Shown here: in pieces, positions 1-64,000 of the stretch
Layout: every line of letters starts with the position of its first letter
Position numbering within the stretch: the stretch's first letter is position 1
Assembly (NCBI RefSeq): GCF_009937955.1
Contig: NZ_AP018439.1
Coordinates: 4,898,001-4,962,000 of the forward strand
Reading direction: 5' to 3'
Length of the DNA: 64,000 bases
Source of the DNA: Undibacterium sp. KW1
GTDB lineage: Bacteria; Pseudomonadota; Gammaproteobacteria; Burkholderiales; Burkholderiaceae_D
Notes under the pieces: generated by a model
Databases searched by the model: none
The model's input: only the letters and a program-made list of their open reading frames with translations
Told to the model about the DNA's origin: nothing
Made by a program: the position numbers and the translations under genes

Positions 1-123
1 GCCTGACTGTTCTTCCGGATTCAAACCGGCACTCAAAATTTGCTGTCTGTGTACGCTATCGTACCGATCACTTTCATTGCGGCGCACATACTGGAGGCTC
101 CAATTCTTATGAAGGAAAAGATC

Positions 124-540
124 ATGATTGATATTAATTCCAACATTTACGATACGGGCCCGGGTAACAATGATCACAAGGGGCCTGGCCCTGAGCTCAT
201 GGGCGCACGCACGCTGACAGGTGACAATGTCGTCAACCATGCTGACGAATACCTGGGTGAAGTCAAAGAGATCATGCTGGACATGCAAGCCGGGAGGATA
301 GCCTATGTGGTCGTCGCCCACGGTGGCTTGCTGGGCATAGGCGAAAAACTGTTTGCCATCCCCTGGACAGCGCTGACACTGGATACAGTCAATAAACGCT
401 TCATCCTGAATATAAAAAAAGCCATTTCGACAATGCCCCGGGCTTTGATCCTGAGCAGTGGCCAGACATGGCAGATGAAATTTGGGTGGATTCAGTACAC
501 GCCCATTACGGCACGAAAACATGAAGCAGTAATCAGCTAA
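124..540 (+). CDS. PRC-barrel domain protein, C-terminus frameshifted
   Basis: Small soluble protein with a PRC-barrel fold (GARTLTGDNVVN to FILNIKK), a family found in stress and envelope-associated proteins; no specific role can be assigned. I place the start at 124 because AAGGAA lies seven bases upstream. After the barrel, the frame runs into 41 residues that look like nothing known. The -1 frame instead encodes GFDPEQWPDMADEIWVDSVH and ends at 524, which is the tail expected for this family. The switch falls on the seven-A run at 414-420 (ATA AAA AAA G). So either one A was lost, by mutation or sequencing error, or the ribosome or polymerase slips there. The family call is fairly sure; the true C-terminus is not. 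Confidence 0.75.
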   Translation: MIDINSNIYDTGPGNNDHKGPGPELMGARTLTGDNVVNHADEYLGEVKEIMLDMQAGRIAYVVVAHGGLLGIGEKLFAIPWTALTLDTVNKRFILNIKKAISTMPRALILSSGQTWQMKFGWIQYTPITARKHEAVIS

Positions 541-594
541 GCCTTAACCAAGCATCAACTGAGCATCAGCAAAACAAGAGAACAGGAGAAAGAC

Positions 595-789
595 ATGGAC
601 TACACAGAAATGCAGTTTGCCTTCAAGGTATATGAAAAAGCCCTCAACAAACGCAGCCGTCATTTGATACGGACGCCAGAATCTGTACGTGAAGCGGAAG
701 AAGCAAAATACACTTTGCAAATGGCGGTCAATGATGTGCTGGCTGAAACGCGTGAAGTAGCGACGATGATCAGGACCAGCCCGTATTGA
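595..789 (+). CDS. small hypothetical protein (64 aa)
   Basis: Encodes a 64-residue, charged, probably helical soluble protein with no family I recognise. It has no signal peptide and no membrane segment. An AGGAG ribosome binding site sits about eight bases before the ATG, and a hairpin terminator follows at 844-873, so it looks like a genuine short gene. It lies just downstream of the PRC-barrel gene in the same direction and may be co-transcribed with it. Confidence 0.6.
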   Translation: MDYTEMQFAFKVYEKALNKRSRHLIRTPESVREAEEAKYTLQMAVNDVLAETREVATMIRTSPY

Positions 790-843
790 TGGCAGCAATG
801 CCATCTGCAATCGTGCAATACTGCAATGGCAGTCTTTAAACAT

Positions 844-873
844 AGCAGCTCTTAAAAGGGCTGCTATTTTTTT
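844..873 (+). terminator. rho-independent terminator
   Basis: AGCAGC (844-849) pairs with GCTGCT (860-865) and is followed by seven T (867-873). It ends the transcript of the small gene at 595-789 and overlaps the 3' end of the convergent asmA-like gene. Confidence 0.7.
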
Positions 874-2954
874 GCCGTTTTCAACAAGCTGCCACAGCCA
901 CTGGTCTGATCCGGCCCGGTACTCACCAGTGGCAAGAGTGCGGCAAATGGCGTCAGCAGGGCCAGGCCTATGGCACCACCGGCACGCAGGGCCATCACAC
1001 CTTTATCGACTGAGACCTGAGGATGCAAAAAAGTGCCGCGTACATACAAAGGGGCACGCAGGGAGAAGACACGCAAGCCTTTGCTATTGGGCTTGATGGT
1101 CAGGTTCAGGTCCTCCTTTTGCATATTGATACTGCCACTGATGTCTATCAGTGCTTCGTCAGTATCAACCAGGAAACTGCGGGCATTCATTTGGCCATCT
1201 TTTACGGCAAAATCTGCGAGCATGCAATTGAGTTTGACCTGTTTATCACCAGACAGTCGGGTCAGGATGACGTTGCCTATGTTCAGGCCCATTTCTTCCA
1301 GCAAGAGCTTGCTGACCGTGCCACGGTCTATCATGCTGCTGAGCTCGCCATTCGATGTTCCCAGCAGACCGGCGACAGAATTGCCGGTCGCGGTCAGGTT
1401 GCCGTCGGCATTGATCTCGCCGACTGTCAGCTTTGATGCGGCCAGTGTCGGGATGAATTTTTGCAATTGTATATGCCGCGCAACAAGCCGCATTTTTGCC
1501 CGTATGGCATGCGCCTGTGTCTCTTCATCGCCCTGCTCGCTTGGCTTGTTCTTGTTGCCGCCACTGCCGTCGAGGGTGATATGCGCCTGCAATTGCCCGC
1601 CTGCAAGTTCAAAACTCAGAGGCAGCATGCTGATGACACCATCTTTCATGATCAGCCTGGTTTGCAGCTTGTGTATGGGCAGCACTTTTTCACGTATCAG
1701 TTTGGTGGCGCTCAGGTTCACGTCTGCATCAATGCTGCGCCAGCGCTCAGTACGAAAATTTTCTACTGGCAGGAGTTTATCACCCGGTTGTACTGCAGCC
1801 ATGCCACGTTTGAGTTTGTTGGCATTGGAATCAGCACCGACCAGTGGCGCCAGGTCGGCGGATTGCAGTACCTCTGAACTCATATTCCCTTGCAACAGTG
1901 GGCGCAGCTTGTCTGCCTTTCTGGTCTGGTAACCGAGGCTGCCAGCGAGATCACTGGAACCTACCTTGCCTGTGAACTTTTCATATTTCCAGTGATTATC
2001 TATCTTGCCAAGGGTGGCACTGAGATGGCCAGCAGTGCTGTATGCCGGGGTCTCAGGCAAGACTATGCCAGTCAATGGATACAGCCTTGCCATGCTGTTG
2101 CCCGAGATTTGTAATTGCATATTGACTGCAGCCAGTTCGCTGGGCTTGGTAACGCTGCCTTCAACACTGACCCTGGTTTGCCCCATTTGCAACTGCGCCA
2201 TGATGGGGAAAGGCTGGGTCTGGTGCTGTAAGCTCAGGATGGCCCCGGCCTTGCCGTTGCCAGTGACGGCTTCACCGTGTAGCTTGCCCTTGAGCTTCCA
2301 GTTGATGCCGTAATTGGCCTCCGTCGTCAGGCTTTCTATATCGGCGACGACATCGGCATGGCGTATGGCATCGACATAATGCACTTTGCCCTGGCTGAGT
2401 ACCAGCCTGCGTAGTTCCAGCCGCCACGGAGATGCATTGCTGCTTTTCCTGAAGGTCCAGTTATTGCTGCCATCGGCAAAACGTTGCAGGGACAGGCTGC
2501 TGTCATGGAAGCGCAGCAGGGGTATCTCAAGTCGTTTGTCCAGCAAGGCCAGCGGATTCAGGGAAAACGAGACTTCATTGATCTGTGCCATGTCTTCTGC
2601 CGGCGCGGCGGCAGATTTTGCAGATGCGGCAGATTGCCTGGCTGGCGGCGCTCCAGTCAGACTATCCGGCGGCTGGCCAATATGGATATCTTGTGCCAGC
2701 AGATGTGGCCAGGGTATCTTGCCGCGCCAGCCAGTCGCGTTTTCCGGCCCGCTGAGCTGCTTTTCCCAACTGAGTGCAAGGTTGCCACGTATGCTGAAGG
2801 GCCGCCCCAGTGCTTCGCTGGTGCGCTCATTGAGCCAGGGCCTGGCACGGTTCCAGTCCATATTGAGCAGGATCACCACAGCAACGGTCAGCAGCACGAT
2901 GATGCCGGACAGTAGCCAGAGGCTGATACGCAATATTTTATTGTTGAGTGTCAT
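864..2954 (-). CDS. AsmA family protein
   Basis: A 696-residue inner-membrane-anchored protein of the AsmA family, whose members are implicated in phospholipid transport and outer-membrane homeostasis. One N-terminal membrane segment (about residues 9-31) is followed by the typical AsmA start (NMDWNRARPWLNERTSEALGR). A long periplasmic beta-rich region leads to a C-terminal AsmA domain (GELSSMIDRGTVSKLLLEEMG; VSVDKGVMALRAGGAIGLALL). The length is usual for the family. It is transcribed away from the ferritin-like gene and is not in an obvious operon. Family assignment is secure; the exact substrate is unknown. Confidence 0.88.
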   Translation of the reverse strand: MTLNNKILRISLWLLSGIIVLLTVAVVILLNMDWNRARPWLNERTSEALGRPFSIRGNLALSWEKQLSGPENATGWRGKIPWPHLLAQDIHIGQPPDSLTGAPPARQSAASAKSAAAPAEDMAQINEVSFSLNPLALLDKRLEIPLLRFHDSSLSLQRFADGSNNWTFRKSSNASPWRLELRRLVLSQGKVHYVDAIRHADVVADIESLTTEANYGINWKLKGKLHGEAVTGNGKAGAILSLQHQTQPFPIMAQLQMGQTRVSVEGSVTKPSELAAVNMQLQISGNSMARLYPLTGIVLPETPAYSTAGHLSATLGKIDNHWKYEKFTGKVGSSDLAGSLGYQTRKADKLRPLLQGNMSSEVLQSADLAPLVGADSNANKLKRGMAAVQPGDKLLPVENFRTERWRSIDADVNLSATKLIREKVLPIHKLQTRLIMKDGVISMLPLSFELAGGQLQAHITLDGSGGNKNKPSEQGDEETQAHAIRAKMRLVARHIQLQKFIPTLAASKLTVGEINADGNLTATGNSVAGLLGTSNGELSSMIDRGTVSKLLLEEMGLNIGNVILTRLSGDKQVKLNCMLADFAVKDGQMNARSFLVDTDEALIDISGSINMQKEDLNLTIKPNSKGLRVFSLRAPLYVRGTFLHPQVSVDKGVMALRAGGAIGLALLTPFAALLPLVSTGPDQTSGCGSLLKTAKK

Positions 2955-3114
2955 GGATCATCTTCTTTTTCGCCAGCCTACAGGCTAACGCAAAACTATA
3001 TAGCTCTATGTACGGCAGCGTACTGACCTTATTTTTGGTGAGGGATATAAAGGAGCCTGGACGAAAAAAATCGTCCGTCTGAATTCTCTCTCTTAATTTA
3101 ACCGGAATCTCATC

Positions 3115-3651
3115 ATGCATGAAGTCAATAGCAATCTCCGCAATGGCATGGACACTGCTGCCATCCGCGAAGCAGCCAAAAATCTTGATGACGGTGCAGT
3201 CACTGCAGGTTATCAAGGCAATCGTGAAGAAGTCATCGCCATGCTTAATGGCGCACTGGCTACGGAGCTGGTGTGCGTCTTGCGATACAAACGTCATTAT
3301 TACACTGTTTCAGGCGTGCACAATGGCCCTATCAAGGCAGAATTTCTGGAGCATGCAGTTGAAGAACAGGCGCACGCTGATTTGCTGGCAGAACGCATCG
3401 TCCAGCTCAATGGCAAACCCGACTTTAACCCCGCCACACTGACTGAACGCAGTCATGCTGAATATGATGATGCCGAAGATGTGCGTGCGATGCTCAAAGC
3501 TAATCTGATTGCTGAACGGGTCGCCATAGAATCATACCGTCAGATGCTGGCAAAAATCGGCGACAGTGATCCAACCACGCGGCACATGCTGGTCGGGATC
3601 ATGGCTAAAGAAGAAGAACATGCGGATGACATGAGAGATTTGCTGGCTTGA
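3115..3651 (+). CDS. ferritin-like / bacterioferritin-type protein
   Basis: A 178-residue four-helix ferritin-like protein. Ligands for a di-iron centre are visible: Glu51, an ExxH motif at Glu84-His87, Glu134 and a second ExxH at Glu166-His169. The family stores or oxidises iron and protects against oxidative stress. The N-terminal 30 residues (NLRNGMDTAAIREAAKNLDD) are an extension before the bundle. It precedes a DUF883 gene in the same direction, which fits a stress-response setting. It could be bacterioferritin-like or Dps-like; the two ExxH motifs favour the former. Confidence 0.82.
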   Translation: MHEVNSNLRNGMDTAAIREAAKNLDDGAVTAGYQGNREEVIAMLNGALATELVCVLRYKRHYYTVSGVHNGPIKAEFLEHAVEEQAHADLLAERIVQLNGKPDFNPATLTERSHAEYDDAEDVRAMLKANLIAERVAIESYRQMLAKIGDSDPTTRHMLVGIMAKEEEHADDMRDLLA

Positions 3652-3738
3652 GAACCAAGGCAACACCAAGGCCGCAAGCAGTTTCAACGACCGTTTCAAC
3701 AATTGCAGCGCCCACCCCCACACTGAAAGGTATGCATC

Positions 3739-4041
3739 ATGCTCGAATCTGATTTTAAATCTGTCAACAAAGACATCAAAGTATTACTCAAGGATGCTCA
3801 GGCATTGCTGACCGCTGCAGCATCCCTCACCGGCGAAAAAGCCGATGAAATGCGCGCACGCGGGATGAAGATGATAGACTCAGCCATGCAAAAGACGCAC
3901 GACGCTCAGGCATCCGTGCTCGCCACCGGCAAGCAGGTGGCTGAATCTACCGATACTTACGTCAAGGATCATCCCTGGAGTACCCTGGGAGCAGCAGCCA
4001 CAGTGGGTTTGCTGGTTGGCTTGCTGTGCTGCCGTAAATAG
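3739..4041 (+). CDS. DUF883 (ElaB/YqjD-type) membrane-anchored protein
   Basis: A 100-residue protein with an amphipathic helical N-terminal part and a C-terminal membrane anchor (DHPWSTLGAAATVGLLVGLLCCRK). That layout is typical of ElaB/YqjD proteins, which are inner-membrane proteins that can bind ribosomes and are made in stationary phase. An AAAGG site lies upstream of the ATG, and a strong hairpin terminator follows at 4099-4132. The gene lies 88 bp after the ferritin-like gene and may be co-expressed with it. Confidence 0.82.
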   Translation: MLESDFKSVNKDIKVLLKDAQALLTAAASLTGEKADEMRARGMKMIDSAMQKTHDAQASVLATGKQVAESTDTYVKDHPWSTLGAAATVGLLVGLLCCRK

Positions 4042-4098
4042 CAGGCTATCGTAACAAGCCATACAGGCTTGCTACAACAGTAAGGTCAAGAAAGCAGA

Positions 4099-4132
4099 AG
4101 CAGCCCTGTTCCAGTATCAGGGCTGCTTTTTT
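4099..4132 (+). terminator. rho-independent terminator
   Basis: AGCAGCCCTG (4099-4108) pairs with CAGGGCTGCT (4118-4127), loop of nine, followed by a T run to 4132. It terminates the DUF883 transcript. The last codons of the convergent lipoprotein gene lie inside the hairpin. Confidence 0.85.
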
Positions 4133-4758
4133 CTTGCCTGCGCTGCCAGCGTAATCTGCTCTACACAAAATACCCTCAGTTGCTGCAAGACCTGGGCTAC
4201 CGCCTGATTGCTGGCGAGCACGCCGCCATAGGCATCTTCACTCGCAGTGGGAATACTGATGCTGAATTCACGCCAGGACATGACCTGCTGAGTCTGGCGG
4301 TCCGACAAATGGGCGCGCAGCTTGAACTGAACATGGCTGGGCTTGCTGCTGAAGTCTTGTTGCAGGCTCAACAGCTCCAGGTCCAGACGGTAAGTTGTCA
4401 GCGTCGCATTGGGTGCTTGCAGAACAGCCTTGAACATGCCGGTCGATTCCAGCGCCGTTGCCACCAGCGGCATGAGCATTGCAGCGGGCGGTTTTTGCCA
4501 CTGGCTTTGCTGGAATTCTTCTACCTGATACGGCTGGCGTGTATAAAGCATGCGACCGGTGTCAAAACCGGCAGCCGCGCGGATATTGCCAACCAGGATA
4601 CTGGCCGTGACATTGGCGGGTGCGACTGAGCTGCCGGGTGCGGTGGCCTCCAGTCTATAGACGGCCATGGGAGCCACATTGGCAGGCTGCAGGGCGGAGC
4701 AGCCAGTCAGGGCGATTGCCATCACGGAGACAAAACTGCTTGTGGTTAAGTGTTTCAT
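4117..4758 (-). CDS. MCE-transporter auxiliary lipoprotein (PqiC-like)
   Basis: A 213-residue lipoprotein with a signal peptide and lipobox ending LTGC (Cys20). The rest matches the ABC-type transport auxiliary component family, whose PqiC/YmbA members sit in the outer membrane and partner MCE proteins. It is the last gene of a four-gene unit (permease, ATPase, MCE protein, lipoprotein), 18 bp after the MCE gene. Together these would move lipids or hydrophobic compounds between membranes. Assignment rests on context as well as sequence. Confidence 0.82.
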   Translation of the reverse strand: MKHLTTSSFVSVMAIALTGCSALQPANVAPMAVYRLEATAPGSSVAPANVTASILVGNIRAAAGFDTGRMLYTRQPYQVEEFQQSQWQKPPAAMLMPLVATALESTGMFKAVLQAPNATLTTYRLDLELLSLQQDFSSKPSHVQFKLRAHLSDRQTQQVMSWREFSISIPTASEDAYGGVLASNQAVAQVLQQLRVFCVEQITLAAQARKKQP

Positions 4759-4776
4759 GGGGTGACTCCTTTAGTT

Positions 4777-5709
4777 TTATTTAGCTTCACCCGGACCTGC
4801 CGGTGGGGTTTGCCGCCCTCTGATCAGGCTGCTGGGATTATGTTCTGTCTGCTCTATGAGACGGGTCATCGAGGCTGACAGGGTCGTCAGCTCTGCCATC
4901 AGCCTCTGCAATTCCGGCAGGGTATCGCTGCTTAACTGGCGCACACCGCCACCGAGCTCGTCTGCAGTTTTCCTGGTGCTGTCGCTGGCCTTGCCTGCCT
5001 TGTCTGCCATGCTGGCGACGGCATCGGCACTCTTACCTATGCGCTGGAACAAGAGATCAATCTTGGCACTGGCCTGGGCAGTGTTGGCGGTGGTGATGGC
5101 GGCATTGCTGATGGCCACGCGCATGGCATCTTTTTGCGAGGCCAGTGTATCCATGACAGTCGAGGTATCACGCAAAATCTTGCCAAAGGCAGCGCGGTTT
5201 TCATCATTCAGTATTGCGTTAACGTTGGCGGCTGTACGGTCGAGATTGGCCAGCACGGCACTCAGTACATTCTCCAGTCTGGCACTCAGGGACGGCTTGG
5301 TGGGTATCTGTGGATAAGCCTGGCCTTCCCTGGCCTGCAATAATGACGCTGCCGGTGAGCCACCGCTCAACTCGACATAGGCAATACCGGTCAGGCCCTG
5401 GGTCTTGAGAACAGCCAGGGTATCAGTCTTGATGGGTGTACCTGCAGCGATGGCGAACACCAGTTGCACTTGCTGGGGATTGGCAGGGTCAAGGCTGATA
5501 GTGCGCACCTTGCCGACATTCACGCCCTGGTATTTGACAGGCGCATCGAGGTTCAGGCCCGCCACCGACTCATTGACGATGGATTGATACAAGACAGTCT
5601 GCTGGCGTTTTCCCAAACCGACGGAAAGCCACAATACCGCGGCCACCAGCAGCGCGCCCAATGCCAGCACAAAGGCACCGACAGCGGCATAATTTACTTT
5701 GGTTTCCAT
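4777..5709 (-). CDS. MlaD/MCE family periplasmic protein
   Basis: A 310-residue protein with one N-terminal membrane anchor (residues about 8-30), an MCE domain (VAGLNLDAPVKYQGVNVGKV through GLTGIAYVEL), then a long helical stretch rich in Ala, Thr and Ser. MCE proteins form hexameric rings that pass lipids across the periplasm. The start overlaps the end of the ATPase gene by 16 bases, indicating translational coupling. It is about twice the length of E. coli MlaD, as in the longer MCE subfamily with C-terminal helices. Confidence 0.9.
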   Translation of the reverse strand: METKVNYAAVGAFVLALGALLVAAVLWLSVGLGKRQQTVLYQSIVNESVAGLNLDAPVKYQGVNVGKVRTISLDPANPQQVQLVFAIAAGTPIKTDTLAVLKTQGLTGIAYVELSGGSPAASLLQAREGQAYPQIPTKPSLSARLENVLSAVLANLDRTAANVNAILNDENRAAFGKILRDTSTVMDTLASQKDAMRVAISNAAITTANTAQASAKIDLLFQRIGKSADAVASMADKAGKASDSTRKTADELGGGVRQLSSDTLPELQRLMAELTTLSASMTRLIEQTEHNPSSLIRGRQTPPAGPGEAK

Positions 5710-6584
5710 GGGGTTTCCTGTGCGCTCTTGTGTACGCTGTTGTGATCATTCTTTTGTTCGTTCCTGAATTCAATGTCGCGTGCCTGTTGCGCCTGTTGCT
5801 GTGCAGCCCTGCCACGTGCACCATCAAAATAATCGCGGATGACGGGATGCTGCAGTTGCGATAATTCTTCCATGCTGCCCACTGCCAGCACCTTGCCCTC
5901 ACCCAGTACCGCCACCCTGTGTGTGACTTGCCATAGCAGGTCAAGATCATGGGTGATCATGACAATGGTAGGCTGGTACAGCTCGTGCAAATGACGCAGC
6001 AGGTTATCGAGCCCACCGGCGCTGGCCGGGTCCAGCCCGGCAGTCGGCTCATCAAGAAACAATAGCTCAGGGTCCAGCGCCAGTGCCCTGGCCAGTGCCG
6101 CCCGCTTCAACATGCCGCCACTCAGCTCTGCCGGATAAAGGCCCGCAGCTTCGGGCTTGAGGCCGCTTAGTGCGAGCTTGAGTGCGGCGATATCATTGAT
6201 GCTCTTATCATCCAGCTCACTGTGCTCACGCAAGGGCAGGCCTATGTTCTCTGTGACAGTCAGGGTGCCAAACAGGCCGCCTTTCTGGAACATCACGCCG
6301 CAGCGCTGCCGTAAAGAGCTGGCTTGCTCATCGCTGATATCAGCCAGGTCCATGCCCAGCACTTTGACCGTGCCTGAGTCTGGTGTATGCAACAAGATCA
6401 TCTCGCGCAGCAAGGTCGATTTACCAGAACCGCTACCGCCAACAATTGCGAATATCTCGCCACGGCGTATCTGCAAGTCCAGGCCTTCATGCACGATCTT
6501 GTCACCAAATCGGGTGCAGACTTGCTGCATGTCTATGGCGTAGTCATACGCTTGCGTCGGGCTTGTGGGCTGGTTTGTACTCAT
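5694..6584 (-). CDS. ABC transporter ATP-binding protein (MlaF-like)
   Basis: A 296-residue ATPase subunit. Walker A GGSGSGKST lies at residues 49-57, the signature LSGGMLKRAALARAL near 144-158 and Walker B LLFLDEPTAGLDP shortly after. The sequence class matches MlaF, which powers MCE lipid transport from the inner membrane. Its start codon overlaps the permease stop as TAATG, and its 3' end overlaps the MCE gene. The C-terminus is unusually rich in Gln, Lys and Asn beyond the ATPase fold. Confidence 0.92.
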   Translation of the reverse strand: MSTNQPTSPTQAYDYAIDMQQVCTRFGDKIVHEGLDLQIRRGEIFAIVGGSGSGKSTLLREMILLHTPDSGTVKVLGMDLADISDEQASSLRQRCGVMFQKGGLFGTLTVTENIGLPLREHSELDDKSINDIAALKLALSGLKPEAAGLYPAELSGGMLKRAALARALALDPELLFLDEPTAGLDPASAGGLDNLLRHLHELYQPTIVMITHDLDLLWQVTHRVAVLGEGKVLAVGSMEELSQLQHPVIRDYFDGARGRAAQQQAQQARDIEFRNEQKNDHNSVHKSAQETPWKPK

Positions 6585-7777
6585 TAAAGTCCCAGCAAAT
6601 TAAAGATGACGGAAAATACCGCGTCGAGCACGATGACGATAAAGATCGCCTGCACCACACTGCGGGTAGTCTGGCGACCGACGCTGTCGGCATTACCTCT
6701 GGTGCGGAAGCCCTGGTAGCAGCCGATGATGACGATCACCGCGGCAAACACCAGTGATTTACCCAAGCCGATGAGCAGGGTCTTGAGCGGGATCTCCGTG
6801 GCAAAGCGATCAACAAATTCATGCATGCCCACATCCAGCTGGCTACTGGCCATCAGCATGCCGCCAATGATGCCGATCAGGTCGGCAAACAGGGTCAGCA
6901 AGGGCAAGGCCAGCATCAGCGCGATGAGCTTGGGCAGCACCAGTAACTCTATGGGTTTGATACCTATGGTTTGCAGGGCATCGATTTCTTCTGTGACGAC
7001 CATGGTGCCTATCTGTGCCGCATAGGCAGAACCAGAGCGGCCAGCAATGATGATGGCCGTGATCAGCGGTGCAAATTCACGCAGCATGGCGTAACCCAGC
7101 AGTTCAACGACAAAGATATTCGCGCCATAATGCTTGAGCTGGTCTGCTCCCTGGTAGGCGATGACGATACCGAGCAAGAATGAAGTGACACCGACTATGG
7201 GTAGCGCTTCAAAACCGGCGATCTGGATATTGTGCAGGATCGTGCGACCACGCCAGCGGCGCGGATGCAGGAACAGGCCCAGCAGGCTGACGGCAGTTTC
7301 CCCTACAAAGCTCAGTAGCGCCAGGTTGTCTTTGAAGATATCGACAGTGGCTTTGCCGGTTCTTGCCAGCACGCCCGGCATTTTTATGTCCGGGACAGCA
7401 TCCTGTGGCAATTCACCCAGCCCATCGAGCATTTGCTGATATTGCGCAGGCCAGCCTTGCATGCTGATCAGCACACCGCTGTCACGCAATTTTTTTAAAC
7501 GTGTTTGCAAGACCCAGGCCGTGATGCTGTCTATCTTTTGAATTTGCTGCCCGTCCAGTTCCAATACCGCTGGATGCCGCATGAGCAGTCCATCTAGCTG
7601 ACGCATGACATTGCCAAGCTGGCAGACTGTCCATGTACCGGAAAATTGCAATACACCAGGCGCAGTTTGCAGTATGCGGGCAGGCATGCGCGCTGGATCA
7701 TTGGCAACCCTGGAGCTGGCAACTTCGCTTGCCACTCTGGTGGCAGATTTGATGGGACTGACAGGAGCAGCAGGCAT
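6584..7777 (-). CDS. MlaE-type ABC permease with N-terminal STAS domain
   Basis: A 397-residue permease of the MlaE/YrbE family. Residues about 45-135 resemble a STAS domain (VCQLGNVMRQLDGLLMRHP; ITAWVLQTRLKKLRDSGVL). The rest is the MlaE membrane domain (GFEALPIVGVTSFLLGIVIA; FAPLITAIIIAGRSGSAYAA). STAS-MlaE fusions are common in proteobacteria, whereas in E. coli the STAS part is a separate protein, MlaB. I choose the ATG at 7777 over a GTG at 7798 because a purine-rich AAAGAA precedes it. It is the first gene of the MCE operon. Confidence 0.88.
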   Translation of the reverse strand: MPAAPVSPIKSATRVASEVASSRVANDPARMPARILQTAPGVLQFSGTWTVCQLGNVMRQLDGLLMRHPAVLELDGQQIQKIDSITAWVLQTRLKKLRDSGVLISMQGWPAQYQQMLDGLGELPQDAVPDIKMPGVLARTGKATVDIFKDNLALLSFVGETAVSLLGLFLHPRRWRGRTILHNIQIAGFEALPIVGVTSFLLGIVIAYQGADQLKHYGANIFVVELLGYAMLREFAPLITAIIIAGRSGSAYAAQIGTMVVTEEIDALQTIGIKPIELLVLPKLIALMLALPLLTLFADLIGIIGGMLMASSQLDVGMHEFVDRFATEIPLKTLLIGLGKSLVFAAVIVIIGCYQGFRTRGNADSVGRQTTRSVVQAIFIVIVLDAVFSVIFNLLGL

Positions 7778-8281
7778 GATGGATTCTTTTATTTGCACAC
7801 GCTCAACAGCTTGCCGTTTAACAGAAACTTAATCTGTGCGCTGGCGTACTCAGAAACTGAGTAAACACAGGAAAACAAGCACTTGCGCAAAACCACTCCA
7901 GCGACCCTTACTGTATTTGCATACATATTTGCATGCGGTATGGGCCACCGTTTGTGCTGGAGTGATCTTGCGTAAGTACTCTTTTCCTGACGTTTCTGGG
8001 TTGGCAGTTTTGCCTTGACTGCATCAGTAAGAATTAACTGACATTATCTTGGTCAATTTCTTCCCTGGCGTCCGTACGCTGGCGAACAGACGCTGGCCGG
8101 CTGCTGCATCACGATGCAAGTGTGCTTCAGGTAAGACCAAGCGTTGCATTGTTGATGCGGATTGTTGAGCGATATGACAATGAGAATAGCTTCAACACGG
8201 TTTGATCACTTATCTGATGCCAGCAATCTTAAACCCTGTGCGCAATCGCTACGCTTGTGCACTTTTACAGGAAGAAAAATC
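7778..8281. other. intergenic region between divergent genes
   Basis: About 500 bases without a supported gene. It must contain promoters for the MCE operon (leftward) and for the small membrane gene at 8282 (rightward). A TTGACT at 8015-8020 is a possible -35 element, but no well-spaced -10 is clear. I see no hairpin or repeat. Confidence 0.35.
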
Positions 8282-8428
8282 ATGCTCTATACCATCGCTG
8301 TCATTTTACTGATCATGTGGCTGCTTGGCATGGTGTCGGCTTACACCATCGGTGGCTTTATCCACATCTTGCTGGTCATCGCCATTGTCATGATACTGGT
8401 TCGTGTCATACGCGGCGAACGACTCTGA
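8282..8428 (+). CDS. Lmo0937-family small membrane protein
   Basis: A 48-residue protein made of two membrane helices (YTIAVILLIMWLLGMVSA and IHILLVIAIVMILVRVI) ending in a basic tail. It matches the widespread Lmo0937 family, whose role is unknown. The ATG at 8282 has AGGAAG six bases upstream; longer versions of this frame lack such a site. Its stop codon TGA is adjacent to the next reading frame, so translation of the YihY-type gene may be coupled to it. Confidence 0.8.
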   Translation: MLYTIAVILLIMWLLGMVSAYTIGGFIHILLVIAIVMILVRVIRGERL

Positions 8429-8433
8429 AGCCT

Positions 8434-9351
8434 TTGTTTTCTGCACTCGGGTCGCTGCTGAAACGTGGCATTACGCTGCCACTGCTGTCGCCGGACCTCG
8501 TCCACATCCTGCAGCGCACCCTGAGTGAATGGCTACGCCACCGCGCCGCCAGCAAGGGCGCGGCGCTGGCTTTCTATACCCTGTTTTCGATGGCACCTAT
8601 CCTGGTACTGGTGCTCGCCATCGCCGGTTTTTTCTACGGCCAGCAAGCAGCACAGGGGCAGTTATTCCATCAATTACAGACCCTGGTCGGACACACCAGT
8701 GCTGAGGCCATACAAGCCATGCTGGCGGGTGCACGCAATGAAGAGGAGGGCCGTCTGGCGACCATCATTGCCAGTGTGCTGCTGCTGGTTGGTGCCACCA
8801 GTGTCTTTGCCGAACTCAAGGAAAGCCTTGATGAAATCTGGCAAGTGCCACACCAGACCGACAGCAGCATCTGGCATTTGCTGCGTACCCGCCTGCTGTC
8901 TTTTGGCCTGGTGCTGGTACTGGCATTTCTGATGCTGGTTTCGCTGGTGATCAATGCCGTGCTGGCAGCGCTGGAACATTACTGGAGCGGTAGCCAGATT
9001 GCTATTTCCCTGGTGTTCCTGCCCCTGTCTGCGATGACCAGCTTTGCCGTCATTGCCTGTCTGTTTGCGGTTATTTTCAAGATGCTGCCACAGGTAAGAC
9101 TATCCTGGAATGATGTCTGGGTAGGTGCGCTTGGTACGGCGGGTTTGTTCCACGCCGGTAAATATGCGATAGGCCTGTACATAGGCAATAGTGGTGTCGC
9201 CAACAGCTTTGGCGCAGCCGGATCAATGATCGCGATTTTGTTGTGGGTATATTACTCAGCCCAGATTTTCCTGTTAGGTGCAGAATTCACTCGCCAGTAT
9301 GCTTATTCGCTGGGCAGTTTGCAGGATCAAAAGCAAACTGCCGCGGTGTAA
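8434..9351 (+). CDS. YihY/BrkB-type inner-membrane protein
   Basis: A membrane protein of the YihY (formerly BrkB/RNase BN) family with about six helices. Family motifs include KGAALAFYTLFSMAPILVLV, the LKESLDEIWQV region and the C-terminal GSMIAILLWVYYSAQIFLLGAEF. Function in the cell is not established. No ATG occurs in frame before the conserved region. TTG at 8434 gives 305 residues, the usual size; CTG at 8425, overlapping the upstream TGA, is an alternative. Initiation probably depends on coupling to the small membrane gene. Confidence 0.85.
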   Translation: MFSALGSLLKRGITLPLLSPDLVHILQRTLSEWLRHRAASKGAALAFYTLFSMAPILVLVLAIAGFFYGQQAAQGQLFHQLQTLVGHTSAEAIQAMLAGARNEEEGRLATIIASVLLLVGATSVFAELKESLDEIWQVPHQTDSSIWHLLRTRLLSFGLVLVLAFLMLVSLVINAVLAALEHYWSGSQIAISLVFLPLSAMTSFAVIACLFAVIFKMLPQVRLSWNDVWVGALGTAGLFHAGKYAIGLYIGNSGVANSFGAAGSMIAILLWVYYSAQIFLLGAEFTRQYAYSLGSLQDQKQTAAV

Positions 9352-9392
9352 TAGCATTCTCTAACTACCATGCTGTAAGCCTGGCACCTGAC

Positions 9393-10727
9393 TTATTTTG
9401 CAGTTACTCTCCAGATGATATTACCAACATCATCTGCCACCAGCACTGCACCCGCAGTATCCACCGCGACACCTACAGGACGGCCCTTGGCTTTGCCATC
9501 GCCCGTCAGGAAACCTGTCAGCACATCCTGCGGCATGCCGGTCGGTTTGCCATTGGCAAATGGCACGAAGATGACTTTATAGCCACTATGCGGCTGGCGG
9601 TTCCATGAGCCATGTTGCCCAATAAATGCGCCGCCGGCATAGCGCTCAGGCAGCATTTTTGCACTATAGAATGTCAGACCCAGCGATGCCGTGTGCGCAC
9701 CCAATGCATAATCCGGGGCAATGGCTTTGGCGACAAGATCGGGCCTTTGTGGTTTGACACGTACATCCACATGCTGACCAAAATAACTGTAGGGCCAGCC
9801 ATAAAATGCGCCATCCACCACTGAAATCATGTAGTCGGGGACCAGGTCATTGCCCAACTCGTCCCTTTCATTGACTGCCGCCCATAAAGCACCACTTTGC
9901 GGTTGCCATGCCAGGCCATTGGCATTGCGCAAGCCGCTGGCAAATACACGTGTGTGGCCAGTGGCGATATCAATCTCATGAATGGCAGCACGGTCTGTTT
10001 CTTTATCAATGCCATTTTCACCTACATTGCTGTTCGAGCCTACCGAGACATACAGGCGCAAGCCGTCGTGGCTGGCAATCAGGTCCTTGGTCCAGTGGTG
10101 ATTGATTTTCCCGGCAGGCAGATCGACCAGCTTTACTCCGGGTGTAGTGATCTGCGTCTGCCCACGCTGGTAAGGGTAACGCATGATGGCATCGGTATTG
10201 GCGACATACAGGTAGTCACCCACCAGCGCCATGCCAAACGGTGAATGCAGTCCTTCTAAAAATACGGTGCGAGTCGTTGCCTTGCCTTGGCTATCGATAC
10301 CCCGCAAGAGAGTAATTCGGTCGGCACTTTTTACATTCGCCCCGGCAGATCCCTTGACCAGTGACTCCACCCAATTCTTGATACGTTTGATACCGTCCAC
10401 CGCATCATGCACTGCTGGCGCATTGCTTTCAGCCACCAACACATCGCCATTTGGCAAAACATGCAGCATGCGCGGGTGATCCAGCCCATATGCGTAAGCA
10501 GAAACAGCGAGACCATCTGCAGCGACAGGCTTCTCCCCTTCTGCCCATCCTATGGCTTTGGCGATGTTCACGGTCGGCAGAAGTTTTTTCTTCTCTGGAT
10601 CGGGCAAAGTGGGCTGGCTGCCAAAACCTGGCGCGTCTGCTGCAAGCACAGTTGCCAACGCACAGGTTTGCATGCTTAAAAAAACGCAAGTACGGAGGAG
10701 GTGCGGGTGACGACGGTGGTGCTTCAT
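9393..10727 (-). CDS. PQQ-dependent sugar / L-sorbosone dehydrogenase-like protein
   Basis: A 444-residue secreted beta-propeller protein of the glucose/sorbosone dehydrogenase family. A basic start ([12 protein letters not shown]) and hydrophobic signal peptide end near ATVLAADA. Family features include [50 protein letters not shown] and the C-terminal [13 protein letters not shown]. Members oxidise sugars with PQQ in the periplasm, though many are uncharacterised. The ATG at 10727 has CAGGAG seven bases upstream, better than the longer frame at 10769. Confidence 0.83.
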
Positions 10728-11161
10728 GGAATGCTCCTGAACAGAAAAATGTGGTTCGGCTATGTCCAACGGTGCTTAACTATGAGCATCAGGGAAACAC
10801 TGATCTGCCTAGCATGTCTGTTCGCCATCTCACATTGATGGCATGAACAAAAGCTCCTATTCTGTAATCACAAGGCAAAGCGAGCCAGCCATAGCTGGAT
10901 CAGGGAAATTTTGTTCATCTCTCATTAAGGTATAAAAGGAATAACAAATTACCTTTTAGTTATGAAATTACATTGCAGTTGACCAGAATCACTGCAAAAT
11001 CCCGCCACTATTTGGCTTCCGACATGTTTGCTTACAAATGTACATAAAGTGTCACTCAATTAATATTGTTAAATAATGTAAACTTGATAGTATTGCTGCT
11101 GGTAAATAGATTTACAGATGGCGAGCTAGCCAGAAGCTAGGGTTTGACCATTTTTTTGCAA
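10728..11161. other. AT-rich intergenic region
   Basis: About 430 bases between divergent genes. It becomes clearly AT-rich after 10,930 and contains short poly-A/T runs that could hold promoters for either side. No gene, hairpin terminator or repeat is evident. Confidence 0.3.
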
Positions 11162-11827
11162 ATGAACACAGCATTTCTACACGTAGTAACAGACCCGGAC
11201 CTGGCCAGAGACTTGAGCCGGATTGCGGATGATTTTGACATACTCGGTTTTTTCCATCACTTTGGCAGCTCCTGTTTTGGCATGTCGGCCATGCTGGCAC
11301 AGATACTGACAGCTAAAGGTTATCAGGCCAAAGTACAGGGCTGTTATGGCGAGATCAGGCAGGGTAATGGGGTTTTCTACATAGGCTATCAGGGCTTTAC
11401 CCATCAGGGGCAAAAAGAAGGCCATGCAGTTTGCCTCGTAGAAGACAAATACCTCATCGATTTTGGCCTCGGCTCGGTCAGGAAACATTACGCAGCCAAC
11501 TTCGAGCCAGCACTGGTCAGTCCACTCCACAATAATGCAGGCGGAGCCGGGGTGATTGCCCACCTGCCACTGGACGATGGCAGTGATATGGTCTGGCGCA
11601 CCGACTGGATTTCACCCATGGTAGAAGTAGAGCTGCAGTCGCAGACAGCGGCCATACAAAGGGTTCTGGCAGTATTTGATGACTTTCAAAGAAACCGCGT
11701 TGCCCATCTGGTCAAAAAGCTGTTTATCGATAAAGATGCTTCTCCGGCAGACCATGAATTGCTGGTCATGCGCCATCCCCATGAAGAAGTCATCAACACA
11801 CTGACACCACAACAACGTGTCGCCTGA
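11162..11827 (+). CDS. hypothetical protein with Cys-His-Asp triad (transglutaminase/NAT-like)
   Basis: A 221-residue soluble protein without a recognised name. It shows a potential catalytic triad in the order and context used by transglutaminase-like and arylamine N-acetyltransferase folds: Cys38 in SSCFGMSAML, His88 in GHAVCLV and Asp100 in YLIDFGLGS. That makes an acyl-transfer or cysteine-protease-like activity plausible, but this is inference. Neither the ATG at 11162 nor the TTG at 11144 has a good ribosome binding site. It stands alone between divergent or unrelated genes. Confidence 0.55.
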   Translation: MNTAFLHVVTDPDLARDLSRIADDFDILGFFHHFGSSCFGMSAMLAQILTAKGYQAKVQGCYGEIRQGNGVFYIGYQGFTHQGQKEGHAVCLVEDKYLIDFGLGSVRKHYAANFEPALVSPLHNNAGGAGVIAHLPLDDGSDMVWRTDWISPMVEVELQSQTAAIQRVLAVFDDFQRNRVAHLVKKLFIDKDASPADHELLVMRHPHEEVINTLTPQQRVA

Positions 11828-12069
11828 GCTGCTGTCAACTTCCCTTTGGATTTGCCGTCTGGATTTCCTGCCGAATTGCCAGTGCAATGCAGCACTGACT
11901 AAGCACTGGTCAAGCCAAGCAGAGATGGTTAAGATCAATACAAGTTATCTCTCGTCAAATCACATCTTGCCGCAAGTCACCTTTTGAAAAGGATATAGTT
12001 ACCGCTTCATGTTAAATTATTGATCTCAAACGGTTTTTCATTCCAGACCCTGCCCTGTGGGAAAGCAAG

Positions 12070-15000
12070 ATGACAGAAACGCGTAAAGGCTTACCGGCAC
12101 CGGCGCAAGCAGCGCCTGCGAGGTCTATACGCAGTTATTTGCTGATGCTGGTACTGGCCGTGTCCTTGCCACTGCTGGCGGTGGTCGCTTTTGGCATCTA
12201 TTACGATTTCCAGCAATCGACCAATTTCACCAAGACCACTCTCAAGACCATGACCAGCGTCATGATCAAGAATACGCACAGCAAGCTGGACCAGGCGCAC
12301 AAGATCATGGCCGGGGTTGCCAGCCTGCCGCTGGTGAAGCAATTGCAGTTGCAGGATTGCCCTGAAAAAATGACCAACCTGGCCAGCCTCGACCCTGCCT
12401 ATACACGCCTGGCCATCGTCGATCTGCAGGGCAATATCCTGTGCAGTGCCCGCAACATTCCTGCTACCTTGGTCAAGGACATGGTCAACGTTGCCGAATT
12501 TGCAGAAACCGTCAAGAGCGGGCACCTGACTATCTCAGCACCACACAAGGTACAGGCATCAGCTCCCTTAAGCACGGTTATGAGCCTGCCTGTGCACAAT
12601 CAGGCAGGCCAGATCATCGCCGTGGTGGTCTTGTCGCTGGATGTGAATTTCTATGATCCCGGCATTCCTGCCGAGTCCTTGCCAGAAGCCAGCCGCTTTG
12701 GTTTTTTCAGGGATGACGGCATCATGGTCTGGCGCAATCTGGACCCGGAACAGTCAATAGGTACGCGCCCCAGTGCCGAAGCCGCCAGACGTATTGTGGC
12801 GACCAGAAAAGGTGAATTCGAGAGCGTGGCGGTGGATGGTGTCAGACGCTTTTTCTCGGTCATGCCCATGCCTGAATATGGCATGATTGCCTTTGTCGGC
12901 GTACCGGCTGACACCATCTTTGCCCAGGCCAGGACGCGTGCTGTCGAAGCCATTATGCTAGCACTGCTGATGATAGGCTTGCTGTTGGTAGTCGCACGCG
13001 CTTTCGGGCAACGCATCACGCGGCCCATGACAGCACTGGAAAGGGTTGCCCGTGCGGTGCAAAGGGGTAACCTGAGCGCCAGGGCTACCCTGGCGGGGCC
13101 AGGAGAATTGCAGGCAGTAGCAAATGAATTCAACCGCATGCTGGCGGCACAACAGCATAGTGATGAATTATTCCGCGCCTTTCTCGACAATAGCGCCATC
13201 GTGGCCTGGATCAAGGATGAAGATGGTCATTACCAGTTTGTCAGCGACAATTTTCTGCGGCGTTTTTCTTTCCAGGCCAGCGAGGTCATAGGCAAGACTG
13301 ACCACGATATTCTACCGGCAGAAATTGCCGACAGCTATCGCGCCAGTGACCTTGCCCTGCTGGCCAGTGGCGAGCAGGACGAGGCTATCTGGCCTTCGGA
13401 CAATCCCGGTGACAGTGTCAGCTGGTGGCTGGTCAACAAGTTTGTGTTTACCGGCTCGGAAGGCAAGCGCCAGCTTGGCGGCCTGGCCGTGGATATCACT
13501 GAACGCAAGCGCATGACCGACCTTGATGAGTTGATCCTGCAAACTGCCATGGACGCTTTCTGGCTGGTCGACAAGAACGGCAAGCTGCGCGCCGTCAATG
13601 AAACTGCCTGCAGCATGATGGGTTACAGCCGTGAAGAAATGCTCAAACTCAGTATCGACGATGTCGATGTGCTCGATGAATATGAAGGCAAACTGGTGCA
13701 TGAAAGGCTGGACATCGTGCGCCAGGCTGGTGCCCAGCAATTCGAGGCCAGACACAGGTGCAAGGATGGCCACATCATTGATGTCGAAGTATCGGTGCGC
13801 TACCTGCCCGGCCAGGAATTGTTCCCCGCCTTTGTGCGCGATATCACGGCGCGCAAGCAGGCCGAACAAAGCCTGCACCTGGCAGCTACCGTATTTGAAT
13901 CGCATGAAGGCATGTTCGTGACGAATGCCAACAAGATTATCCAGCAAGTCAACCGTGCGTTTACCGAGATCACCGGCTATAGCCGCGAAGATGCGATAGG
14001 ACAAAGCCCCAAGATTCTGAACTCTGGCCGCCACGACCAGGATTTTTTTGCCGACATGGATGTGCACCTGGGCATGGGTGGCTCCTGGCAGGGTGAAATC
14101 TGGAACCGTCACAAGAACGGCCATATCAGCCCGCAGTGGCTGGCCATCACCGCCGTGTATGACCGCAATAATGAATTGCTGCATTATGTTGGCACCCTGG
14201 TTGATATCTCCATGCGTAAGGCTGCAGAAGATGAAATCAAGACCCTGGCCTTCTATGACCCGCTGACCCACCTGCCCAACCGCCGCCTGCTGACCGACCG
14301 CCTGCAACAGGCCCTGCTGGCCTGCGCCCGCAGTGGCCGCAAGGGTGCGCTGATGTACATCGATCTCGACAATTTCAAGACGCTCAATGATACCCAGGGC
14401 CACTACAAGGGCGACCTGCTGCTACAGCAGGTATCCGGGCGCCTGACCAATTGTGTGCGCGAAGGTGACACGGTAGCACGCATAGGTGGCGACGAGTTTG
14501 TGCTCTTGCTGGAAAACCTCAGCGAATCGTCTCATGAAGCTGCCAGCCAGATAGAAATGGTAGGCAAGAAAATACTCGCTGCACTGAACCAGCCGTATGA
14601 CCTCGAAGGCTATGAATGCCATAGCACGCCCAGCATAGGCGCGACCCTGATTGCCGATCACGAGAATGGCTATGAAGAGTTGATGAAGCAGGCCGACCTC
14701 GCGATGTATGCAGCCAAGACCGCAGGCCGCAATACCCTGCGCTTTTTTGACCCTGCCATGCAAGCCGTGGTGAGCTCACGCGCCCGCATGGAAAAAGAAT
14801 TGCGCGATGCCTTGCGCGAGCAGCAATTGCGACTGTTTTACCAACCCCAGGTTGGCCGCGATGGTGAGTTGCTGGGGGCAGAAGCCCTGGTGCGCTGGCA
14901 GCACCCTCAGCACGGCATGATCTCGCCCGCCGAGTTTATCCCGCTGGCAGAAGCCACCGGCCTGATCCTGCCGCTGGGCCAGTGGGTCTTGCGCACGGCC

Positions 15001-15555
15001 TGCATGCAATTACTGGACTGGGCTGACGACCCCATCAGTGCAAAACTGACCATTGCCGTGAATGTCAGTGCCCGCCAGTTCAGGCAGATAGATATCGTCG
15101 AACAGGTCCTGGGCATATTGCAAGAAACCGGGGTCAATCCGCAATTGCTGAAACTGGAATTGACAGAAAGCCTGCTGGTCGATGATGTAGAAGATACCAT
15201 CACAAAGATGGAACAACTGAAAGCCGCAGGCCTGTGCTTCTCTCTTGACGATTTTGGTACCGGCTATTCTTCCCTGACTTACCTGAAACGCCTGCCGCTC
15301 GACCAGCTCAAGATAGACCAGTCCTTTGTACGCGATGTCCTGACTGACCCCAATGATGCCGCCATCGCCAGGACCATCGTCGCCCTGAGCCAGAGCATGG
15401 GCCTGTCCGTCATCGCCGAAGGGGTGGAAAGCGCCGAACAGAGGGATTACCTCGCCAGCCAGGGTTGTTTTGCTTATCAGGGCTATCACTTTGGCAAACC
15501 TGTCCCTATTGCTGACTTCACCACGGCCCATCTTGATCAGCCTGGCCTGCCCTGA
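12070..15555 (+). CDS. Cache-HAMP-PAS-PAS-PAS-GGDEF-EAL sensor protein
   Basis: A 1161-residue membrane sensor for cyclic-di-GMP turnover. Order: membrane helix (about 20-45), periplasmic Cache-type sensor to about 285, second helix (about 293-312), HAMP, three PAS modules (starting near 370, 485 and 600), GGDEF (about 720-890) and EAL (about 905-1150). The synthase motif RIGGDEFV near residue 805 and the phosphodiesterase motif EALVRW near 937 are both intact, as is DDFGTGYSSL. Both activities are therefore possible. It is monocistronic by position. The ligand is unknown. Confidence 0.92.
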   Translation: MTETRKGLPAPAQAAPARSIRSYLLMLVLAVSLPLLAVVAFGIYYDFQQSTNFTKTTLKTMTSVMIKNTHSKLDQAHKIMAGVASLPLVKQLQLQDCPEKMTNLASLDPAYTRLAIVDLQGNILCSARNIPATLVKDMVNVAEFAETVKSGHLTISAPHKVQASAPLSTVMSLPVHNQAGQIIAVVVLSLDVNFYDPGIPAESLPEASRFGFFRDDGIMVWRNLDPEQSIGTRPSAEAARRIVATRKGEFESVAVDGVRRFFSVMPMPEYGMIAFVGVPADTIFAQARTRAVEAIMLALLMIGLLLVVARAFGQRITRPMTALERVARAVQRGNLSARATLAGPGELQAVANEFNRMLAAQQHSDELFRAFLDNSAIVAWIKDEDGHYQFVSDNFLRRFSFQASEVIGKTDHDILPAEIADSYRASDLALLASGEQDEAIWPSDNPGDSVSWWLVNKFVFTGSEGKRQLGGLAVDITERKRMTDLDELILQTAMDAFWLVDKNGKLRAVNETACSMMGYSREEMLKLSIDDVDVLDEYEGKLVHERLDIVRQAGAQQFEARHRCKDGHIIDVEVSVRYLPGQELFPAFVRDITARKQAEQSLHLAATVFESHEGMFVTNANKIIQQVNRAFTEITGYSREDAIGQSPKILNSGRHDQDFFADMDVHLGMGGSWQGEIWNRHKNGHISPQWLAITAVYDRNNELLHYVGTLVDISMRKAAEDEIKTLAFYDPLTHLPNRRLLTDRLQQALLACARSGRKGALMYIDLDNFKTLNDTQGHYKGDLLLQQVSGRLTNCVREGDTVARIGGDEFVLLLENLSESSHEAASQIEMVGKKILAALNQPYDLEGYECHSTPSIGATLIADHENGYEELMKQADLAMYAAKTAGRNTLRFFDPAMQAVVSSRARMEKELRDALREQQLRLFYQPQVGRDGELLGAEALVRWQHPQHGMISPAEFIPLAEATGLILPLGQWVLRTACMQLLDWADDPISAKLTIAVNVSARQFRQIDIVEQVLGILQETGVNPQLLKLELTESLLVDDVEDTITKMEQLKAAGLCFSLDDFGTGYSSLTYLKRLPLDQLKIDQSFVRDVLTDPNDAAIARTIVALSQSMGLSVIAEGVESAEQRDYLASQGCFAYQGYHFGKPVPIADFTTAHLDQPGLP

Positions 15556-15616
15556 TCTTGCGGTAATTGCATGAGTCAGTGAAGTGCGAATGCCACCACT
15601 GACGCGGCTAACTCTG

Positions 15617-16441
15617 CTAAGCGGGTTTGCGTAGTGCCCGCCCTACTCCCAGACCCAGCAAGGCAAAATTCAGTACGGCGATCAAGGCAGCAAAAAATAC
15701 AAACACCAGCCAGGGCAAGCCCTGCACGCTGAAGGGCGAAAACAGTGCCGCAAATTCCCGCGCATCTGAATACATACCATTGCGCAAGGCTTCATACTGG
15801 AAAATATAACTCGTGTCACTGAAGGCCGAGTAACACATGACAATGCCCAGGCATTGCAAGACCAGCCGCTGCCAGGCGTCTGAGGCACGCATCAGCATGA
15901 CAGTCATCAGTATCAGGCTAACGGGCAAGATCAGGCCCAGCAAATGCGTGGCATGCCACTGCGCCAGTATGGGATAAGTGCTGCTGCTCATGAAGAGCGG
16001 CTTGATCATGTAATAAGCACCGCACACAAAGAAGAGCAACAGGATCAAATACGCTATCCGCAACTTCTCTGCCCTGGTCGAGACCATCAGCAAGATGCTG
16101 CCAGACACCGCTGGCCCCAATAAACCACCCAGCAAGACCAGGCTTTGCCAGCCACCGCTGGTAATCGCCGCACCACCATCGCCATCCATCTGGAACCAGT
16201 AAAACGAGCCACCACTGAGCAGGCTGGCCAGCCCATGCCCCATCTCATGCACGAATACCCCCAGATAGCGCAGGGGCGCGGTCAGCCAGTACAGCAAATA
16301 AGCCTGGGCAGGCAGTAGCAAGGGCAAGACTATCCATAACAGGAAAAACACTGCCATCAGTGAAAGCAACATGCGCCTGTGCCCCAGGCCGCGGTTGCTG
16401 GCACCATGTACTGGATCAAACGGCATCTGCTGGCTTGCCAT
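15617..16441 (-). CDS. M50-family (site-2-protease-like) membrane metallopeptidase
   Basis: A polytopic membrane protein of 274 residues with the zinc-binding HExxH as HEMGH (His65-His69) at the end of a membrane helix, as in M50B-like peptidases. About six further hydrophobic segments follow. The conserved SDAREFAALF stretch lies near the C-terminus. I use the ATG at 16441 because AGGAA lies eight bases before it; the longer frame starts at TTG. Its substrate is unknown and neighbours give no hint. Confidence 0.7.
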   Translation of the reverse strand: MASQQMPFDPVHGASNRGLGHRRMLLSLMAVFFLLWIVLPLLLPAQAYLLYWLTAPLRYLGVFVHEMGHGLASLLSGGSFYWFQMDGDGGAAITSGGWQSLVLLGGLLGPAVSGSILLMVSTRAEKLRIAYLILLLFFVCGAYYMIKPLFMSSSTYPILAQWHATHLLGLILPVSLILMTVMLMRASDAWQRLVLQCLGIVMCYSAFSDTSYIFQYEALRNGMYSDAREFAALFSPFSVQGLPWLVFVFFAALIAVLNFALLGLGVGRALRKPA

Positions 16442-16617
16442 GGGTATTCCTGTCAAAAAGATATTGGCTTAGTGTACCTCAAGATCAACTTTGCCCTGCA
16501 CAAGCGGCCTATGCCAAGCTCAGATTAAACGACAGCAAAGCCCGACGATACTTCAAGGCAATAGTAAAAACCGCCGAACATAGTAAAATTGCGGGATACC
16601 CCTTACCGGAAATTTGC

Positions 16618-17037
16618 ATGTCCAAGAAAAACGAACTTACCCTGCTGATGGCAAAAGTTCTTTTAAAACTCAGCTCCGAATCCCCGCAAGCCTGGGACCA
16701 GTCATATTGCCGCTTTTTAGCGCAAGGTCAAACCAGGCCCGGCTTTGAGTTCGTTATCCGCTGGGGCAGAACCATCTACACCCTGCCTGTACAGCCTGAA
16801 TACACCGATTTGCTGGCACCGCTGATGCAATCACTGTTTGATGAAATGCAGGTCGAGACCACGCACAGACCCATACTCGCCGTGTTGACGGTAGATTCAG
16901 CAAAAGCCTATAAACTCAAACTTGAGTACAACAATCCGCAGGCACATGAAATCAGCGTGCAGGCACTGGGGACAGCGGCTTCGTATTTTGCAAAAGATGA
17001 AGTTGATGTGCCACCGCGGGATCAATTCAAATTTTAA
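16618..17037 (+). CDS. hypothetical protein (139 aa)
   Basis: A soluble 139-residue protein with no recognised domain, signal or membrane segment. The sequence (GFEFVIRWGRTIYTLPVQ; LTVDSAKAYKLKLEYNNP) suggests a mixed alpha/beta fold, and GGA lies upstream of the ATG. The in-frame region before 16618 has no family resemblance, so the shorter start is preferred. It is a lone gene between two minus-strand genes. Confidence 0.55.
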   Translation: MSKKNELTLLMAKVLLKLSSESPQAWDQSYCRFLAQGQTRPGFEFVIRWGRTIYTLPVQPEYTDLLAPLMQSLFDEMQVETTHRPILAVLTVDSAKAYKLKLEYNNPQAHEISVQALGTAASYFAKDEVDVPPRDQFKF

Positions 17038-17163
17038 AATGATGCGTCTTGGTTCAAGGCAGTAATGTAGAGCGCATTGCAATGCACCTCCTGTTACGGC
17101 TACGGCTACGGCTATGGTTACGACTACGCCTTTACCATCATCACACCAAATCTCAAGAAAAGC

Positions 17164-18246
17164 TTACGGCACTATCGTCGTAAACAAATACACCGCAAAG
17201 ATCACGCAATGAATAGTGCCCTGCATGATGGTGGTTCGTCCCGTCCCCAAAGACAAAGAAGTAATCATCAGTGACAACAGCAGCAACACCGTCGATTTCG
17301 CATCAATGCCGAGGTTCAGTGACCAGCCTGTGGTCAGCGAAATAACGGCAACGACAGGGATGGTAAGGCCTATGCTGGCGAGTGCAGAGCCCAGCGCCAG
17401 GTTGATGCTGGTTTGCAGGCGGTTGGCGCGGGCGGCGCGAAAGGCGGCGACACCTTCTGGCAGCAAAACCACCATGGCAATGATGATGCCTACCAGTGCC
17501 TGTGGTGCGCCAGCAGCAGCGACGGCACTTTCCAGCGTTGGAGCCAGGGACTTGGCCAACAATACCACGGCCCCCAGGCATAACATGAGCAGGCCTGCAC
17601 TTGCCCAGGCCACGCCATTGCTGGGTGGCGCTGCGTGCGCCTCCTCATCACCGCTGGATGCAGCGGGCAGGAAATAATCGCGATGGCGCACAGTCTGCAC
17701 CAGTACAAAAGTGCCATACAAGACCAGCGAAACGACCGCAATAAAAGCCAGCTGACTGGCGCTATACACAGGCCCTTGTGCAGTCGAAGTAAAGTTCGGC
17801 AATACCAGGGTCAGTATCGCCAGCGCAGCCAGGGTCGCCAGTGAAGTGCTGGCACCGCGCAGGCTGAAGCTTTGTTCCTTGTGCAGGCTGCCTCCGGCCA
17901 GCAGGCACAGGCCGATGATGCCGTTAAGGATAATCATGATGGCCGCAAACACGGTGTCGCGTGCCAGACCAGCCGTGACTTCACCGCCAGCCAGCATCAA
18001 AGAGACGATCAGCGCCACTTCTATGAGGGTGACGGCCAGAGCCAGCAAAAGCGTGCCAAAGGGCTCGCCAATTTTATGCGCGACTACTTCAGCATGATAG
18101 ACGGCAGTCAGCACACCACCAAACAGGGCGATGGTCAGCAGGATTGCATATAAGGGGGCGGTGATCAGCATGCCGCCACCAAGGATGACCCAGGCAGCAA
18201 AAGGCATGATGATGGACCAGCGCGGCAAGTTAGCAGATATCGTCAT
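17164..18246 (-). CDS. chaA: ChaA-type Ca2+(Na+/K+)/H+ exchanger
   Basis: A 360-residue cation/proton exchanger with eleven or so membrane helices. The two inverted family repeats are visible: EPFGTLLLALAVTLIEVALI near residue 61 and a second half with ALVGIIIAMVVLLPEGVAAF near 250. An acidic loop (SSGDEEAHAAPP) separates the halves. E. coli ChaA is almost the same length (366). It expels cations such as sodium, potassium or calcium at alkaline pH. A terminator for the upstream transporter gene separates the two transcripts. Confidence 0.88.
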   Translation of the reverse strand: MTISANLPRWSIIMPFAAWVILGGGMLITAPLYAILLTIALFGGVLTAVYHAEVVAHKIGEPFGTLLLALAVTLIEVALIVSLMLAGGEVTAGLARDTVFAAIMIILNGIIGLCLLAGGSLHKEQSFSLRGASTSLATLAALAILTLVLPNFTSTAQGPVYSASQLAFIAVVSLVLYGTFVLVQTVRHRDYFLPAASSGDEEAHAAPPSNGVAWASAGLLMLCLGAVVLLAKSLAPTLESAVAAAGAPQALVGIIIAMVVLLPEGVAAFRAARANRLQTSINLALGSALASIGLTIPVVAVISLTTGWSLNLGIDAKSTVLLLLSLMITSLSLGTGRTTIMQGTIHCVIFAVYLFTTIVP

Positions 18247-18263
18247 GTATGGAGTCCGGGGGC

Positions 18264-18294
18264 AAAAAAAACGTCAACACATAGCGTGTTGACG
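18264..18294 (-). terminator. rho-independent terminator
   Basis: On the minus strand a perfect 9-bp stem (18272-18280 with 18286-18294, loop of five) is followed by eight T. It ends the transcript of the carboxylate transporter operon, about 75 bases past the MFS gene. Confidence 0.85.
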
Positions 18295-18368
18295 CATTGT
18301 ATCAGGAGCCCGATGAATCTATCTTTTCTCATCTGGCAGAGACGGTGGAACCATACCTTGCCGGGGGG

Positions 18369-19688
18369 CTAACGTTCTTTTACCACACCGCGATAAATCA
18401 GGAAGGTGGCCAGCAAGCCGAAGGCACCAGCCATAGCCATCCAGTATCCAGGTGCGGCCTTGTCGCCCGTGCTTTCTATCAACCAGGTAGAAATCAGCGG
18501 CGTCAAGCCACCAAACAATGCCGTTGCAAGACTGTAAGCAAGGGAAAAGCCGGTGGTGCGTATGCGCACCGGGATGATCTCCGTCAGTGCGACAATGGTG
18601 GCACCGTTATAGCTGGCATATAGAAAAGACAGCCACAGTTCTACCATTAACATGTGCTCAAAACTGGGATTAACAATCAGCCATGATAACAAAGGGTAAG
18701 CTGTCGCCATTGTAAGAGCAGAAAACAAAGCCATGATCGGCCATCTGCCAATACGATCTGAAAGTGCGCCCATTATGGGCAACCAGATAAAATTTGATAC
18801 ACCCACACACAGGGTCACAAGCAGACTTTCTACCGTTGTCAGTTTCAGTACGGTTTTACCAAAGGTCGGTGTGTAAACGGTGATGAGATAAAACGACACC
18901 GTTGTCATGACGATCAACATGGTACCAGCGACCACCAGTGGCCAATTAAGCGAAATGGCTTTCAACATTTCTTTGAAGCTGGGATGTGTCTTTTGAGCCA
19001 GATAATCTTCTGTCTCCTGCAATGAGCGACGGATGTAAAATACAACAGGGATGATGGAACAGCCAATGAAAAAAGGGATGCGCCAACCCCAGTCAGCGAT
19101 AAATTCCTTGCTCAGCGTTTCATTGAGAAAGTAGCCCAGTCCCGCAGAAAATACGATCGCTACTTGCTGGCTTGCCGATTGCCAGCTGACATAAAACCCC
19201 TTATGTCCCGGTGTCGCCATTTCTGAGAGATACACTGACACGCCACCGAGTTCCACGCCTGCAGAAAAGCCTTGCAGCAAGCGTCCGATCAATATCAGGA
19301 AGGGTGCGAGCAAGCCTATGGTGGAATAATCGGGGATAAAGGCTATCATGGCCGTTCCTGAAGCCATGATAGCCAATGTCAGCACCAGGCCCTTGCGACG
19401 ACCTATGCGGTCAATATAGCTACCAAGAATAATCGCGCCCAATGGCCTCATGAAAAAACCAGCACCAAAGGTGGCAAACGTCATCATCAATGCAGCGTAC
19501 TCGCTACTGGCCGGGAAAAAGGCTTTGGCAATATAGGTGGCATAAAATCCAAAAAGAAAAAAATCATACATTTCTATGAAGTTTCCACTGGTGACACGAA
19601 TAACGCTGGAAAACTTCGACTGACGCTGTGCAGGAGCTATGGGCACCTGATCAACGAGAGTTGGTGCTACTGATGGGTTGCTGGACAT
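18369..19688 (-). CDS. MFS (MHS-type) citrate/tricarballylate-like transporter
   Basis: A 439-residue, twelve-helix permease of the metabolite:H+ symporter branch. Family features are [19 protein letters not shown] near the start, the loop motif [12 protein letters not shown] and [23 protein letters not shown]. The closest recognisable relatives are citrate and tricarballylate proton symporters. It is third in a minus-strand set with porin and ModA-like genes, facing a LysR regulator, so uptake of a di- or tricarboxylate is likely. The exact substrate cannot be read from sequence. Confidence 0.85.
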
Positions 19689-19812
19689 TTTATTCGACCT
19701 TTGTACTCTGATGGCGGGCGTTCATGCTGGCCATATCTGCTAAAAAAATGAATGAAACCGGATGAGACGGAATGATTTCGGACAGGATGGATGCGAACGG
19801 CATTCATGACAC

Positions 19813-20607
19813 CTATTTACCGGCAACTGGCTCCAGACCTGTCTCTGCAATCACTGGAGCATTTTTCGTCGCCGCAAGAAAGTTCAGCAATGCCTGTGCC
19901 TGTGCCTGCACTTTGCTTCCTTTGACGATAGCAGCAGAGAATTGCGTTTGCAATTGCACTTCTTGCGGAAGCAAACCAACAATTTCTATGCCTTGTACAG
20001 GCAACAGTTCGCTACGTTGCTGGCATCCAAAGTCAGCCTCACCCTGCGCAATGATTTCACCAACAGGGGTGGCAGGTATTTGCGCGGCCTTGCCCTGCAT
20101 TTGCTCTTCTATCTCCAGCTTTTTCATCAATTGATGCTTGATGTACTCACCACTGGCGCTATCAGAATAGGCGACTTTGCGCGCCTTCAAGAAAGCATTT
20201 TTCAGGCCGACTATCGTGCTGATGTCAGGTTTTGAATTTCCTTTTTTTACTGCGCACGCGATGGGAGAATTAGCCAGCACCACCTTGCTGCCAGCGACCA
20301 GCTTGCCTTCATTCATCAGCTTGTCCAATGAGTCGCCAACCATGATGACAACATCTATTTCTTCGCCGCGTGCCATGCGTGCCGGGATAGCATTGCTAGT
20401 TTTACCCATTGATGGGCCCCAGTCCGACAGCAACTTGTCGCCAGTGGCAAGCTCGTAAGCGGGTGCGAGGTTCTTGTAAGCCTGGGCAAAACCGCCAGAG
20501 CTGACGACACGTATATCGGCTGCCTGAGCCTGCTCACTTGCACATAATGCAGCGACACTCATACAAATAATGCTAACCAGGCTTGCGATGTGTTTGGGTG
20601 TGGACAT
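19813..20607 (-). CDS. ModA-like extracellular substrate-binding protein
   Basis: A 264-residue periplasmic protein with a signal peptide (cleavage near AQAADI) and the fold of molybdate-binding ModA (VVSSGGFAQAYKNLAPAYE; VAYSDSASGEYIKHQL; LPQEVQLQTQFSAAIVKGS). No ModB or ModC genes are nearby. It lies 20 bp after the porin gene and upstream of an MFS carboxylate carrier. In such clusters these proteins probably bind an organic acid rather than molybdate. This is inference from context. Confidence 0.8.
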   Translation of the reverse strand: MSTPKHIASLVSIICMSVAALCASEQAQAADIRVVSSGGFAQAYKNLAPAYELATGDKLLSDWGPSMGKTSNAIPARMARGEEIDVVIMVGDSLDKLMNEGKLVAGSKVVLANSPIACAVKKGNSKPDISTIVGLKNAFLKARKVAYSDSASGEYIKHQLMKKLEIEEQMQGKAAQIPATPVGEIIAQGEADFGCQQRSELLPVQGIEIVGLLPQEVQLQTQFSAAIVKGSKVQAQAQALLNFLAATKNAPVIAETGLEPVAGK

Positions 20608-20627
20608 GATACTTTCTCCTTACTGAT

Positions 20628-21728
20628 TCAAAACTTGTGCATTAGTCCAAGGCTTAAGCCAAGGCCGCGGTCTCTGTTTGCCTGACCAGCAGTGATGCCG
20701 GCAGCATTGCCTCTCCAACTGGTATAGTCAGTTTCCACATAGAGCATGCTGCGTTTGGATAATGCCTGTTCCAGATAAACAAAACTGCGATCGAAACCAT
20801 CATCGGAATAAGTACTTGCTTCGCGACGCACACGATAATAGGCGGTCGTCAGATTCAGCTCAGGGTTAATCGAATAAGCCACTCCGGCAGAAGCAATCCG
20901 CTGTCGGGTTTGTTTACCCGGACCCGTTTCCGCACTGTTATCGCCTGCATTAGCCCTGAATACCAGGCCACCATATTGACAGGCAACACCCAGTGTGTAA
21001 GCCTGCAGGTTAAAGCCAGCGCTGTTTTTCAATTTCATATATGCCCCGGAAACTGACCAGCCATCACGCTGATAAGTGAGACCAGCGGCAACACTGGACA
21101 AGGCAGAGTTGTTACCTGCCACTTCACCAAAGGAATAGGAGCTACGTACAGTGTAGGGGCCGGTTTCAAGTGTATATTTCACCATATTATCAAGGCGATA
21201 ATAATTATCTGCATAGCCACTGCTGCCATACTGCACACCAAACGCATGCGTGCCAAAAGCAGTGTTGCTGAGTGCGGTTATATTAATATTCGGATTAAAG
21301 CTGGCGTAGCGCATGCCCAATGGATCAACGCTTGAGATTGCATCCGACAATATTGTGGCCTGGCGACCAGCGGTCAGATTACCGTAGTTCGACTTGATAC
21401 CGACAAAGGAAAGCCGGTCAAACAATTTGTCGGGTTTTGCCGATGTACCAGTGTCGAAATTCAAGCCGCCTTCGAGCTGAAAAACCGCTGCCACACCGGC
21501 ACCCAGATCTTCCTGCCCTTTAAAACCCCATCGACTGGTATTATTGACGCCGCTATTTAATGCAAGACTACTGCCAACTGAAGCACCAGAAACAGGTGTA
21601 TTGCCAGCATTCATGCCGCGGCTGTAGTGCACACCAAGATCAGCGATGCCATAAACGTCAACTTGGGATTGTGCATAAGCGCTGTCGCTTGCGCATACTA
21701 AAATGGCAAGGTAGATAAATTTTCTCAC
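20628..21728 (-). CDS. Gram-negative trimeric porin
   Basis: A 366-residue outer-membrane porin of the betaproteobacterial type. Signal peptide ends at AYAQSQ; then SQVDVYGIADLGVHYSRG, the RWGFKGQEDLGAGVAAVFQLE motif and a terminal Phe (LSLGLMHKF) needed for outer-membrane assembly. It heads the porin/binding-protein/MFS set and would give the substrate entry through the outer membrane. Expression is probably controlled by the divergent LysR gene. Confidence 0.93.
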   Translation of the reverse strand: MRKFIYLAILVCASDSAYAQSQVDVYGIADLGVHYSRGMNAGNTPVSGASVGSSLALNSGVNNTSRWGFKGQEDLGAGVAAVFQLEGGLNFDTGTSAKPDKLFDRLSFVGIKSNYGNLTAGRQATILSDAISSVDPLGMRYASFNPNINITALSNTAFGTHAFGVQYGSSGYADNYYRLDNMVKYTLETGPYTVRSSYSFGEVAGNNSALSSVAAGLTYQRDGWSVSGAYMKLKNSAGFNLQAYTLGVACQYGGLVFRANAGDNSAETGPGKQTRQRIASAGVAYSINPELNLTTAYYRVRREASTYSDDGFDRSFVYLEQALSKRSMLYVETDYTSWRGNAAGITAGQANRDRGLGLSLGLMHKF

Positions 21729-21890
21729 ATTGTCTCCAAAGGATTTTCATTGCGGCCTTCTTGATGAGGCGTTAAGTATTTGCCAAAAAAATTGGCCGCT
21801 CCTGGCGGATCAATGTTCTTATTCAGGCTGGTACGCATCATCCAACACATGGCATAATTTGTGAATTGCAATATTTATTAAGATTAATGC
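21729..21890. promoter_or_regulatory. divergent promoter region with probable LysR sites
   Basis: The 162-bp gap between the porin operon and the lysR-dctA-like pair must carry both promoters. The half near 21,855-21,885 is AT-rich and includes the palindrome ATTGCAAT, a plausible part of a LysR-type site. The exact operator was not resolved. Confidence 0.4.
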
Positions 21891-22805
21891 ATGGGACGCA
21901 TCAATTTCGATTTGCAGGAATTACAGGCATTTGTTGCAGTAGCTGAACGTAGCAGCTTCAAGCATGCAGCGGAGGACCTGTTCCTTTCACAGCCAGCGCT
22001 CAGCCGCCGCATAGAAAAGCTGGAAGACTTGCTTGGTGTAAAACTGTTTGAACGTACTACCCGTCGCGTGCAGCTGACGAATGTGGGCAGAATTTTTTTG
22101 GCAAATGTCAGAAATGCGCTGGATGAACTTGAGGGTGCCATGCTGAGCGTGTCTGATCTTGCGGCACACCGTACGGGTGTCATCAGCCTCGCCTGCGTGC
22201 CTTCTGCTGTCCATTATTTTCTGCCCGGTGTGCTCAAGAGTTTCACTGAGCGTTTTCCCAAAATCCGTGTACGAATCCATGACGAAAGCGCGCAGGACGT
22301 TTTGAACCTGGTCTTGGCAGGTGAAGCCGATTTTGGCATCAATTTTGCAGGCGCAGAAAACCCGGAAATTGACTTCCAGCCCATCTATAAAGAACACTTT
22401 GTGCTGGCGGTGCCACAAGATCATCCGCTCGCCAGGCGAAAGAAGCTGACCTGGAAAGAAACTGCCAAGGAGCGCTATATAGCAGTTGCCAAATCAAGCG
22501 GCAACCGAAGCCTGATCGACAATGCGCTGGCAGGAGTAGAAAAGCACCCCACGATTTATTATGAAGTCAATCATGTTTCCGGCCTGCTTGCGCTTGTCGA
22601 AGCCGGTATGGGTGTAGCGGCGGTACCACGTCTCTCATTACCCGCAAATCCCAGGCTGGTCGGTATTCCACTGACTGAACCTGTCATACAAAGAACTCTG
22701 GGTATGATCAGCAAGCGGGGCCGCATTATGCCACCAGCGGCACAAACTCTATTTGACATGCTGGTCAGCAGCATGGCAAAAAACAAGAGATCACTGCCAA
22801 AATGA
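21891..22805 (+). CDS. LysR-family transcriptional regulator
   Basis: A 304-residue regulator with the N-terminal LysR winged helix (NFDLQELQAFVAVAERSSFKH; LSQPALSRRIEKLEDLLGVKLFERTTRRVQLT) and a periplasmic-binding-type effector domain. It faces the porin/ModA-like/MFS set and overlaps the downstream symporter gene by ATGA. It therefore probably controls both sides in response to a carboxylate. Confidence 0.93.
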   Translation: MGRINFDLQELQAFVAVAERSSFKHAAEDLFLSQPALSRRIEKLEDLLGVKLFERTTRRVQLTNVGRIFLANVRNALDELEGAMLSVSDLAAHRTGVISLACVPSAVHYFLPGVLKSFTERFPKIRVRIHDESAQDVLNLVLAGEADFGINFAGAENPEIDFQPIYKEHFVLAVPQDHPLARRKKLTWKETAKERYIAVAKSSGNRSLIDNALAGVEKHPTIYYEVNHVSGLLALVEAGMGVAAVPRLSLPANPRLVGIPLTEPVIQRTLGMISKRGRIMPPAAQTLFDMLVSSMAKNKRSLPK

Positions 22806-24064
22806 AGTCATCAACCCTGTTTAGGCAGCGTTACATACAAGTGATATTCGCGGTGATCCTGGGTATTTGCTTTGGCTATTTATGGCCAGATCTTGGACGC
22901 GATATAAAGCCGGTGACCGATGCCTTTATAAAGTTGATCAGGATGATGCTGGCTCCACTGGTATTTTCCACTATCGTCCTTGGCATTGCCAGTCACAGTC
23001 ATCGACATGGCAGTAGTGTAGCAAGTACGCTTTTTAAATCGATGGGTCTGTTCTATTTTTTGACCCTGCTCGCCCTGTTATCGGGCTGGTTGGCAGCCAC
23101 CTTATTGCAACCCGGGGTGGGATGGCATTTGCAGACCGCCGCTATAGATAAACACTTGCTGCCAGCGCTGCCTGCCAACACGGCAGAAAAGGGGGTAGCC
23201 GGATTTTTGATGCAAATCATTCCTACAACTTTTGTCAGCGCATTTACTGAACCGGAAATCTTGCCGGTGCTTTTGCTGGCCATGTTGACCGGTTTTGCCA
23301 TAGCGAGCGCCAAACCCAGCAACGACTATGCCTTGAAGCTCGTGGACGAACTGGGAAAGATATTTTTTAGCATCTTTGACGTCATCATGAAGCTGGCACC
23401 GCTGGCAGCTTTTGCTTCCATGGCGTTCACTGTAGGCCAGCATGGAATACAATCCCTGGCCGGTTTCAGCTATCTGATATTGAGCTTCTATCTTGCTTGT
23501 ACGGCTTTTGTATTGCTCGTCCTGGGTGGGCTGGCAAGATGGCACGGTTTTAGCCTGTGGAAGTTAATACGCTATATCCGTGAGGAACTATTGGTGGTTC
23601 TTGGCACCTCCTCGTCCGAACCGGTATTGCCACCGCTTTTGCAAAAGCTACAGAAGCTGGGGTGCAAAAAAGAGGTGTCAGGCCTCGTGTTACCAATGGC
23701 TTATTCCTTCAACCTCGATGGGACTGCTATTTACCTTACTTTGGCTTCACTATTCATTGCCCAGGCTTGCGATATACAACTGAGCAATGCACAAATACTG
23801 AGCTTGATTGCAACCATGTTGCTGACATCTAAAGGGGCAGCAGGTGTCAGCGGCAGTGGCTTTGTAGCGCTGGTGGCAACCCTGGGGATTATCCCGGATT
23901 TGCCACTGGAAGGTGCTACTCTTTTGCTTGGTATAGACCGCTTCATGTCAGAAGCCCGGGCCCTTACAAGTACCATCAGCAATGTTGTAGTTTGCCTCAT
24001 TGTCAGCATCTGGGAAGGGGCCTGCGACCGCACACTCCTGCAGCAGCAGCTTGATTTGCCATGA
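22802..24064 (+). CDS. dicarboxylate/amino acid:cation symporter (DctA/GltP family)
   Basis: A 420-residue secondary transporter of the DAACS family. Typical parts are LIRMMLAPLVFSTIVLGIA, the serine-rich loop GTSSSEPVLPPLLQKL, the motif GTAIYLTLASLFIAQA and GVSGSGFVALVATL. These form the re-entrant loops that bind the dicarboxylate and sodium or protons. It is translationally coupled to the LysR gene. It provides a second uptake route next to the MFS carrier, consistent with C4- or C6-acid utilisation. Confidence 0.9.
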   Translation: MKSSTLFRQRYIQVIFAVILGICFGYLWPDLGRDIKPVTDAFIKLIRMMLAPLVFSTIVLGIASHSHRHGSSVASTLFKSMGLFYFLTLLALLSGWLAATLLQPGVGWHLQTAAIDKHLLPALPANTAEKGVAGFLMQIIPTTFVSAFTEPEILPVLLLAMLTGFAIASAKPSNDYALKLVDELGKIFFSIFDVIMKLAPLAAFASMAFTVGQHGIQSLAGFSYLILSFYLACTAFVLLVLGGLARWHGFSLWKLIRYIREELLVVLGTSSSEPVLPPLLQKLQKLGCKKEVSGLVLPMAYSFNLDGTAIYLTLASLFIAQACDIQLSNAQILSLIATMLLTSKGAAGVSGSGFVALVATLGIIPDLPLEGATLLLGIDRFMSEARALTSTISNVVVCLIVSIWEGACDRTLLQQQLDLP

Positions 24065-24076
24065 ATAAATGGGCTG

Positions 24077-24616
24077 CTACTGACAATCTGCGCTGAACTT
24101 TCCCGTATCTGCTTCACCATAACGTGTTTGCACTACATGCATGTCCGGTCCGGCGGGTCGTAAAACCAGCATGTGACTGTAACTGCTTTCACAAAATTCC
24201 TTCATCGCAGGTGCACCCAGCGCAGTAGCAATTGCGGGTACGGTGTTGCCATGCCCCACTACCAGCACGGTGCCGCTGCTGGCACGCACGGCATCAGCCA
24301 CCTCTTTGATATGCTCGGCGCCGCGTTTGGCAGACAGCACTTGCGGCGTGATATTTCTTGCTTGTGCCAGCGGCTGTGCCGTTTCGCGGGTGCGTTTGAA
24401 TTGGGTAGTGAAGATGCTGCTAACACCTGCATTCTGCAAAGCCAACGCCAGTGCCTGCGCACGCGCCTGCCCTGCTGCTGACAGGCTGGGGTCAGCAGGA
24501 TTTTCTACTGCTTTTTCTGCATGACGCACCAGGATGATGAGTTCAGGCTCGGCGCTGGACATCATGGGAGAGAGCATCGTACAGAAAATGAAAAAGCAGG
24601 TCAGGGAAGTTCGCAT
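24077..24616 (-). CDS. secreted histidine phosphatase family protein
   Basis: A 179-residue protein with an N-terminal signal peptide followed by the phosphohistidine core LIILVRHAEKA and the second catalytic His in LVVGHGNTVPAI. These mark the histidine phosphatase (phosphoglycerate mutase-like) superfamily. Export suggests a periplasmic phosphatase; the substrate is unknown. It converges on the symporter gene with a 12-bp gap. Confidence 0.85.
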   Translation of the reverse strand: MRTSLTCFFIFCTMLSPMMSSAEPELIILVRHAEKAVENPADPSLSAAGQARAQALALALQNAGVSSIFTTQFKRTRETAQPLAQARNITPQVLSAKRGAEHIKEVADAVRASSGTVLVVGHGNTVPAIATALGAPAMKEFCESSYSHMLVLRPAGPDMHVVQTRYGEADTGKFSADCQ

Positions 24617-24729
24617 ACTGGCTCTATGAACAAAAAAGGGAAAATAACCCGTGCATGCGTCATTGCATGCATGAAGATTTTAATACGTCACCATGTTATG
24701 CTTGCATATCAGTTTTGCAGGAATAATTC

Positions 24730-25149
24730 ATGAAACTAACGGGCAACAGAGCATTGATCAGCAATGTCGTGCTGAACATAAGAAACGCCATGCCGCCTAG
24801 CTTGCTAAAGTTGTTGAAAGTGCTGGCTGTCATGCCCTGCATCATGCTGGTATTTGTTGTGCTGGTATCTTATGCCAGCAGACATTCACTGTCTTACTGG
24901 ATGCTTCTCGCCATGCTGGTGCTGCCTGTTGCCATCTGGCGCAGCAGCAAATTCACATTGACTGCCGCCATTTTTTTACTGGTTGGGATGCTCCTCGCAC
25001 TCAGCCCGGTAGATTTTGTTTACAAGTCTGGGCAAGCGGGCTTAAACCTGCTACCTACCAGCGTCGGTAATGCGACGCGTCCAGGTACCGTAGGCTATGG
25101 CTGCATTGCCAGAAATACTCCACCATGGGCGCTGGTACTTTCTTTTTAA
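24730..25149 (+). CDS. hypothetical membrane protein (139 aa)
   Basis: A protein with two or three membrane helices (MPCIMLVFVVLVSYAS; WMLLAMLVLPVAIW; LTAAIFLLVGMLLALS) and a short periplasmic tail ending YGCIARNTPPWALVLSF. No family is recognised. GCAGGAATAATTC before the ATG is a fair ribosome binding site. It abuts the convergent SLOG gene without a gap. Confidence 0.5.
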   Translation: MKLTGNRALISNVVLNIRNAMPPSLLKLLKVLAVMPCIMLVFVVLVSYASRHSLSYWMLLAMLVLPVAIWRSSKFTLTAAIFLLVGMLLALSPVDFVYKSGQAGLNLLPTSVGNATRPGTVGYGCIARNTPPWALVLSF

Positions 25150-25755
25150 TCAGCTGGCCTGCAATTGCAGAAAACCAGCCACCACCGCCATCACCGCTGC
25201 CACCGTCTGCTCCACACTTGCAGCAGCATCTCCCAGCACTGCCCATAAACCGGTATCCACCCTGGCCAGTTTGCTGATTTGCGCATACGCATCACGGGCG
25301 CAAGCACCTGATCTTGCGATCGGAATGACGAGCGCGCCGTTGCTCAAGGCGATCTGCACTTCATCTGCCGTCGCTGGCCCGCCTTCGATGACGATATACA
25401 CGGGTGCCATGCGCGCCAGCACGGCGCGGCGTTCCTGCATGTCCTTGCCTGCATGCAGGGTCTGGCCATAATCCCAGGCAGCCATGCCTTGCGGCAGGAT
25501 GTGGAATACCTGGGGCGGCATTTGCAATTGCTGGCGGCGCTGGTAAAAACTGCGGCCACAGGCCTCGCCTATGCCACTGACGCCACCCGTCAGCAGCACC
25601 AGACCAGGGATGGATGCCAGAGCTTGCCCCAGCAATTGACAAGTCTGTTCACTATCGGGATGCCAGAAGGCAGTACTACCTATGATCGCAATACGCGGGC
25701 CAGGTGGCAATATGTGGAGCAGGGTTTGCAGGGTTTGATCTGTTTCGGTTTGCAT
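25150..25755 (-). CDS. SLOG-superfamily nucleotide-binding protein
   Basis: A 201-residue Rossmann-like protein of the SLOG superfamily, which includes LOG nucleotide hydrolases and DprA. Visible motifs are RIAIIGSTAFW, LLTGGVSGIGEA (the glycine-rich loop) and YIVIEGGPATADEVQIAL, the family's GG-x-GT/E element. It may bind or cleave a nucleotide-derived molecule. The subfamily and substrate are unknown. Confidence 0.65.
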   Translation of the reverse strand: MQTETDQTLQTLLHILPPGPRIAIIGSTAFWHPDSEQTCQLLGQALASIPGLVLLTGGVSGIGEACGRSFYQRRQQLQMPPQVFHILPQGMAAWDYGQTLHAGKDMQERRAVLARMAPVYIVIEGGPATADEVQIALSNGALVIPIARSGACARDAYAQISKLARVDTGLWAVLGDAAASVEQTVAAVMAVVAGFLQLQAS

Positions 25756-25913
25756 AAAATTTCTTGTCAGCGTCTTTCTGGCATGAGCATAATCCTGTAT
25801 TAGAACACCTCACTGTGCCCTTTGTCCACGCAGCACAAATAGATGCGCCTTGCCATCTGCCAGCCTGATATGCGATGCTCTCGCTTTATCCTGCCAGCCT
25901 CTCCGTAACACCC

Positions 25914-27839
25914 ATGATCAAGTTCACGCGCATTGCCAATTTGTCCCTGATGATATTGCTGGGCCTGGTCTTACTACTGGAAGCAACTGGCAGATTGCCT
26001 CAGAGACTGGTGACGCTATTTGGGCCCTGGACTGAATTAATGGCGCTGCCAATCATTCACCTGATTCCCTGGTACGCACTCAATGATACGGCTAAGCCGC
26101 GTTTTCTGCGCTTTGCCAGAGGCTTTGCGGCCATCAACCTGATGCTTGCCATCGCTTTATGTGCTCGCGTAATATCGAACCCGGACTTACTCAACAGGCC
26201 CCCATTTATGATGGGCATGTTGCTCATGGCGCTGCTTGCGCTTTTGAATTTCCTGGGATTGAATCAAAAGTACAAGCATCTCCAACTGGCCGTCGGCCCC
26301 CTGCCTAAGCAGCCTGAGAGACTGACGGCCTGGGGTGCATACATGATGGCACACTGGCGTGGCCAGTTGTCGCTGGCGCAATCATTCTGGGTCAATGGCT
26401 TTGGCATAGGTAGCCTGCTGGCGGCATTGATGGTGATAGGCTTATCCAGATTGCTGGAAGTGACAGATGTCAGTTTGCGCATGCTGGCGGCGATCAACAT
26501 AGTGGGCTTCGTTATTTCCGGGATGTTATGGCTATGGGCCATCACTGGCATCATACGCTCTGCCAGCAAACATGCTGAGCGCGGCGGCTCAGGTTGGGTC
26601 GCAGGTTTGACAATGATGTTGGTTTTTTTTAATGCCCTGGCCATGCTGCTGAGTACCTTGTCGTCTTATCTGCCGCAAATGAAAGAGTATGCGCTGATCG
26701 CGACAGGGCACGACAGCATGAGCACGGTCGTGATCACCAGCACACCCAAAGGCGATGTCCTGAACCTGCGAGGCACTCTGGGCGAAGGCAGCGTGGCGCG
26801 CTTTGCCGCCGCCCTGAAAAAAACACCGCAAGTCAAGACCATTTCCCTGAATTCGCCCGGCGGGCGCTTGCGCGAAGCCCAGCAAATAGCCAGCTTGCTC
26901 AAATCGCGACAGCTCAATACCTATGTCGAGGGCGAGTGCAGTAGCGCCTGTACTTATGTGTTTTTGGCGGGCAAGGACAGGGCTGCAACCCCGAATGCCC
27001 ATATAGGTTTTCACCAACCCAGTTTTCCTGGCGTGAGCGACACTACGCTGGCGATTGCCAGCTCTGGCATGGAAAAATACTACCGGTCAGCAAATTTGCC
27101 CGACGATTTTATCCAGAGAGTGCTGCAGATCAAGCCCGAAGGCATGTGGTACCCAGACCGCGAAGAATTGCTCCAGGCGAGGGTCATCACCCGGGTTTCG
27201 CTGGGTAGTGAAGCCAATAGCCTGTTTGATTTGCAGTCGCGTGATGAAGTCTTCGCAAACCTCAGCAACAGCAGTATCTGGCGCCAGTATGAAAGGCACT
27301 CACCCGGCAAAATGAATGAAGTGGCTGACCTGATCTGGAACATGAAGCAGCAGGGCAAGGACCATCTGGACATACAGGATGCCGTCAAGACGGCGACCAG
27401 AGATATCTATCTGCGTGCCTTGAAAAGTGCGCCAGATGATTTGCTCGATGAACACGCACAATTACTGTCCGAGCAACTGGAAGCCGCCCGGCACATCAGC
27501 CCACAAGCCTGCGGCCAGTTGATCAAAGGGAGACTGAGCATACATCGCACCATGCCGGAAGAGCTGGTCAAGCGTGATACGGCCCTGATGGAGAAAATGC
27601 TGGCGAGCAGCCCGCGCAGTGTCAGTCATTACATGGGGTCAAAAGAATTTGCCAGGAGCGCCAGCAAACTGCAAGAGCGCCTGAGCCCGCTGCAGCGGCA
27701 AGTCACTGCCAATCTGGCTGCCTATGACGACCAGCCCATGTTCCAGTGCGATGCCATCCTCAGCATGTACCGGAACATCCTGCGCATGCAGGATACCGAC
27801 CGGCATATCATCCTGAGTGCCCTGATGCAGGCGAAGTAA
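25914..27839 (+). CDS. membrane protein with periplasmic ClpP/crotonase-like domain
   Basis: A 641-residue protein. Residues 1-260 hold about seven membrane helices. The next 160 residues resemble a ClpP/crotonase-fold periplasmic protease (COG3904 type), with ISLNSPGGRLREA, GECSSACTYVFLAG (likely catalytic Ser) and HIGFHQPSFPG (likely His). The last 220 residues are helical and unrecognised. Membrane proteases of this type are thought to act in envelope quality control. The ATG at 25914 is chosen; 25875 would add 13 residues. Confidence 0.65.
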   Translation: MIKFTRIANLSLMILLGLVLLLEATGRLPQRLVTLFGPWTELMALPIIHLIPWYALNDTAKPRFLRFARGFAAINLMLAIALCARVISNPDLLNRPPFMMGMLLMALLALLNFLGLNQKYKHLQLAVGPLPKQPERLTAWGAYMMAHWRGQLSLAQSFWVNGFGIGSLLAALMVIGLSRLLEVTDVSLRMLAAINIVGFVISGMLWLWAITGIIRSASKHAERGGSGWVAGLTMMLVFFNALAMLLSTLSSYLPQMKEYALIATGHDSMSTVVITSTPKGDVLNLRGTLGEGSVARFAAALKKTPQVKTISLNSPGGRLREAQQIASLLKSRQLNTYVEGECSSACTYVFLAGKDRAATPNAHIGFHQPSFPGVSDTTLAIASSGMEKYYRSANLPDDFIQRVLQIKPEGMWYPDREELLQARVITRVSLGSEANSLFDLQSRDEVFANLSNSSIWRQYERHSPGKMNEVADLIWNMKQQGKDHLDIQDAVKTATRDIYLRALKSAPDDLLDEHAQLLSEQLEAARHISPQACGQLIKGRLSIHRTMPEELVKRDTALMEKMLASSPRSVSHYMGSKEFARSASKLQERLSPLQRQVTANLAAYDDQPMFQCDAILSMYRNILRMQDTDRHIILSALMQAK

Positions 27840-27964
27840 TGGCAATGCCCGGCATGGCAGCAGGCGCAACTGTCTCGGCAACTGTCGTGGCAGACATCTG
27901 GCTTCAGCGCTACAATGTCGGCAGCCATCGCCAAATCTTAGAACTCATTCAGGAGCAGGTGTAA

Positions 27965-29362
27965 ATGAAAACCGATACTACTGTCGCGCAAAGAACAGAG
28001 CGCGATACCTTTGGCGACATCGCCGTCCCCGCAGCCGCCTTGTGGGGTGCGCAAACCCAGCGTTCGCTGCATCACTTTGCCATCTCCACAGAAACCATGC
28101 CGCCAGAACTGGTGCTGGCCCTGGCACGTGTCAAGCGCAGTGCTGCCCAGGTCAACAGTGACCTCGGCCTGCTCGATGCCAAAGTGGCAGCAGCGATTGC
28201 CCAGGCGGTGGAAGAAGTGCTGGCAGGCACGCATGCAGCAGAATTCCCGCTGTCGGTATGGCAGACTGGCTCCGGCACGCAAAGCAATATGAACATGAAC
28301 GAGGTACTGGCTAACCGTGCCTCTGAATTTTTGGGCGGCACGCGCGGCATGAGCCGGGTGGTGCACCCAAATGACCATGTCAACATGGGCCAGTCATCGA
28401 ATGATGTCTTCCCCACAGCCATGCATGTGGCGGCCAGCATTGCCGTCATCAGCCAGGTATTGCCATCGCTCGCCAAACTGCGCACCACGCTGGATGCCAA
28501 GGCGAAAGAATTTGCCGACATCATCAAGATAGGCCGCACCCATTTGCAGGATGCCACACCACTGACACTGGGGCAGGAAATATCTGGCTGGGTTGCGCAA
28601 CTTGATTATGCAGAGCGCGCCATACGCCACACCCTGCCCGCCCTGCAAGAGCTGGCCATCGGCGGCACGGCGGTGGGCACTGGTCTTAACACCCATGCAG
28701 ATTTTGGCAAGCTGGTTGCGGCCAGCCTGACGCTCGATACCGGCATAGCCTTTGACGCAGCACCCAACCGCTTTGCCGCACTGGCCGGGCATGATGCCAT
28801 GGTCAGCAGCCATGGTGCACTCAAGACCCTGGCCACCGCACTGATGAAGATTGCCAACGACATACGCTGGCTGGCATCCGGCCCGCGTTCTGGCCTCGGT
28901 GAATTGCAGATACCAGAAAACGAACCGGGTTCATCCATCATGCCGGGCAAGGTCAATCCCACCCAGTGCGAAGCGGTGACCATGTTGTGCTGCCAGGTCA
29001 TGGGCAATGATGTGGCACTGAGCATAGGTGGTGCCTCCGGCAATTTTGAATTGAATGTTTTCAAACCCCTCATCGTTCACAACTTCCTGCAAAGCTGCCG
29101 TCTACTGGCCGACGGCATGGCCAGCCTGGATGAACACTGCGCCCGTGGCATGCAGGCCAACCGCACACGTATCAAGGAATTGCTCGACAATTCGCTGATG
29201 CTGGTGACTGCCCTCAACCCTTACATAGGCTATGATCGCGCCGCCGCCATAGCCAAGCATGCCCACGCCAAAGGCACGACACTGCGCGAAGCCGCACTGG
29301 CTTTGGGATATGTGACGGCTGAGGAATTTGATGGCTGGGTCAGACCTGAGGATATGGTGTAA
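27965..29362 (+). CDS. fumC: fumarate hydratase class II
   Basis: A 465-residue fumarase that hydrates fumarate to L-malate in the TCA cycle. The class II signature [15 protein letters not shown], the substrate loop [17 protein letters not shown] and the second-site region [21 protein letters not shown] are all intact. It is a cytoplasmic, oxygen-stable tetramer by family. A CAGGAG site precedes the start. An imperfect stem-loop follows at 29393-29417. Confidence 0.97.
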
Positions 29363-29392
29363 TCACCGTTTTAGTATTGCTCTTGATGACCA

Positions 29393-29486
29393 CGCATCGG
29401 ACTTAAAATCCGATGCGTAATTTCGTGGGGTGCGCCGTGCGCACAGCCCTAATTTTTGCACACACAATGGTGCGCATGGCGCACCC
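29393..29486. repeat. two intergenic palindromes
   Basis: First, CGCATCGGA (29393-29401) pairs with TCCGATGCG (29409-29417). Second, GGGTGCGCCGTGCGCAC (29428-29444) pairs with GTGCGCATGGCGCACCC (29470-29486) with one mismatch. The second resembles a widely scattered GGTGCGC-type palindromic element. Both lie between fumC and the monooxygenase gene and neither has a T run. Confidence 0.6.
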
Positions 29487-29529
29487 TACCGCGTACAAAT
29501 CCCCCAACATAAAACACAGAAACCCCACC

Positions 29530-29829
29530 ATGTCCGAACAACTCAAACTCGTCATCCTGATACAGACCAAACCTGGTCAGGCTGCCGAACAGATCGCCGC
29601 CTTCACACAACTCGCACCACTGGTGCGTGCCGAAGCAGGCTGCCTGCAATATGAAATGCACCCCATTGCTGGCGATGAAAACAAATTCGTTCTCATAGAA
29701 ACCTGGACATCCCAGGCAGCACTGGATGCACATGACGCCATGCCATATATGATAGAGGCCGATGCCAACAGCCCCAGCTTTCGCGCCGGGCCAGCGACTG
29801 TGCTGTTTTTAGGACCTGTCATCGCGTAG
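29530..29829 (+). CDS. antibiotic biosynthesis monooxygenase (ABM) domain protein
   Basis: A 99-residue ferredoxin-fold protein of the ABM/YgiN type (LVILIQTKPGQAAEQIAAF; GCLQYEMHPIAGDENKFVLIETWTSQAALDAH). Members are dimeric quinol or aromatic monooxygenases, but many have no known substrate. The ATG at 29530 starts exactly at the domain; the longer open frame covers a palindromic repeat and is not coding. Confidence 0.85.
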   Translation: MSEQLKLVILIQTKPGQAAEQIAAFTQLAPLVRAEAGCLQYEMHPIAGDENKFVLIETWTSQAALDAHDAMPYMIEADANSPSFRAGPATVLFLGPVIA

Positions 29830-29917
29830 TAAGACACTGATCTTAGAATCCATCCTGCCGCCTCAGGCAAAATACCTTGTGCCTGGCCCCTAGCTATTGT
29901 TTATACCAAGAGTCACC

Positions 29918-31165
29918 ATGATGAAACCATCTTGCAAAAAAATCCTGAACTACAGCTTGCTTAGCCTGGCCATCGCTGGCTGCTCTTCCAAGCCACAGCA
30001 AACTGTCAGCAATGCTGACGACAACTACCATCCCGTCATCCTGGTATCGATAGATGGTTTCAAGCCTGACTACCTGACGCGCGGCGTGACTCCGACGCTG
30101 AATGCGCTGGCAGCAGATGGTGTACGCACCGAGGCCATGCGCCCTTCTTTCCCGTCGATCACCTTCCCGAATCATTACACCCTGGTCACCGGCTTGCGCC
30201 CTGATCATCACGGCATCGTCGGCAATACCATGGAAGACAGCAAGATACCTGGCGTGCGCTTCAAGCTCAGCAATAAAGAAGCCGTGCTCGACAGACGCTG
30301 GTGGGACGGGGCTGAACCGGTCTGGGTCACTGCAGAAAAGAACAAGGTAAAAACCGGCATCATGTTCTGGCCAGGTTCTGAGGCTGCCATACAAGGCGTG
30401 CGCCCCAGTGAATACCGTCCCTTCGATGACAAACTTGCCCCTGCCACGCGGGTTGATACCATGCTCAGCTGGCTCGACAAACCTGTCGCTGACCGACCCG
30501 GATTTTTGACCGTGTATTTCGACCAGGTCGATCACGCAGGCCATGATTTTGGCCCGGATACCAAAGAAGTAACGGACGCCGCCGCAGATGTAGATGCCGC
30601 GATTGCCCATTTGATGAAAGGCCTGCGCGCCCGCAACATCAAGGCGAATGTTGTGATCGTCTCTGACCACGGCATGGCCGCAACCAGCCCTGAACGCACC
30701 ATCTTGCTGGACCAGATTGCTGACCCAGCCAGCTATGATGTCGTCAACTATGGCAGCTATGCAGGCGTCAATCCCAAACCCGGGCAGGAAGCAGTCGTGG
30801 CAAATACACTACTGAAAAAGCATGAACACATGCAGTGCTGGAAAAAAGAAAACATACCAGAACGTTTTCACTTTGGCCAAAACGCCCGCGTGCAACGCTT
30901 TGTCTGTTCAGCCGATGTAGGCTGGCTGGTGGTGCCAGATGCCAAGGCAGCCACCAAGGCCAACCGGGGCTCACACGGCTACGACAACCTGAGCAAGGAA
31001 ATGCAGGCCCTGTTCATCGCAAACGGCCCGGCCTTCAAGAAGGCGACAGTCTTGCCACCGTTTGACAATGTCAATGTATATCCGCTGCTGATGAAGCTCA
31101 TCAAGCTGCCTGCACTGGCGTCCGACGGAAACATCGATGCGACCAAAGCAGCCTTGACGGATTGA
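29918..31165 (+). CDS. ectonucleotide pyrophosphatase/phosphodiesterase-type lipoprotein
   Basis: A 415-residue lipoprotein (lipobox LAIAGC) of the alkaline phosphatase/NPP superfamily. Metal ligands and the nucleophile are visible: Asp in VSIDGFKPDYL, Thr in PSITFPNHYTLVTGL, DQVDHAGHDFGP, VSDHGM and the last His in GSHGYDN. NPP enzymes cleave nucleotide or phospholipid diesters outside the cytoplasm. The complete set of ligands suggests an active enzyme. It is monocistronic. Confidence 0.88.
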   Translation: MMKPSCKKILNYSLLSLAIAGCSSKPQQTVSNADDNYHPVILVSIDGFKPDYLTRGVTPTLNALAADGVRTEAMRPSFPSITFPNHYTLVTGLRPDHHGIVGNTMEDSKIPGVRFKLSNKEAVLDRRWWDGAEPVWVTAEKNKVKTGIMFWPGSEAAIQGVRPSEYRPFDDKLAPATRVDTMLSWLDKPVADRPGFLTVYFDQVDHAGHDFGPDTKEVTDAAADVDAAIAHLMKGLRARNIKANVVIVSDHGMAATSPERTILLDQIADPASYDVVNYGSYAGVNPKPGQEAVVANTLLKKHEHMQCWKKENIPERFHFGQNARVQRFVCSADVGWLVVPDAKAATKANRGSHGYDNLSKEMQALFIANGPAFKKATVLPPFDNVNVYPLLMKLIKLPALASDGNIDATKAALTD

Positions 31166-31206
31166 ACATATCGCCTCTGGTATCCATGCTAAAGGTTACT
31201 AAATGA

Positions 31207-31756
31207 GGACTTATGCAAAATTGGCCTTGACAGTTCTTTTGTCGGCCATGCATGCACAGCAATCAGCACAATGGGCACAAGCCATCCTATGCACCACAAA
31301 CCGTCATTCCCGCATGCTTTTAGCGGGAATCCATCGTTGATTAACCGCACAGGCTTAAGACAGGTGTGGCCGATCAGACATGGATACCCGCCTGCGCGCA
31401 CTGCTGTCCGGAATAGCGTGCTTGAAAAAAATGATGAGCAGATTCCCTCCCTTTCAAGGGGAGGGTCAGGGTGGGGATGGGGTTCGGTCGATCAACGGCA
31501 ATTGAATTTACGATAGAAACCCATCCCCATCCCAACCTTCCCCTTGAAGGGGAAGGAGCTTCAAGCATGACTGCTGGCAGAAAATATTCAATTACAAAAT
31601 CAAGTCTCCGACACAGAAAAAATGCCAAGACGTCGGCTATATATTGATTTCAGAACAAGTCAATATAATTATTCCGGACAGCAGTGCGCTTGCGCGGATA
31701 TGACGAATTTAGAAGTACGGTGAGCTGCAAGCTTTGGGGTAGTTTTGCGTAAGTCC
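31207..31756. repeat. nested inverted-repeat array, no gene
   Basis: This gene-free stretch is built of roughly concentric inverted repeats. The outer pair is GGACTTATGCAAAA (31207-31220) against TTTTGCGTAAGTCC (31743-31756), one mismatch, resembling IS5-type termini. A perfect 20-bp pair lies at 31396-31415 and 31670-31689. The inner pair of about 39-bp arms (31444-31482, 31519-31557) is itself built on CCCCTTGAAGGGG-like palindromes. A small ATTCCCGC/GCGGGAAT hairpin sits at 31306-31330. It may be a decayed mobile element filled with palindromes. Confidence 0.65.
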
Positions 31757-32604
31757 TATCAATGAAACTGCCCCCCGCCAATGCACTCTTGCTGATATAG
31801 ACCGGCAACTTCAGCACGGAGTCGAGATAATTCATGTGAGAATACAAGCGCTTCACAAGAGGTCAGATATTTCTGGAAAACTTTCTCGCTTTATTCGACA
31901 TCAATTTCAAAAGCTCCAGGCTTTCTTTCGGTAGCACTTTACATCTCCTCCCTTTCAAAAAAGCCGTTGCTAATTTCCGTCATTGTTGTTTCGCAAACAA
32001 ACTAAACTGAAAAGCGCAAATAAGCTCTGATTGACTGAATTTTCCAGACAAAGTTAGGATGAGTTATCGCCAGGGTTTGCCTTTCATGATTCTGTTTAGT
32101 GAATTTTCGCATTAATTATTTATATTATTTATATTATTTATATCAATAATTGTGACATGAATATGCCAGGACTTGAATGAAGCAAAGGGCTTCTCACTTG
32201 GCACTGTATCGAGTGCATGCAAAAGGCGGCCTGACACGACGGAAACAACGCACGCAATGGTATTTGATACTGCTCAAGGCAATGCTGATGCGCTTAAAAA
32301 ATTGAAATACGGTCGAATACTGGCGCTCGCCATATTCAAAGCCTGAAGCTCGCTTGCAAGAGCGATTAGGAGCCGTGTTTGCCAGCCGCGCCGACCTGGT
32401 GACGCGAACGATGGCAACATAATTTTGAAGCAACCGGGCCTGGCATTGGTTGGCGCAAGGGGCGCCATCATTGCGACCTCGTCAAGATTCACGCCTCGTC
32501 AAAAAATCACGTATCAAGGAATTGGTCTGGCCATCGTTGCCGAGCGATGGCTGACCTGCATAGGGCGTAAACACAGAGACTCGAATAAACATAAAGGAAT
32601 TGAT
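31757..32604. other. long AT-rich leader before TonB receptor gene
   Basis: About 850 bases without a supported gene. Three copies of the 9-mer TTATTTATA lie at 32116-32142 in a very AT-rich tract, a likely promoter or bending region for the receptor gene. The open frame running into the receptor from 32425 lacks a start signal and is treated as untranslated. Confidence 0.45.
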
Positions 32605-35442
32605 ATGACGAACAAATTGAAGGTATTACCCCAGGCAATTGCCTCTCTCATCGCAGCCGGAGCATTTTCCGCTTCGTTCGCCGGCGTCGCATTTGCACAA
32701 GAAACTGAACCCAAGGCAAGCCCTGTAAATCGCGTCGAGATCACCGGCTCTTACATCCGCCGCGCTGACGCTGAGACCCCGAGTCCGGTACAGGTGATTA
32801 ATGCAGCCGACCTGAAAAATTCCGGTTACACCTCAGTGTCAGAGGTATTACAGCATATAACAGCCAACGGGGCGGGGACGCTGAGCCAGACATTTTCGGG
32901 CGGGTTTGCGGCTGGCGGCAGCGGCATTTCGCTGCGCGGTTTGAACAACAACGCTACCCTGGTACTGATCGACGGTCACCGCATGGCCGGCTACCCGCTG
33001 GCCGATGATGGCTCGCGCTCGTTTGTCGATATTTCGAATATTCCTTTTGATGCTGTGGAGCGAATTGAAATCCTCAAGGACGGTGCCTCTGCGGTGTATG
33101 GCTCCGACGCCATGGCCGGCGTGGTCAACGTCATTCTGAAAAAGAATCTGGTCGGCACGACGCTGTCTGCCGAGACGGGCACTACCAGCCAGGGAGGCGG
33201 CAGCACAACTCATGCAACGTTTAGCCATGGCATCGGCAAACTGGACCAGGATGGCTTTAATTCCTATATCAGCGTGGAATATCGCAAGCAGGACCCAATT
33301 TATTATACGCAGCGACGTGACGCGGGATTGTGGCAGGCCCTGGATATGTCGGCCTATGGCGGCGCGAACAAGGCGTTGGGCGTTGTGACCCCGCAATCAA
33401 CTGCCCCCACCGTGCTGTCGCCTTATCTGTTGAATCCCAACGTGAAGCGGGTAGCTGGTGCTGACAACAGTGCCGCTTTCGCCTTCTTCCCCGGTACGGT
33501 TTGTGGCAGCTACTCCCAACTGGCGTCCGGTGGGTGCGCCTATGATGACCCGTTCAAACAGCTACAGCCGAAGACGGAAAACATCAATATCCTGGGCAGT
33601 TATACCAAAAATCTGGGCCAGGACTGGAAAGTGAATATCAAGGCATCCCTGTTCGAGAGCAAGGTTACCCTGCCACAGGGCTTCAGCAACTTCCCATCGT
33701 CCTATCCCACCCAATTGGAAATGGTATCCGGCGTGGCACCACACTATATTGCAGGCACAGCCATTCCCTCCATCCGCGTTCCCGCCGACTATCCGGGCAA
33801 TCCGTTTGGTGTACCAGCCATCGTGCGCGGCCCCATCCCGGGCGCTCCGGCACGTAACATCACTACCGACTCCAAGGCCTACCGCCTGGTGGCTGATCTT
33901 AGTGGCACCATCGGCGCGTGGGATATCGACGCCTCGCTCGGCTATACACGTAACAACCTGAACCGGGTAAGCACGGGCAATGTGAATGTACCGGCGATGA
34001 ATGCTGCCTTGAATCGCAGCAGCAATCCGTATTCTGTGACGGGGGCCAACAGCGCGGCCGACATGGCAAACATCTTCAGGACAGTTTCCTCCTTCGACAC
34101 CTCAGAGCTCAGCTTTGGCGAGCTGCGCGCCGCGCGTGCACTGACAAAGCTTGACGGTGGCGATCTGATGGTAAGTATGGGCCTGCAGTCTTTCCATACC
34201 AAGTTGTCAGCGCCTTCGATGCCGCAGGCGGACGGGCACACCAACGGTGCATATGCCTATGGTTCTGAGACGGCAACGTCTGCCTACGCGGAATTCATCG
34301 CGCCGGTGTTGAAGGGTCTGGAAATCGATGGGGCTGTCCGTTTTGATCACTACGGCCTGGCTGGCAATTCGAGCACGCCCAAGCTGGCGTTCAAATGGAC
34401 GCCGAGCAATGCATTTGCGCTGCGCGGTACAGTGGCTAAAGGATTCCGTGCGCCAGGCCCGGCCGAGAACGGTAATTCAGCGAGCAGCGGCGGAGTCGGT
34501 AATGCGAACGATCCCGTGCTGTGCCCGGGCGGCTATCTGGCCAATGGCATGTATCCCAAAGGCACTGTCATCGCCTCTTGCAACGAGTCGCTGATCGGTT
34601 TGACCACGACCAATCCAAATTTGAAGCCGGAAAAGTCAACTTCGGCCACCCTCGGCGTCATACTGGAACCAGTCAAAGGCTGGAGCACGGCGATCGATCT
34701 GTACCAGATCACCGTCAAGGATCAGATCATTGGCGGCCCACTTTCTAGCACACCGGTACGCAATTCCCCTGAACTCAGCGACTGCGCTGACGGTAATGGC
34801 GGCACCACCTCGTGTACGCCCCCTGTTGGCCGGATCGCCTACTATCCGGCTACCCCGGTCAATGCCAACAGCACGCGCACCCGCGGCATAGAATTCGACA
34901 CCCGCTACACATTCAAGCTGGGTGAATATGGCAGCCTGAAGGCCGAGTTTCAATATACGCACGCCTTCAGCTATGCCATGACTATCGATAACAAGACTTA
35001 CGAACTGGCGGGTACCCACGGGCCGGCTGGTATTGGCGCCGATACCGCCAATCCCAAAGACCGCGCGCAGCTGGACCTGACATGGAATATGGGACAGCTG
35101 GAGGTCGCCACCAGCCTGCACTGGATATCTGGCTACGACCTGACTGATCCTACCCTTGGTCAGACCACATGTAGTGAGGGTGGCAAAATGAATGGCGTAT
35201 TCCCGGAAGGAAATACACCTGCACGTTTCTGCCGTGTCTCGCCCTTCCTGGAAACTGATTTGTCGCTTAACTACAAGATGGGCAAGCAATGGACCTTGCA
35301 TGCATCGGTCTCTAATCTGTTCAATCAGGCCCCACCTGTCGATGTCAGCACCTACGGCAGTGGGCGTCCATACAATCTGTCGCTGCACTCGGCAGGTGCG
35401 GTGGGGCGTTTCATCAACATCGGGGCGATCTACAAGTTCTGA
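32605..35442 (+). CDS. TonB-dependent outer-membrane receptor
   Basis: A 945-residue receptor. Signal peptide ends near AFAQETEP; the plug begins VNRVEITGSYIRRADAETPSPVQVI and includes ISLRGLNNNATLVLIDGHR and RIEILKDGASAVYGSDAMAGVVNVILKK; the beta barrel ends in Phe (FINIGAIYKF). This VEITGS-type subfamily usually takes up carbohydrates, peptides or other large nutrients using TonB energy. AAAGGA precedes the ATG at 32605. No partner transport genes lie nearby, so its substrate is unknown. Confidence 0.93.
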   Translation: MTNKLKVLPQAIASLIAAGAFSASFAGVAFAQETEPKASPVNRVEITGSYIRRADAETPSPVQVINAADLKNSGYTSVSEVLQHITANGAGTLSQTFSGGFAAGGSGISLRGLNNNATLVLIDGHRMAGYPLADDGSRSFVDISNIPFDAVERIEILKDGASAVYGSDAMAGVVNVILKKNLVGTTLSAETGTTSQGGGSTTHATFSHGIGKLDQDGFNSYISVEYRKQDPIYYTQRRDAGLWQALDMSAYGGANKALGVVTPQSTAPTVLSPYLLNPNVKRVAGADNSAAFAFFPGTVCGSYSQLASGGCAYDDPFKQLQPKTENINILGSYTKNLGQDWKVNIKASLFESKVTLPQGFSNFPSSYPTQLEMVSGVAPHYIAGTAIPSIRVPADYPGNPFGVPAIVRGPIPGAPARNITTDSKAYRLVADLSGTIGAWDIDASLGYTRNNLNRVSTGNVNVPAMNAALNRSSNPYSVTGANSAADMANIFRTVSSFDTSELSFGELRAARALTKLDGGDLMVSMGLQSFHTKLSAPSMPQADGHTNGAYAYGSETATSAYAEFIAPVLKGLEIDGAVRFDHYGLAGNSSTPKLAFKWTPSNAFALRGTVAKGFRAPGPAENGNSASSGGVGNANDPVLCPGGYLANGMYPKGTVIASCNESLIGLTTTNPNLKPEKSTSATLGVILEPVKGWSTAIDLYQITVKDQIIGGPLSSTPVRNSPELSDCADGNGGTTSCTPPVGRIAYYPATPVNANSTRTRGIEFDTRYTFKLGEYGSLKAEFQYTHAFSYAMTIDNKTYELAGTHGPAGIGADTANPKDRAQLDLTWNMGQLEVATSLHWISGYDLTDPTLGQTTCSEGGKMNGVFPEGNTPARFCRVSPFLETDLSLNYKMGKQWTLHASVSNLFNQAPPVDVSTYGSGRPYNLSLHSAGAVGRFINIGAIYKF

Positions 35443-36174
35443 TTTGATAGAAACTTTGCATGCTGAAGTAGCCTGGAACGTAGCGGGTGTCCAGGACGAT
35501 GTTGACGCCCGTTATGGTCAAGCTTGGCACGCACGCCTGATTTGCGGCGCTTGGTCAGGCATTCATCCTCTGTAGGTGTGTGACTGCGTATCCACGAACG
35601 TTGGTAATGAAAATACTGCCCCCTGAGGCGAAGCCACAAGCCGGGCCGGCAGGTCGCACCCAACTGCTCATACCCGCCTGGCAACTCTTCCCTGCCTTGG
35701 GCTTGTTCCAGCGCCTGTTCCAGCATTTTTCTGACAAATCTGTCTCATTAATGCAAATTTGACAAAACATCCCCTACTTGACTATTATCATATAGTAAAT
35801 TCAAATTATTAATTTATCTGACTTCTGTAGCCGCCGCAAACAGGGAAATCTTTCCAATAAACAACATGGTCGCGTCCGCCGGTTTTGTTCTGGCTTGCTG
35901 CCATGTCCCGTCTTCACTGTTTGTTGCGCACTGTGTTTTTGCCGTGCTTTTGCTGTATGTCCGCTGCGTGTCTGTTGCGTGTCTGCTGTTGGACAGCAGC
36001 GCAGGCCTGGGCTATGCCCAGGTCTTTTTGATCATGTATGCGCATTGCCTGTGGCTTGCAATATCTGTCGCAGGATAAACCGGGGATTGCCAACAGGCAG
36101 TCTCACCCGTCGTTTGTGTTTGTTGGTCCATGTTTGTCTATACCAAATCACTTCTTGCCAAGGAGAACAGCAAT
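35443..36174. other. gene-free region with orphan terminator
   Basis: About 730 bases. No open frame here resembles a protein. TTGACT (35778-35783) with TCAAAT (35801-35806) 17 bases on is a possible promoter in an AT-rich tract. A strong hairpin terminator follows at 36006-36029 with no gene between them, so a small RNA or a leader transcript is possible. Confidence 0.4.
36006..36029 (+). terminator. strong hairpin terminator without upstream gene
   Basis: CCTGGGC (36006-36012), loop TAT, GCCCAGG (36016-36022), then TCTTTTT. It stands about 145 bases before the leader ORF at 36175. It could end a small RNA or act as an attenuator of the VioB-like operon. Confidence 0.7.
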
Positions 36175-36228
36175 ATGAATACGCATTTGACGCTTGACTG
36201 CCACCATGCATGCAGGGGGCAAGCATGA
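36175..36228 (+). CDS. 17-residue leader or precursor peptide ORF
   Basis: ATG at 36175 follows AAGGAG (36160-36165) with ideal spacing and encodes MNTHLTLDCHHACRGQA. Its stop codon overlaps the start of the ferritin-like gene as ATGA, so the two are translationally coupled. The peptide is rich in His and Cys. It could be a simple coupling leader, a regulatory peptide, or a tiny substrate for the neighbouring enzymes. Only the translation signals are directly seen. Confidence 0.5.
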   Translation: MNTHLTLDCHHACRGQA

Positions 36229-37229
36229 TACGCTTACAACTATCCCCGATCACCAGTGTGGCGCAGGCGCAGGCCATGCTGGAGACTGCCATCAATGTGG
36301 AATTTGGCACCCTGCCGCCCTACCTGTATGCGCAACTGACGATACTGCCGGGCAGCAATGCACCCGCTGCCGGACGCCTGCGCTCCATCACGCATCAGGA
36401 GATGATCCATCTGTGCCTGGCGGCAAATATCCTCAATGCCCTCGGTGGCAGCCCCAAGCTGCAGCCGCCCAAATACCCCGGCCCATTACCCGGTGACATA
36501 GGCCACGACGGCAAGGTGCTGACCCTGCACATACTGCCGTTTGGCAAGCCCGCGATGCAGCAAGGCATGAATATAGAAATGCCGGTTGATCCTATCGATT
36601 TCCCGCAACTGAAACTGGCAGCATCGCCGACCAAGGCGGTCACCATAGGCCAGTTTTATGAAGCACTGGATGCCTACTTGAAAACCCTGCCCGCCACGGC
36701 CTGGCAGGCCAACCGCAACCAGATCGACGACAAGCAATTCTTCCCGGGCCAGTTGTTTGCTGTGAATAACTATGCAGATGCCCACAAGGCCATACAGATC
36801 ATCGTCTCTGAAGGTGAAGGTGCCAGCACCAGCCCGCTGGACTTCAGTAATGAACTCGCGCACTTTTACCGCTTTGAAGAAATCTACCGCAACCAGGTAC
36901 TGACAGCCAGTGATTCGCCGCAAGGTTTTTCCTGGGGCGGGCCGCTGGGTGTGGATTATGCCAAGGTCTTTCCAGCGATTGCGGACCCGCAACTGCATGA
37001 TTTTTCCAAAGAACCGGCGGCAGCCAGGGCAGCGCAGAATGCCTGCACCAAGGCCTATAGCGCCATGGTCGATGCACTGAACCTGGCCCTGAATGGTGAT
37101 GCGGCACAACTCGGCATTGCGGTACGCAAGATGTTTGATTTGCGCATGGCGGCCATCGAAGCCTTGCATACGCCCCTGAACGACAAGCACAAAGTCGCCG
37201 GGCCAGCCTTCATCTACAAAAAAACCTGA
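36225..37229 (+). CDS. ferritin-like protein, VioB C-terminal-half-like
   Basis: A 334-residue ferritin-like protein of the iminophenylpyruvate-dimer-synthase-like family. It resembles, from memory, the C-terminal half of VioB: AINVEFGTLPPYLYAQLTIL, ITHQEMIHLCLAANILNALGG (iron-ligand helix) and IIVSEGEGASTSPLDFSNELAHFYRFEEI. VioB joins two indole-3-pyruvate imines in violacein synthesis. Here the region is a separate gene, followed 16 bp later by a gene resembling the VioB N-terminal half. An AGGGGG site precedes the ATG. Substrate is unknown. Confidence 0.78.
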   Translation: MIRLQLSPITSVAQAQAMLETAINVEFGTLPPYLYAQLTILPGSNAPAAGRLRSITHQEMIHLCLAANILNALGGSPKLQPPKYPGPLPGDIGHDGKVLTLHILPFGKPAMQQGMNIEMPVDPIDFPQLKLAASPTKAVTIGQFYEALDAYLKTLPATAWQANRNQIDDKQFFPGQLFAVNNYADAHKAIQIIVSEGEGASTSPLDFSNELAHFYRFEEIYRNQVLTASDSPQGFSWGGPLGVDYAKVFPAIADPQLHDFSKEPAAARAAQNACTKAYSAMVDALNLALNGDAAQLGIAVRKMFDLRMAAIEALHTPLNDKHKVAGPAFIYKKT

Positions 37230-37245
37230 ATCGGGAGAGAACAGC

Positions 37246-39111
37246 ATGAGTATCCTGCAAACGCCGCGCATCCATTTCAAGGGACAGATTTCCTGGGACC
37301 CCATCGTCACCAATAACTACAAACGCTTTTATGACGAAAACACTTCCCAGACCGTCATGACACCGACCGAGACCATGCAACAGTTCCGCCAGAGCGCGAT
37401 TGAATCGGTCAAGACCGGCGCTGGTGGCGGTAACTGGAACCCGCATGGCACCCACCGCGTGCAATTCTTTAATACCGCAGTCTCCAGTGTCGACCTGGGC
37501 AAGGGGCCGGTCACCACAGACAAGCTCGTTGGTGCCCCGGCCAAGCTCAGCGCTATGTTGATAGACCTGGAACCCTATGGTGCCTGCACTTCGCAATTAT
37601 TCTTTGACGGCATCAGCTTTGGCATAGATGGCGGCTGCCGTGTTGCCGCGCCATGCAACCAGCGCTTTACGGCACGCTATATCAACTTCCAGCGCAATGC
37701 ACAAGGCATTATCGCAGGCGTTGCCTCGGTCAACTGGCAGACATCCTTTTCCAAGCACGGCCTGCAGATTGATGTACATAAGAGTGATGCCCTCGCCGCC
37801 CTGCACCATGCACTGCAAGACAGTGATGCACAAGGCATCGTCGTCAGCTTCAATGCCTACTGCACAGTTTATTTCGATGACCCCAGCCTGGCCACAGCAG
37901 GTGCCTCTGCCACGACGGCACAATTCCAGGCATTACGCGACAAACTGACGAAAGGCGGCTTCCAGCCCAACCCTGCGCGCAGCCAGGTGGTCGGTACCAT
38001 AGGCGTCTGGCGCAAGGACGAACCCATGCATGAACCAGGTGACCGCGCCCTGCTGCCAGTCGATAATGACAAGGCCTTTGTCGCGGCTGCCCATGCACGC
38101 CAGGGCAAGGGCATCATGACAGTCGATTTGTCGAACAGCGTCAGCGAAACCGGCATGGACCTGACCAAGCAGGACCTGGGTGCATTGCAACTCTTCCTGA
38201 CTGGCAAGACCGATCCCATTGCCAGCATCGACTATGCCAAATATGACCGTAAGGCCTATGAGGCAGGCGCAGGTATCGTCACTTTTGATATCAGCAAGGT
38301 CAACCCTGTGGATATAGAAAAAGGCCAGCTTGAACTGCATAGCTCCAAATATGGCCTGCTGTTACAGGAGACTGTGCTGCGCCTGATACCGCACACGCCC
38401 AACCTGTATCTGGACCAGGGCCCGGCAGGCAATGTCAAGTTCACACTGTATTCGCGTGGCAAGCCGCTGCACCAGGTCAGCGATGTCACCCTGTTCCAAT
38501 TATCGGCCAGCGGTGGCCAGGTGACGGGTACACAAAACCTCAAGACCGATGCACAAGGCGTGCTCAATGTCACGGCCAGCGCCACCAAGGGCACGGTCTA
38601 TGCCTACCTGCCTGTACCCTCAAAAAGCGCCCCGCCACCAACCCAGGGCCTTGATACCCAGACCAATACCTATGCCTATGTACGCGTACGCCAGGCAGAC
38701 AGCAATATCGCAGCCATGGCCCCTACCTGGGACAATGTGTATAAATACGTGCTCATCAACTGGAATGCCATGGCCCCCTGCATGGACAACTGGCTGGACC
38801 TGGCCAACCCGGCCCAGGTACATCAATACGCCAGCATCCTGCGCCGCCTGACCGCGCCTGCCGCATTTGAAACCTACCTGTTCATGCCGGTCACACGCGA
38901 TATGACGGCAGGACAGCGCAGCCTGTTGTACAAGTTTCTCGACAAGCCATTGACTGCCCTGACTGCCGCCGAGCAGGCCGACCTCGCAGAAAAAGCACCC
39001 GCCATGGCACTCAAGGCAGCGCAGGTAACAGAGGCCGCCGATACAGAAGAAGCAGCCTTGCCTCACTTTGCCCAGCTCAGCCGCTCATTACGCAATCCCA
39101 ACAATGAGTAA
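37246..39111 (+). CDS. VioB N-terminal-half-like protein
   Basis: A 621-residue protein that resembles the N-terminal part of VioB as I remember it. It starts MSILQTPRIHFKGQISW, has VGTIGVWRKDEPMHEPGDRALLP in the middle and ends its conserved part with NVYKYVLINWNAMAP and YLFMPVTRDMTAGQRSLLYKFLD. No ferritin-like domain is present; that is supplied by the preceding gene. No VioA-, VioC-, VioD- or VioE-like gene is in the window. The pair may form a two-subunit oxidative enzyme of unknown substrate. A GGGAGAG site lies before the ATG. Confidence 0.68.
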   Translation: MSILQTPRIHFKGQISWDPIVTNNYKRFYDENTSQTVMTPTETMQQFRQSAIESVKTGAGGGNWNPHGTHRVQFFNTAVSSVDLGKGPVTTDKLVGAPAKLSAMLIDLEPYGACTSQLFFDGISFGIDGGCRVAAPCNQRFTARYINFQRNAQGIIAGVASVNWQTSFSKHGLQIDVHKSDALAALHHALQDSDAQGIVVSFNAYCTVYFDDPSLATAGASATTAQFQALRDKLTKGGFQPNPARSQVVGTIGVWRKDEPMHEPGDRALLPVDNDKAFVAAAHARQGKGIMTVDLSNSVSETGMDLTKQDLGALQLFLTGKTDPIASIDYAKYDRKAYEAGAGIVTFDISKVNPVDIEKGQLELHSSKYGLLLQETVLRLIPHTPNLYLDQGPAGNVKFTLYSRGKPLHQVSDVTLFQLSASGGQVTGTQNLKTDAQGVLNVTASATKGTVYAYLPVPSKSAPPPTQGLDTQTNTYAYVRVRQADSNIAAMAPTWDNVYKYVLINWNAMAPCMDNWLDLANPAQVHQYASILRRLTAPAAFETYLFMPVTRDMTAGQRSLLYKFLDKPLTALTAAEQADLAEKAPAMALKAAQVTEAADTEEAALPHFAQLSRSLRNPNNE

Positions 39112-39154
39112 TCCAAATAATGAGTAAAGCGATGGGTATATTGATTGGTAAATA

Positions 39155-39194
39155 AAAAGGGTGTGGATATCTGTTTGATTATCCACACCCTTTT
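39155..39194. terminator. bidirectional terminator
   Basis: A 15-bp perfect stem (39155-39169 with 39180-39194, ten-base loop), with A-rich and T-rich ends, lies between the VioB-like operon and the convergent DUF3060 gene and can serve both. Confidence 0.88.
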
Positions 39195-39214
39195 CAAGTC
39201 AACGGCTTGCCTGC

Positions 39215-39709
39215 TTACTGCCTGCTGATCTGGTTATCATTACCCGAACTCTGCACCTGCGGCTTAGCCCCATTCACTCCCTGCGCCCACCTGACCTGAT
39301 TATCGTTACCCACCACCTGCACCTTGCCCAGTTGTTCTATCGTGATCTGGTTTTCATTCCCGTTCACACTGACCTGGGGACAAACCCCGCTGAGGCTGAT
39401 CTGGTTGCCGTTGCCCTGTATGCTCACAGGCTGGCCATTGCATTGCGTAGATTTGCTCATGTCATTGCCCATGATGCGTCCGCCATCGGCGCGTCCAGCC
39501 TGCTTGCCAGCGCCATTGCCGTTGCCATTACCGTTACCTTGCGCTGCATTCACGCTCACACCGGGCATCTGCACATTCGCCTTGCCCCCATTGTCCTGCG
39601 CCTTGACGCTGATGCCCGGCATATTGACCGACACATCGCCTGCATGGACAACGCATGTGCTGCCTGCCAATAATAAAACTGCCAATATATGTTTTTGGAT
39701 AGTCATCAT
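39215..39709 (-). CDS. secreted DUF3060 family protein
   Basis: A 164-residue exported protein (signal peptide to VVHAGD). Near-identical MPGISVKAQ / MPGVSVNAA repeats and a GNGNGNGNG linker come first. The C-terminal DUF3060 region contains repeated beta turns (QPVSIQGNGNQISLSG, QVSVNGNENQITIEQ, VVGNDNQVRW), likely a small beta-helix. The role is unknown; related proteins are often surface or periplasmic. Confidence 0.75.
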   Translation of the reverse strand: MMTIQKHILAVLLLAGSTCVVHAGDVSVNMPGISVKAQDNGGKANVQMPGVSVNAAQGNGNGNGNGAGKQAGRADGGRIMGNDMSKSTQCNGQPVSIQGNGNQISLSGVCPQVSVNGNENQITIEQLGKVQVVGNDNQVRWAQGVNGAKPQVQSSGNDNQISRQ

Positions 39710-39916
39710 CCTGCCCTTATTTATCTCAACGATTGATCATGCTGTCTGTCTCTGCCTTGAAAAACCGGTACCAGCAGACAGGTGGCCTGTGAGTGATTTA
39801 AAACACTGTATTTACATTTTGCTCACCCTGGCAAAGCAGGATGCTAACATAATGCCAACACCACCCTCAAAAACTGCAAGGACCGAGAAGGAAAAAGGTC
39901 GATGATCATAACAAAA

Positions 39917-40417
39917 TCAGGCTGCAGCCAGCGTCTTGCCACCTGCAGCAAAAGCCTGCAAACCTTCACCAGCAAGACGATAACGCACCCATTCATCCTG
40001 CGGCTGCGCACCTATCGACAAATAAAACTGTATCGCCGGTTCATTCCAGTCCAGCACACTCCATTCAAGACGACCACACCCACCCTCGACGGCCACCTGG
40101 GCCAGATGCCGCAGCAAGGCCTTGCCCGCGCCGCTGCCACGCTGGCCGGGCGAGATATACAGGTCCTCCAGATACATGCCCTTGCGTCCCAGCCAGGTCG
40201 AATAACTGAGAAAGTAAACCGCATAACCAACCGGCACATCATTGATGCTGCATATCAGGCCACGCGCCGGGCTGTCTGGCGCAAACAGGCTTTGCCTGAC
40301 ATCCTCGACACTGGCAATGACTTCATGCTCGGCTCTCTCATAAATCGCCAGCTCGGTGATATAGGCATGGATCAGGGCGGCGTCTTCGGGCTGGGCTGGG
40401 CGGATTTGTATATTCAT
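39917..40417 (-). CDS. GNAT-family N-acetyltransferase
   Basis: A 166-residue acetyltransferase with the GNAT acetyl-CoA loop as YISPGQRGSGAGKALLRHLA and the C-terminal WNEPAIQFYLSIGAQ. The overall pattern (MYLEDLYI before the loop) is like the diamine/thialysine acetyltransferase branch related to spermidine acetyltransferase. It is cytoplasmic and probably acetylates a small amine. No operon partner is visible. Confidence 0.87.
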   Translation of the reverse strand: MNIQIRPAQPEDAALIHAYITELAIYERAEHEVIASVEDVRQSLFAPDSPARGLICSINDVPVGYAVYFLSYSTWLGRKGMYLEDLYISPGQRGSGAGKALLRHLAQVAVEGGCGRLEWSVLDWNEPAIQFYLSIGAQPQDEWVRYRLAGEGLQAFAAGGKTLAAA

Positions 40418-40599
40418 GAATATCTCATTCGGTATCCCTCGTTCTTCAAAGATCGGGGGAGAAGTTTAGGGTGGGACAGTCTTAGCTCAATGAGCGTAAC
40501 AGCAAAGTAACAGCAAAAATTGAAGGCCATCTACCTCGCATTTGCCACATCCTAACAAGCCAGCCTACAATGCGGCAAGTGCAATTACTTCAGACTATC

Positions 40600-41526
40600 A
40601 TGCAGAACATGCATCTTGACCTGCGCAAGCTCGACCTCAATCTCTTGCTGGTATTTAATGCCCTGTACCAGCAACGCTCGGTCACGGCTGCCGCACATGA
40701 GCTGGCACTGAGCCCATCGGCCCTGAGCCATGCACTGGCCAGGCTGCGCACCGCCCTCGGAGACGAGTTATTCGTGCGGCTAGACAACCAGATGCAACCA
40801 ACCTTGCGCGCCGACCAGATCGCTGAACCCATCAGCACGGCACTGGCACAATTGTCTGCCGGGCTCAGTCTCAGACAGCGCTTTGATCCCGCCACCAGCC
40901 AGCGCAATTTTGTCATCTCAGCCAGCGACTATACCGCCTTTGCGATACTGCCGCGCCTCATCAGCAGGCTGCAACAGGTCGCCCCCAATATCACCCTGCG
41001 CATCATCAACACCAGCCAAAAAATCGCCATCGCAGAACTGGCCGCAGGTCATATCGACTTCGCCCTTGGCTACGATGAAGAACGCAGCCCACTACCCGCA
41101 GGCCTGGAAGAATTTGACTGGCTGCAAGACGACTACGTCGCCATCGCCCGCCAACACCACCCGCATATCAAACGCAAACTGACATTAAAAACCTATCTGC
41201 AGGCTCGCCATGTCGTCGTCACCCCCTGGAATGAAAGCCGAGGCGTCATCGACTATGTACTCGACGGCATGGCCCTGCAAAGACAGGTCACCGTCCAGCT
41301 CCCCAATGTCCTGGTCGCCCCCTTCATCATCGCCAGCAGCGACCTCATCATGACCCTGCCCCGCAACGCCGCCAATACCCTGGCTCAGGCCGCAGGCATC
41401 GCCATCTACCCAGCCCCGTTTGCGATACCGCCCTATACTTTGAAAGTCTATAGTCACAGCAAATATGCTCGTAGCGATGCGCATTTGTGGTTAAGGGGGG
41501 TGATGATGGAAGTGGCAGAGAATTAG
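40600..41526 (+). CDS. LysR-family transcriptional regulator
   Basis: A 308-residue regulator. The helix-turn-helix (LDLNLLLVFNALYQQRSVTAAAHELALSPSALSHALARLR) resembles the NodD-like branch of LysR regulators. The effector domain is complete. ATG codons at 40570, 40600 and 40609 are all possible; none has a clear ribosome binding site, and the conserved region begins just after 40609. Its target is not evident because the adjacent genes are hypothetical. Confidence 0.9.
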   Translation: MQNMHLDLRKLDLNLLLVFNALYQQRSVTAAAHELALSPSALSHALARLRTALGDELFVRLDNQMQPTLRADQIAEPISTALAQLSAGLSLRQRFDPATSQRNFVISASDYTAFAILPRLISRLQQVAPNITLRIINTSQKIAIAELAAGHIDFALGYDEERSPLPAGLEEFDWLQDDYVAIARQHHPHIKRKLTLKTYLQARHVVVTPWNESRGVIDYVLDGMALQRQVTVQLPNVLVAPFIIASSDLIMTLPRNAANTLAQAAGIAIYPAPFAIPPYTLKVYSHSKYARSDAHLWLRGVMMEVAEN

Positions 41527-41650
41527 AGCCTTGGGTTTTTAAAAACCAGCTTTAAAATGCAGCCACGACGAAACGCACGTTACAATGCGCCACATCTCGC
41601 CACCGACTTTCTGAAAAAGACGCATGGATGGATTGCCTCACCCCACTGAC

Positions 41651-42124
41651 TTACCTTGGTCGGTGAAACCAGCCACTGCTAGCAAGCCTGTCTCGATAAG
41701 CCTTTCCTGCATCAAATGGCTGGCTTATATCGATACCAATGATTGCGTCAATGTACTCGGCCGGGGGAAGATAATGATGCACTTCCATGTAATGCAGGAT
41801 AAGGACAGGGGACGCAAAAATAATGTCTTCGTATGGTATCCACAATTCAGCATCCCGGATTAACTCACCGCCAGAATTGCAGATTTTGACTGGTCCGCAG
41901 ACTTCGCAGAATGGAAAGCCTCTACCAGGTTCCACCGTTGGCTGAAAAATTTCATCCTGTCTGGCGACATCTTTGAGTTTTCTTAGAAGGGAGCTTCGCA
42001 ACTCTCCTTTCTGAAAATCAGATTTCAAGTTTAACCATCCAACATTTTTCACGCCAACAAATGTGTAGGGACTGATTAAATGCGAATAATCAGTAATATC
42101 TTCATAAGCAAATAACTCTTGCAT
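41651..42124 (-). CDS. hypothetical protein (157 aa), possibly immunity-type
   Basis: Soluble protein of 157 residues with ITDYSHLISPYTFVGVKNVGWL near the start and a CxxC pair in FCEVCGPVKIC. The pattern recalls a family of small uncharacterised proteins often found near polymorphic toxins (DUF7919-like), but this is from memory. No signal peptide or membrane segment. It begins the accessory stretch of small minus-strand genes leading to the Rhs island. Confidence 0.5.
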   Translation of the reverse strand: MQELFAYEDITDYSHLISPYTFVGVKNVGWLNLKSDFQKGELRSSLLRKLKDVARQDEIFQPTVEPGRGFPFCEVCGPVKICNSGGELIRDAELWIPYEDIIFASPVLILHYMEVHHYLPPAEYIDAIIGIDISQPFDAGKAYRDRLASSGWFHRPR

Positions 42125-42318
42125 CGATATTGCCCTGGAATAGGTGAATGAGAATATATGACTTCAAATAAACTCTCGATATTTGGTTCATCAGCTTCTA
42201 GCGAAGTAACGTAACGTACGTTGCAATGCGCCGCATGTTGGTCAGAAACCACAGTGAGAAATAAGAGACTATCACGTCTTGCAGATCATATTACCGGCAC
42301 TGGCAAGCTCAGCCTGCT

Positions 42319-42669
42319 TCAGACGGACTTCTTTCTCTGCCAGATCACAGTTTTTTCAAGACCGAAATATATAGTCTCTACCGTTGCCGGAATAGCGATC
42401 TCAGACGAAAAACTGACAGATGAATTTGCATGCGCTGGTGCCAAATGCACATAAACATGCAATGTTTTTCCCTCTGGTATTGTTCTTACTTCTTGCACGG
42501 CCAATGCACTATGAAATGCGAGACCAGATATTGTAATTGAAGATGACTTCGCGGTTACGTGCTCAGCAACTTTGAAGGCTTGCACATCCCGCGACTCTAA
42601 TATCATCTTATCCCGTCCGGCGCACGCTGACAGGAAAAGCAGCATCATTACTATGGCTAATTCCTTCAC
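42319..42669 (-). CDS. hypothetical lipoprotein (116 aa)
   Basis: Starts with a short signal peptide and lipobox LSAC (Cys16), so it is probably attached to a membrane in the periplasm. The mature part (SITISGLAFHSALAVQEV; KTLHVYVHLAPAH) looks like a small beta-sandwich. No family is recognised. It is the second of a run of small minus-strand genes. Confidence 0.55.
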   Translation of the reverse strand: MKELAIVMMLLFLSACAGRDKMILESRDVQAFKVAEHVTAKSSSITISGLAFHSALAVQEVRTIPEGKTLHVYVHLAPAHANSSVSFSSEIAIPATVETIYFGLEKTVIWQRKKSV

Positions 42670-42777
42670 GGCATCCTTAAAAAATTAAATTATTTCCATG
42701 CGCGTGCAGACCTTCCCGAGACTATGCACACACAATGTCATCCTGCATCAAGCCGATCTGGCCACGCAACATCACAA

Positions 42778-43428
42778 CTACCGCGATAAATGCAATTCTA
42801 TTTGTTTTGGCTTGTATTCACCTCTAGCATCAAGCTCCCATTCTTCTATCAACAGATGGTCACTCTTTATTTCGCGGACATTTCCAAAATTCCTCGTAAT
42901 AAGATCATTCTTTCTGACTATGCGAGCGATGCCTGATTCATCGACAATTGTTGCTTGTCGCTTGCGAGAATCGACTGAAACCAGTTTCAAATTTTCGATA
43001 CTGCCTACAAATCGAAGGCTTTTCAATAAGCTCACCAACTCTCTGTTATCTGCTTCAGGCAATCCAGAGATGGTAAAAATAATCAATCCAAAGTTAGCTT
43101 CGTCTTTAGTATCTTTGATTGAGATTTTTCGTTTTATTTTTTGATGATGCCGCTCTGACGAAATACATTTCAGATCATCCAATGTGATCATCACAGACAT
43201 ATCAGAAATTTCGCAATCAAGCTGGTGATCTGACACACGTAATCCATAATCAAACACAATGAGTTGTGATCCCTTGCTCAAGCTAAATGCCTGACTATCG
43301 GGAGATCTGTTTTTTTGAAAGCGCCAACCGGGTGACACATCCAAAAATACCGGGGGTTGCCACACAGGCTTTCCATAGACAGAAATCTGCAGAACAAGCA
43401 ATATGCAAAATAAAAGAGCTCTATTCAC
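42778..43428 (-). CDS. secreted hypothetical protein with PilP-like C-terminal domain
   Basis: A 216-residue exported protein (signal peptide to SVYGKP). Residues about 150-212 (LVSVDSRKRQATIVDESGIARIVRKNDLITRNFGNVREI) follow the pattern of the PilP/GspC homology-region fold: repeated strand, charged turn, then hydrophobic IxxDxLxIEEW. That domain links inner-membrane and secretin parts of type IV pili and type II secretion. No other secretion genes are here, so this may be an unrelated use of the fold. Confidence 0.5.
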   Translation of the reverse strand: MNRALLFCILLVLQISVYGKPVWQPPVFLDVSPGWRFQKNRSPDSQAFSLSKGSQLIVFDYGLRVSDHQLDCEISDMSVMITLDDLKCISSERHHQKIKRKISIKDTKDEANFGLIIFTISGLPEADNRELVSLLKSLRFVGSIENLKLVSVDSRKRQATIVDESGIARIVRKNDLITRNFGNVREIKSDHLLIEEWELDARGEYKPKQIELHLSR

Positions 43429-43473
43429 GGAAACGGTTTTCTCAATTTTATCGACCAGATTAGTTGGGTAAGT

Positions 43474-44118
43474 TCACCTGTCAGCTAAACCTCCAAGCGC
43501 ATGCTCCCACGCAGCCGCATAGCCGGGCATAGTTTGCAATACGCCTGCACGCACACCGGTATCTGCCGCTGCCAGCTTCACTGCCTGCTGACGATCTTTA
43601 GTCTGCAAGGCCGGTTGCGCTTCGGCCAGCGCTGCCAATAGCTGTGGCGTCAGCTTGTCGAGTGCCGGGCGGATTGCTGTCTTCAGGTCAGGCGGATTGT
43701 CAAACGGGGCCTGCGCTTTGCTCACCCACTCTGCAAACAAGGCCGTCTGTATCATCTTGCCAGCCACTATCTGTGCAGTAAAAAAGTCCTGTACCTGTCT
43801 GGGTGCCAGGCCATATTGAATTGCCTGCTGCGCCAGTGCATCCAGTATTTGCTGCTCACGCACGGGGTCGTCAATCGCTGCTTTGGCGTTCCACTTGTAC
43901 ATGGCGACATCTTGCGCGAGATTCAGGCGTTGCTGCATGAGACCCATCAAACTCACGAGACGCGGGTCGCTCGCGTTCTCGGCCTGGGCAGGATGTGACA
44001 GCGACAGTGCAGCGCATGCGAGGGCCACATAAGCCATATAAGTCACATAAAGCAGCCATGGCAAAAAAACTTTTTGCGCAGTGCGCTGTGCTAAAGTGGA
44101 AAAAGAATGGTCTGTCAT
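43474..44118 (-). CDS. secreted chorismate mutase (AroQ gamma class)
   Basis: A 214-residue protein with a signal peptide (ends HPAQAENA) and an AroQ-type helical chorismate mutase. Active-site candidates are the Arg in MQQRLNLAQDVAMYKW with its Lys, and PVREQQILDALAQQA. Gamma-class enzymes are exported; their role in the periplasm is uncertain, possibly phenylalanine precursor formation or host interaction. The C-terminal extension of about 80 residues is typical of this class. Confidence 0.8.
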   Translation of the reverse strand: MTDHSFSTLAQRTAQKVFLPWLLYVTYMAYVALACAALSLSHPAQAENASDPRLVSLMGLMQQRLNLAQDVAMYKWNAKAAIDDPVREQQILDALAQQAIQYGLAPRQVQDFFTAQIVAGKMIQTALFAEWVSKAQAPFDNPPDLKTAIRPALDKLTPQLLAALAEAQPALQTKDRQQAVKLAAADTGVRAGVLQTMPGYAAAWEHALGGLADR

Positions 44119-44512
44119 CAGTAATCGCCAGCCTGTTTGTGAAATCGATAAATGACATTGTAATGCCCTGGCTCCGCTTTAAACCTAGCAACTTTTTATT
44201 TCAGGTTCTTCCCAGGCCAGCACGCTTACACAGCCATTGCTGCTGGTGATTAAAAATTCCTGGATGGCGGCGATATCCTTTCTCAGAAAACCGGGCCGCA
44301 ATGATTCTTGCGCATACCAACCGCCTTCTTCAATTTGAAACACCCAGTGTTCAGAATCTGCACATGCCGGCCAAAATTCAAGTAAATCACCTTCATCCAA
44401 AAGACGGAATCCGCAGATTTCTGCAAAGCTCGCTTGATAGCTTTTATTTTCTTGCGATGACTCAACCGTAACAGTCAATTTCCCCAGATCGTAACAAACC
44501 TGCGTCACATCT

Positions 44513-44522
44513 GATCTGGAAT
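44513..44522. repeat. IS4-type element target duplication, left copy
   Basis: GATCTGGAAT, repeated at 45847-45856 on the other side of the element. Ten bases is within the range for IS4-family elements. Confidence 0.85.
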
Positions 44523-44523
44523 C

Positions 44524-45846
44524 ACTAGTGTCCCAACGTTTACACATCAGGGGTTTGTAAGTCAATGATTTGTTTGCATAAAATGATGTTTTTATCTGGT
44601 CTCGATTTGAACGTCGAGGCGCAGAATTGGAGCTTTTTGCGGATATCCGCCAAAGGCTCCTATGCATCAGGGCAAACTCGTTTTCTCGCAGGTCATGACG
44701 TATTTGCCACTGACCACCTTTCGATGATGCGTCGCAGCCCACAGGGGCGATCACAAGGTCAAGGATTTTTCCTGTCTGGATCAATTCTTCGCCATGGCCT
44801 TTGCGCAGTTGACCTATCGGGAATCGCTGCGCGATATCGAAGTCAATTTGCGCGCTCAGCCCCATCGGCTGTACCACATGGGATTTCGCTGCGCGACGAT
44901 TTCCCGCAATACGTTGGCCAATGCAAACGCCACGCGCCCCTGGCAAATTTACGCCGATCTGGTGCAACATCTGATTGCAATGGCGCGCCCGTTGTATGCC
45001 AGCGAACCATTTGGCGTGGACCTCGATGCAACGGTCTATGCGTTCGATGCCACTACCATCGATCTGTGTTTATCGGTGTATCCGTGGGCACCTTTTCGAT
45101 CCGCCAAGGCGGCCATCAAATTGCATACACTGCTGGACCTGCGCGGCTCTATTCCCAGCTTCATTCATATCACCGACGGCAAGACCCACGAGGTCAATAT
45201 TCTCGACGATCTGCTCATCGAGCCAGGAGCGTATTACCTGATGGATCGCGGCTACCTGGATTTCGCCCGATTGCACAGGCTGCATGCGGCGGGCGCCTTC
45301 TTTGTCACGAGAGCAAAAAGCAATACCAAGTTCAAGCGTCGGTATTCGCAGCCAGTCGATCGGGCGACGAGCAGCGTTATCTGCGATCAGACGGGCGTCC
45401 TCCCGCTCTTCTACGCAAGCAAGGACTACCCGGCGACTTTGCGTCGTGTCGTCGTCAAGGACGACACTGGGGAACGCATCATTTTTTGACCAACAATTTC
45501 ACTCTCAAACCGGAGATGATCGCTGCGCTTTACAAGCAGCGTTGGCAGGTCGAATTGTTCTTCAAGTGGATCAAGCAACATTTGCGTATCAAAACCTTCC
45601 TGGGAACCAGCGAGAATGCCGTGAAGACGCAAATATGGATCGCAGTCTGTACTTATGTACTCATCGCTATCGTCAAAAAACGTCTGCATTTGCCTCACAG
45701 TCTTTACGAGATTCTACAAATCCTGAGTCTCACCATGTTTGAAACAACACCAATAAATCAATTACTTACGCCGCCATCGGGAAATATCAATGACGAAAAT
45801 CAACCAAAACAGATGTCTCTACTATGAGAAACGTTGGGACACTAGT
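44524..45846 (+). mobile_element. IS4-family insertion sequence (degenerate)
   Basis: About 1.32 kb bounded by perfect 18-bp inverted repeats ACTAGTGTCCCAACGTTT (44524-44541 and, inverted, 45829-45846) and by the 10-bp duplication GATCTGGAAT. It carries one transposase gene that has two inactivating lesions. It interrupts a small minus-strand gene. Confidence 0.9.
44662..45827 (+). pseudogene. IS4-family transposase, nonsense and frameshift
   Basis: The reading frame begins MHQGKLVFSQVMTYLPLTTFR at 44662, then meets TGA (44725-44727), where related transposases have Arg. It resumes CVAAHRGDHKVKDFSCLDQF and runs through the catalytic Asp regions (VYAFDATTIDLCLSVYPW; YYLMDRGYLDFARL). At 45482-45487 a six-T run (ATT TTT TGA) ends the frame. 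The -1 frame continues with LTNNFTLKPEMIAALYKQRW and the glutamate motif QVELFFKWIKQHL to 45827. The copy is therefore probably inactive unless slippage and readthrough occur. Confidence 0.85.
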
Positions 45847-45894
45847 GATCTGGAATGAAACATCATTGTCGACTTCAAAGCCCTGGCTTTCATC

Positions 45895-46143
45895 TTAAAA
45901 CTCTTTTAAAAGGTGTAATTTCAATCTTATAAGAGCATCCGGCTGCGCAGAATAAAATGAGCAGGAAAGACAGGAAGAGAAATTTTTTCTTGATGAGCAA
46001 TTCGGGCATGATATCCGTGGAGAATGAATAAAATAAAAGAAAATGAGTGAGCAGGGCAAGATCGCGACTATATCTGGAATCAAATTTTCAAAAGAAGACG
46101 GGGGCAGTTCTAATATTCCAACATTTTCCAAACCAGTACGCAA
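45895..46143 (-). CDS. hypothetical small membrane protein, 5' end uncertain
   Basis: Up to 82 residues with a membrane segment (LIPDIVAILPCSLIFFYFIH) and cysteine-rich surroundings (CPNCSSRKNFSSCLSC). The stop lies one base before the start of the interrupted gene, so the two were probably co-translated. The only start is a TTG, and a transposase fragment lies immediately upstream, suggesting the true 5' end was lost. No family recognised. Confidence 0.35.
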   Translation of the reverse strand: MRTGLENVGILELPPSSFENLIPDIVAILPCSLIFFYFIHSPRISCPNCSSRKNFSSCLSCSFYSAQPDALIRLKLHLLKEF

Positions 46144-46184
46144 AAACGCCGCATGGCTTTGCTTTGGACTTTACTTTACAAACA

Positions 46185-46243
46185 CCTCGCGACGTCACGT
46201 GATACAAAACTTCAGTAAATTCTAAACGTAGTGGTCTGACCAT
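46185..46243 (-). pseudogene. REP-associated transposase, N-terminal fragment
   Basis: From 46243 the minus strand reads MVRPLRLEFTEVLYHVTSRG, matching the start of the REP-associated transposase at 56642 (MARPLRLEFAGALYHVTSRG), then loses similarity. The flanking 46277-46391 is shared with 56666-56780. It is a remnant of a second copy. Confidence 0.7.
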
Positions 46244-46276
46244 GTGTAAAGCAAAACATAACCGCTAAGATATGGC

Positions 46277-46391
46277 CGAAAATGTATGAATGAAAGCGTA
46301 GTAATCGGCTCGCTGCCGAAAATCGCGCCGAAACAAACATTAAAATTTATTCATTGAAAATCAATGAATTAGAATGTTTGCTTAAGAGACC
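46277..46391. repeat. 115-bp repeat linked to REP-associated transposase, copy 1
   Basis: Near-identical to 56666-56780 and ends in CTTAAGAGACCT, the motif also seen before GACCCC at 56768-56785 and 57081-57100. It lies upstream of the transposase start in both places, so it is part of that element. Confidence 0.75.
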
Positions 46392-46394
46392 TTT

Positions 46395-46525
46395 CACGTT
46401 GAAGCAAAAGGCACGACGGCATTCTGAAACGAGCGAGTGATGGCGCAGTAAATATTATCGCGGTGTATTGCGAGTATGTTGTTCGGCTACTTGACTGCCG
46501 GGGGATAATGGGTGCCCCCGTTTTT
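46395..46525. repeat. island repeat, partial copy C
   Basis: About 130 bases starting CACGTTGAAGC, matching the ends of the longer copies at 48207-48540 and 51011-51343. It includes GTTGCGAGTATGTTGTTC-like sequence with few differences. It begins directly after the transposase-linked repeat, which probably truncated it. Confidence 0.75.
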
Positions 46526-46646
46526 TCTGAGAAAGCATGGATTGTTATGAGGGATGAGCGTTAGCACTCGTAGGCACGGTGCATTGCAATCGCAAAAAGT
46601 CACCACATCACCGTCTCTCGTAGGAGAGCTTGAGAAAAGCCTGAAC

Positions 46647-46952
46647 TTAGCTATTCTTATTCAATTTGCTCATGACAAACCCGAGCATGTTCGATATTGC
46701 TCTTTCTTGAAAGCCACTCCCGGCCAGGTGCAGTTTGAAGCTTTTGGCGAATTGCACTTTTTTGTAGAAATTCATGCTTTGCATCAGATTGAACTGATAG
46801 ATTTTCATCGTCAGATACTGCAAGACTTCCTGTTTCTTGATTAAAAATCTGTCATTTTCCATCGCCATTTCTTGCGGCAAATTGCTGACTATATGTTCTG
46901 CCAGTAAATGCCCCAAATTCTTCGCAGCGTCTGCATTGAACCAGTTAAACAT
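46647..46952 (-). CDS. hypothetical protein downstream of methyltransferase
   Basis: A 101-residue soluble, helical protein (FNADAAKNLGHLLAEHIVSNLP; KKQEVLQYLTMKIYQFNLMQS) with no recognised domain. It follows the TylF-like methyltransferase gene by 58 bp in the same direction and is probably co-transcribed with it. Confidence 0.5.
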   Translation of the reverse strand: MFNWFNADAAKNLGHLLAEHIVSNLPQEMAMENDRFLIKKQEVLQYLTMKIYQFNLMQSMNFYKKVQFAKSFKLHLAGSGFQERAISNMLGFVMSKLNKNS

Positions 46953-47010
46953 CAGGTGCTCTCAATAATTGATAAATAGTGTCGGGCATTCAGCAGTGAT
47001 GGCAGAGTAC

Positions 47011-47760
47011 TTATGCATGCTTGATGACCATGCCTTGACCGGTAGGCAACTCCAGCACCTGATAGCCATTTTTTTCGAACCAGGGGTCTTCAAGCAATTT
47101 CTGCTTTCTATAATATGCCCAGCCATAGTCATCCAGTATCAACACGGCACCTGGAACCATTCTCTGGAACAAAACATCCAGCGCACCTATTTCTGCTTCC
47201 GGGTTATTGATATCCAGATGCATGAAAGCGATTTTCTCGGGGGCTGCGATTGTCAGGCTGTCAGGGATATTGCCTTGCGTGACACGGACATTGGGGAAGT
47301 CGGAAAATCTTTCCTGAACTTGCTGATACAGGTTCTTGCCATGCTCAGGCATGTCGTGATGCGGCATGCTGTCGTCATGTTCAAACAAATCATACAGAAA
47401 ATACTTTTTACTGGATTCTTTCATATCGACGTAGTCGCATACAATACGAGCTGTCGTGCCTTTGTAGCAGGCAATTTCAACAAAATCGCCGTCGAGTTTT
47501 TTACCATTCTTTGCCGCCCAGCATACAGTTGCGTAACGCCATATCAACGATTGCTCTGCCGTATTACTTGTATGCGCATGGAAGGCAGCCATAAACTTCT
47601 CGTCTTCAAGAAAACTCAGGTTGCGGTTATAGGTGTACATATTATCGCCAGCGAAGATGCCGACTTTGTGCTCTACCTGATCAACAGTTTCCTGTATGAG
47701 TTTCATGAACGTACCATGGTCTTTGAGGCCATAGAACTGGCTGGTCGTAAAATTTTGCAT
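47011..47760 (-). CDS. TylF/MycF-type SAM-dependent methyltransferase
   Basis: A 249-residue class I methyltransferase of the TylF/MycF family. The SAM-binding start DFVEIACYKGTTARIVCDYV, the family FLYDLFEHDDSMPHHDMP loop, VTQGNIPDSLTIAAPEKIAFMHLDIN and VLILDDYGW are present. Relatives methylate sugar hydroxyls in antibiotics and, in other bacteria, surface polysaccharides. No biosynthetic cluster is visible here. It is an isolated cargo-like gene between repeats of the toxin island. Confidence 0.8.
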   Translation of the reverse strand: MQNFTTSQFYGLKDHGTFMKLIQETVDQVEHKVGIFAGDNMYTYNRNLSFLEDEKFMAAFHAHTSNTAEQSLIWRYATVCWAAKNGKKLDGDFVEIACYKGTTARIVCDYVDMKESSKKYFLYDLFEHDDSMPHHDMPEHGKNLYQQVQERFSDFPNVRVTQGNIPDSLTIAAPEKIAFMHLDINNPEAEIGALDVLFQRMVPGAVLILDDYGWAYYRKQKLLEDPWFEKNGYQVLELPTGQGMVIKHA

Positions 47761-48206
47761 GGAATTATTTTCTGGTCAGTATATGGATATTGCTTGTTTG
47801 TTTTAAAGCGTGTCAGATGTGCAGGTCCCAATTGCTGGCGAGCAGCTTGCAATGAGGGGAAACTTTTTCATGGCCTTAATGGCTTTTTCCCTCTTTCAGA
47901 CCAGAGACCTACAAGCCTGCCATCAGACGGATTAAATCTTTCCAGAATATAACATAACTTGTCTATTTGATCAAAAATAGAACCAGCATCCCTACCCAAA
48001 AGATACTGTTAACGCTACGTAATCGTACATTTGTGGGAACGGAAAAAGAATATCTCCAGCAGAACCTCTAGCCGTTGTCTAATAGCATCTACAACTCTAA
48101 TGCCTGAATGGGAATTCCGCTCTTGTCAAAAAAGGCTAACGACCAGGTTAGCCATCTCTGGGGTTGGATCACAAGCCATCAGAACTGATTGGACACGCAG
48201 TATCTG
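47761..48206. other. gene-free stretch
   Basis: About 445 bases between the methyltransferase start and the 330-bp island repeat. The minus strand shows short coding-like scraps (such as VVDAIRQRLEVLLEI) broken by stops, which suggest an old decayed gene. No family could be named. Confidence 0.3.
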
Positions 48207-48540
48207 CCATCATAATCGTTGTTTTACAATGAGTCGTCTGCAATGCGAGCCACAAGGGGTTGGAACCGAATCCGGTAGCCACAGATCTGCCCATCACTTG
48301 AACGCAACGCGGTACTGAGATGCTTCTGGAGTAGCTGTGCTAATGGGCGAAATCCAGCTTGATGTTTCGCTAGATCCACATGGGTGAAGCTGCGATTCAC
48401 GCAACCACACGTTGAAGCAAAAGGCACGACGGCATTTTGAAACAAACGTGTGATGGCACAGCAAATCTTATCGCGGTGTGTTGCGAGTATGTTGTTCGGC
48501 TACTTGACTACCGGGGGCTAATGGGTGACCCCGTCTTTAC
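48207..48540. repeat. 330-bp island repeat, copy A
   Basis: Near-identical to 51011-51343, with its last 130 bases also at 46395-46525. It lies directly downstream of the immunity-type gene of toxin cassette 1. One minus-strand frame (48445 to 48224, FTHVDLAKHQAGFRPLAQLL) is open here but frameshifted in copy B, so coding is doubtful. Confidence 0.85.
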
Positions 48541-48555
48541 AGTTGGCAGGCATCA

Positions 48556-48774
48556 TCAATCTTCAGGCTCACCATCAACTTGGTCCTTTTCAAAAAATAT
48601 GCGTTTAGTAGAATAATATGCAGCAATAAACCATAAAACTACTAAAACAGGAATCACATAAGGACCAATATCAATATGAAAAAATTTATGCAATATTATC
48701 AATGGCAATATGAAGATAAACATGGCCGCAAAAACCTGATAGATGCGGAGTAGTGAATTAGACTTTTTTTTCAT
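48556..48774 (-). CDS. putative membrane immunity protein of cassette 1
   Basis: A 72-residue protein with two membrane helices (RIYQVFAAMFIFILPLIIL and IGPYVIPVLVVLWFIAAYY) and an acidic tail. It starts 34 bp after the Rhs-type toxin stop, preceded by GAGG. Position directly after the toxin tip suggests it is the cognate immunity protein; a membrane immunity protein would fit a toxin acting on membranes. Function is inferred from position only. Confidence 0.55.
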   Translation of the reverse strand: MKKKSNSLLRIYQVFAAMFIFILPLIILHKFFHIDIGPYVIPVLVVLWFIAAYYSTKRIFFEKDQVDGEPED

Positions 48775-48808
48775 ATTACACCTCAAAAAACACTTCATTT
48801 ATTGCTAT

Positions 48809-50953
48809 TTAATCTTTCGACGCGTCATCTTCTTCGTGATTTGTATAAACGTACTTACTCCAACATTTCATTGCCCCGCATACAGTTCCCATACCAATTT
48901 TAGGCCTCACCGAGAAAATCTTCATTGGATCAAAATTGAAACTTGGATTGCCATCACTTTGTTCTAATGAGACACCTCCAGTTGGATTAGTCATTATTAT
49001 GCCACTAGATTCTGACCAACCTATTTCTACCCCACCTGCACCAACACCAACAGAAGGACCACCGCCTGCATACATCCCCGGCCCCACGACTACGCAATAT
49101 TTTTGGTAGACGCCCCAATGGCCTTTATTATCAAAACCGACACCATACTCGACAGTGCCACCTTTCATAAGGGCATGGATTTGCGCACCGACAGAAACCT
49201 GCATGTTCATTGCGCCACCCTGTTTGTCGTGCACAGGAGAAATATATTGCTTAAAGAAATTCATGAAGTCGATCGCCCCTGCTTGTAAGCCCAATCGATC
49301 TGATAATGTGAGCGGCCTCGCTTTAACATAGCCGTAGGTATTAATTCCTCCATTCAACCCAATCGGATCAGATTCCACATACCTTCCTGTCTGCGGATCG
49401 TAATCCCGATGGTAGTTATAGTGCAGCCCCGTCTCCTGATCATAATACTGCCCCGGAAACCGCTGATTAAACACGAACTTAGTTGGTTGGCTGGCTGGCT
49501 GCTCATTCGGCAGCGTCTCCCCAAACGGCGCACTATCCCAACGCCAGACTTCCGTCCCTGTCGCGTCCGTAATCACCCTCGGTGTATTGAGATGATCTGC
49601 ATGAATATCATACGCCTTTGGTGTATTGGCAGTCACTGCGACTGGTACTGCTGCTGAAGTCGTGCTTGCACCGAGGTTGTCTGTAGCTTTTGCCGTCAGG
49701 CTGTAACTCCCTTGAGCCACATTCGCCCAGTTGGTCGTATACGGTGCCTGCGTCACTGTCGCAATGCTGGTTGCGCCATTCAGGAACTCCACTTGCGCAA
49801 TCGTGCCGTCTGTATCCGTTGCTGTCGCATTCAGGATGATGGTCGCTGGCGCTGTGCCATTGGCCGGGTTGGCTGTGAGGCTGACCGTTGGTGCTGAGTT
49901 GTTGATGACATTGACGGTGACAGGTGCCGTGGTTGCCGTGGCGTTCTTATTGTCTGTCGCCTTGGCCGTAACGTTATAGCTGTTGGCCGTGACATTGCTC
50001 CAGTTGACGCTATAGGTCGTGCCGTTCGTGACTGTGGGTGCGGTGGCTGCGAGGCTGATGCCTGCTGGTGCAACGAAGCTGCCATTCGCTGGTGCAGTCT
50101 GGGTAGTTTGCTTGAGTGCGGGTGTCAGGCTGACAGTTGGTGGCGTCGTTGCTGCGGCCTTGACTTGCACACTAACCGGGTTACTGGTTTGTGTGAGGCT
50201 TTGGCTGTCGGTGACTTTGGCTGTCAGGCTATAAGTACCGATTGCGGCATTGGTCCAGCTATAACTGTAGGGGCTGGCTGTTGCGCTACCCAGCAGTGTT
50301 GCTCCATTGTAGAACTCGACTTTTGAGATGGTGCCTTTGCTGTCTGCTGCTGTGGCAGTGATGGCGATCGGTGTACCTACCGTGACACTGGCATTGTTGG
50401 CGGGTGCGGTGACATTGACAGTGATCGGGTTGGTAACGATGATGCTGACGGGGGTGCTGGTCGTTGTGCCGCTGAGGTTGTCGGTTGCCTTGGCGGTGAT
50501 GCTGTAAGTACCAGGTGCGACGTTTGTCCAGCTATAGCTGTAGGGTGCGGCTGTATCACTGTTGAGCAAGGTAGTGCCGTTATAGAACTCGACTTTGCTG
50601 ATGCTGCCATCTGCATCTGTGGCATTGGCCGTCAGGGTGATGGTGGCTTTACCAGCAACGCTGCTGTTGTTGGCGGGTGCTGTGATGCTGACGGTGGGGG
50701 CATTGTTGACGACGACGGCAACTGCGGTCGAGGTCTTGGTTTCATTGTGGCTATTTGTCGCTTTGGCGGTGAGGCTGTAGCTGCCAGTGGTGACATTGCT
50801 CCAGTTGTAGCTGTAGGGGGCTGTCGTGGCTGTACCCAGTAATGTCGTGCCTTGATAGAACTCGACCTTGCTGATGGTGTCGCCGGTGTTGGTGGCAGTG
50901 GCTGTCAGGGTAATGGCTGCGGGTGCACCGTAGCGGGCATTGGCGGCTGCCAT
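48809..50953 (-). CDS. orphan Ig-repeat/Rhs-core toxin cassette 1, 5' truncated
   Basis: A 714-residue frame holding five Ig-like repeats (KVEFYNGTTLL / YSYSWTNVAPGTYSITAKAT units), the Rhs hyperconserved core (HADHLNTPRVITDATGTEVW to GRYVESDPIGLNGG) and a 160-residue tip that is glycine-rich in the middle and unlike any toxin I know. The first repeat starts at NARYGAPAAITL after four residues from an IS66 end fragment, so signal peptide and start are lost. The fourth repeat lacks about 25 residues in frame. Probably a silent cassette; an immunity-type gene follows. Confidence 0.75.
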   Translation of the reverse strand: MAAANARYGAPAAITLTATATNTGDTISKVEFYQGTTLLGTATTAPYSYNWSNVTTGSYSLTAKATNSHNETKTSTAVAVVVNNAPTVSITAPANNSSVAGKATITLTANATDADGSISKVEFYNGTTLLNSDTAAPYSYSWTNVAPGTYSITAKATDNLSGTTTSTPVSIIVTNPITVNVTAPANNASVTVGTPIAITATAADSKGTISKVEFYNGATLLGSATASPYSYSWTNAAIGTYSLTAKVTDSQSLTQTSNPVSVQVKAAATTPPTVSLTPALKQTTQTAPANGSFVAPAGISLAATAPTVTNGTTYSVNWSNVTANSYNVTAKATDNKNATATTAPVTVNVINNSAPTVSLTANPANGTAPATIILNATATDTDGTIAQVEFLNGATSIATVTQAPYTTNWANVAQGSYSLTAKATDNLGASTTSAAVPVAVTANTPKAYDIHADHLNTPRVITDATGTEVWRWDSAPFGETLPNEQPASQPTKFVFNQRFPGQYYDQETGLHYNYHRDYDPQTGRYVESDPIGLNGGINTYGYVKARPLTLSDRLGLQAGAIDFMNFFKQYISPVHDKQGGAMNMQVSVGAQIHALMKGGTVEYGVGFDNKGHWGVYQKYCVVVGPGMYAGGGPSVGVGAGGVEIGWSESSGIIMTNPTGGVSLEQSDGNPSFNFDPMKIFSVRPKIGMGTVCGAMKCWSKYVYTNHEEDDASKD

Positions 50954-51010
50954 TTCCGAACTCTACACAGCTATAACTTCTTTTTATAGGTGGAGCGGCT
51001 GGACGCTTAC
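50947..51010. mobile_element. IS66 end fragment (64 bp)
   Basis: Inverted copy of the first 64 bases of the intact IS66 (53518 onward) with one difference; its terminal GTAAGC end abuts the 330-bp repeat at 51011. The rest of the element and the 5' end of cassette 1 are missing, as expected after an IS-mediated deletion. Confidence 0.85.
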
Positions 51011-51343
51011 CCATCATAATCGTTGTTTTACAATGAGTCGTCTGCAATGCGAGCCACAAGGGGTTGGAACCGAATCCGGTAGCCACAGATCTGCCCATCA
51101 ATTGGACGCAACGCGGTACTGAGATGCTTCTGGAGTAGCTGTGCTACTTGGGCGAAATCCAGCTTGATGTTTCGCTAGATCCACATGGGTGAAGCTGCGA
51201 TTCACGCAACCACACGTTGAAGCAAAAGGCACGACGGCATTTTGAAACAAGCGTGTGGTGGCGCAGTAAATATTATCGCGGTGTGTTGCGAGTATGTTGT
51301 TCGACTACTTGACTACCGGGGGCTAAAGGGTAACTCCGTCTTT
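51011..51343. repeat. 330-bp island repeat, copy B
   Basis: Second long copy, downstream of the immunity gene of cassette 2. It differs from copy A by a few substitutions and one inserted base near 51149 that breaks the only long frame. Confidence 0.85.
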
Positions 51344-51726
51344 CACTTAGTAAAAATAGTATCCTCAAGCGCTAGTGTTTTTTTGTTATATACAAGATAA
51401 ATACATCCTCCAAACACAAATTCGACTTTACTCCCAGATTTTGGCCAAAATTGAACTGTATACGAATTGGATTCTTCAAGGATTTTTACTTCGTAATTTT
51501 CGACTTTGCTATAAAACCCATTGTCAGCTTTGTAATTTAATTTCTTCAGAATTTTTGTGATTTTAATATATGACAAGTAGCTGACTTTTAACAGTTCAGC
51601 AGACATCTCCACTTTCGGTGCTAATGGCGGGTATCTATCATAGACGACGCTACCTTCTTGACCATGGCAATCATAAGAAGTCAACAAGTTGATCACAAAA
51701 AAGGATAACCATAATATTCGTTTCAT
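51343..51726 (-). CDS. putative secreted immunity protein of cassette 2
   Basis: A 127-residue protein with a signal peptide (SYDCHGQ). Its start overlaps the stop of the Rhs-type toxin as ATGA, the usual arrangement for toxin-immunity pairs. The mature part (LKKLNYKADNGFYSKVENYEVKIL) is probably a small alpha/beta fold. Export suggests protection in the periplasm. No named family. Confidence 0.6.
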   Translation of the reverse strand: MKRILWLSFFVINLLTSYDCHGQEGSVVYDRYPPLAPKVEMSAELLKVSYLSYIKITKILKKLNYKADNGFYSKVENYEVKILEESNSYTVQFWPKSGSKVEFVFGGCIYLVYNKKTLALEDTIFTK

Positions 51727-53333
51727 TCACATTTACCCAAGTCTGTTGTTTTTCCAGGGATACCAATTTCTGCTGGGTCATAACGCTTTATGCGATTTAG
51801 AGGAGTACCTAAATACGAAGGTACACGCTCTCTATATGCATGTATCTTATCTTTGTCGGAAAAATCCTCGTCAGAGGGCCGTATATATTTTCCATGCGTA
51901 TGGTACATCGCCACAGCAGTACTATGTCGCTCACCTGGGTTTGAATTATGGCTACCTTCTTCGCCATAGTATTTTCTACCTTCGGTATACGAGTACGTAC
52001 CATTAGGATTTCTATATATCCAACCGGCATACTCTCTATTCTGTTCAATTGAGCGTGGATTGTAATCTTTTATTGCTTCCCTAGCAGCCCGCTCACGGCT
52101 AGCATATTCACATTTAGGGCACAATCCAAGTATGTCTATCATGTCTATAGGACTTCCATCAACATAGGCGTACGTGTTTTTTCCACCAGCTAATCCAATA
52201 GGATCAGACTGGACATACCTCCCCACCGCCGGATCATAATCCCTAAAATAATTGTAATGCAGCCCAGTCTCAGCATCATACTGCTGCCCAGGGAAGCGCA
52301 AGTTGAACGTGAACTTGGCCGTTGCTTGAGTCGGCTGCTCATTCGGCAAGGTCTCTCCAAATGGCGCAGTATCCCAGCGCCAGACCTCGTTACCATTCTG
52401 GTCTGTGATCACACGCGGCGTATCTATCTGGTCCGTATGGATATCATAAATCTTTGGTGCACTTGCCGTCACTGCGACTGGTACTGCTACTGAGGTCGTG
52501 CTTACCCCCAGGTTGTCCGTGGCTTTTGCCGTCAGGCTGTAACTCCCCTGCGCCACATTCGCCCAGTTGGTCGTGTACGGTGCCTGCGTGACTGTGGCAA
52601 TGCTGTTGGTTCCGTTGAGGAACTCGACTTGCGCTATCGTGCCGTCGCTGTCTGTTGCTGTCGCATTCAGGATGATGGTTGCTGGTGCCGTGCCATTGGC
52701 CGGGTTGGCTGTGAGGCTGACCGTTGGTGCTGAGTTGTTGATGACATTGACGGTGACTGGTGCTGTCGTTGCCGTGGCGTTCTTGTTATCGGTCGCCTTG
52801 GCGGTGATGTTATAGCTGTTGGCTGTCACATTCGTCCAGTTGACACTGTAGGTGTTGCCGTTGGTGGTCGTTGGTGCGGTGGCAGTCCCTATCAGTGTTG
52901 CCCCTTGATAAAACTCAACCTTGCTAATCGTGCTGCCGGATGCGGGTGTAGCTGTCGCTGCCAGGCTGATGCCTGCCGGGGCAATGAAGGTGCCATTCGC
53001 TGGTACAGTCTGGGTAGTTTGCTTGAGTGCGGGTGTCAGACTGACAGTGGGTGGCGTTGTCGCTGCGGCCTTGACTTGCACACTGACTGCGGTACTGGTT
53101 TGCGTGAGGCTTTGGCTGTCAGTGACTTTTGCTGTCAGGCTATAAGTACCGATTGCGGCATTGGTCCAGCTATAACTGTAGGGGCTGGCTGTTGCGCTAC
53201 CCAGCAGTGTTGCTCCATTGTAGAACTCGACTTTTGAGATGGTGCCTTTGCTGTCTGCTGCTGTGGCAGTGATGGCGATCGGTGTACCTACCGTGACACT
53301 GGCATTGTTGGCGAAGATGGGGTCAGGTCTCAC
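51723..53333 (-). CDS. orphan Ig-repeat/Rhs-core toxin cassette 2 (DUF4329-like tip)
   Basis: A 536-residue frame with repeats 3-5 of the Ig-like series, the Rhs core (HTDQIDTPRVITDQNGNEVW to GRYVQSDPIGLAGG) and a tip resembling DUF4329: EYAGWIYRNPNGTYSY, HTHGKYIRPSDEDFSDKD and YLGTPLNRIKRYDP. The conserved HTHG may be catalytic. The 5' end is lost at 53,316 where a REP-associated element joins (GTG then RPDPIF is element sequence). Repeat 3 is closest to cassette 1 and repeat 5 and the core to cassette 3. Probably silent. Confidence 0.78.
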   Translation of the reverse strand: MRPDPIFANNASVTVGTPIAITATAADSKGTISKVEFYNGATLLGSATASPYSYSWTNAAIGTYSLTAKVTDSQSLTQTSTAVSVQVKAAATTPPTVSLTPALKQTTQTVPANGTFIAPAGISLAATATPASGSTISKVEFYQGATLIGTATAPTTTNGNTYSVNWTNVTANSYNITAKATDNKNATATTAPVTVNVINNSAPTVSLTANPANGTAPATIILNATATDSDGTIAQVEFLNGTNSIATVTQAPYTTNWANVAQGSYSLTAKATDNLGVSTTSVAVPVAVTASAPKIYDIHTDQIDTPRVITDQNGNEVWRWDTAPFGETLPNEQPTQATAKFTFNLRFPGQQYDAETGLHYNYFRDYDPAVGRYVQSDPIGLAGGKNTYAYVDGSPIDMIDILGLCPKCEYASRERAAREAIKDYNPRSIEQNREYAGWIYRNPNGTYSYTEGRKYYGEEGSHNSNPGERHSTAVAMYHTHGKYIRPSDEDFSDKDKIHAYRERVPSYLGTPLNRIKRYDPAEIGIPGKTTDLGKCE

Positions 53334-53509
53334 ATTACGACAATTCTAAACTAAGAAATGCATGAGTGGTTTTGCCCTGCTTCAAATGCCCGCACTGCCC
53401 TGCTGACCGTGACGTAGTGGACAGAGAAAAAAGCAGCAATCTCCGCCATGGAATATGCGCCAGAGCGATAAGCCTGGGCCATGGCCTCATTGCGATCACT
53501 GAAGTTTTC

Positions 53510-53517
53510 CTGGTAGG
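53510..53517. repeat. IS66 target duplication, left copy
   Basis: CTGGTAGG, repeated at 55941-55948. Eight bases is the normal IS66 duplication length. Confidence 0.9.
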
Positions 53518-53551
53518 GTAAGCGTCCAGCCGCCCCACCTATAAAAAGAAG

Positions 53552-55141
53552 TTATAGCTGTGTAGAGTTCGGAAATGGCAGCAGCGAATCGATCTGGTTG
53601 TTAGGGCACGTCGGGAGACGTTCCAGGACGCTGGTCAGCCATTGCATCGGATCAAGGCCATTGAGCCTGGCGGTGCCCAGCAAGGTCTGGATGGCGGCAG
53701 CACGGCGGCCGGCGCGTTCTGAGCCGGCGAACAGCCAGTTCTTCTTGCCTATGGCAATCGGACGTATCGCGTTTTCGACCGCATTGTTATCAATCGGCAG
53801 CGTGCCCGAATCGATATAGCGCACCAGCGCCGGCCAGCGTTTGAGTGCGTGCTCAATGGCCTTGCCCGTGCCGCTGCCTGGTGCGACAGCTTGTTGCATC
53901 GTCTGCAGCCAGGCATGCAGTTCAACCAGTACCGGCCTGGCTTGCACTTGCCGTAGTTGCAGGCGCGCTTCGGCCGTCGCGCTCGCGGCCTGTTGCTCGA
54001 TGGCGTACAGTGTTGCGATGCGGCGTAGTGCCTCGGCCGCCACCGGGCTGCCGTTGGCCGCATGTAGCTCGAAGAACCTGCGCCGCACGTGGGCCAGGCA
54101 AGCCAGTTCGGTCACGCCATCGGCGAACAGTGCCTTGTAGCCGGCATAGTCATCCACCATAAGATGGCCGCGCCATGTACCGAGGAAGGTGCGTGCGTGA
54201 GCACCGGCACGGCCGCTCTGGTAGTCAAACACGATAATGGGTGGCCCCTGGTCCAGATGGTTGGAGCGATAGGCCCACAAATAGGCGTGTTTGGTCTTGC
54301 CCTGGCCGGGATCAAGTTGGCGTACCGGGGTTTCGTCGGCATGCAGGCAAGGCCGCTGCAGCAGCAGCCCGGCTAGTCGCTCGCTTAAGGGTTGCAATAC
54401 CACGCCGAGCTTACCTATCCAGCCTGCCAACGTAGAACGCGCCAGCGGCACACCCTGGCGGGCGGCGATCTGTTCCAGCCGGTACAGCGGCAAATGATCG
54501 GCAAACTTGCTGACCGCAACCCAGGCCAACAAGCCGGGAGCGGCGAGGCCACCATCGATCACCGCTGGCGGGATCGCCGCAGCGGTGACCGTGTCGCAGC
54601 CACGGCAGGCATATTGAGGACGAATATGGCGATGCACAAAGAAGCGTGCTGGTTCGACATCAAGTTGTTCGCTGACGTCTTCGCCGATCTTGACCAGGTC
54701 GCGCCCGCAGGCTGCACATTGGCAAGAGCTTGGTTCATGGCGGTACTCAATGCGCGGCAGTTCGCTGGGCAGCGGCTGGCGACCGGCACGGCTGCGCGGC
54801 TTGGCCGGACGCGGCGCTTGCAGCGCCTCCAGTTCGGCCTCCATCGCCGCCAGGTCGGCATCGCCGGCTTCGTTGAACATATCCAGTTGCTCGCCGCTGT
54901 AGGCTTCGCTGGCCTTGCCGAAACGGATGCGCCTGTGATGCGCCAGTTCCAGCGTCAGTGCCTTGATCTTGATGTCCTTGGCGTGCCCAGCGGCACTCAA
55001 CGCATCCTGCTGTCTCTGCAGGACGTGTAGTTGGGCATCCTTCGCAGCGATCAACTCGTCCTTCTGGGCCAGCATGGCCTGCAACTGCGCAAGGAGCGCA
55101 GGGTCGGCGTTGGTATGGGCGAGTTGTTCGAGCAGATCCAT
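53552..55141 (-). CDS. tnpC: IS66 transposase TnpC
   Basis: A 529-residue DDE transposase. An N-terminal coiled coil and a zinc-finger-like part (CQCAACGRDLVKIGE) are followed by the catalytic residues in LHADETPVRQL, MVDDYAGYK and IDNNAVENAIRPIAIGKKNW. It is full length with no frameshift. It lies 43 bp after tnpB. Confidence 0.95.
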   Translation of the reverse strand: MDLLEQLAHTNADPALLAQLQAMLAQKDELIAAKDAQLHVLQRQQDALSAAGHAKDIKIKALTLELAHHRRIRFGKASEAYSGEQLDMFNEAGDADLAAMEAELEALQAPRPAKPRSRAGRQPLPSELPRIEYRHEPSSCQCAACGRDLVKIGEDVSEQLDVEPARFFVHRHIRPQYACRGCDTVTAAAIPPAVIDGGLAAPGLLAWVAVSKFADHLPLYRLEQIAARQGVPLARSTLAGWIGKLGVVLQPLSERLAGLLLQRPCLHADETPVRQLDPGQGKTKHAYLWAYRSNHLDQGPPIIVFDYQSGRAGAHARTFLGTWRGHLMVDDYAGYKALFADGVTELACLAHVRRRFFELHAANGSPVAAEALRRIATLYAIEQQAASATAEARLQLRQVQARPVLVELHAWLQTMQQAVAPGSGTGKAIEHALKRWPALVRYIDSGTLPIDNNAVENAIRPIAIGKKNWLFAGSERAGRRAAAIQTLLGTARLNGLDPMQWLTSVLERLPTCPNNQIDSLLPFPNSTQL

Positions 55142-55184
55142 GGCGCCATGTTAACAGATTCGCGTCGAAGTTAACAGGGACTTG

Positions 55185-55529
55185 CTACAGTGCCCAGGCT
55201 GCCGGAGCCGGTGCCGACAAGCGCTGCCAATCGACGCCGGCCACCAGCCACTGCCATTGCTCGGCGGTCAATTGCCAACTGAGCTCGCCAGGCTTGGGCC
55301 AGACGAATTGACCACGGTGCAGGCGGCGCACGCACATCCACACGCCGTTGCCATCCCAGCACACCACTTTGAGGCGTGTGTGGCGCCGGTTGCTGAAAAC
55401 GTAGGCAGTACCGTCGCAAGGCATACGCCCCAGTGCTTGCTGGACGTAGGTTGACAGGCGGTCGATCCCGGCGCGGATGTCGACCGGCTGCACCGCCAGC
55501 CAGATGGCATCTGCCTGCCATTGCATCAC
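55185..55529 (-). CDS. tnpB: IS66 accessory protein TnpB
   Basis: A 114-residue IS66 Orf2-type protein (WLAVQPVDIRAGIDRLSTYV; VFSNRRHTRLKVVCWDGNGVWMC) required for transposition of IS66 elements. Its start overlaps tnpA by four bases. The typical C-terminal GVDWQRL is present. Confidence 0.93.
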   Translation of the reverse strand: MMQWQADAIWLAVQPVDIRAGIDRLSTYVQQALGRMPCDGTAYVFSNRRHTRLKVVCWDGNGVWMCVRRLHRGQFVWPKPGELSWQLTAEQWQWLVAGVDWQRLSAPAPAAWAL

Positions 55530-55858
55530 AGGCCACGCAGCAGGTCGGACAGCCAGTCCGCCTTGACCTCGGGTGGCAGACGCAGTTCCCAGCCTTGCGG
55601 GCTGCGCAACATCAGCCCTGTGGGAGCAGAAGGAGCAGATGTTACTTGCACGGGTAATAGCGCAATGCCGGGATGCTGCGCTTGGGATGCTGACTTATTC
55701 TCAACAGACTGTTCGGCGATGAGTGCGCGCCGCCAATAGTCGAAGGTGGAGAACTTGAGGCCTGCATGCTCGCAAAAGGCGCGCTGACTCAGTGCACTCT
55801 GCTGCCACTGGGTGATGTGCTGTTGCCACTGCTGCCGCTTGGCTTGATCTCGTTTCAT
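55526..55858 (-). CDS. tnpA: IS66 accessory protein TnpA
   Basis: A 110-residue IS66 Orf1-type DNA-binding protein (SQRAFCEHAGLKFSTFDYWRR) with a helix-turn-helix. I take the ATG at 55858 because GAGGAG precedes it; the frame stays open 16 codons further upstream. It ends overlapping tnpB. Confidence 0.88.
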   Translation of the reverse strand: MKRDQAKRQQWQQHITQWQQSALSQRAFCEHAGLKFSTFDYWRRALIAEQSVENKSASQAQHPGIALLPVQVTSAPSAPTGLMLRSPQGWELRLPPEVKADWLSDLLRGL

Positions 55859-55940
55859 ACTGCTCCTCTTTACTTGTGATGGGAGCGTGAGTCTGGATGA
55901 GGTCATCGTTCAATGCTAGATGGGGCGGCTGGACGCTTAC

Positions 55941-55948
55941 CTGGTAGG
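55941..55948. repeat. IS66 target duplication, right copy
   Basis: CTGGTAGG, matching 53510-53517. Confidence 0.9.
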
Positions 55949-56665
55949 TATGCAATGGTAAAGATATCGCACGTCGATGTGCAATGGAGACGTCTCTGAG
56001 GTCTTCCGGGCGCAATTGATGTTGGTATTTTTCGACAAACTCATCATCCCCCAGCAGCAGTTGGTGCCGGGTCGCCAGCAGGGGTGAAGCCAAGCCTATT
56101 CCGTCCAGTACAAACTTGGCATAGGCCACCCTGGCCTGCTTACGTTTACTGCCGAACTGTCCCAATAACCAGTCAGTGTCCAGCCACGGCGGCGCATGCT
56201 GATCACGCACGCAGTAGTCATAACTACTCCAGTGCCATTGCTCTGGCATTGCCACCATCCTGGCACGCACCGGATTGAGCACAATGTAGCGCGCCAGTTC
56301 CAATAAATGCGCTTCTTTTTGTACCAGGATAGCCTTGTACCTACCCTGGAACAAATGCCCCACTTGCTTGTGCCGACGATTGAAACACTGGGTATATAAA
56401 CCATTGAGTTGACGCATGCCCCGCGACAAATTGCCATCGATGGTTTCCACCAGCAGATGGTAGTGATTACTCATCTCGCAGTAAGCATGCACCACCCAGT
56501 TAAAGCGGTCGCAGACCTCTGCCAGTACCGTCAACCACTCTTGCCTGTCCTCATCATCCAAAAAGATATCCTCACGCCTGTCCCCGCGAGAAGTGACGTG
56601 ATACAAAGCACCTGCAAACTCTAGTCTTAGGGGTCTGGCCATTGCTCAAGCTCAACACAATTTTT

Positions 56666-56780
56666 GAAATGTATGAATGTAAGCGTAGTAATCGGCTCGC
56701 TGCCGAAAATCGCGCCGAAACAAACATTAAAATTTATTCATTGAAAATCAATGACTTAGAATGTTTACTTAAGAGACCTG
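56666..56780. repeat. 115-bp repeat linked to REP-associated transposase, copy 2
   Basis: Near-identical to 46277-46391, here with its transposase gene. It ends in the CTTAAGAGACCTGACCCC motif. The inverse motif GGGGTCAGGTCTC lies at the other end of the element (53320-53333), suggesting the element boundaries. Confidence 0.75.
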
Positions 56781-56789
56781 ACCCCGGCT

Positions 56790-57057
56790 TCCGCGTAGCA
56801 GCAAGTCTTCATTGGGTGCCTCTTATCGTCGCTTGTGCTCTCGTATGGACAAAGCGAAAGCCATTACTGCTGTTGCACACAAGCTGGCCAGGCTTATCTA
56901 CATGATGCTGACAAAAGGTGAAGAGTACACTGATCAAGGGCAACAATATTATGAAGAGCGCTATCGCGAACGCGTACTCCATCATCTCGCAAAGAAAGCC
57001 GAAAAACTGGGTTTAAAACTCGTCAGCAATGAGGGCTGCCAATTTAAATCCAACTAA
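56790..57057 (+). pseudogene. IS110-family transposase, C-terminal fragment
   Basis: From about 56,800 to 57,054 the plus strand encodes GASYRRLCSRMDKAKAITAV, then HKLARLIYMMLTKGEEYTDQ and RYRERVLHHLAKKAEKLGLKL, the characteristic C-terminus of IS110-family transposases. The catalytic parts are missing. It is bracketed by AAGAGACCTGACCCC motifs on both sides. Confidence 0.7.
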
Positions 57058-57176
57058 ATCAAAGACTTAGATTTGTTTCTTAAGAGACCTGACCCCACCT
57101 TTCTTTGCAAAATCAAAGGTTTGGGCACCTGTGTACCAACATTACCGGCAACTTGGCTGGCCATCAACGGCCACCA

Positions 57177-57269
57177 TGATGATCATCGCCCGTAAAATAT
57201 TACGGATCGCTTTTACCTTGTTCAAGAACAAGACCGACTTTAATCCTGATCTGATCACAATAAAAACTT
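57177..57269 (+). pseudogene. second IS110-type transposase remnant
   Basis: Encodes about 30 residues (MIIARKILRIAFTLFKNKTD) like the very C-terminus of IS110/IS1111 transposases, followed by TTGACGGGAACCATAGA as found at ends of such elements. No other part is present. Confidence 0.45.
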
Positions 57270-57354
57270 GACGGGAACCATAGAATCTAATCGGAGGCAT
57301 CGTGGGCTGTCCAGCAAAGTGGAGGGGAATTCCCGTGCAAATCAACACTACTAA

Positions 57355-57783
57355 TTACTTCAAAAAAGCGCCGTATGCATCCAATTGAATAGAAATTTCT
57401 AAATCAGCAACCCTACGAAGGATTTGCCAATCAAGGATTAATCCAGCAGTCCCTTCAAAAAACCATCCAATAAAAAAGTGCATTTGACCGCCGGAAGACG
57501 TCATTTTAACAATGTCGCTCTTTTTCGACTCCAATAGGTCAAGCGTTCGATTGATGGCAGCCTCCAAAGTATCATCCTGATCAAAATCTAATGTACATGT
57601 ACAAAAGGACTGTTTATGTACTCCACCCAACAATCTGCCGTCTTTAGTTTTTCTTACTTCCCCGGCAGTATTCCATTTCCATGGAATCAGTCCAATAAGA
57701 TCACAAAATACCAATAAATCTAGCTCAGGATGCGTCATCCTTAAAGATAGAGAAAATTCCTTATTCTTGCGTGGCGTCTTCAT
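57355..57783 (-). CDS. putative DUF4279-like immunity protein of cassette 3
   Basis: A 142-residue cytoplasmic protein with the pattern of DUF4279-type immunity proteins: a first strand-helix part (EFSLSLRMTHPELDLLVFCDLIGL), KDGRLLGGVHKQSFCTCTLDF and a C-terminal ADLEISIQLDAYG. Its ATG overlaps the toxin stop as TGATG. Close coupling to the Rhs tip marks it as the likely immunity gene; a cytoplasmic protein fits a toxin acting in the cytoplasm. Confidence 0.65.
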   Translation of the reverse strand: MKTPRKNKEFSLSLRMTHPELDLLVFCDLIGLIPWKWNTAGEVRKTKDGRLLGGVHKQSFCTCTLDFDQDDTLEAAINRTLDLLESKKSDIVKMTSSGGQMHFFIGWFFEGTAGLILDWQILRRVADLEISIQLDAYGAFLK

Positions 57784-59822
57784 CAACAGTCATCCCTCTT
57801 ATTTCTATTCCCGTTTCGACCATTCTTTCCTCCTTTTCCGCCAGGCTTTTTATTTGACTTTGTATCTGGTGGACCGTGATTAATTCCCTTTCCATCAACA
57901 TCGCTGGTCCAAACATCTCCCGCTGGTGAAATGCCTGTCCAATCTTTAGGTCCCGCGTTAACCCCATCCTTGATTTCGTGTACCGTATCTCTGTCCCAAC
58001 CTTGTTCATCAATACCTCTAGTTCCTCGTGGGGCATCAGTTGGTTTTGATTCATTGCCTGGTTTCGCTCCAGCGTTTGCGACCCAATTCGCTGCTTTTCG
58101 AACACTGTCCCAATTCCACGTCGGCAAATTAGCACTTGGTTTTGACCAATTAGTGTTTTGGCTCATATACCAAGCACCACCAATTACAACCCCAATACAT
58201 GGGAGACACAATCCAGTGGGATCAACGCCATCAAGTGGACTGCTATTCACATAGTCATAAGTGGAGAGACTACCGCCATAGAGACCAATCGGATCACTCT
58301 GAACATACCTGCCCGCCTGCGGATCATAATCCCTATAGTAATTGTAATGCAGCCCCGTCTCAGCATCATACTGCTGTCCAGCGAATCGCAAATTGAAGAC
58401 GAACTTAGCCGTTGCCTGCGTCGGTTGCTCATTCGGCAGTGACTCTCCAAACGGCGCACTATCCCAGCGCCAGACCTCATTACCATTCTGGTCTGTGATC
58501 ACACGCGGCGTATCTATCTGGTCCGTATGGATATCATAAATCTTTGGTGCACTTGCCGTCACTGCGACCGGTACTGCTACTGAGGTCGTGCTTACCCCCA
58601 GGTTGTCCGTGGCTTTTGCCGTCAGGCTGTAACTCCCCTGCGCCACATTCGCCCAGTTGGTCGTGTACGGTGCCTGCGTGACTGTGGCAATGCTGTTGGT
58701 TCCGTTGAGGAACTCGACTTGCGCTATCGTGCCGTCGCTGTCTGTTGCTGTTGCATTCAGGATGATGGTCGCTGGTGCGGTGGCGTTGGCGGGGTTGGCT
58801 GTGAGGCTGACCGTTGGAGCGCTGTTGTTGATGACATTGACAGTCACAGGTGCTGTGGTTGCCGTGGCGCTCTTGTTGTCGGTCGCCTTGGCGGTGATGT
58901 TATAGCTGTTCGCTGTCACATTCGTCCAGTTGACGCTGTAGGTGTTGCCGTTGGTGGTCGTTGGTGCGGTGGCTGTGCCTATCAGTGTTGCGCCCTGGTA
59001 AAACTCGACCTTGGCAATCGTGCTGCCGGATGCGGGGGTGGCTGTTGCTGCGAGGCTGATGTCTGCTGGTGCAATGAAGCTGCCGTTCGCCGGTGCTGTC
59101 TGTGTCGTCTGCTTGAGGGCAGGCGTCAGGCTGACGGTTGGTGGCGTTGTCGCTGCTGCCTTGACCTGGACACTGGCGGCATTGCTGGTTTGTGTGATGC
59201 TTTGGCTGTCTGTTGCTTTGGCGGTGATGCTGTAAGTGCCGACTGCGGCATTGGTCCAGTTGTAGGTATAAGGGCTGGCTGTGGCGCTGCCGAGCAGGGT
59301 GGTGCCGTTGTAGAACTCGATTTTACTGATTGTGCCTTTGCTGTCTGTTGCTGTGGCTGTCATGGCAATGGGCGTGCCTACCGTGACGCTGGCGTTGTTG
59401 GCCGGTGCGGTCAAATTCACCGTGATGGGGTTGGTGACGGTGATGCTGATGAAGTTACTTGTCGCGGTGCCGCTGAGGTTGTCGGTGGCTTTGGCGGTGA
59501 TGGTATAGCTGCCGGGGGCGACATTGGTCCAGTTGTAGCTGTAGGGAGCGGTCGTGCTGCTGCCGAGTAAGGTGGTGCCGTTGTAGAACTCGACTTTGCT
59601 GATCGTGCCATCATTGTCAGCCGCATTGGCTGACAGGGTGATGCTGGCTTTGCCGACAACGCTGCTGTTGTTGGCGGGTGCCGTGAGGCTGACCGTGGGG
59701 GCGTTGTTGACGATGGCAGCTATTGCTGTGGAGGTCTTGCTTTCATTGTGGCTATTTGTCGCTTTGGCGGTGAGGCTGTAGCTGCCGGTGGTGACGTTGG
59801 TCCAGTTGTAGACGTAGGGGGC
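57783..59822 (-). pseudogene. Rhs component C: Ig repeats, Rhs core and toxin tip (after frameshift)
   Basis: Continuation, in the other frame, of the ORF that starts at 60184. It holds the rest of Ig-like repeat 1 and repeats 2-5, then the Rhs hyperconserved core (HTDQIDTPRVITDQNGNEVW; YDAETGLHYNYYRDYDP; GRYVQSDPIGLYGG). The tip of about 140 residues contains RDTVHEIKDGVNAGPKDW and a basic Lys/Gly-rich tail, a polymorphic-toxin domain I cannot name with certainty. A single missing base near 59822 separates it from its signal peptide. The frame is otherwise intact. Confidence 0.8.
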
Positions 59823-60184
59823 GTGGTGACTGCACCCAGCAAAGTACTGCCTTGGTAGAACTCGACTTTGCTGATGGTGTCGCCACTGCTGGCGGCAACG
59901 GCTGTCAGGGTAATGGCTGCTGGTGAAGTGTAGCGGGCATTGTTCGTCGGGGTGTTCAGGCCGACGGTGGGTGCGACGGCGAAGGCTGGGCTGCTGATGG
60001 CGAGGCTGCCCAGTCCTGTGATGCAGGTCAGGGCTGCGCTGAGGGCTGCTCTGCTGAGTGATGGTTGGTAAAACAAATTTTTCTCCCCTGCCATCAGGTC
60101 TGCTCTCGTGGGTGACTTGATGGCTGTTTTTTCAGTAATGGGTTTGACTCTTGGATGCTTGTCTCTGGCTACCAGTTTCATCAT
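59720..60184 (-). CDS. Rhs component C, N-terminal part with signal peptide
   Basis: Starts at 60184, overlapping the stop of component B as ATGA. After a long basic lead it has a hydrophobic signal segment ending SSPAFAVAP near residue 70, then the first Ig-like repeat (TNNARYTSPAAITLTAVAAS; KVEFYQGSTLLGAVTT). From about 59,822 the frame departs from the repeat pattern (PPTSTTGPTSPP) and stops at 59720; one extra base would lead into the next 680 codons. So this is the 5' part of one gene with a one-base deletion or sequencing error. Confidence 0.75.
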   Translation of the reverse strand: MMKLVARDKHPRVKPITEKTAIKSPTRADLMAGEKNLFYQPSLSRAALSAALTCITGLGSLAISSPAFAVAPTVGLNTPTNNARYTSPAAITLTAVAASSGDTISKVEFYQGSTLLGAVTTPPTSTTGPTSPPAATASPPKRQIATMKARPPQQ

Positions 60185-61593
60185 TTGATGACCGCCACCG
60201 GAATGTTATCCAGATAGACGTAATCCACATCACCTTGCCCATTGCGTTCGCTGATGAGCCTGCCGTTCATGTCGTAGTGGTAGACGGTGTTCGTTGCGGG
60301 ATTGCTGCCATTGGCGGGAACGTTCTTTTGTACGCGCTGGCCCAGGGCATTGATCTGGTATTGGACAGTACCAATGGCTGTCGTTGCAGTGATCATGCGG
60401 CCACGGGCGTCATAGCTGAACTGGTTGATGCCGTTGTTGGTGATGCTGCCATTGGGGTCAGTGGCAACAGGTTTGACCTGGCTATCAGTCACCTGGGCCA
60501 GTCGGTTGCTGGTGCTGGCGTAGCTGTAGCTGGTGTTGGCGGCGCCATTGGTCTTGGTGCTGCGGTTACCGACGGCATCGTAGCTGAAGCTTTGGCTGGT
60601 TTGTGGTGTGAGGTAGCTGGTCAGGCGGTCAAGGGTGTCGTAGCCGTAGGTAGCCTGGCGGTTGGGGTTGTTGACTTCGTTGATGGTGGCAATACGGCCA
60701 CCGGCATCGTAGGTAATGGCTTGTACTTTGTTGCTGAGGGTAAAACTGGCAATGCGGCCTTCGTTGTCAAAGCCGCGTGTGTAGTTTTGACCAGCGCTGT
60801 TGCGGTAGCTTTGTACGCCGCTGAAGGGGCGGTAAGTTGCCTGGCTCAGGATGGTGGCAGCAATGCCGTCTTTGCTGGTGTCAATCTGGGTGATGCGCCC
60901 GAGGGCATCACGGGTGTAGCTGATCTGGCGGCCATTGGGGTAGGTCAGACTGCTTAACCGGCCTGCTGTGTCGTACTGGTAGCGGGTGACATTATTGACG
61001 CTGTTCATCACGCGGGTTTCTGTCAACACGCGGCCACGCATGTCGTAGGTGTAGCTGATGCTGCTGTTCTGGTCGCTGATGGTGCTGAGGCGGCCTTTGG
61101 CATTGGTACCCTGGTCATAGGTATAGGTGGTGACGCTGTTGTCGTGGTAGGTGATGCTGGTGATGCGGTTGAGGACATCATAGGTGTAGCGGGTGATTTG
61201 TCCTTTGGCGTCTTTTTTGGTGAGGACATTGCCTGCCGCATCGACGGTGAGTATGGTGTCGCCGGTGTCGGGGCTAGTGAGGCCCAGCTGGTTACCGAGA
61301 CCATCAACATTATATAAAGTGGAGAGGTTGCGGGCATCGGTGACTTTGGTGAGGCGGTCTTGTCCGTTATATTCATAGCGGGTGATTTTATTGTCAGCGT
61401 CAGTCTGGGTCTTCAGGCGACCGAGTGCATCATATTCGAGTATGGTGATGGAGTTGTTGGCATTGAAGCTTTTGGTGACATTGCCCATGGCATCATAGGC
61501 AAACTGGCAGGTGGTGCTGGCAACAGTCTGGCCATACAGGCTGATCAATGTGGCGGCGAGTATGCTTCGTTTCATCAGGATAGATTTTTTCAT
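60181..61593 (-). CDS. Rhs component B: YD-repeat protein with signal peptide
   Basis: A 470-residue YD-repeat protein. It begins with its own signal peptide (MKRSILAATLISLYGQTVAS), then about fifteen YD repeats (EYDALGRLKTQTDADNKITRYEYNG and similar). It ends MNGRLISERNGQGDVDYVYLDNIPVAVIK, the segment that in ordinary Rhs proteins directly precedes the H-x-DHLxTPR core. The core itself is in component C. ATGA overlaps join it to both neighbours. A separately exported middle part of an Rhs shell is unusual. Confidence 0.85.
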   Translation of the reverse strand: MKKSILMKRSILAATLISLYGQTVASTTCQFAYDAMGNVTKSFNANNSITILEYDALGRLKTQTDADNKITRYEYNGQDRLTKVTDARNLSTLYNVDGLGNQLGLTSPDTGDTILTVDAAGNVLTKKDAKGQITRYTYDVLNRITSITYHDNSVTTYTYDQGTNAKGRLSTISDQNSSISYTYDMRGRVLTETRVMNSVNNVTRYQYDTAGRLSSLTYPNGRQISYTRDALGRITQIDTSKDGIAATILSQATYRPFSGVQSYRNSAGQNYTRGFDNEGRIASFTLSNKVQAITYDAGGRIATINEVNNPNRQATYGYDTLDRLTSYLTPQTSQSFSYDAVGNRSTKTNGAANTSYSYASTSNRLAQVTDSQVKPVATDPNGSITNNGINQFSYDARGRMITATTAIGTVQYQINALGQRVQKNVPANGSNPATNTVYHYDMNGRLISERNGQGDVDYVYLDNIPVAVIK

Positions 61594-64000
61594 TGGACGC
61601 CTCCGGTCACTTTTTGCAGGCGGTTGAGGGCGTCATAAATGCGGTCAATCTGGCGTGTGAGGTTGCCACTGCTGTCAGTGGTGGTTTCATTGATGCGGTT
61701 ACCCATATTGTCGAGGGTGTAGGTGATGCTGTTGCCTAAGTTGTCGCTGACTTTTGTGAGGCGGTGGGCATCGTCGTAGGTGTAGCTGATGCTGCTGTTG
61801 TCTGGCAAGGTGACTTTGATCATCTGGCCTGCATTGTCGTAATCGTAGGTGGTGGTTTCTGACTGGCCGTCACCTGTGCTGACTTTTTGTTTGAGCCAGC
61901 CGCGTGGCGTGTACGTCAGAGTAGTGACGAGCCCATTGGGGTCGGTGATCTGGCCTACTCTGCCGTTGGCGTCGTAGTTATCCAGGGTGGTGATGTGGCC
62001 AGCGGCGTTGGTGATGGTGCTGAGGTTGCCTTTGGTGTCGTAGACGTAGGTGGTTTTATCAACGACATCGGTGCGCGGGCCGGTGACGGTCAGGACCTGA
62101 CCTACTTCATTGTAGGTGTAGCTCCAGGTGCGGGGGCTGCCTGTCACTGTGGCATTGGCACCCTGGCTACCGTTCACGTCGCTGGTGGTTTGTTCTGTTC
62201 TGGTCAGGACGTTGCCTTTGCTGTCGTACGTATAAGTGGTACGCAGCAAGGGGACGTTGATTTGCAGGGGAGACGTAAAATTGGCATGCCAGCTGGTGGT
62301 GGTGGTTTGGGCCACTGCCGTGCCGCTCGCGTCAACACGTTTAGTTTCGAGGTTACGGCTCAGGTCATATTCGTAGGTGGTGATGGTGCCATTAAAATCA
62401 GTGGTGCTGGCGATATTGCCGTTGGCGTCATAGGTTTTGTTGCTGATGTTGGCGCAATTCACGCAAGGCTGGTCAACGCCGGTATTGCCGAGAGTATTGA
62501 GCATGGCTTTGAACTGGTAGGTTGCCGTTACCTTTTGCGGATTGGCGCTGGTACCAAGGTAGGTATCAACCACTGTAGATTGCACGCCGCTGGCATTGGC
62601 AGCAACGAAGCTGAGGGTGACTTTTTCTACACCGCCTGCATGCTGTGAAGATGTTGCACGGCCCATGCAGTCATAGGTCCAGCTGGCATAGCGCTTGCCG
62701 TTTTCGTCTATGATGCCGGTCAATACATAGGGCAGGCCACCAGAGCCATTACCCACTGAACTGGCATAGTCGCAGGCATTACCGCCATTAATATTGCTGG
62801 CCTCGTTGTACACATAGCTGCGGGTTTTGCCGTCAGGATAAGTGACTGAAGTAAGATTACTTGCATTGCAAGAAATACTCTGCGTGTTGCTGCCGCACCC
62901 CCCTGTCACACCATCGTAGGCATACTGATATTGTCCACCCGCCGGGTCAGTAATATTGTTGATGCGTCCCTTGGCGTCATAACTGAACTTGATCTGTTTG
63001 TTCCAGTTATCTGTCACGCACAAGAGCTTGCCTGCCTTCAGCGTCGGCCCTGCATTTGCCGTACCACAAACCGGCGCATCGGCCGGAAGACGACTGACTG
63101 TGGTGTCGTTCGTCGCGCCCGAACTATACGTCAGTTTATAGACAACACCATTTCTTTTGGTGATGGAAATCAAACGGCCTTTAGCGTCATATTGCTCTAC
63201 TTCGTCGATTGATGTATTGCGCAAAGTCCAGCCAGTGACAGTCGTATTGTCGGCATTGTACTGAGCGAGCAGCTTGAAGTCAGCATTGGAATCACCCTGC
63301 CAGACCAGGCCATTGCGATTAAAAAAGACTTTATTTCCCCGTGGGCGTGTAACAGATACCGCTTCAGGGACCGTTGCAGTTGTCGTTGCTGGTTTGTTTT
63401 CACACCAGTATGCCTGATAGTCTGCAGAAATATAGCAATCAGAACGTGACTGATTGAGTGTCAAAGCCGCCTCTGGCTGTATGCGGGATTCAAAGTTGTG
63501 TGTCCACCTGCGACCAAACTGATTAACATCTGCAGAACCAGGCTTGAATGGATTACTGTCATAAAAGCGGGTAATGCTAAGATCACTGATATGAGCGACG
63601 CTAAATTCTTTTTCAGCTTGAACTTTTGCGCCAGTTGCAATTGAAATAGGGTTACCGCAAGAGGGGTTGGGGCCACCACCATCACCAGAGCCTGGACACA
63701 TTTTGGGTGGCTCAGGTTGCGGCGGCTGATTGTAAACGCTAATGCAAGCCTGTTGCTTGCTGAACCAGCGGTAATAAGATGCTTGGCAGACACATGCCTT
63801 TGCAGCTTTACTGTATATGGTATTGGATGGGCAAACATATTGATAACTCGTAATCATCCCATGCTCTGAAACGACCTCTCTGCCATCGTACAGATAATTG
63901 CTGCAATAAATCGCAAATAGTGGATGCTCTTCATTTTCATCAGGAGGTGACGTATATTTAATTTCTTTCAAGCGCCCTGCTTGACCATCCAGCCAACTTG
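61590..64000 (-). CDS. Rhs component A: DUF6531 and YD-repeat protein, 5' end outside window
   Basis: At least 793 residues; the frame remains open to the window edge (SWLDGQAGRLKEIKYT), so the start lies beyond 64000. A Cys-rich, Pro-rich lead is followed by the Rhs N-terminal DUF6531-type signature (GNPISIATGAKVQAEKEFSV; LSITRFYDSN; GRRWTHNFESRIQ) and many YD repeats (YDAKGRINNITDPAGGQYQYAYDG). It ends LTRQIDRIYDALNRLQKVTGGVQ and overlaps component B by ATGA. It supplies the first part of the Rhs shell. Confidence 0.88.
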   Translation of the reverse strand, partial: SWLDGQAGRLKEIKYTSPPDENEEHPLFAIYCSNYLYDGREVVSEHGMITSYQYVCPSNTIYSKAAKACVCQASYYRWFSKQQACISVYNQPPQPEPPKMCPGSGDGGGPNPSCGNPISIATGAKVQAEKEFSVAHISDLSITRFYDSNPFKPGSADVNQFGRRWTHNFESRIQPEAALTLNQSRSDCYISADYQAYWCENKPATTTATVPEAVSVTRPRGNKVFFNRNGLVWQGDSNADFKLLAQYNADNTTVTGWTLRNTSIDEVEQYDAKGRLISITKRNGVVYKLTYSSGATNDTTVSRLPADAPVCGTANAGPTLKAGKLLCVTDNWNKQIKFSYDAKGRINNITDPAGGQYQYAYDGVTGGCGSNTQSISCNASNLTSVTYPDGKTRSYVYNEASNINGGNACDYASSVGNGSGGLPYVLTGIIDENGKRYASWTYDCMGRATSSQHAGGVEKVTLSFVAANASGVQSTVVDTYLGTSANPQKVTATYQFKAMLNTLGNTGVDQPCVNCANISNKTYDANGNIASTTDFNGTITTYEYDLSRNLETKRVDASGTAVAQTTTTSWHANFTSPLQINVPLLRTTYTYDSKGNVLTRTEQTTSDVNGSQGANATVTGSPRTWSYTYNEVGQVLTVTGPRTDVVDKTTYVYDTKGNLSTITNAAGHITTLDNYDANGRVGQITDPNGLVTTLTYTPRGWLKQKVSTGDGQSETTTYDYDNAGQMIKVTLPDNSSISYTYDDAHRLTKVSDNLGNSITYTLDNMGNRINETTTDSSGNLTRQIDRIYDALNRLQKVTGGVQ

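What the first reader, a model, noticed from the sequence alone, without database searches (positions are those of the whole stretch)
61590..64000. Rhs machine split into three translationally coupled, separately exported proteins
Seen: three ORFs (component A to 61590, B 60181-61593, C from 60184) are joined by ATGA overlaps. B and C each begin with a clear Sec-type signal peptide. Known: Rhs/YD-repeat toxins are normally one long polypeptide whose shell encloses the C-terminal toxin. Inference: this shell is assembled outside the cytoplasm from three exported pieces, a design I do not know from described Rhs systems. No T6SS, VgrG or PAAR gene is visible in the window.
Basis: partly seen in the sequence, partly recalled or inferred. 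Interest (0 to 1): 0.85.

Follow-up and report, generated by a model that had tools for sequence, protein, structure and literature searches.

The report
Three-piece exported toxin shell in bacteria
In Undibacterium and related bacteria, a toxin container that is normally one giant protein is encoded as two or three neighbouring genes, each with its own likely export signal, so the container probably has to be put together outside the cell's interior.

Summary
A and B line up end to end on fused homologues, and C's core follows them. Stand-alone B, ending at the B/C seam, makes up 95 of the 120 listed best B homologues (fully fused ones were too long to be found). In 43 split loci the A-to-B start is a 4-nt overlap in 34 (33 ATGA, 1 GTGA), a 1-nt overlap in 3, a gap in 6, with a ribosome-binding site in A's last codons. 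So this is no recent frameshift. Corrections: C is frame-broken in this genome (intact elsewhere); the B/C ATGA is not conserved (2 of 17); a two-chain Rhs shell is known (TcB/TcC), and B begins about where TcC begins. The own genome has no TssB or VgrG-type match. In six genomes a type-II-secretion-like operon lies within 15 kb of a B-type gene, two of these genes looking damaged. Best reading: Sec export of the pieces, assembly in the periplasm, release perhaps by that system. Assembly, route and toxicity are inferred, not shown.

The parts
61590..64000 (-). Component A (DUF6531 + YD repeats); continues 247 nt beyond the window to an ATG at L009:8248 (885 aa), with an N-terminal signal-like segment there
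   Evidence: PF20148, PF05593; model of the 802 aa in the window, pLDDT 87.3
61600..61604 (-). Ribosome-binding-site-like GGAGG inside A's last codons, 6 nt before B's ATG
61590..61593 (-). ATGA overlap of A stop and B start
60181..61593 (-). Component B, 470 aa, YD-repeat strip, follows A in the shell
   Evidence: (pLDDT 92.5)
61516..61593 (-). Sec-type signal of B (about 26 aa; residues 1-25 have pLDDT below 50)
   Evidence: cleavage site judged by eye
60181..60184 (-). ATGA overlap of B stop and C start (not conserved in most relatives)
59720..60184 (-). Component C, first piece: signal segment and start of the first Ig-like domain (Big_7); frame broken after this
57783..59843 (-). Component C, remainder in a different frame: Ig-like domains, Rhs_assc_core (closing part of the shell), tip
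   Evidence: (TIGR03696)
57355..57786 (-). Small gene starting at the stop of the C tip; DUF4279 match just over its cut-off (25.2 against 25 bits); possible immunity gene
51723..53333 (-). Displaced C-type cassette without signal, tip = DUF4329 (listed as Tox-JAB-2 in PMC3482391)
51343..51726 (-). Gene overlapping (ATGA) the end of the DUF4329 tip; N-terminus looks exported by eye; no Pfam or NCBIfam match; possible immunity gene
48809..50953 (-). Second displaced C-type cassette: Ig-like domains + Rhs core + another tip, no signal

Best explanation
A, B and C are three chains of one Rhs/YD-repeat toxin shell. Shown by sequence: A and B are consecutive segments of what is a single chain in other bacteria, with C's core following; A and B are kept as separate genes under purifying selection in this family; B's start overlaps A's end with a selected ribosome-binding site; each chain begins with a signal-like segment. 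Inferred: A, B and C cross the inner membrane separately through Sec, and the strip of A, the strip of B and the closing core of C assemble edge to edge in the periplasm into one closed shell around C's tip. C acts as an exchangeable cartridge (signal, Ig-like or other stalk, closing core, variable tip). More weakly inferred: the finished particle leaves through a type II secretion system, in some genomes one encoded near it. In the window's own strain the C cartridge is broken as assembled, so that copy may be inactive or the sequence may hold an error.
Against: No complex was modelled or seen; only single chains were predicted. The signal calls rest on a home-made test with a high base rate (15 of 42 window ORFs of 200 aa or more also pass); no SignalP was available. 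The homologue searches take only proteins of 0.55-1.75 times the query's length, so fully fused relatives could not be listed. On L122-L124 the C alignment runs back into the B part, and on L123 A and B overlap by 19 residues. B alone folds confidently, so it might act alone. dS is near saturation in several pairs. Three of the nine genus genomes with a strong B match do have a TssB match (G004, G031, G041). The T2SS-like secretin is unlinked in the own genome (C1:2525408), occurs in 208 of 392 family genomes and is missing from 5 of 53 B genomes; of the six linked B genes, G218's is a fragment and G219's match holds one stop. Sequences are related, so the P values overstate. Toxicity is untested and most tips have no Pfam match.
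Confidence: 0.7

Rival explanations
1. A TcB/TcC-like two-chain shell in which C has simply come apart: the system is a Sec-exported cousin of the Tc BC component, and only the A/B seam matters.
Confidence: 0.12
2. A, B and C are exported separately and work separately, for example as surface adhesins, with no joint shell.
For: B is a well-predicted module on its own; C carries Ig-like strings typical of surface proteins; exported YD proteins related to cell-adhesion receptors are known (PMC13018210, passages).
Against: Fused homologues in several combinations, conserved coupling of A and B, and no YD sequence lost at the A/B seam.
Confidence: 0.1
3. Programmed frameshifting makes one A-B-C chain; the hydrophobic stretches are linkers.
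For: The B frame is open for some codons before its ATG.
Against: A ribosome-binding-site-like motif selected in A's last codons; hydrophobic stretches absent from fused linkers (0 of 15; 0 of 14 at junctions); six loci have gaps of 2-295 nt between A stop and B start.
Confidence: 0.04
4. A decaying Rhs gene broken by recent frameshifts.
For: C is frame-broken in this genome and displaced cassettes lie beside it.
Against: The same A/B break with overlapping starts in 13 of 13 genus loci and 24 of 30 other family loci; dN/dS far below 1.
Confidence: 0.04

Closest known systems
T6SS Rhs effectors (RhsA 7q97, RhsP 8h8a/8h8b, Tre23 7pq5, Tse5 8cp6, Tse15 8uy4)
   Same: Same YD shell; A and B match successive parts; closing core and variable tip in C.
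   Different: Those are single chains delivered by T6SS; here separate chains with signal-like starts, and no TssB or Phage_GPD match in the genome.
Tc toxin BC component (TcB + TcC)
   Same: Shell made of two chains (PMC10847046, passages); B begins about where TcC begins; A's match to TcB is less secure.
   Different: Here each chain has a Sec-type signal, A is much shorter than TcB, and there is a third chain. YenTc release by a lysis cassette is described in passages of PMC10847046.
Bcn-A of Xanthomonas (Rhs-family bacteriocin, PMC7259588, passages read)
   Same: Rhs-type toxin of a Gram-negative bacterium whose activity was lost in an xpsD (type II secretion) mutant.
   Different: Bcn-A is one 1,398-aa protein.
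Sec/T2SS class of polymorphic toxins (PMC3482391, passages read)
   Same: Signal peptide, RHS repeats, Ig-like domains, variable tips incl. Tox-JAB-2 = DUF4329; it also lists a TcdB/TcaC class with signal peptide and SpvB domain.
   Different: No division of the shell into several exported chains in the passages seen.
Bacterial teneurin-like proteins (PMC13018210, passages read)
   Different: Single chains.

Membership tests
Rhs/YD-repeat shell superfamily | RHS/YD repeats | tested here: met
   PF05593 in A (1.4e-50) and B (3.4e-51)
Rhs/YD-repeat shell superfamily | RHS-associated core closing the shell | tested here: met
   TIGR03696 in C's second piece, both displaced cassettes and the three intact relatives scanned
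Rhs/YD-repeat shell superfamily | beta-strip shell fold | tested here: met
Rhs/YD-repeat shell superfamily | variable C-terminal tip with immunity gene | tested here: inconclusive
   tips differ between loci and small genes follow 16 of 18 C genes looked at, but of eight tips scanned only one (DUF4329) matches above a cut-off
canonical single-chain Rhs effector | shell in one polypeptide | tested here: not met
   A, B, C are separate frames, A/B conserved as such
T6SS Rhs effector | T6SS and VgrG in the genome | tested here: not met
   no TssB and no Phage_GPD in the own genome; one PAAR match
Tc BC component | two-chain shell divided at the TcB/TcC seam | tested here: inconclusive
   B starts near TcC's start in three chains; A ends near TcB's end in two, but aligns to TcC in other entries
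Tc BC component | TcA partner | tested here: inconclusive
   no TcA_TcB_BD match, but nothing rang in the controls either
Sec-exported polymorphic toxin | N-terminal signal peptide | tested here: met
   (home-made test with high base rate, not SignalP)
Sec-exported polymorphic toxin | secretion by T2SS | not testable with these tools
   only genomic association

The most novel reading that the evidence does not exclude
A periplasm-assembled Rhs particle: two or three translationally coupled, separately Sec-exported chains close into one toxin shell outside the cytoplasm, with C as an exchangeable cartridge, and the finished particle is released by a dedicated T2SS-like machine (its secretin carrying a TPR-like and in some loci a cohesin domain) encoded near it in some genomes.
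Probability: 0.35. Interest if true: 0.88.

Novelty: new variant of a known kind. Interest (0 to 1): 0.76.

Why it matters
Rhs shells are thought to fold around their own toxin as one chain, before a secretion machine ejects them. A shell that must be closed outside the cytoplasm from separate chains would mean that the toxin is exported unfolded and packed afterwards. It would make shell assembly separable into parts that can be tested one by one, and could explain how shell-type toxins are used by bacteria without T6SS. The family is large (1,356 B homologues at E up to 1e-20 among 8,000 candidates scored), and the names shown for it are generic.

Tried and rejected
Recent-frameshift reading: rejected for A/B. 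Frameshift fusion: rejected on fused-linker and gap evidence. Placing on Tc: the sequence profile put B 26-217 on 149-347 of 5kis_B, the structural alignment 44-470 on 4-567; I trust the full-length structural one more because repeats slip, but the disagreement stands. In 4igl_B and fused Tc entries A's YD part aligns to TcC rather than TcB. On 7q97 the ranges of A (to 855) and B (from 742) overlap, also likely slippage. TcA search was uninformative. Tip function: mostly no Pfam match. Neighbours of A: only T2SS-like genes recurred in more than two of the 39 loci with upstream sequence, in three. The secretin profile often matches only to about position 620-670 of 808, so most of the 208 may lack the cohesin end. 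Plasmid search gave only distant homologues (775 records, all under 60% identity); not followed. Literature: no description of a split, multiply exported Rhs shell in the listings of eight searches or the passages of four papers; the library holds open-licence papers only. A ninth search on the secretin type showed 8 of 32 papers, none with 'cohesin domain'.

Full report
WHAT IS THERE. On the minus strand A ends at 61590, B spans 60181-61593 and C starts at 60184, both junctions ATGA. A begins 247 nt outside the window. Pfam: A has DUF6531 and RHS repeats, B only RHS repeats, C Ig-like domains (Big_7) and a weak RHS end; the RHS-associated core TIGR03696 was found in the C-type genes scanned, not in A or B. 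C's frame is broken inside the first Ig-like domain; relatives L051 and L053 have it intact. Two displaced C-type cassettes without signals lie downstream.

CONSERVATION. In the genus, 12 of 43 genomes have a B match at E up to 1e-20. Of the 13 matches with E below 1e-70, B's stop-to-stop frame is 482-511 aa in 11, and 643 or 805 aa in two, where it runs on into C. In the family, 53 of 392 sampled genomes match at E up to 1e-60, with three main frame classes: about 474-538 aa (B alone), 640-870 (B with C) and 1,260-1,580 (all in one), besides shorter pieces and a few in between. In the order sample (399 genomes, 27 with a match), a frame of B-alone length occurred only in the own genome. I fetched flanks of 11 genus and 40 family loci, not of all 91 matches (my sum). 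Of 45 split-type loci examined, 2 (L115, L119) had no upstream A in view; in the other 43 the B start is ATGA 33, GTGA 1, TAATG 3, and gaps of 2, 2, 79, 79, 169 and 295 nt. Of the 120 listed best B homologues (of 1,356; only proteins of 0.55-1.75 times B's length can be listed), 95 are stand-alone B, 10 B with C, 14 of AB type and 1 other; 107 end within 6 aa of the seam motif YLxDxPVAV.

COUPLING. A's last residues are mostly ...TG(A/G)xQ (95 of 120 listed A homologues), and the Gly codon supplies a GGAG-like site some 6-8 nt before B's ATG. In 34 overlap loci with the motif the codon is GGA or GGG in 33, against 27.6% of Gly codons in the same A genes (P 4e-19 without allowing for kinship; 3 overlap loci without the motif were dropped). 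The B/C border is looser: ATGA in the window and in 2 of 17 relatives with intact C, gaps of 2-11 nt in 7 and 47-514 nt in 8, to the first possible start codon (L041, an AB|C locus, is one of the 17; of the B-alone loci, L009 with broken C, and L095, L097, L099, L130 with C missing or cut by a contig end, were left out).

EXPORT. By a simple test (positive start, hydrophobic stretch, small-x-small site) 87 of 95 stand-alone B, 8 of 10 BC, 0 of 14 AB-type (their listed starts lie inside A) and 0 of 15 fused linkers are signal-like; but 15 of 42 window ORFs also pass, and 66 of 88 longer A homologues. All 17 intact C proteins have an N-terminal hydrophobic segment (the best stretch was picked), with a positive n-region in 15; four have only TTG or GTG starts before it. 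In 14 fused proteins no hydrophobic segment lies at a junction; 3 of the 14 had none over the threshold. A keeps 12 cysteine columns in at least 80% of 64 rows, B none; five fused relatives have 6-8 cysteines in the A-equivalent part. The gene that follows the DUF4329 tip has an exported-looking start (51343-51726, by eye), as expected if the tip is met in the periplasm.

ROUTE OUT. The own genome has no TssB and no Phage_GPD match; three of the nine genus genomes with a strong B match do have TssB. The standard secretin GspD is in 43 of 43 genus genomes, so it says little. Among genes beside A only T2SS-like ones recurred in more than two loci: L060, L061 and L096. They belong to an operon with GspG, GspF, a GspE/PilB-like ATPase, PilN- and PilO-like proteins, pseudopilins and a secretin with a C-terminal cohesin match and a TPR-like start (TPR judged by eye). 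The secretin profile finds 208 of 392 family genomes at E up to 1e-120, 48 of the 53 with B against 160 of 339 without (Fisher 6e-10, confounded by kinship). Six genomes have it within 15 kb of a B match where 0.64 pairs were expected (threshold set afterwards): three A|B|C (G010, G041, G139), two A|BC (G315, and G219 whose match holds one stop), and G218 with a B fragment. The last three operons were checked by blastp; not every gene was found in every locus. In the own genome the secretin is unlinked. An Rhs bacteriocin needing type II secretion is on record (PMC7259588, passages).

VERDICT. A real, conserved arrangement, undescribed as far as the searches named in Tried and rejected reach: an Rhs shell divided into two or three chains, A and B coupled, each with its own likely export signal. 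It works like an Rhs/Tc shell; it is not a T6SS effector by the tests made, and it is not filed as a Tc toxin. The joint shell, its place of assembly, the way out and the toxicity remain to be shown.

Noticed in passing
G000:C2 about 59849-80089 and G000:C1 about 4496457-4511240 (own genome, outside the window): Very long open frames of 8,277 and 9,143 aa full of RHS repeats, plus one of 3,953 aa near C1:4399571; giant YD proteins in the same genome.
   Followed up: no
window 53552-56642: IS66-type transposase genes and a REP-associated-type transposase between the C cassettes (names recalled from the sequence, no family search); may have displaced the cassettes.
   Followed up: no
L132:5986-15509, L133:5167-15218, L134:2351-11624, L135:12175-19904, L136:9883-18693, L137:3716-13378: T2SS/type-IV-pilus-like operons near B-type genes; the secretin of L134 has a C-terminal cohesin domain. 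The secretin profile matches 208 of 392 family genomes, many without the C-terminal part.
   Followed up: partly
L041, behind 9890: Two C-type genes in a row, each with a signal-like start, behind one AB gene; the second is partly masked.
   Followed up: partly
window 51343-51726: Possible immunity gene with an exported-looking start overlapping the DUF4329 tip by ATGA.
   Followed up: partly
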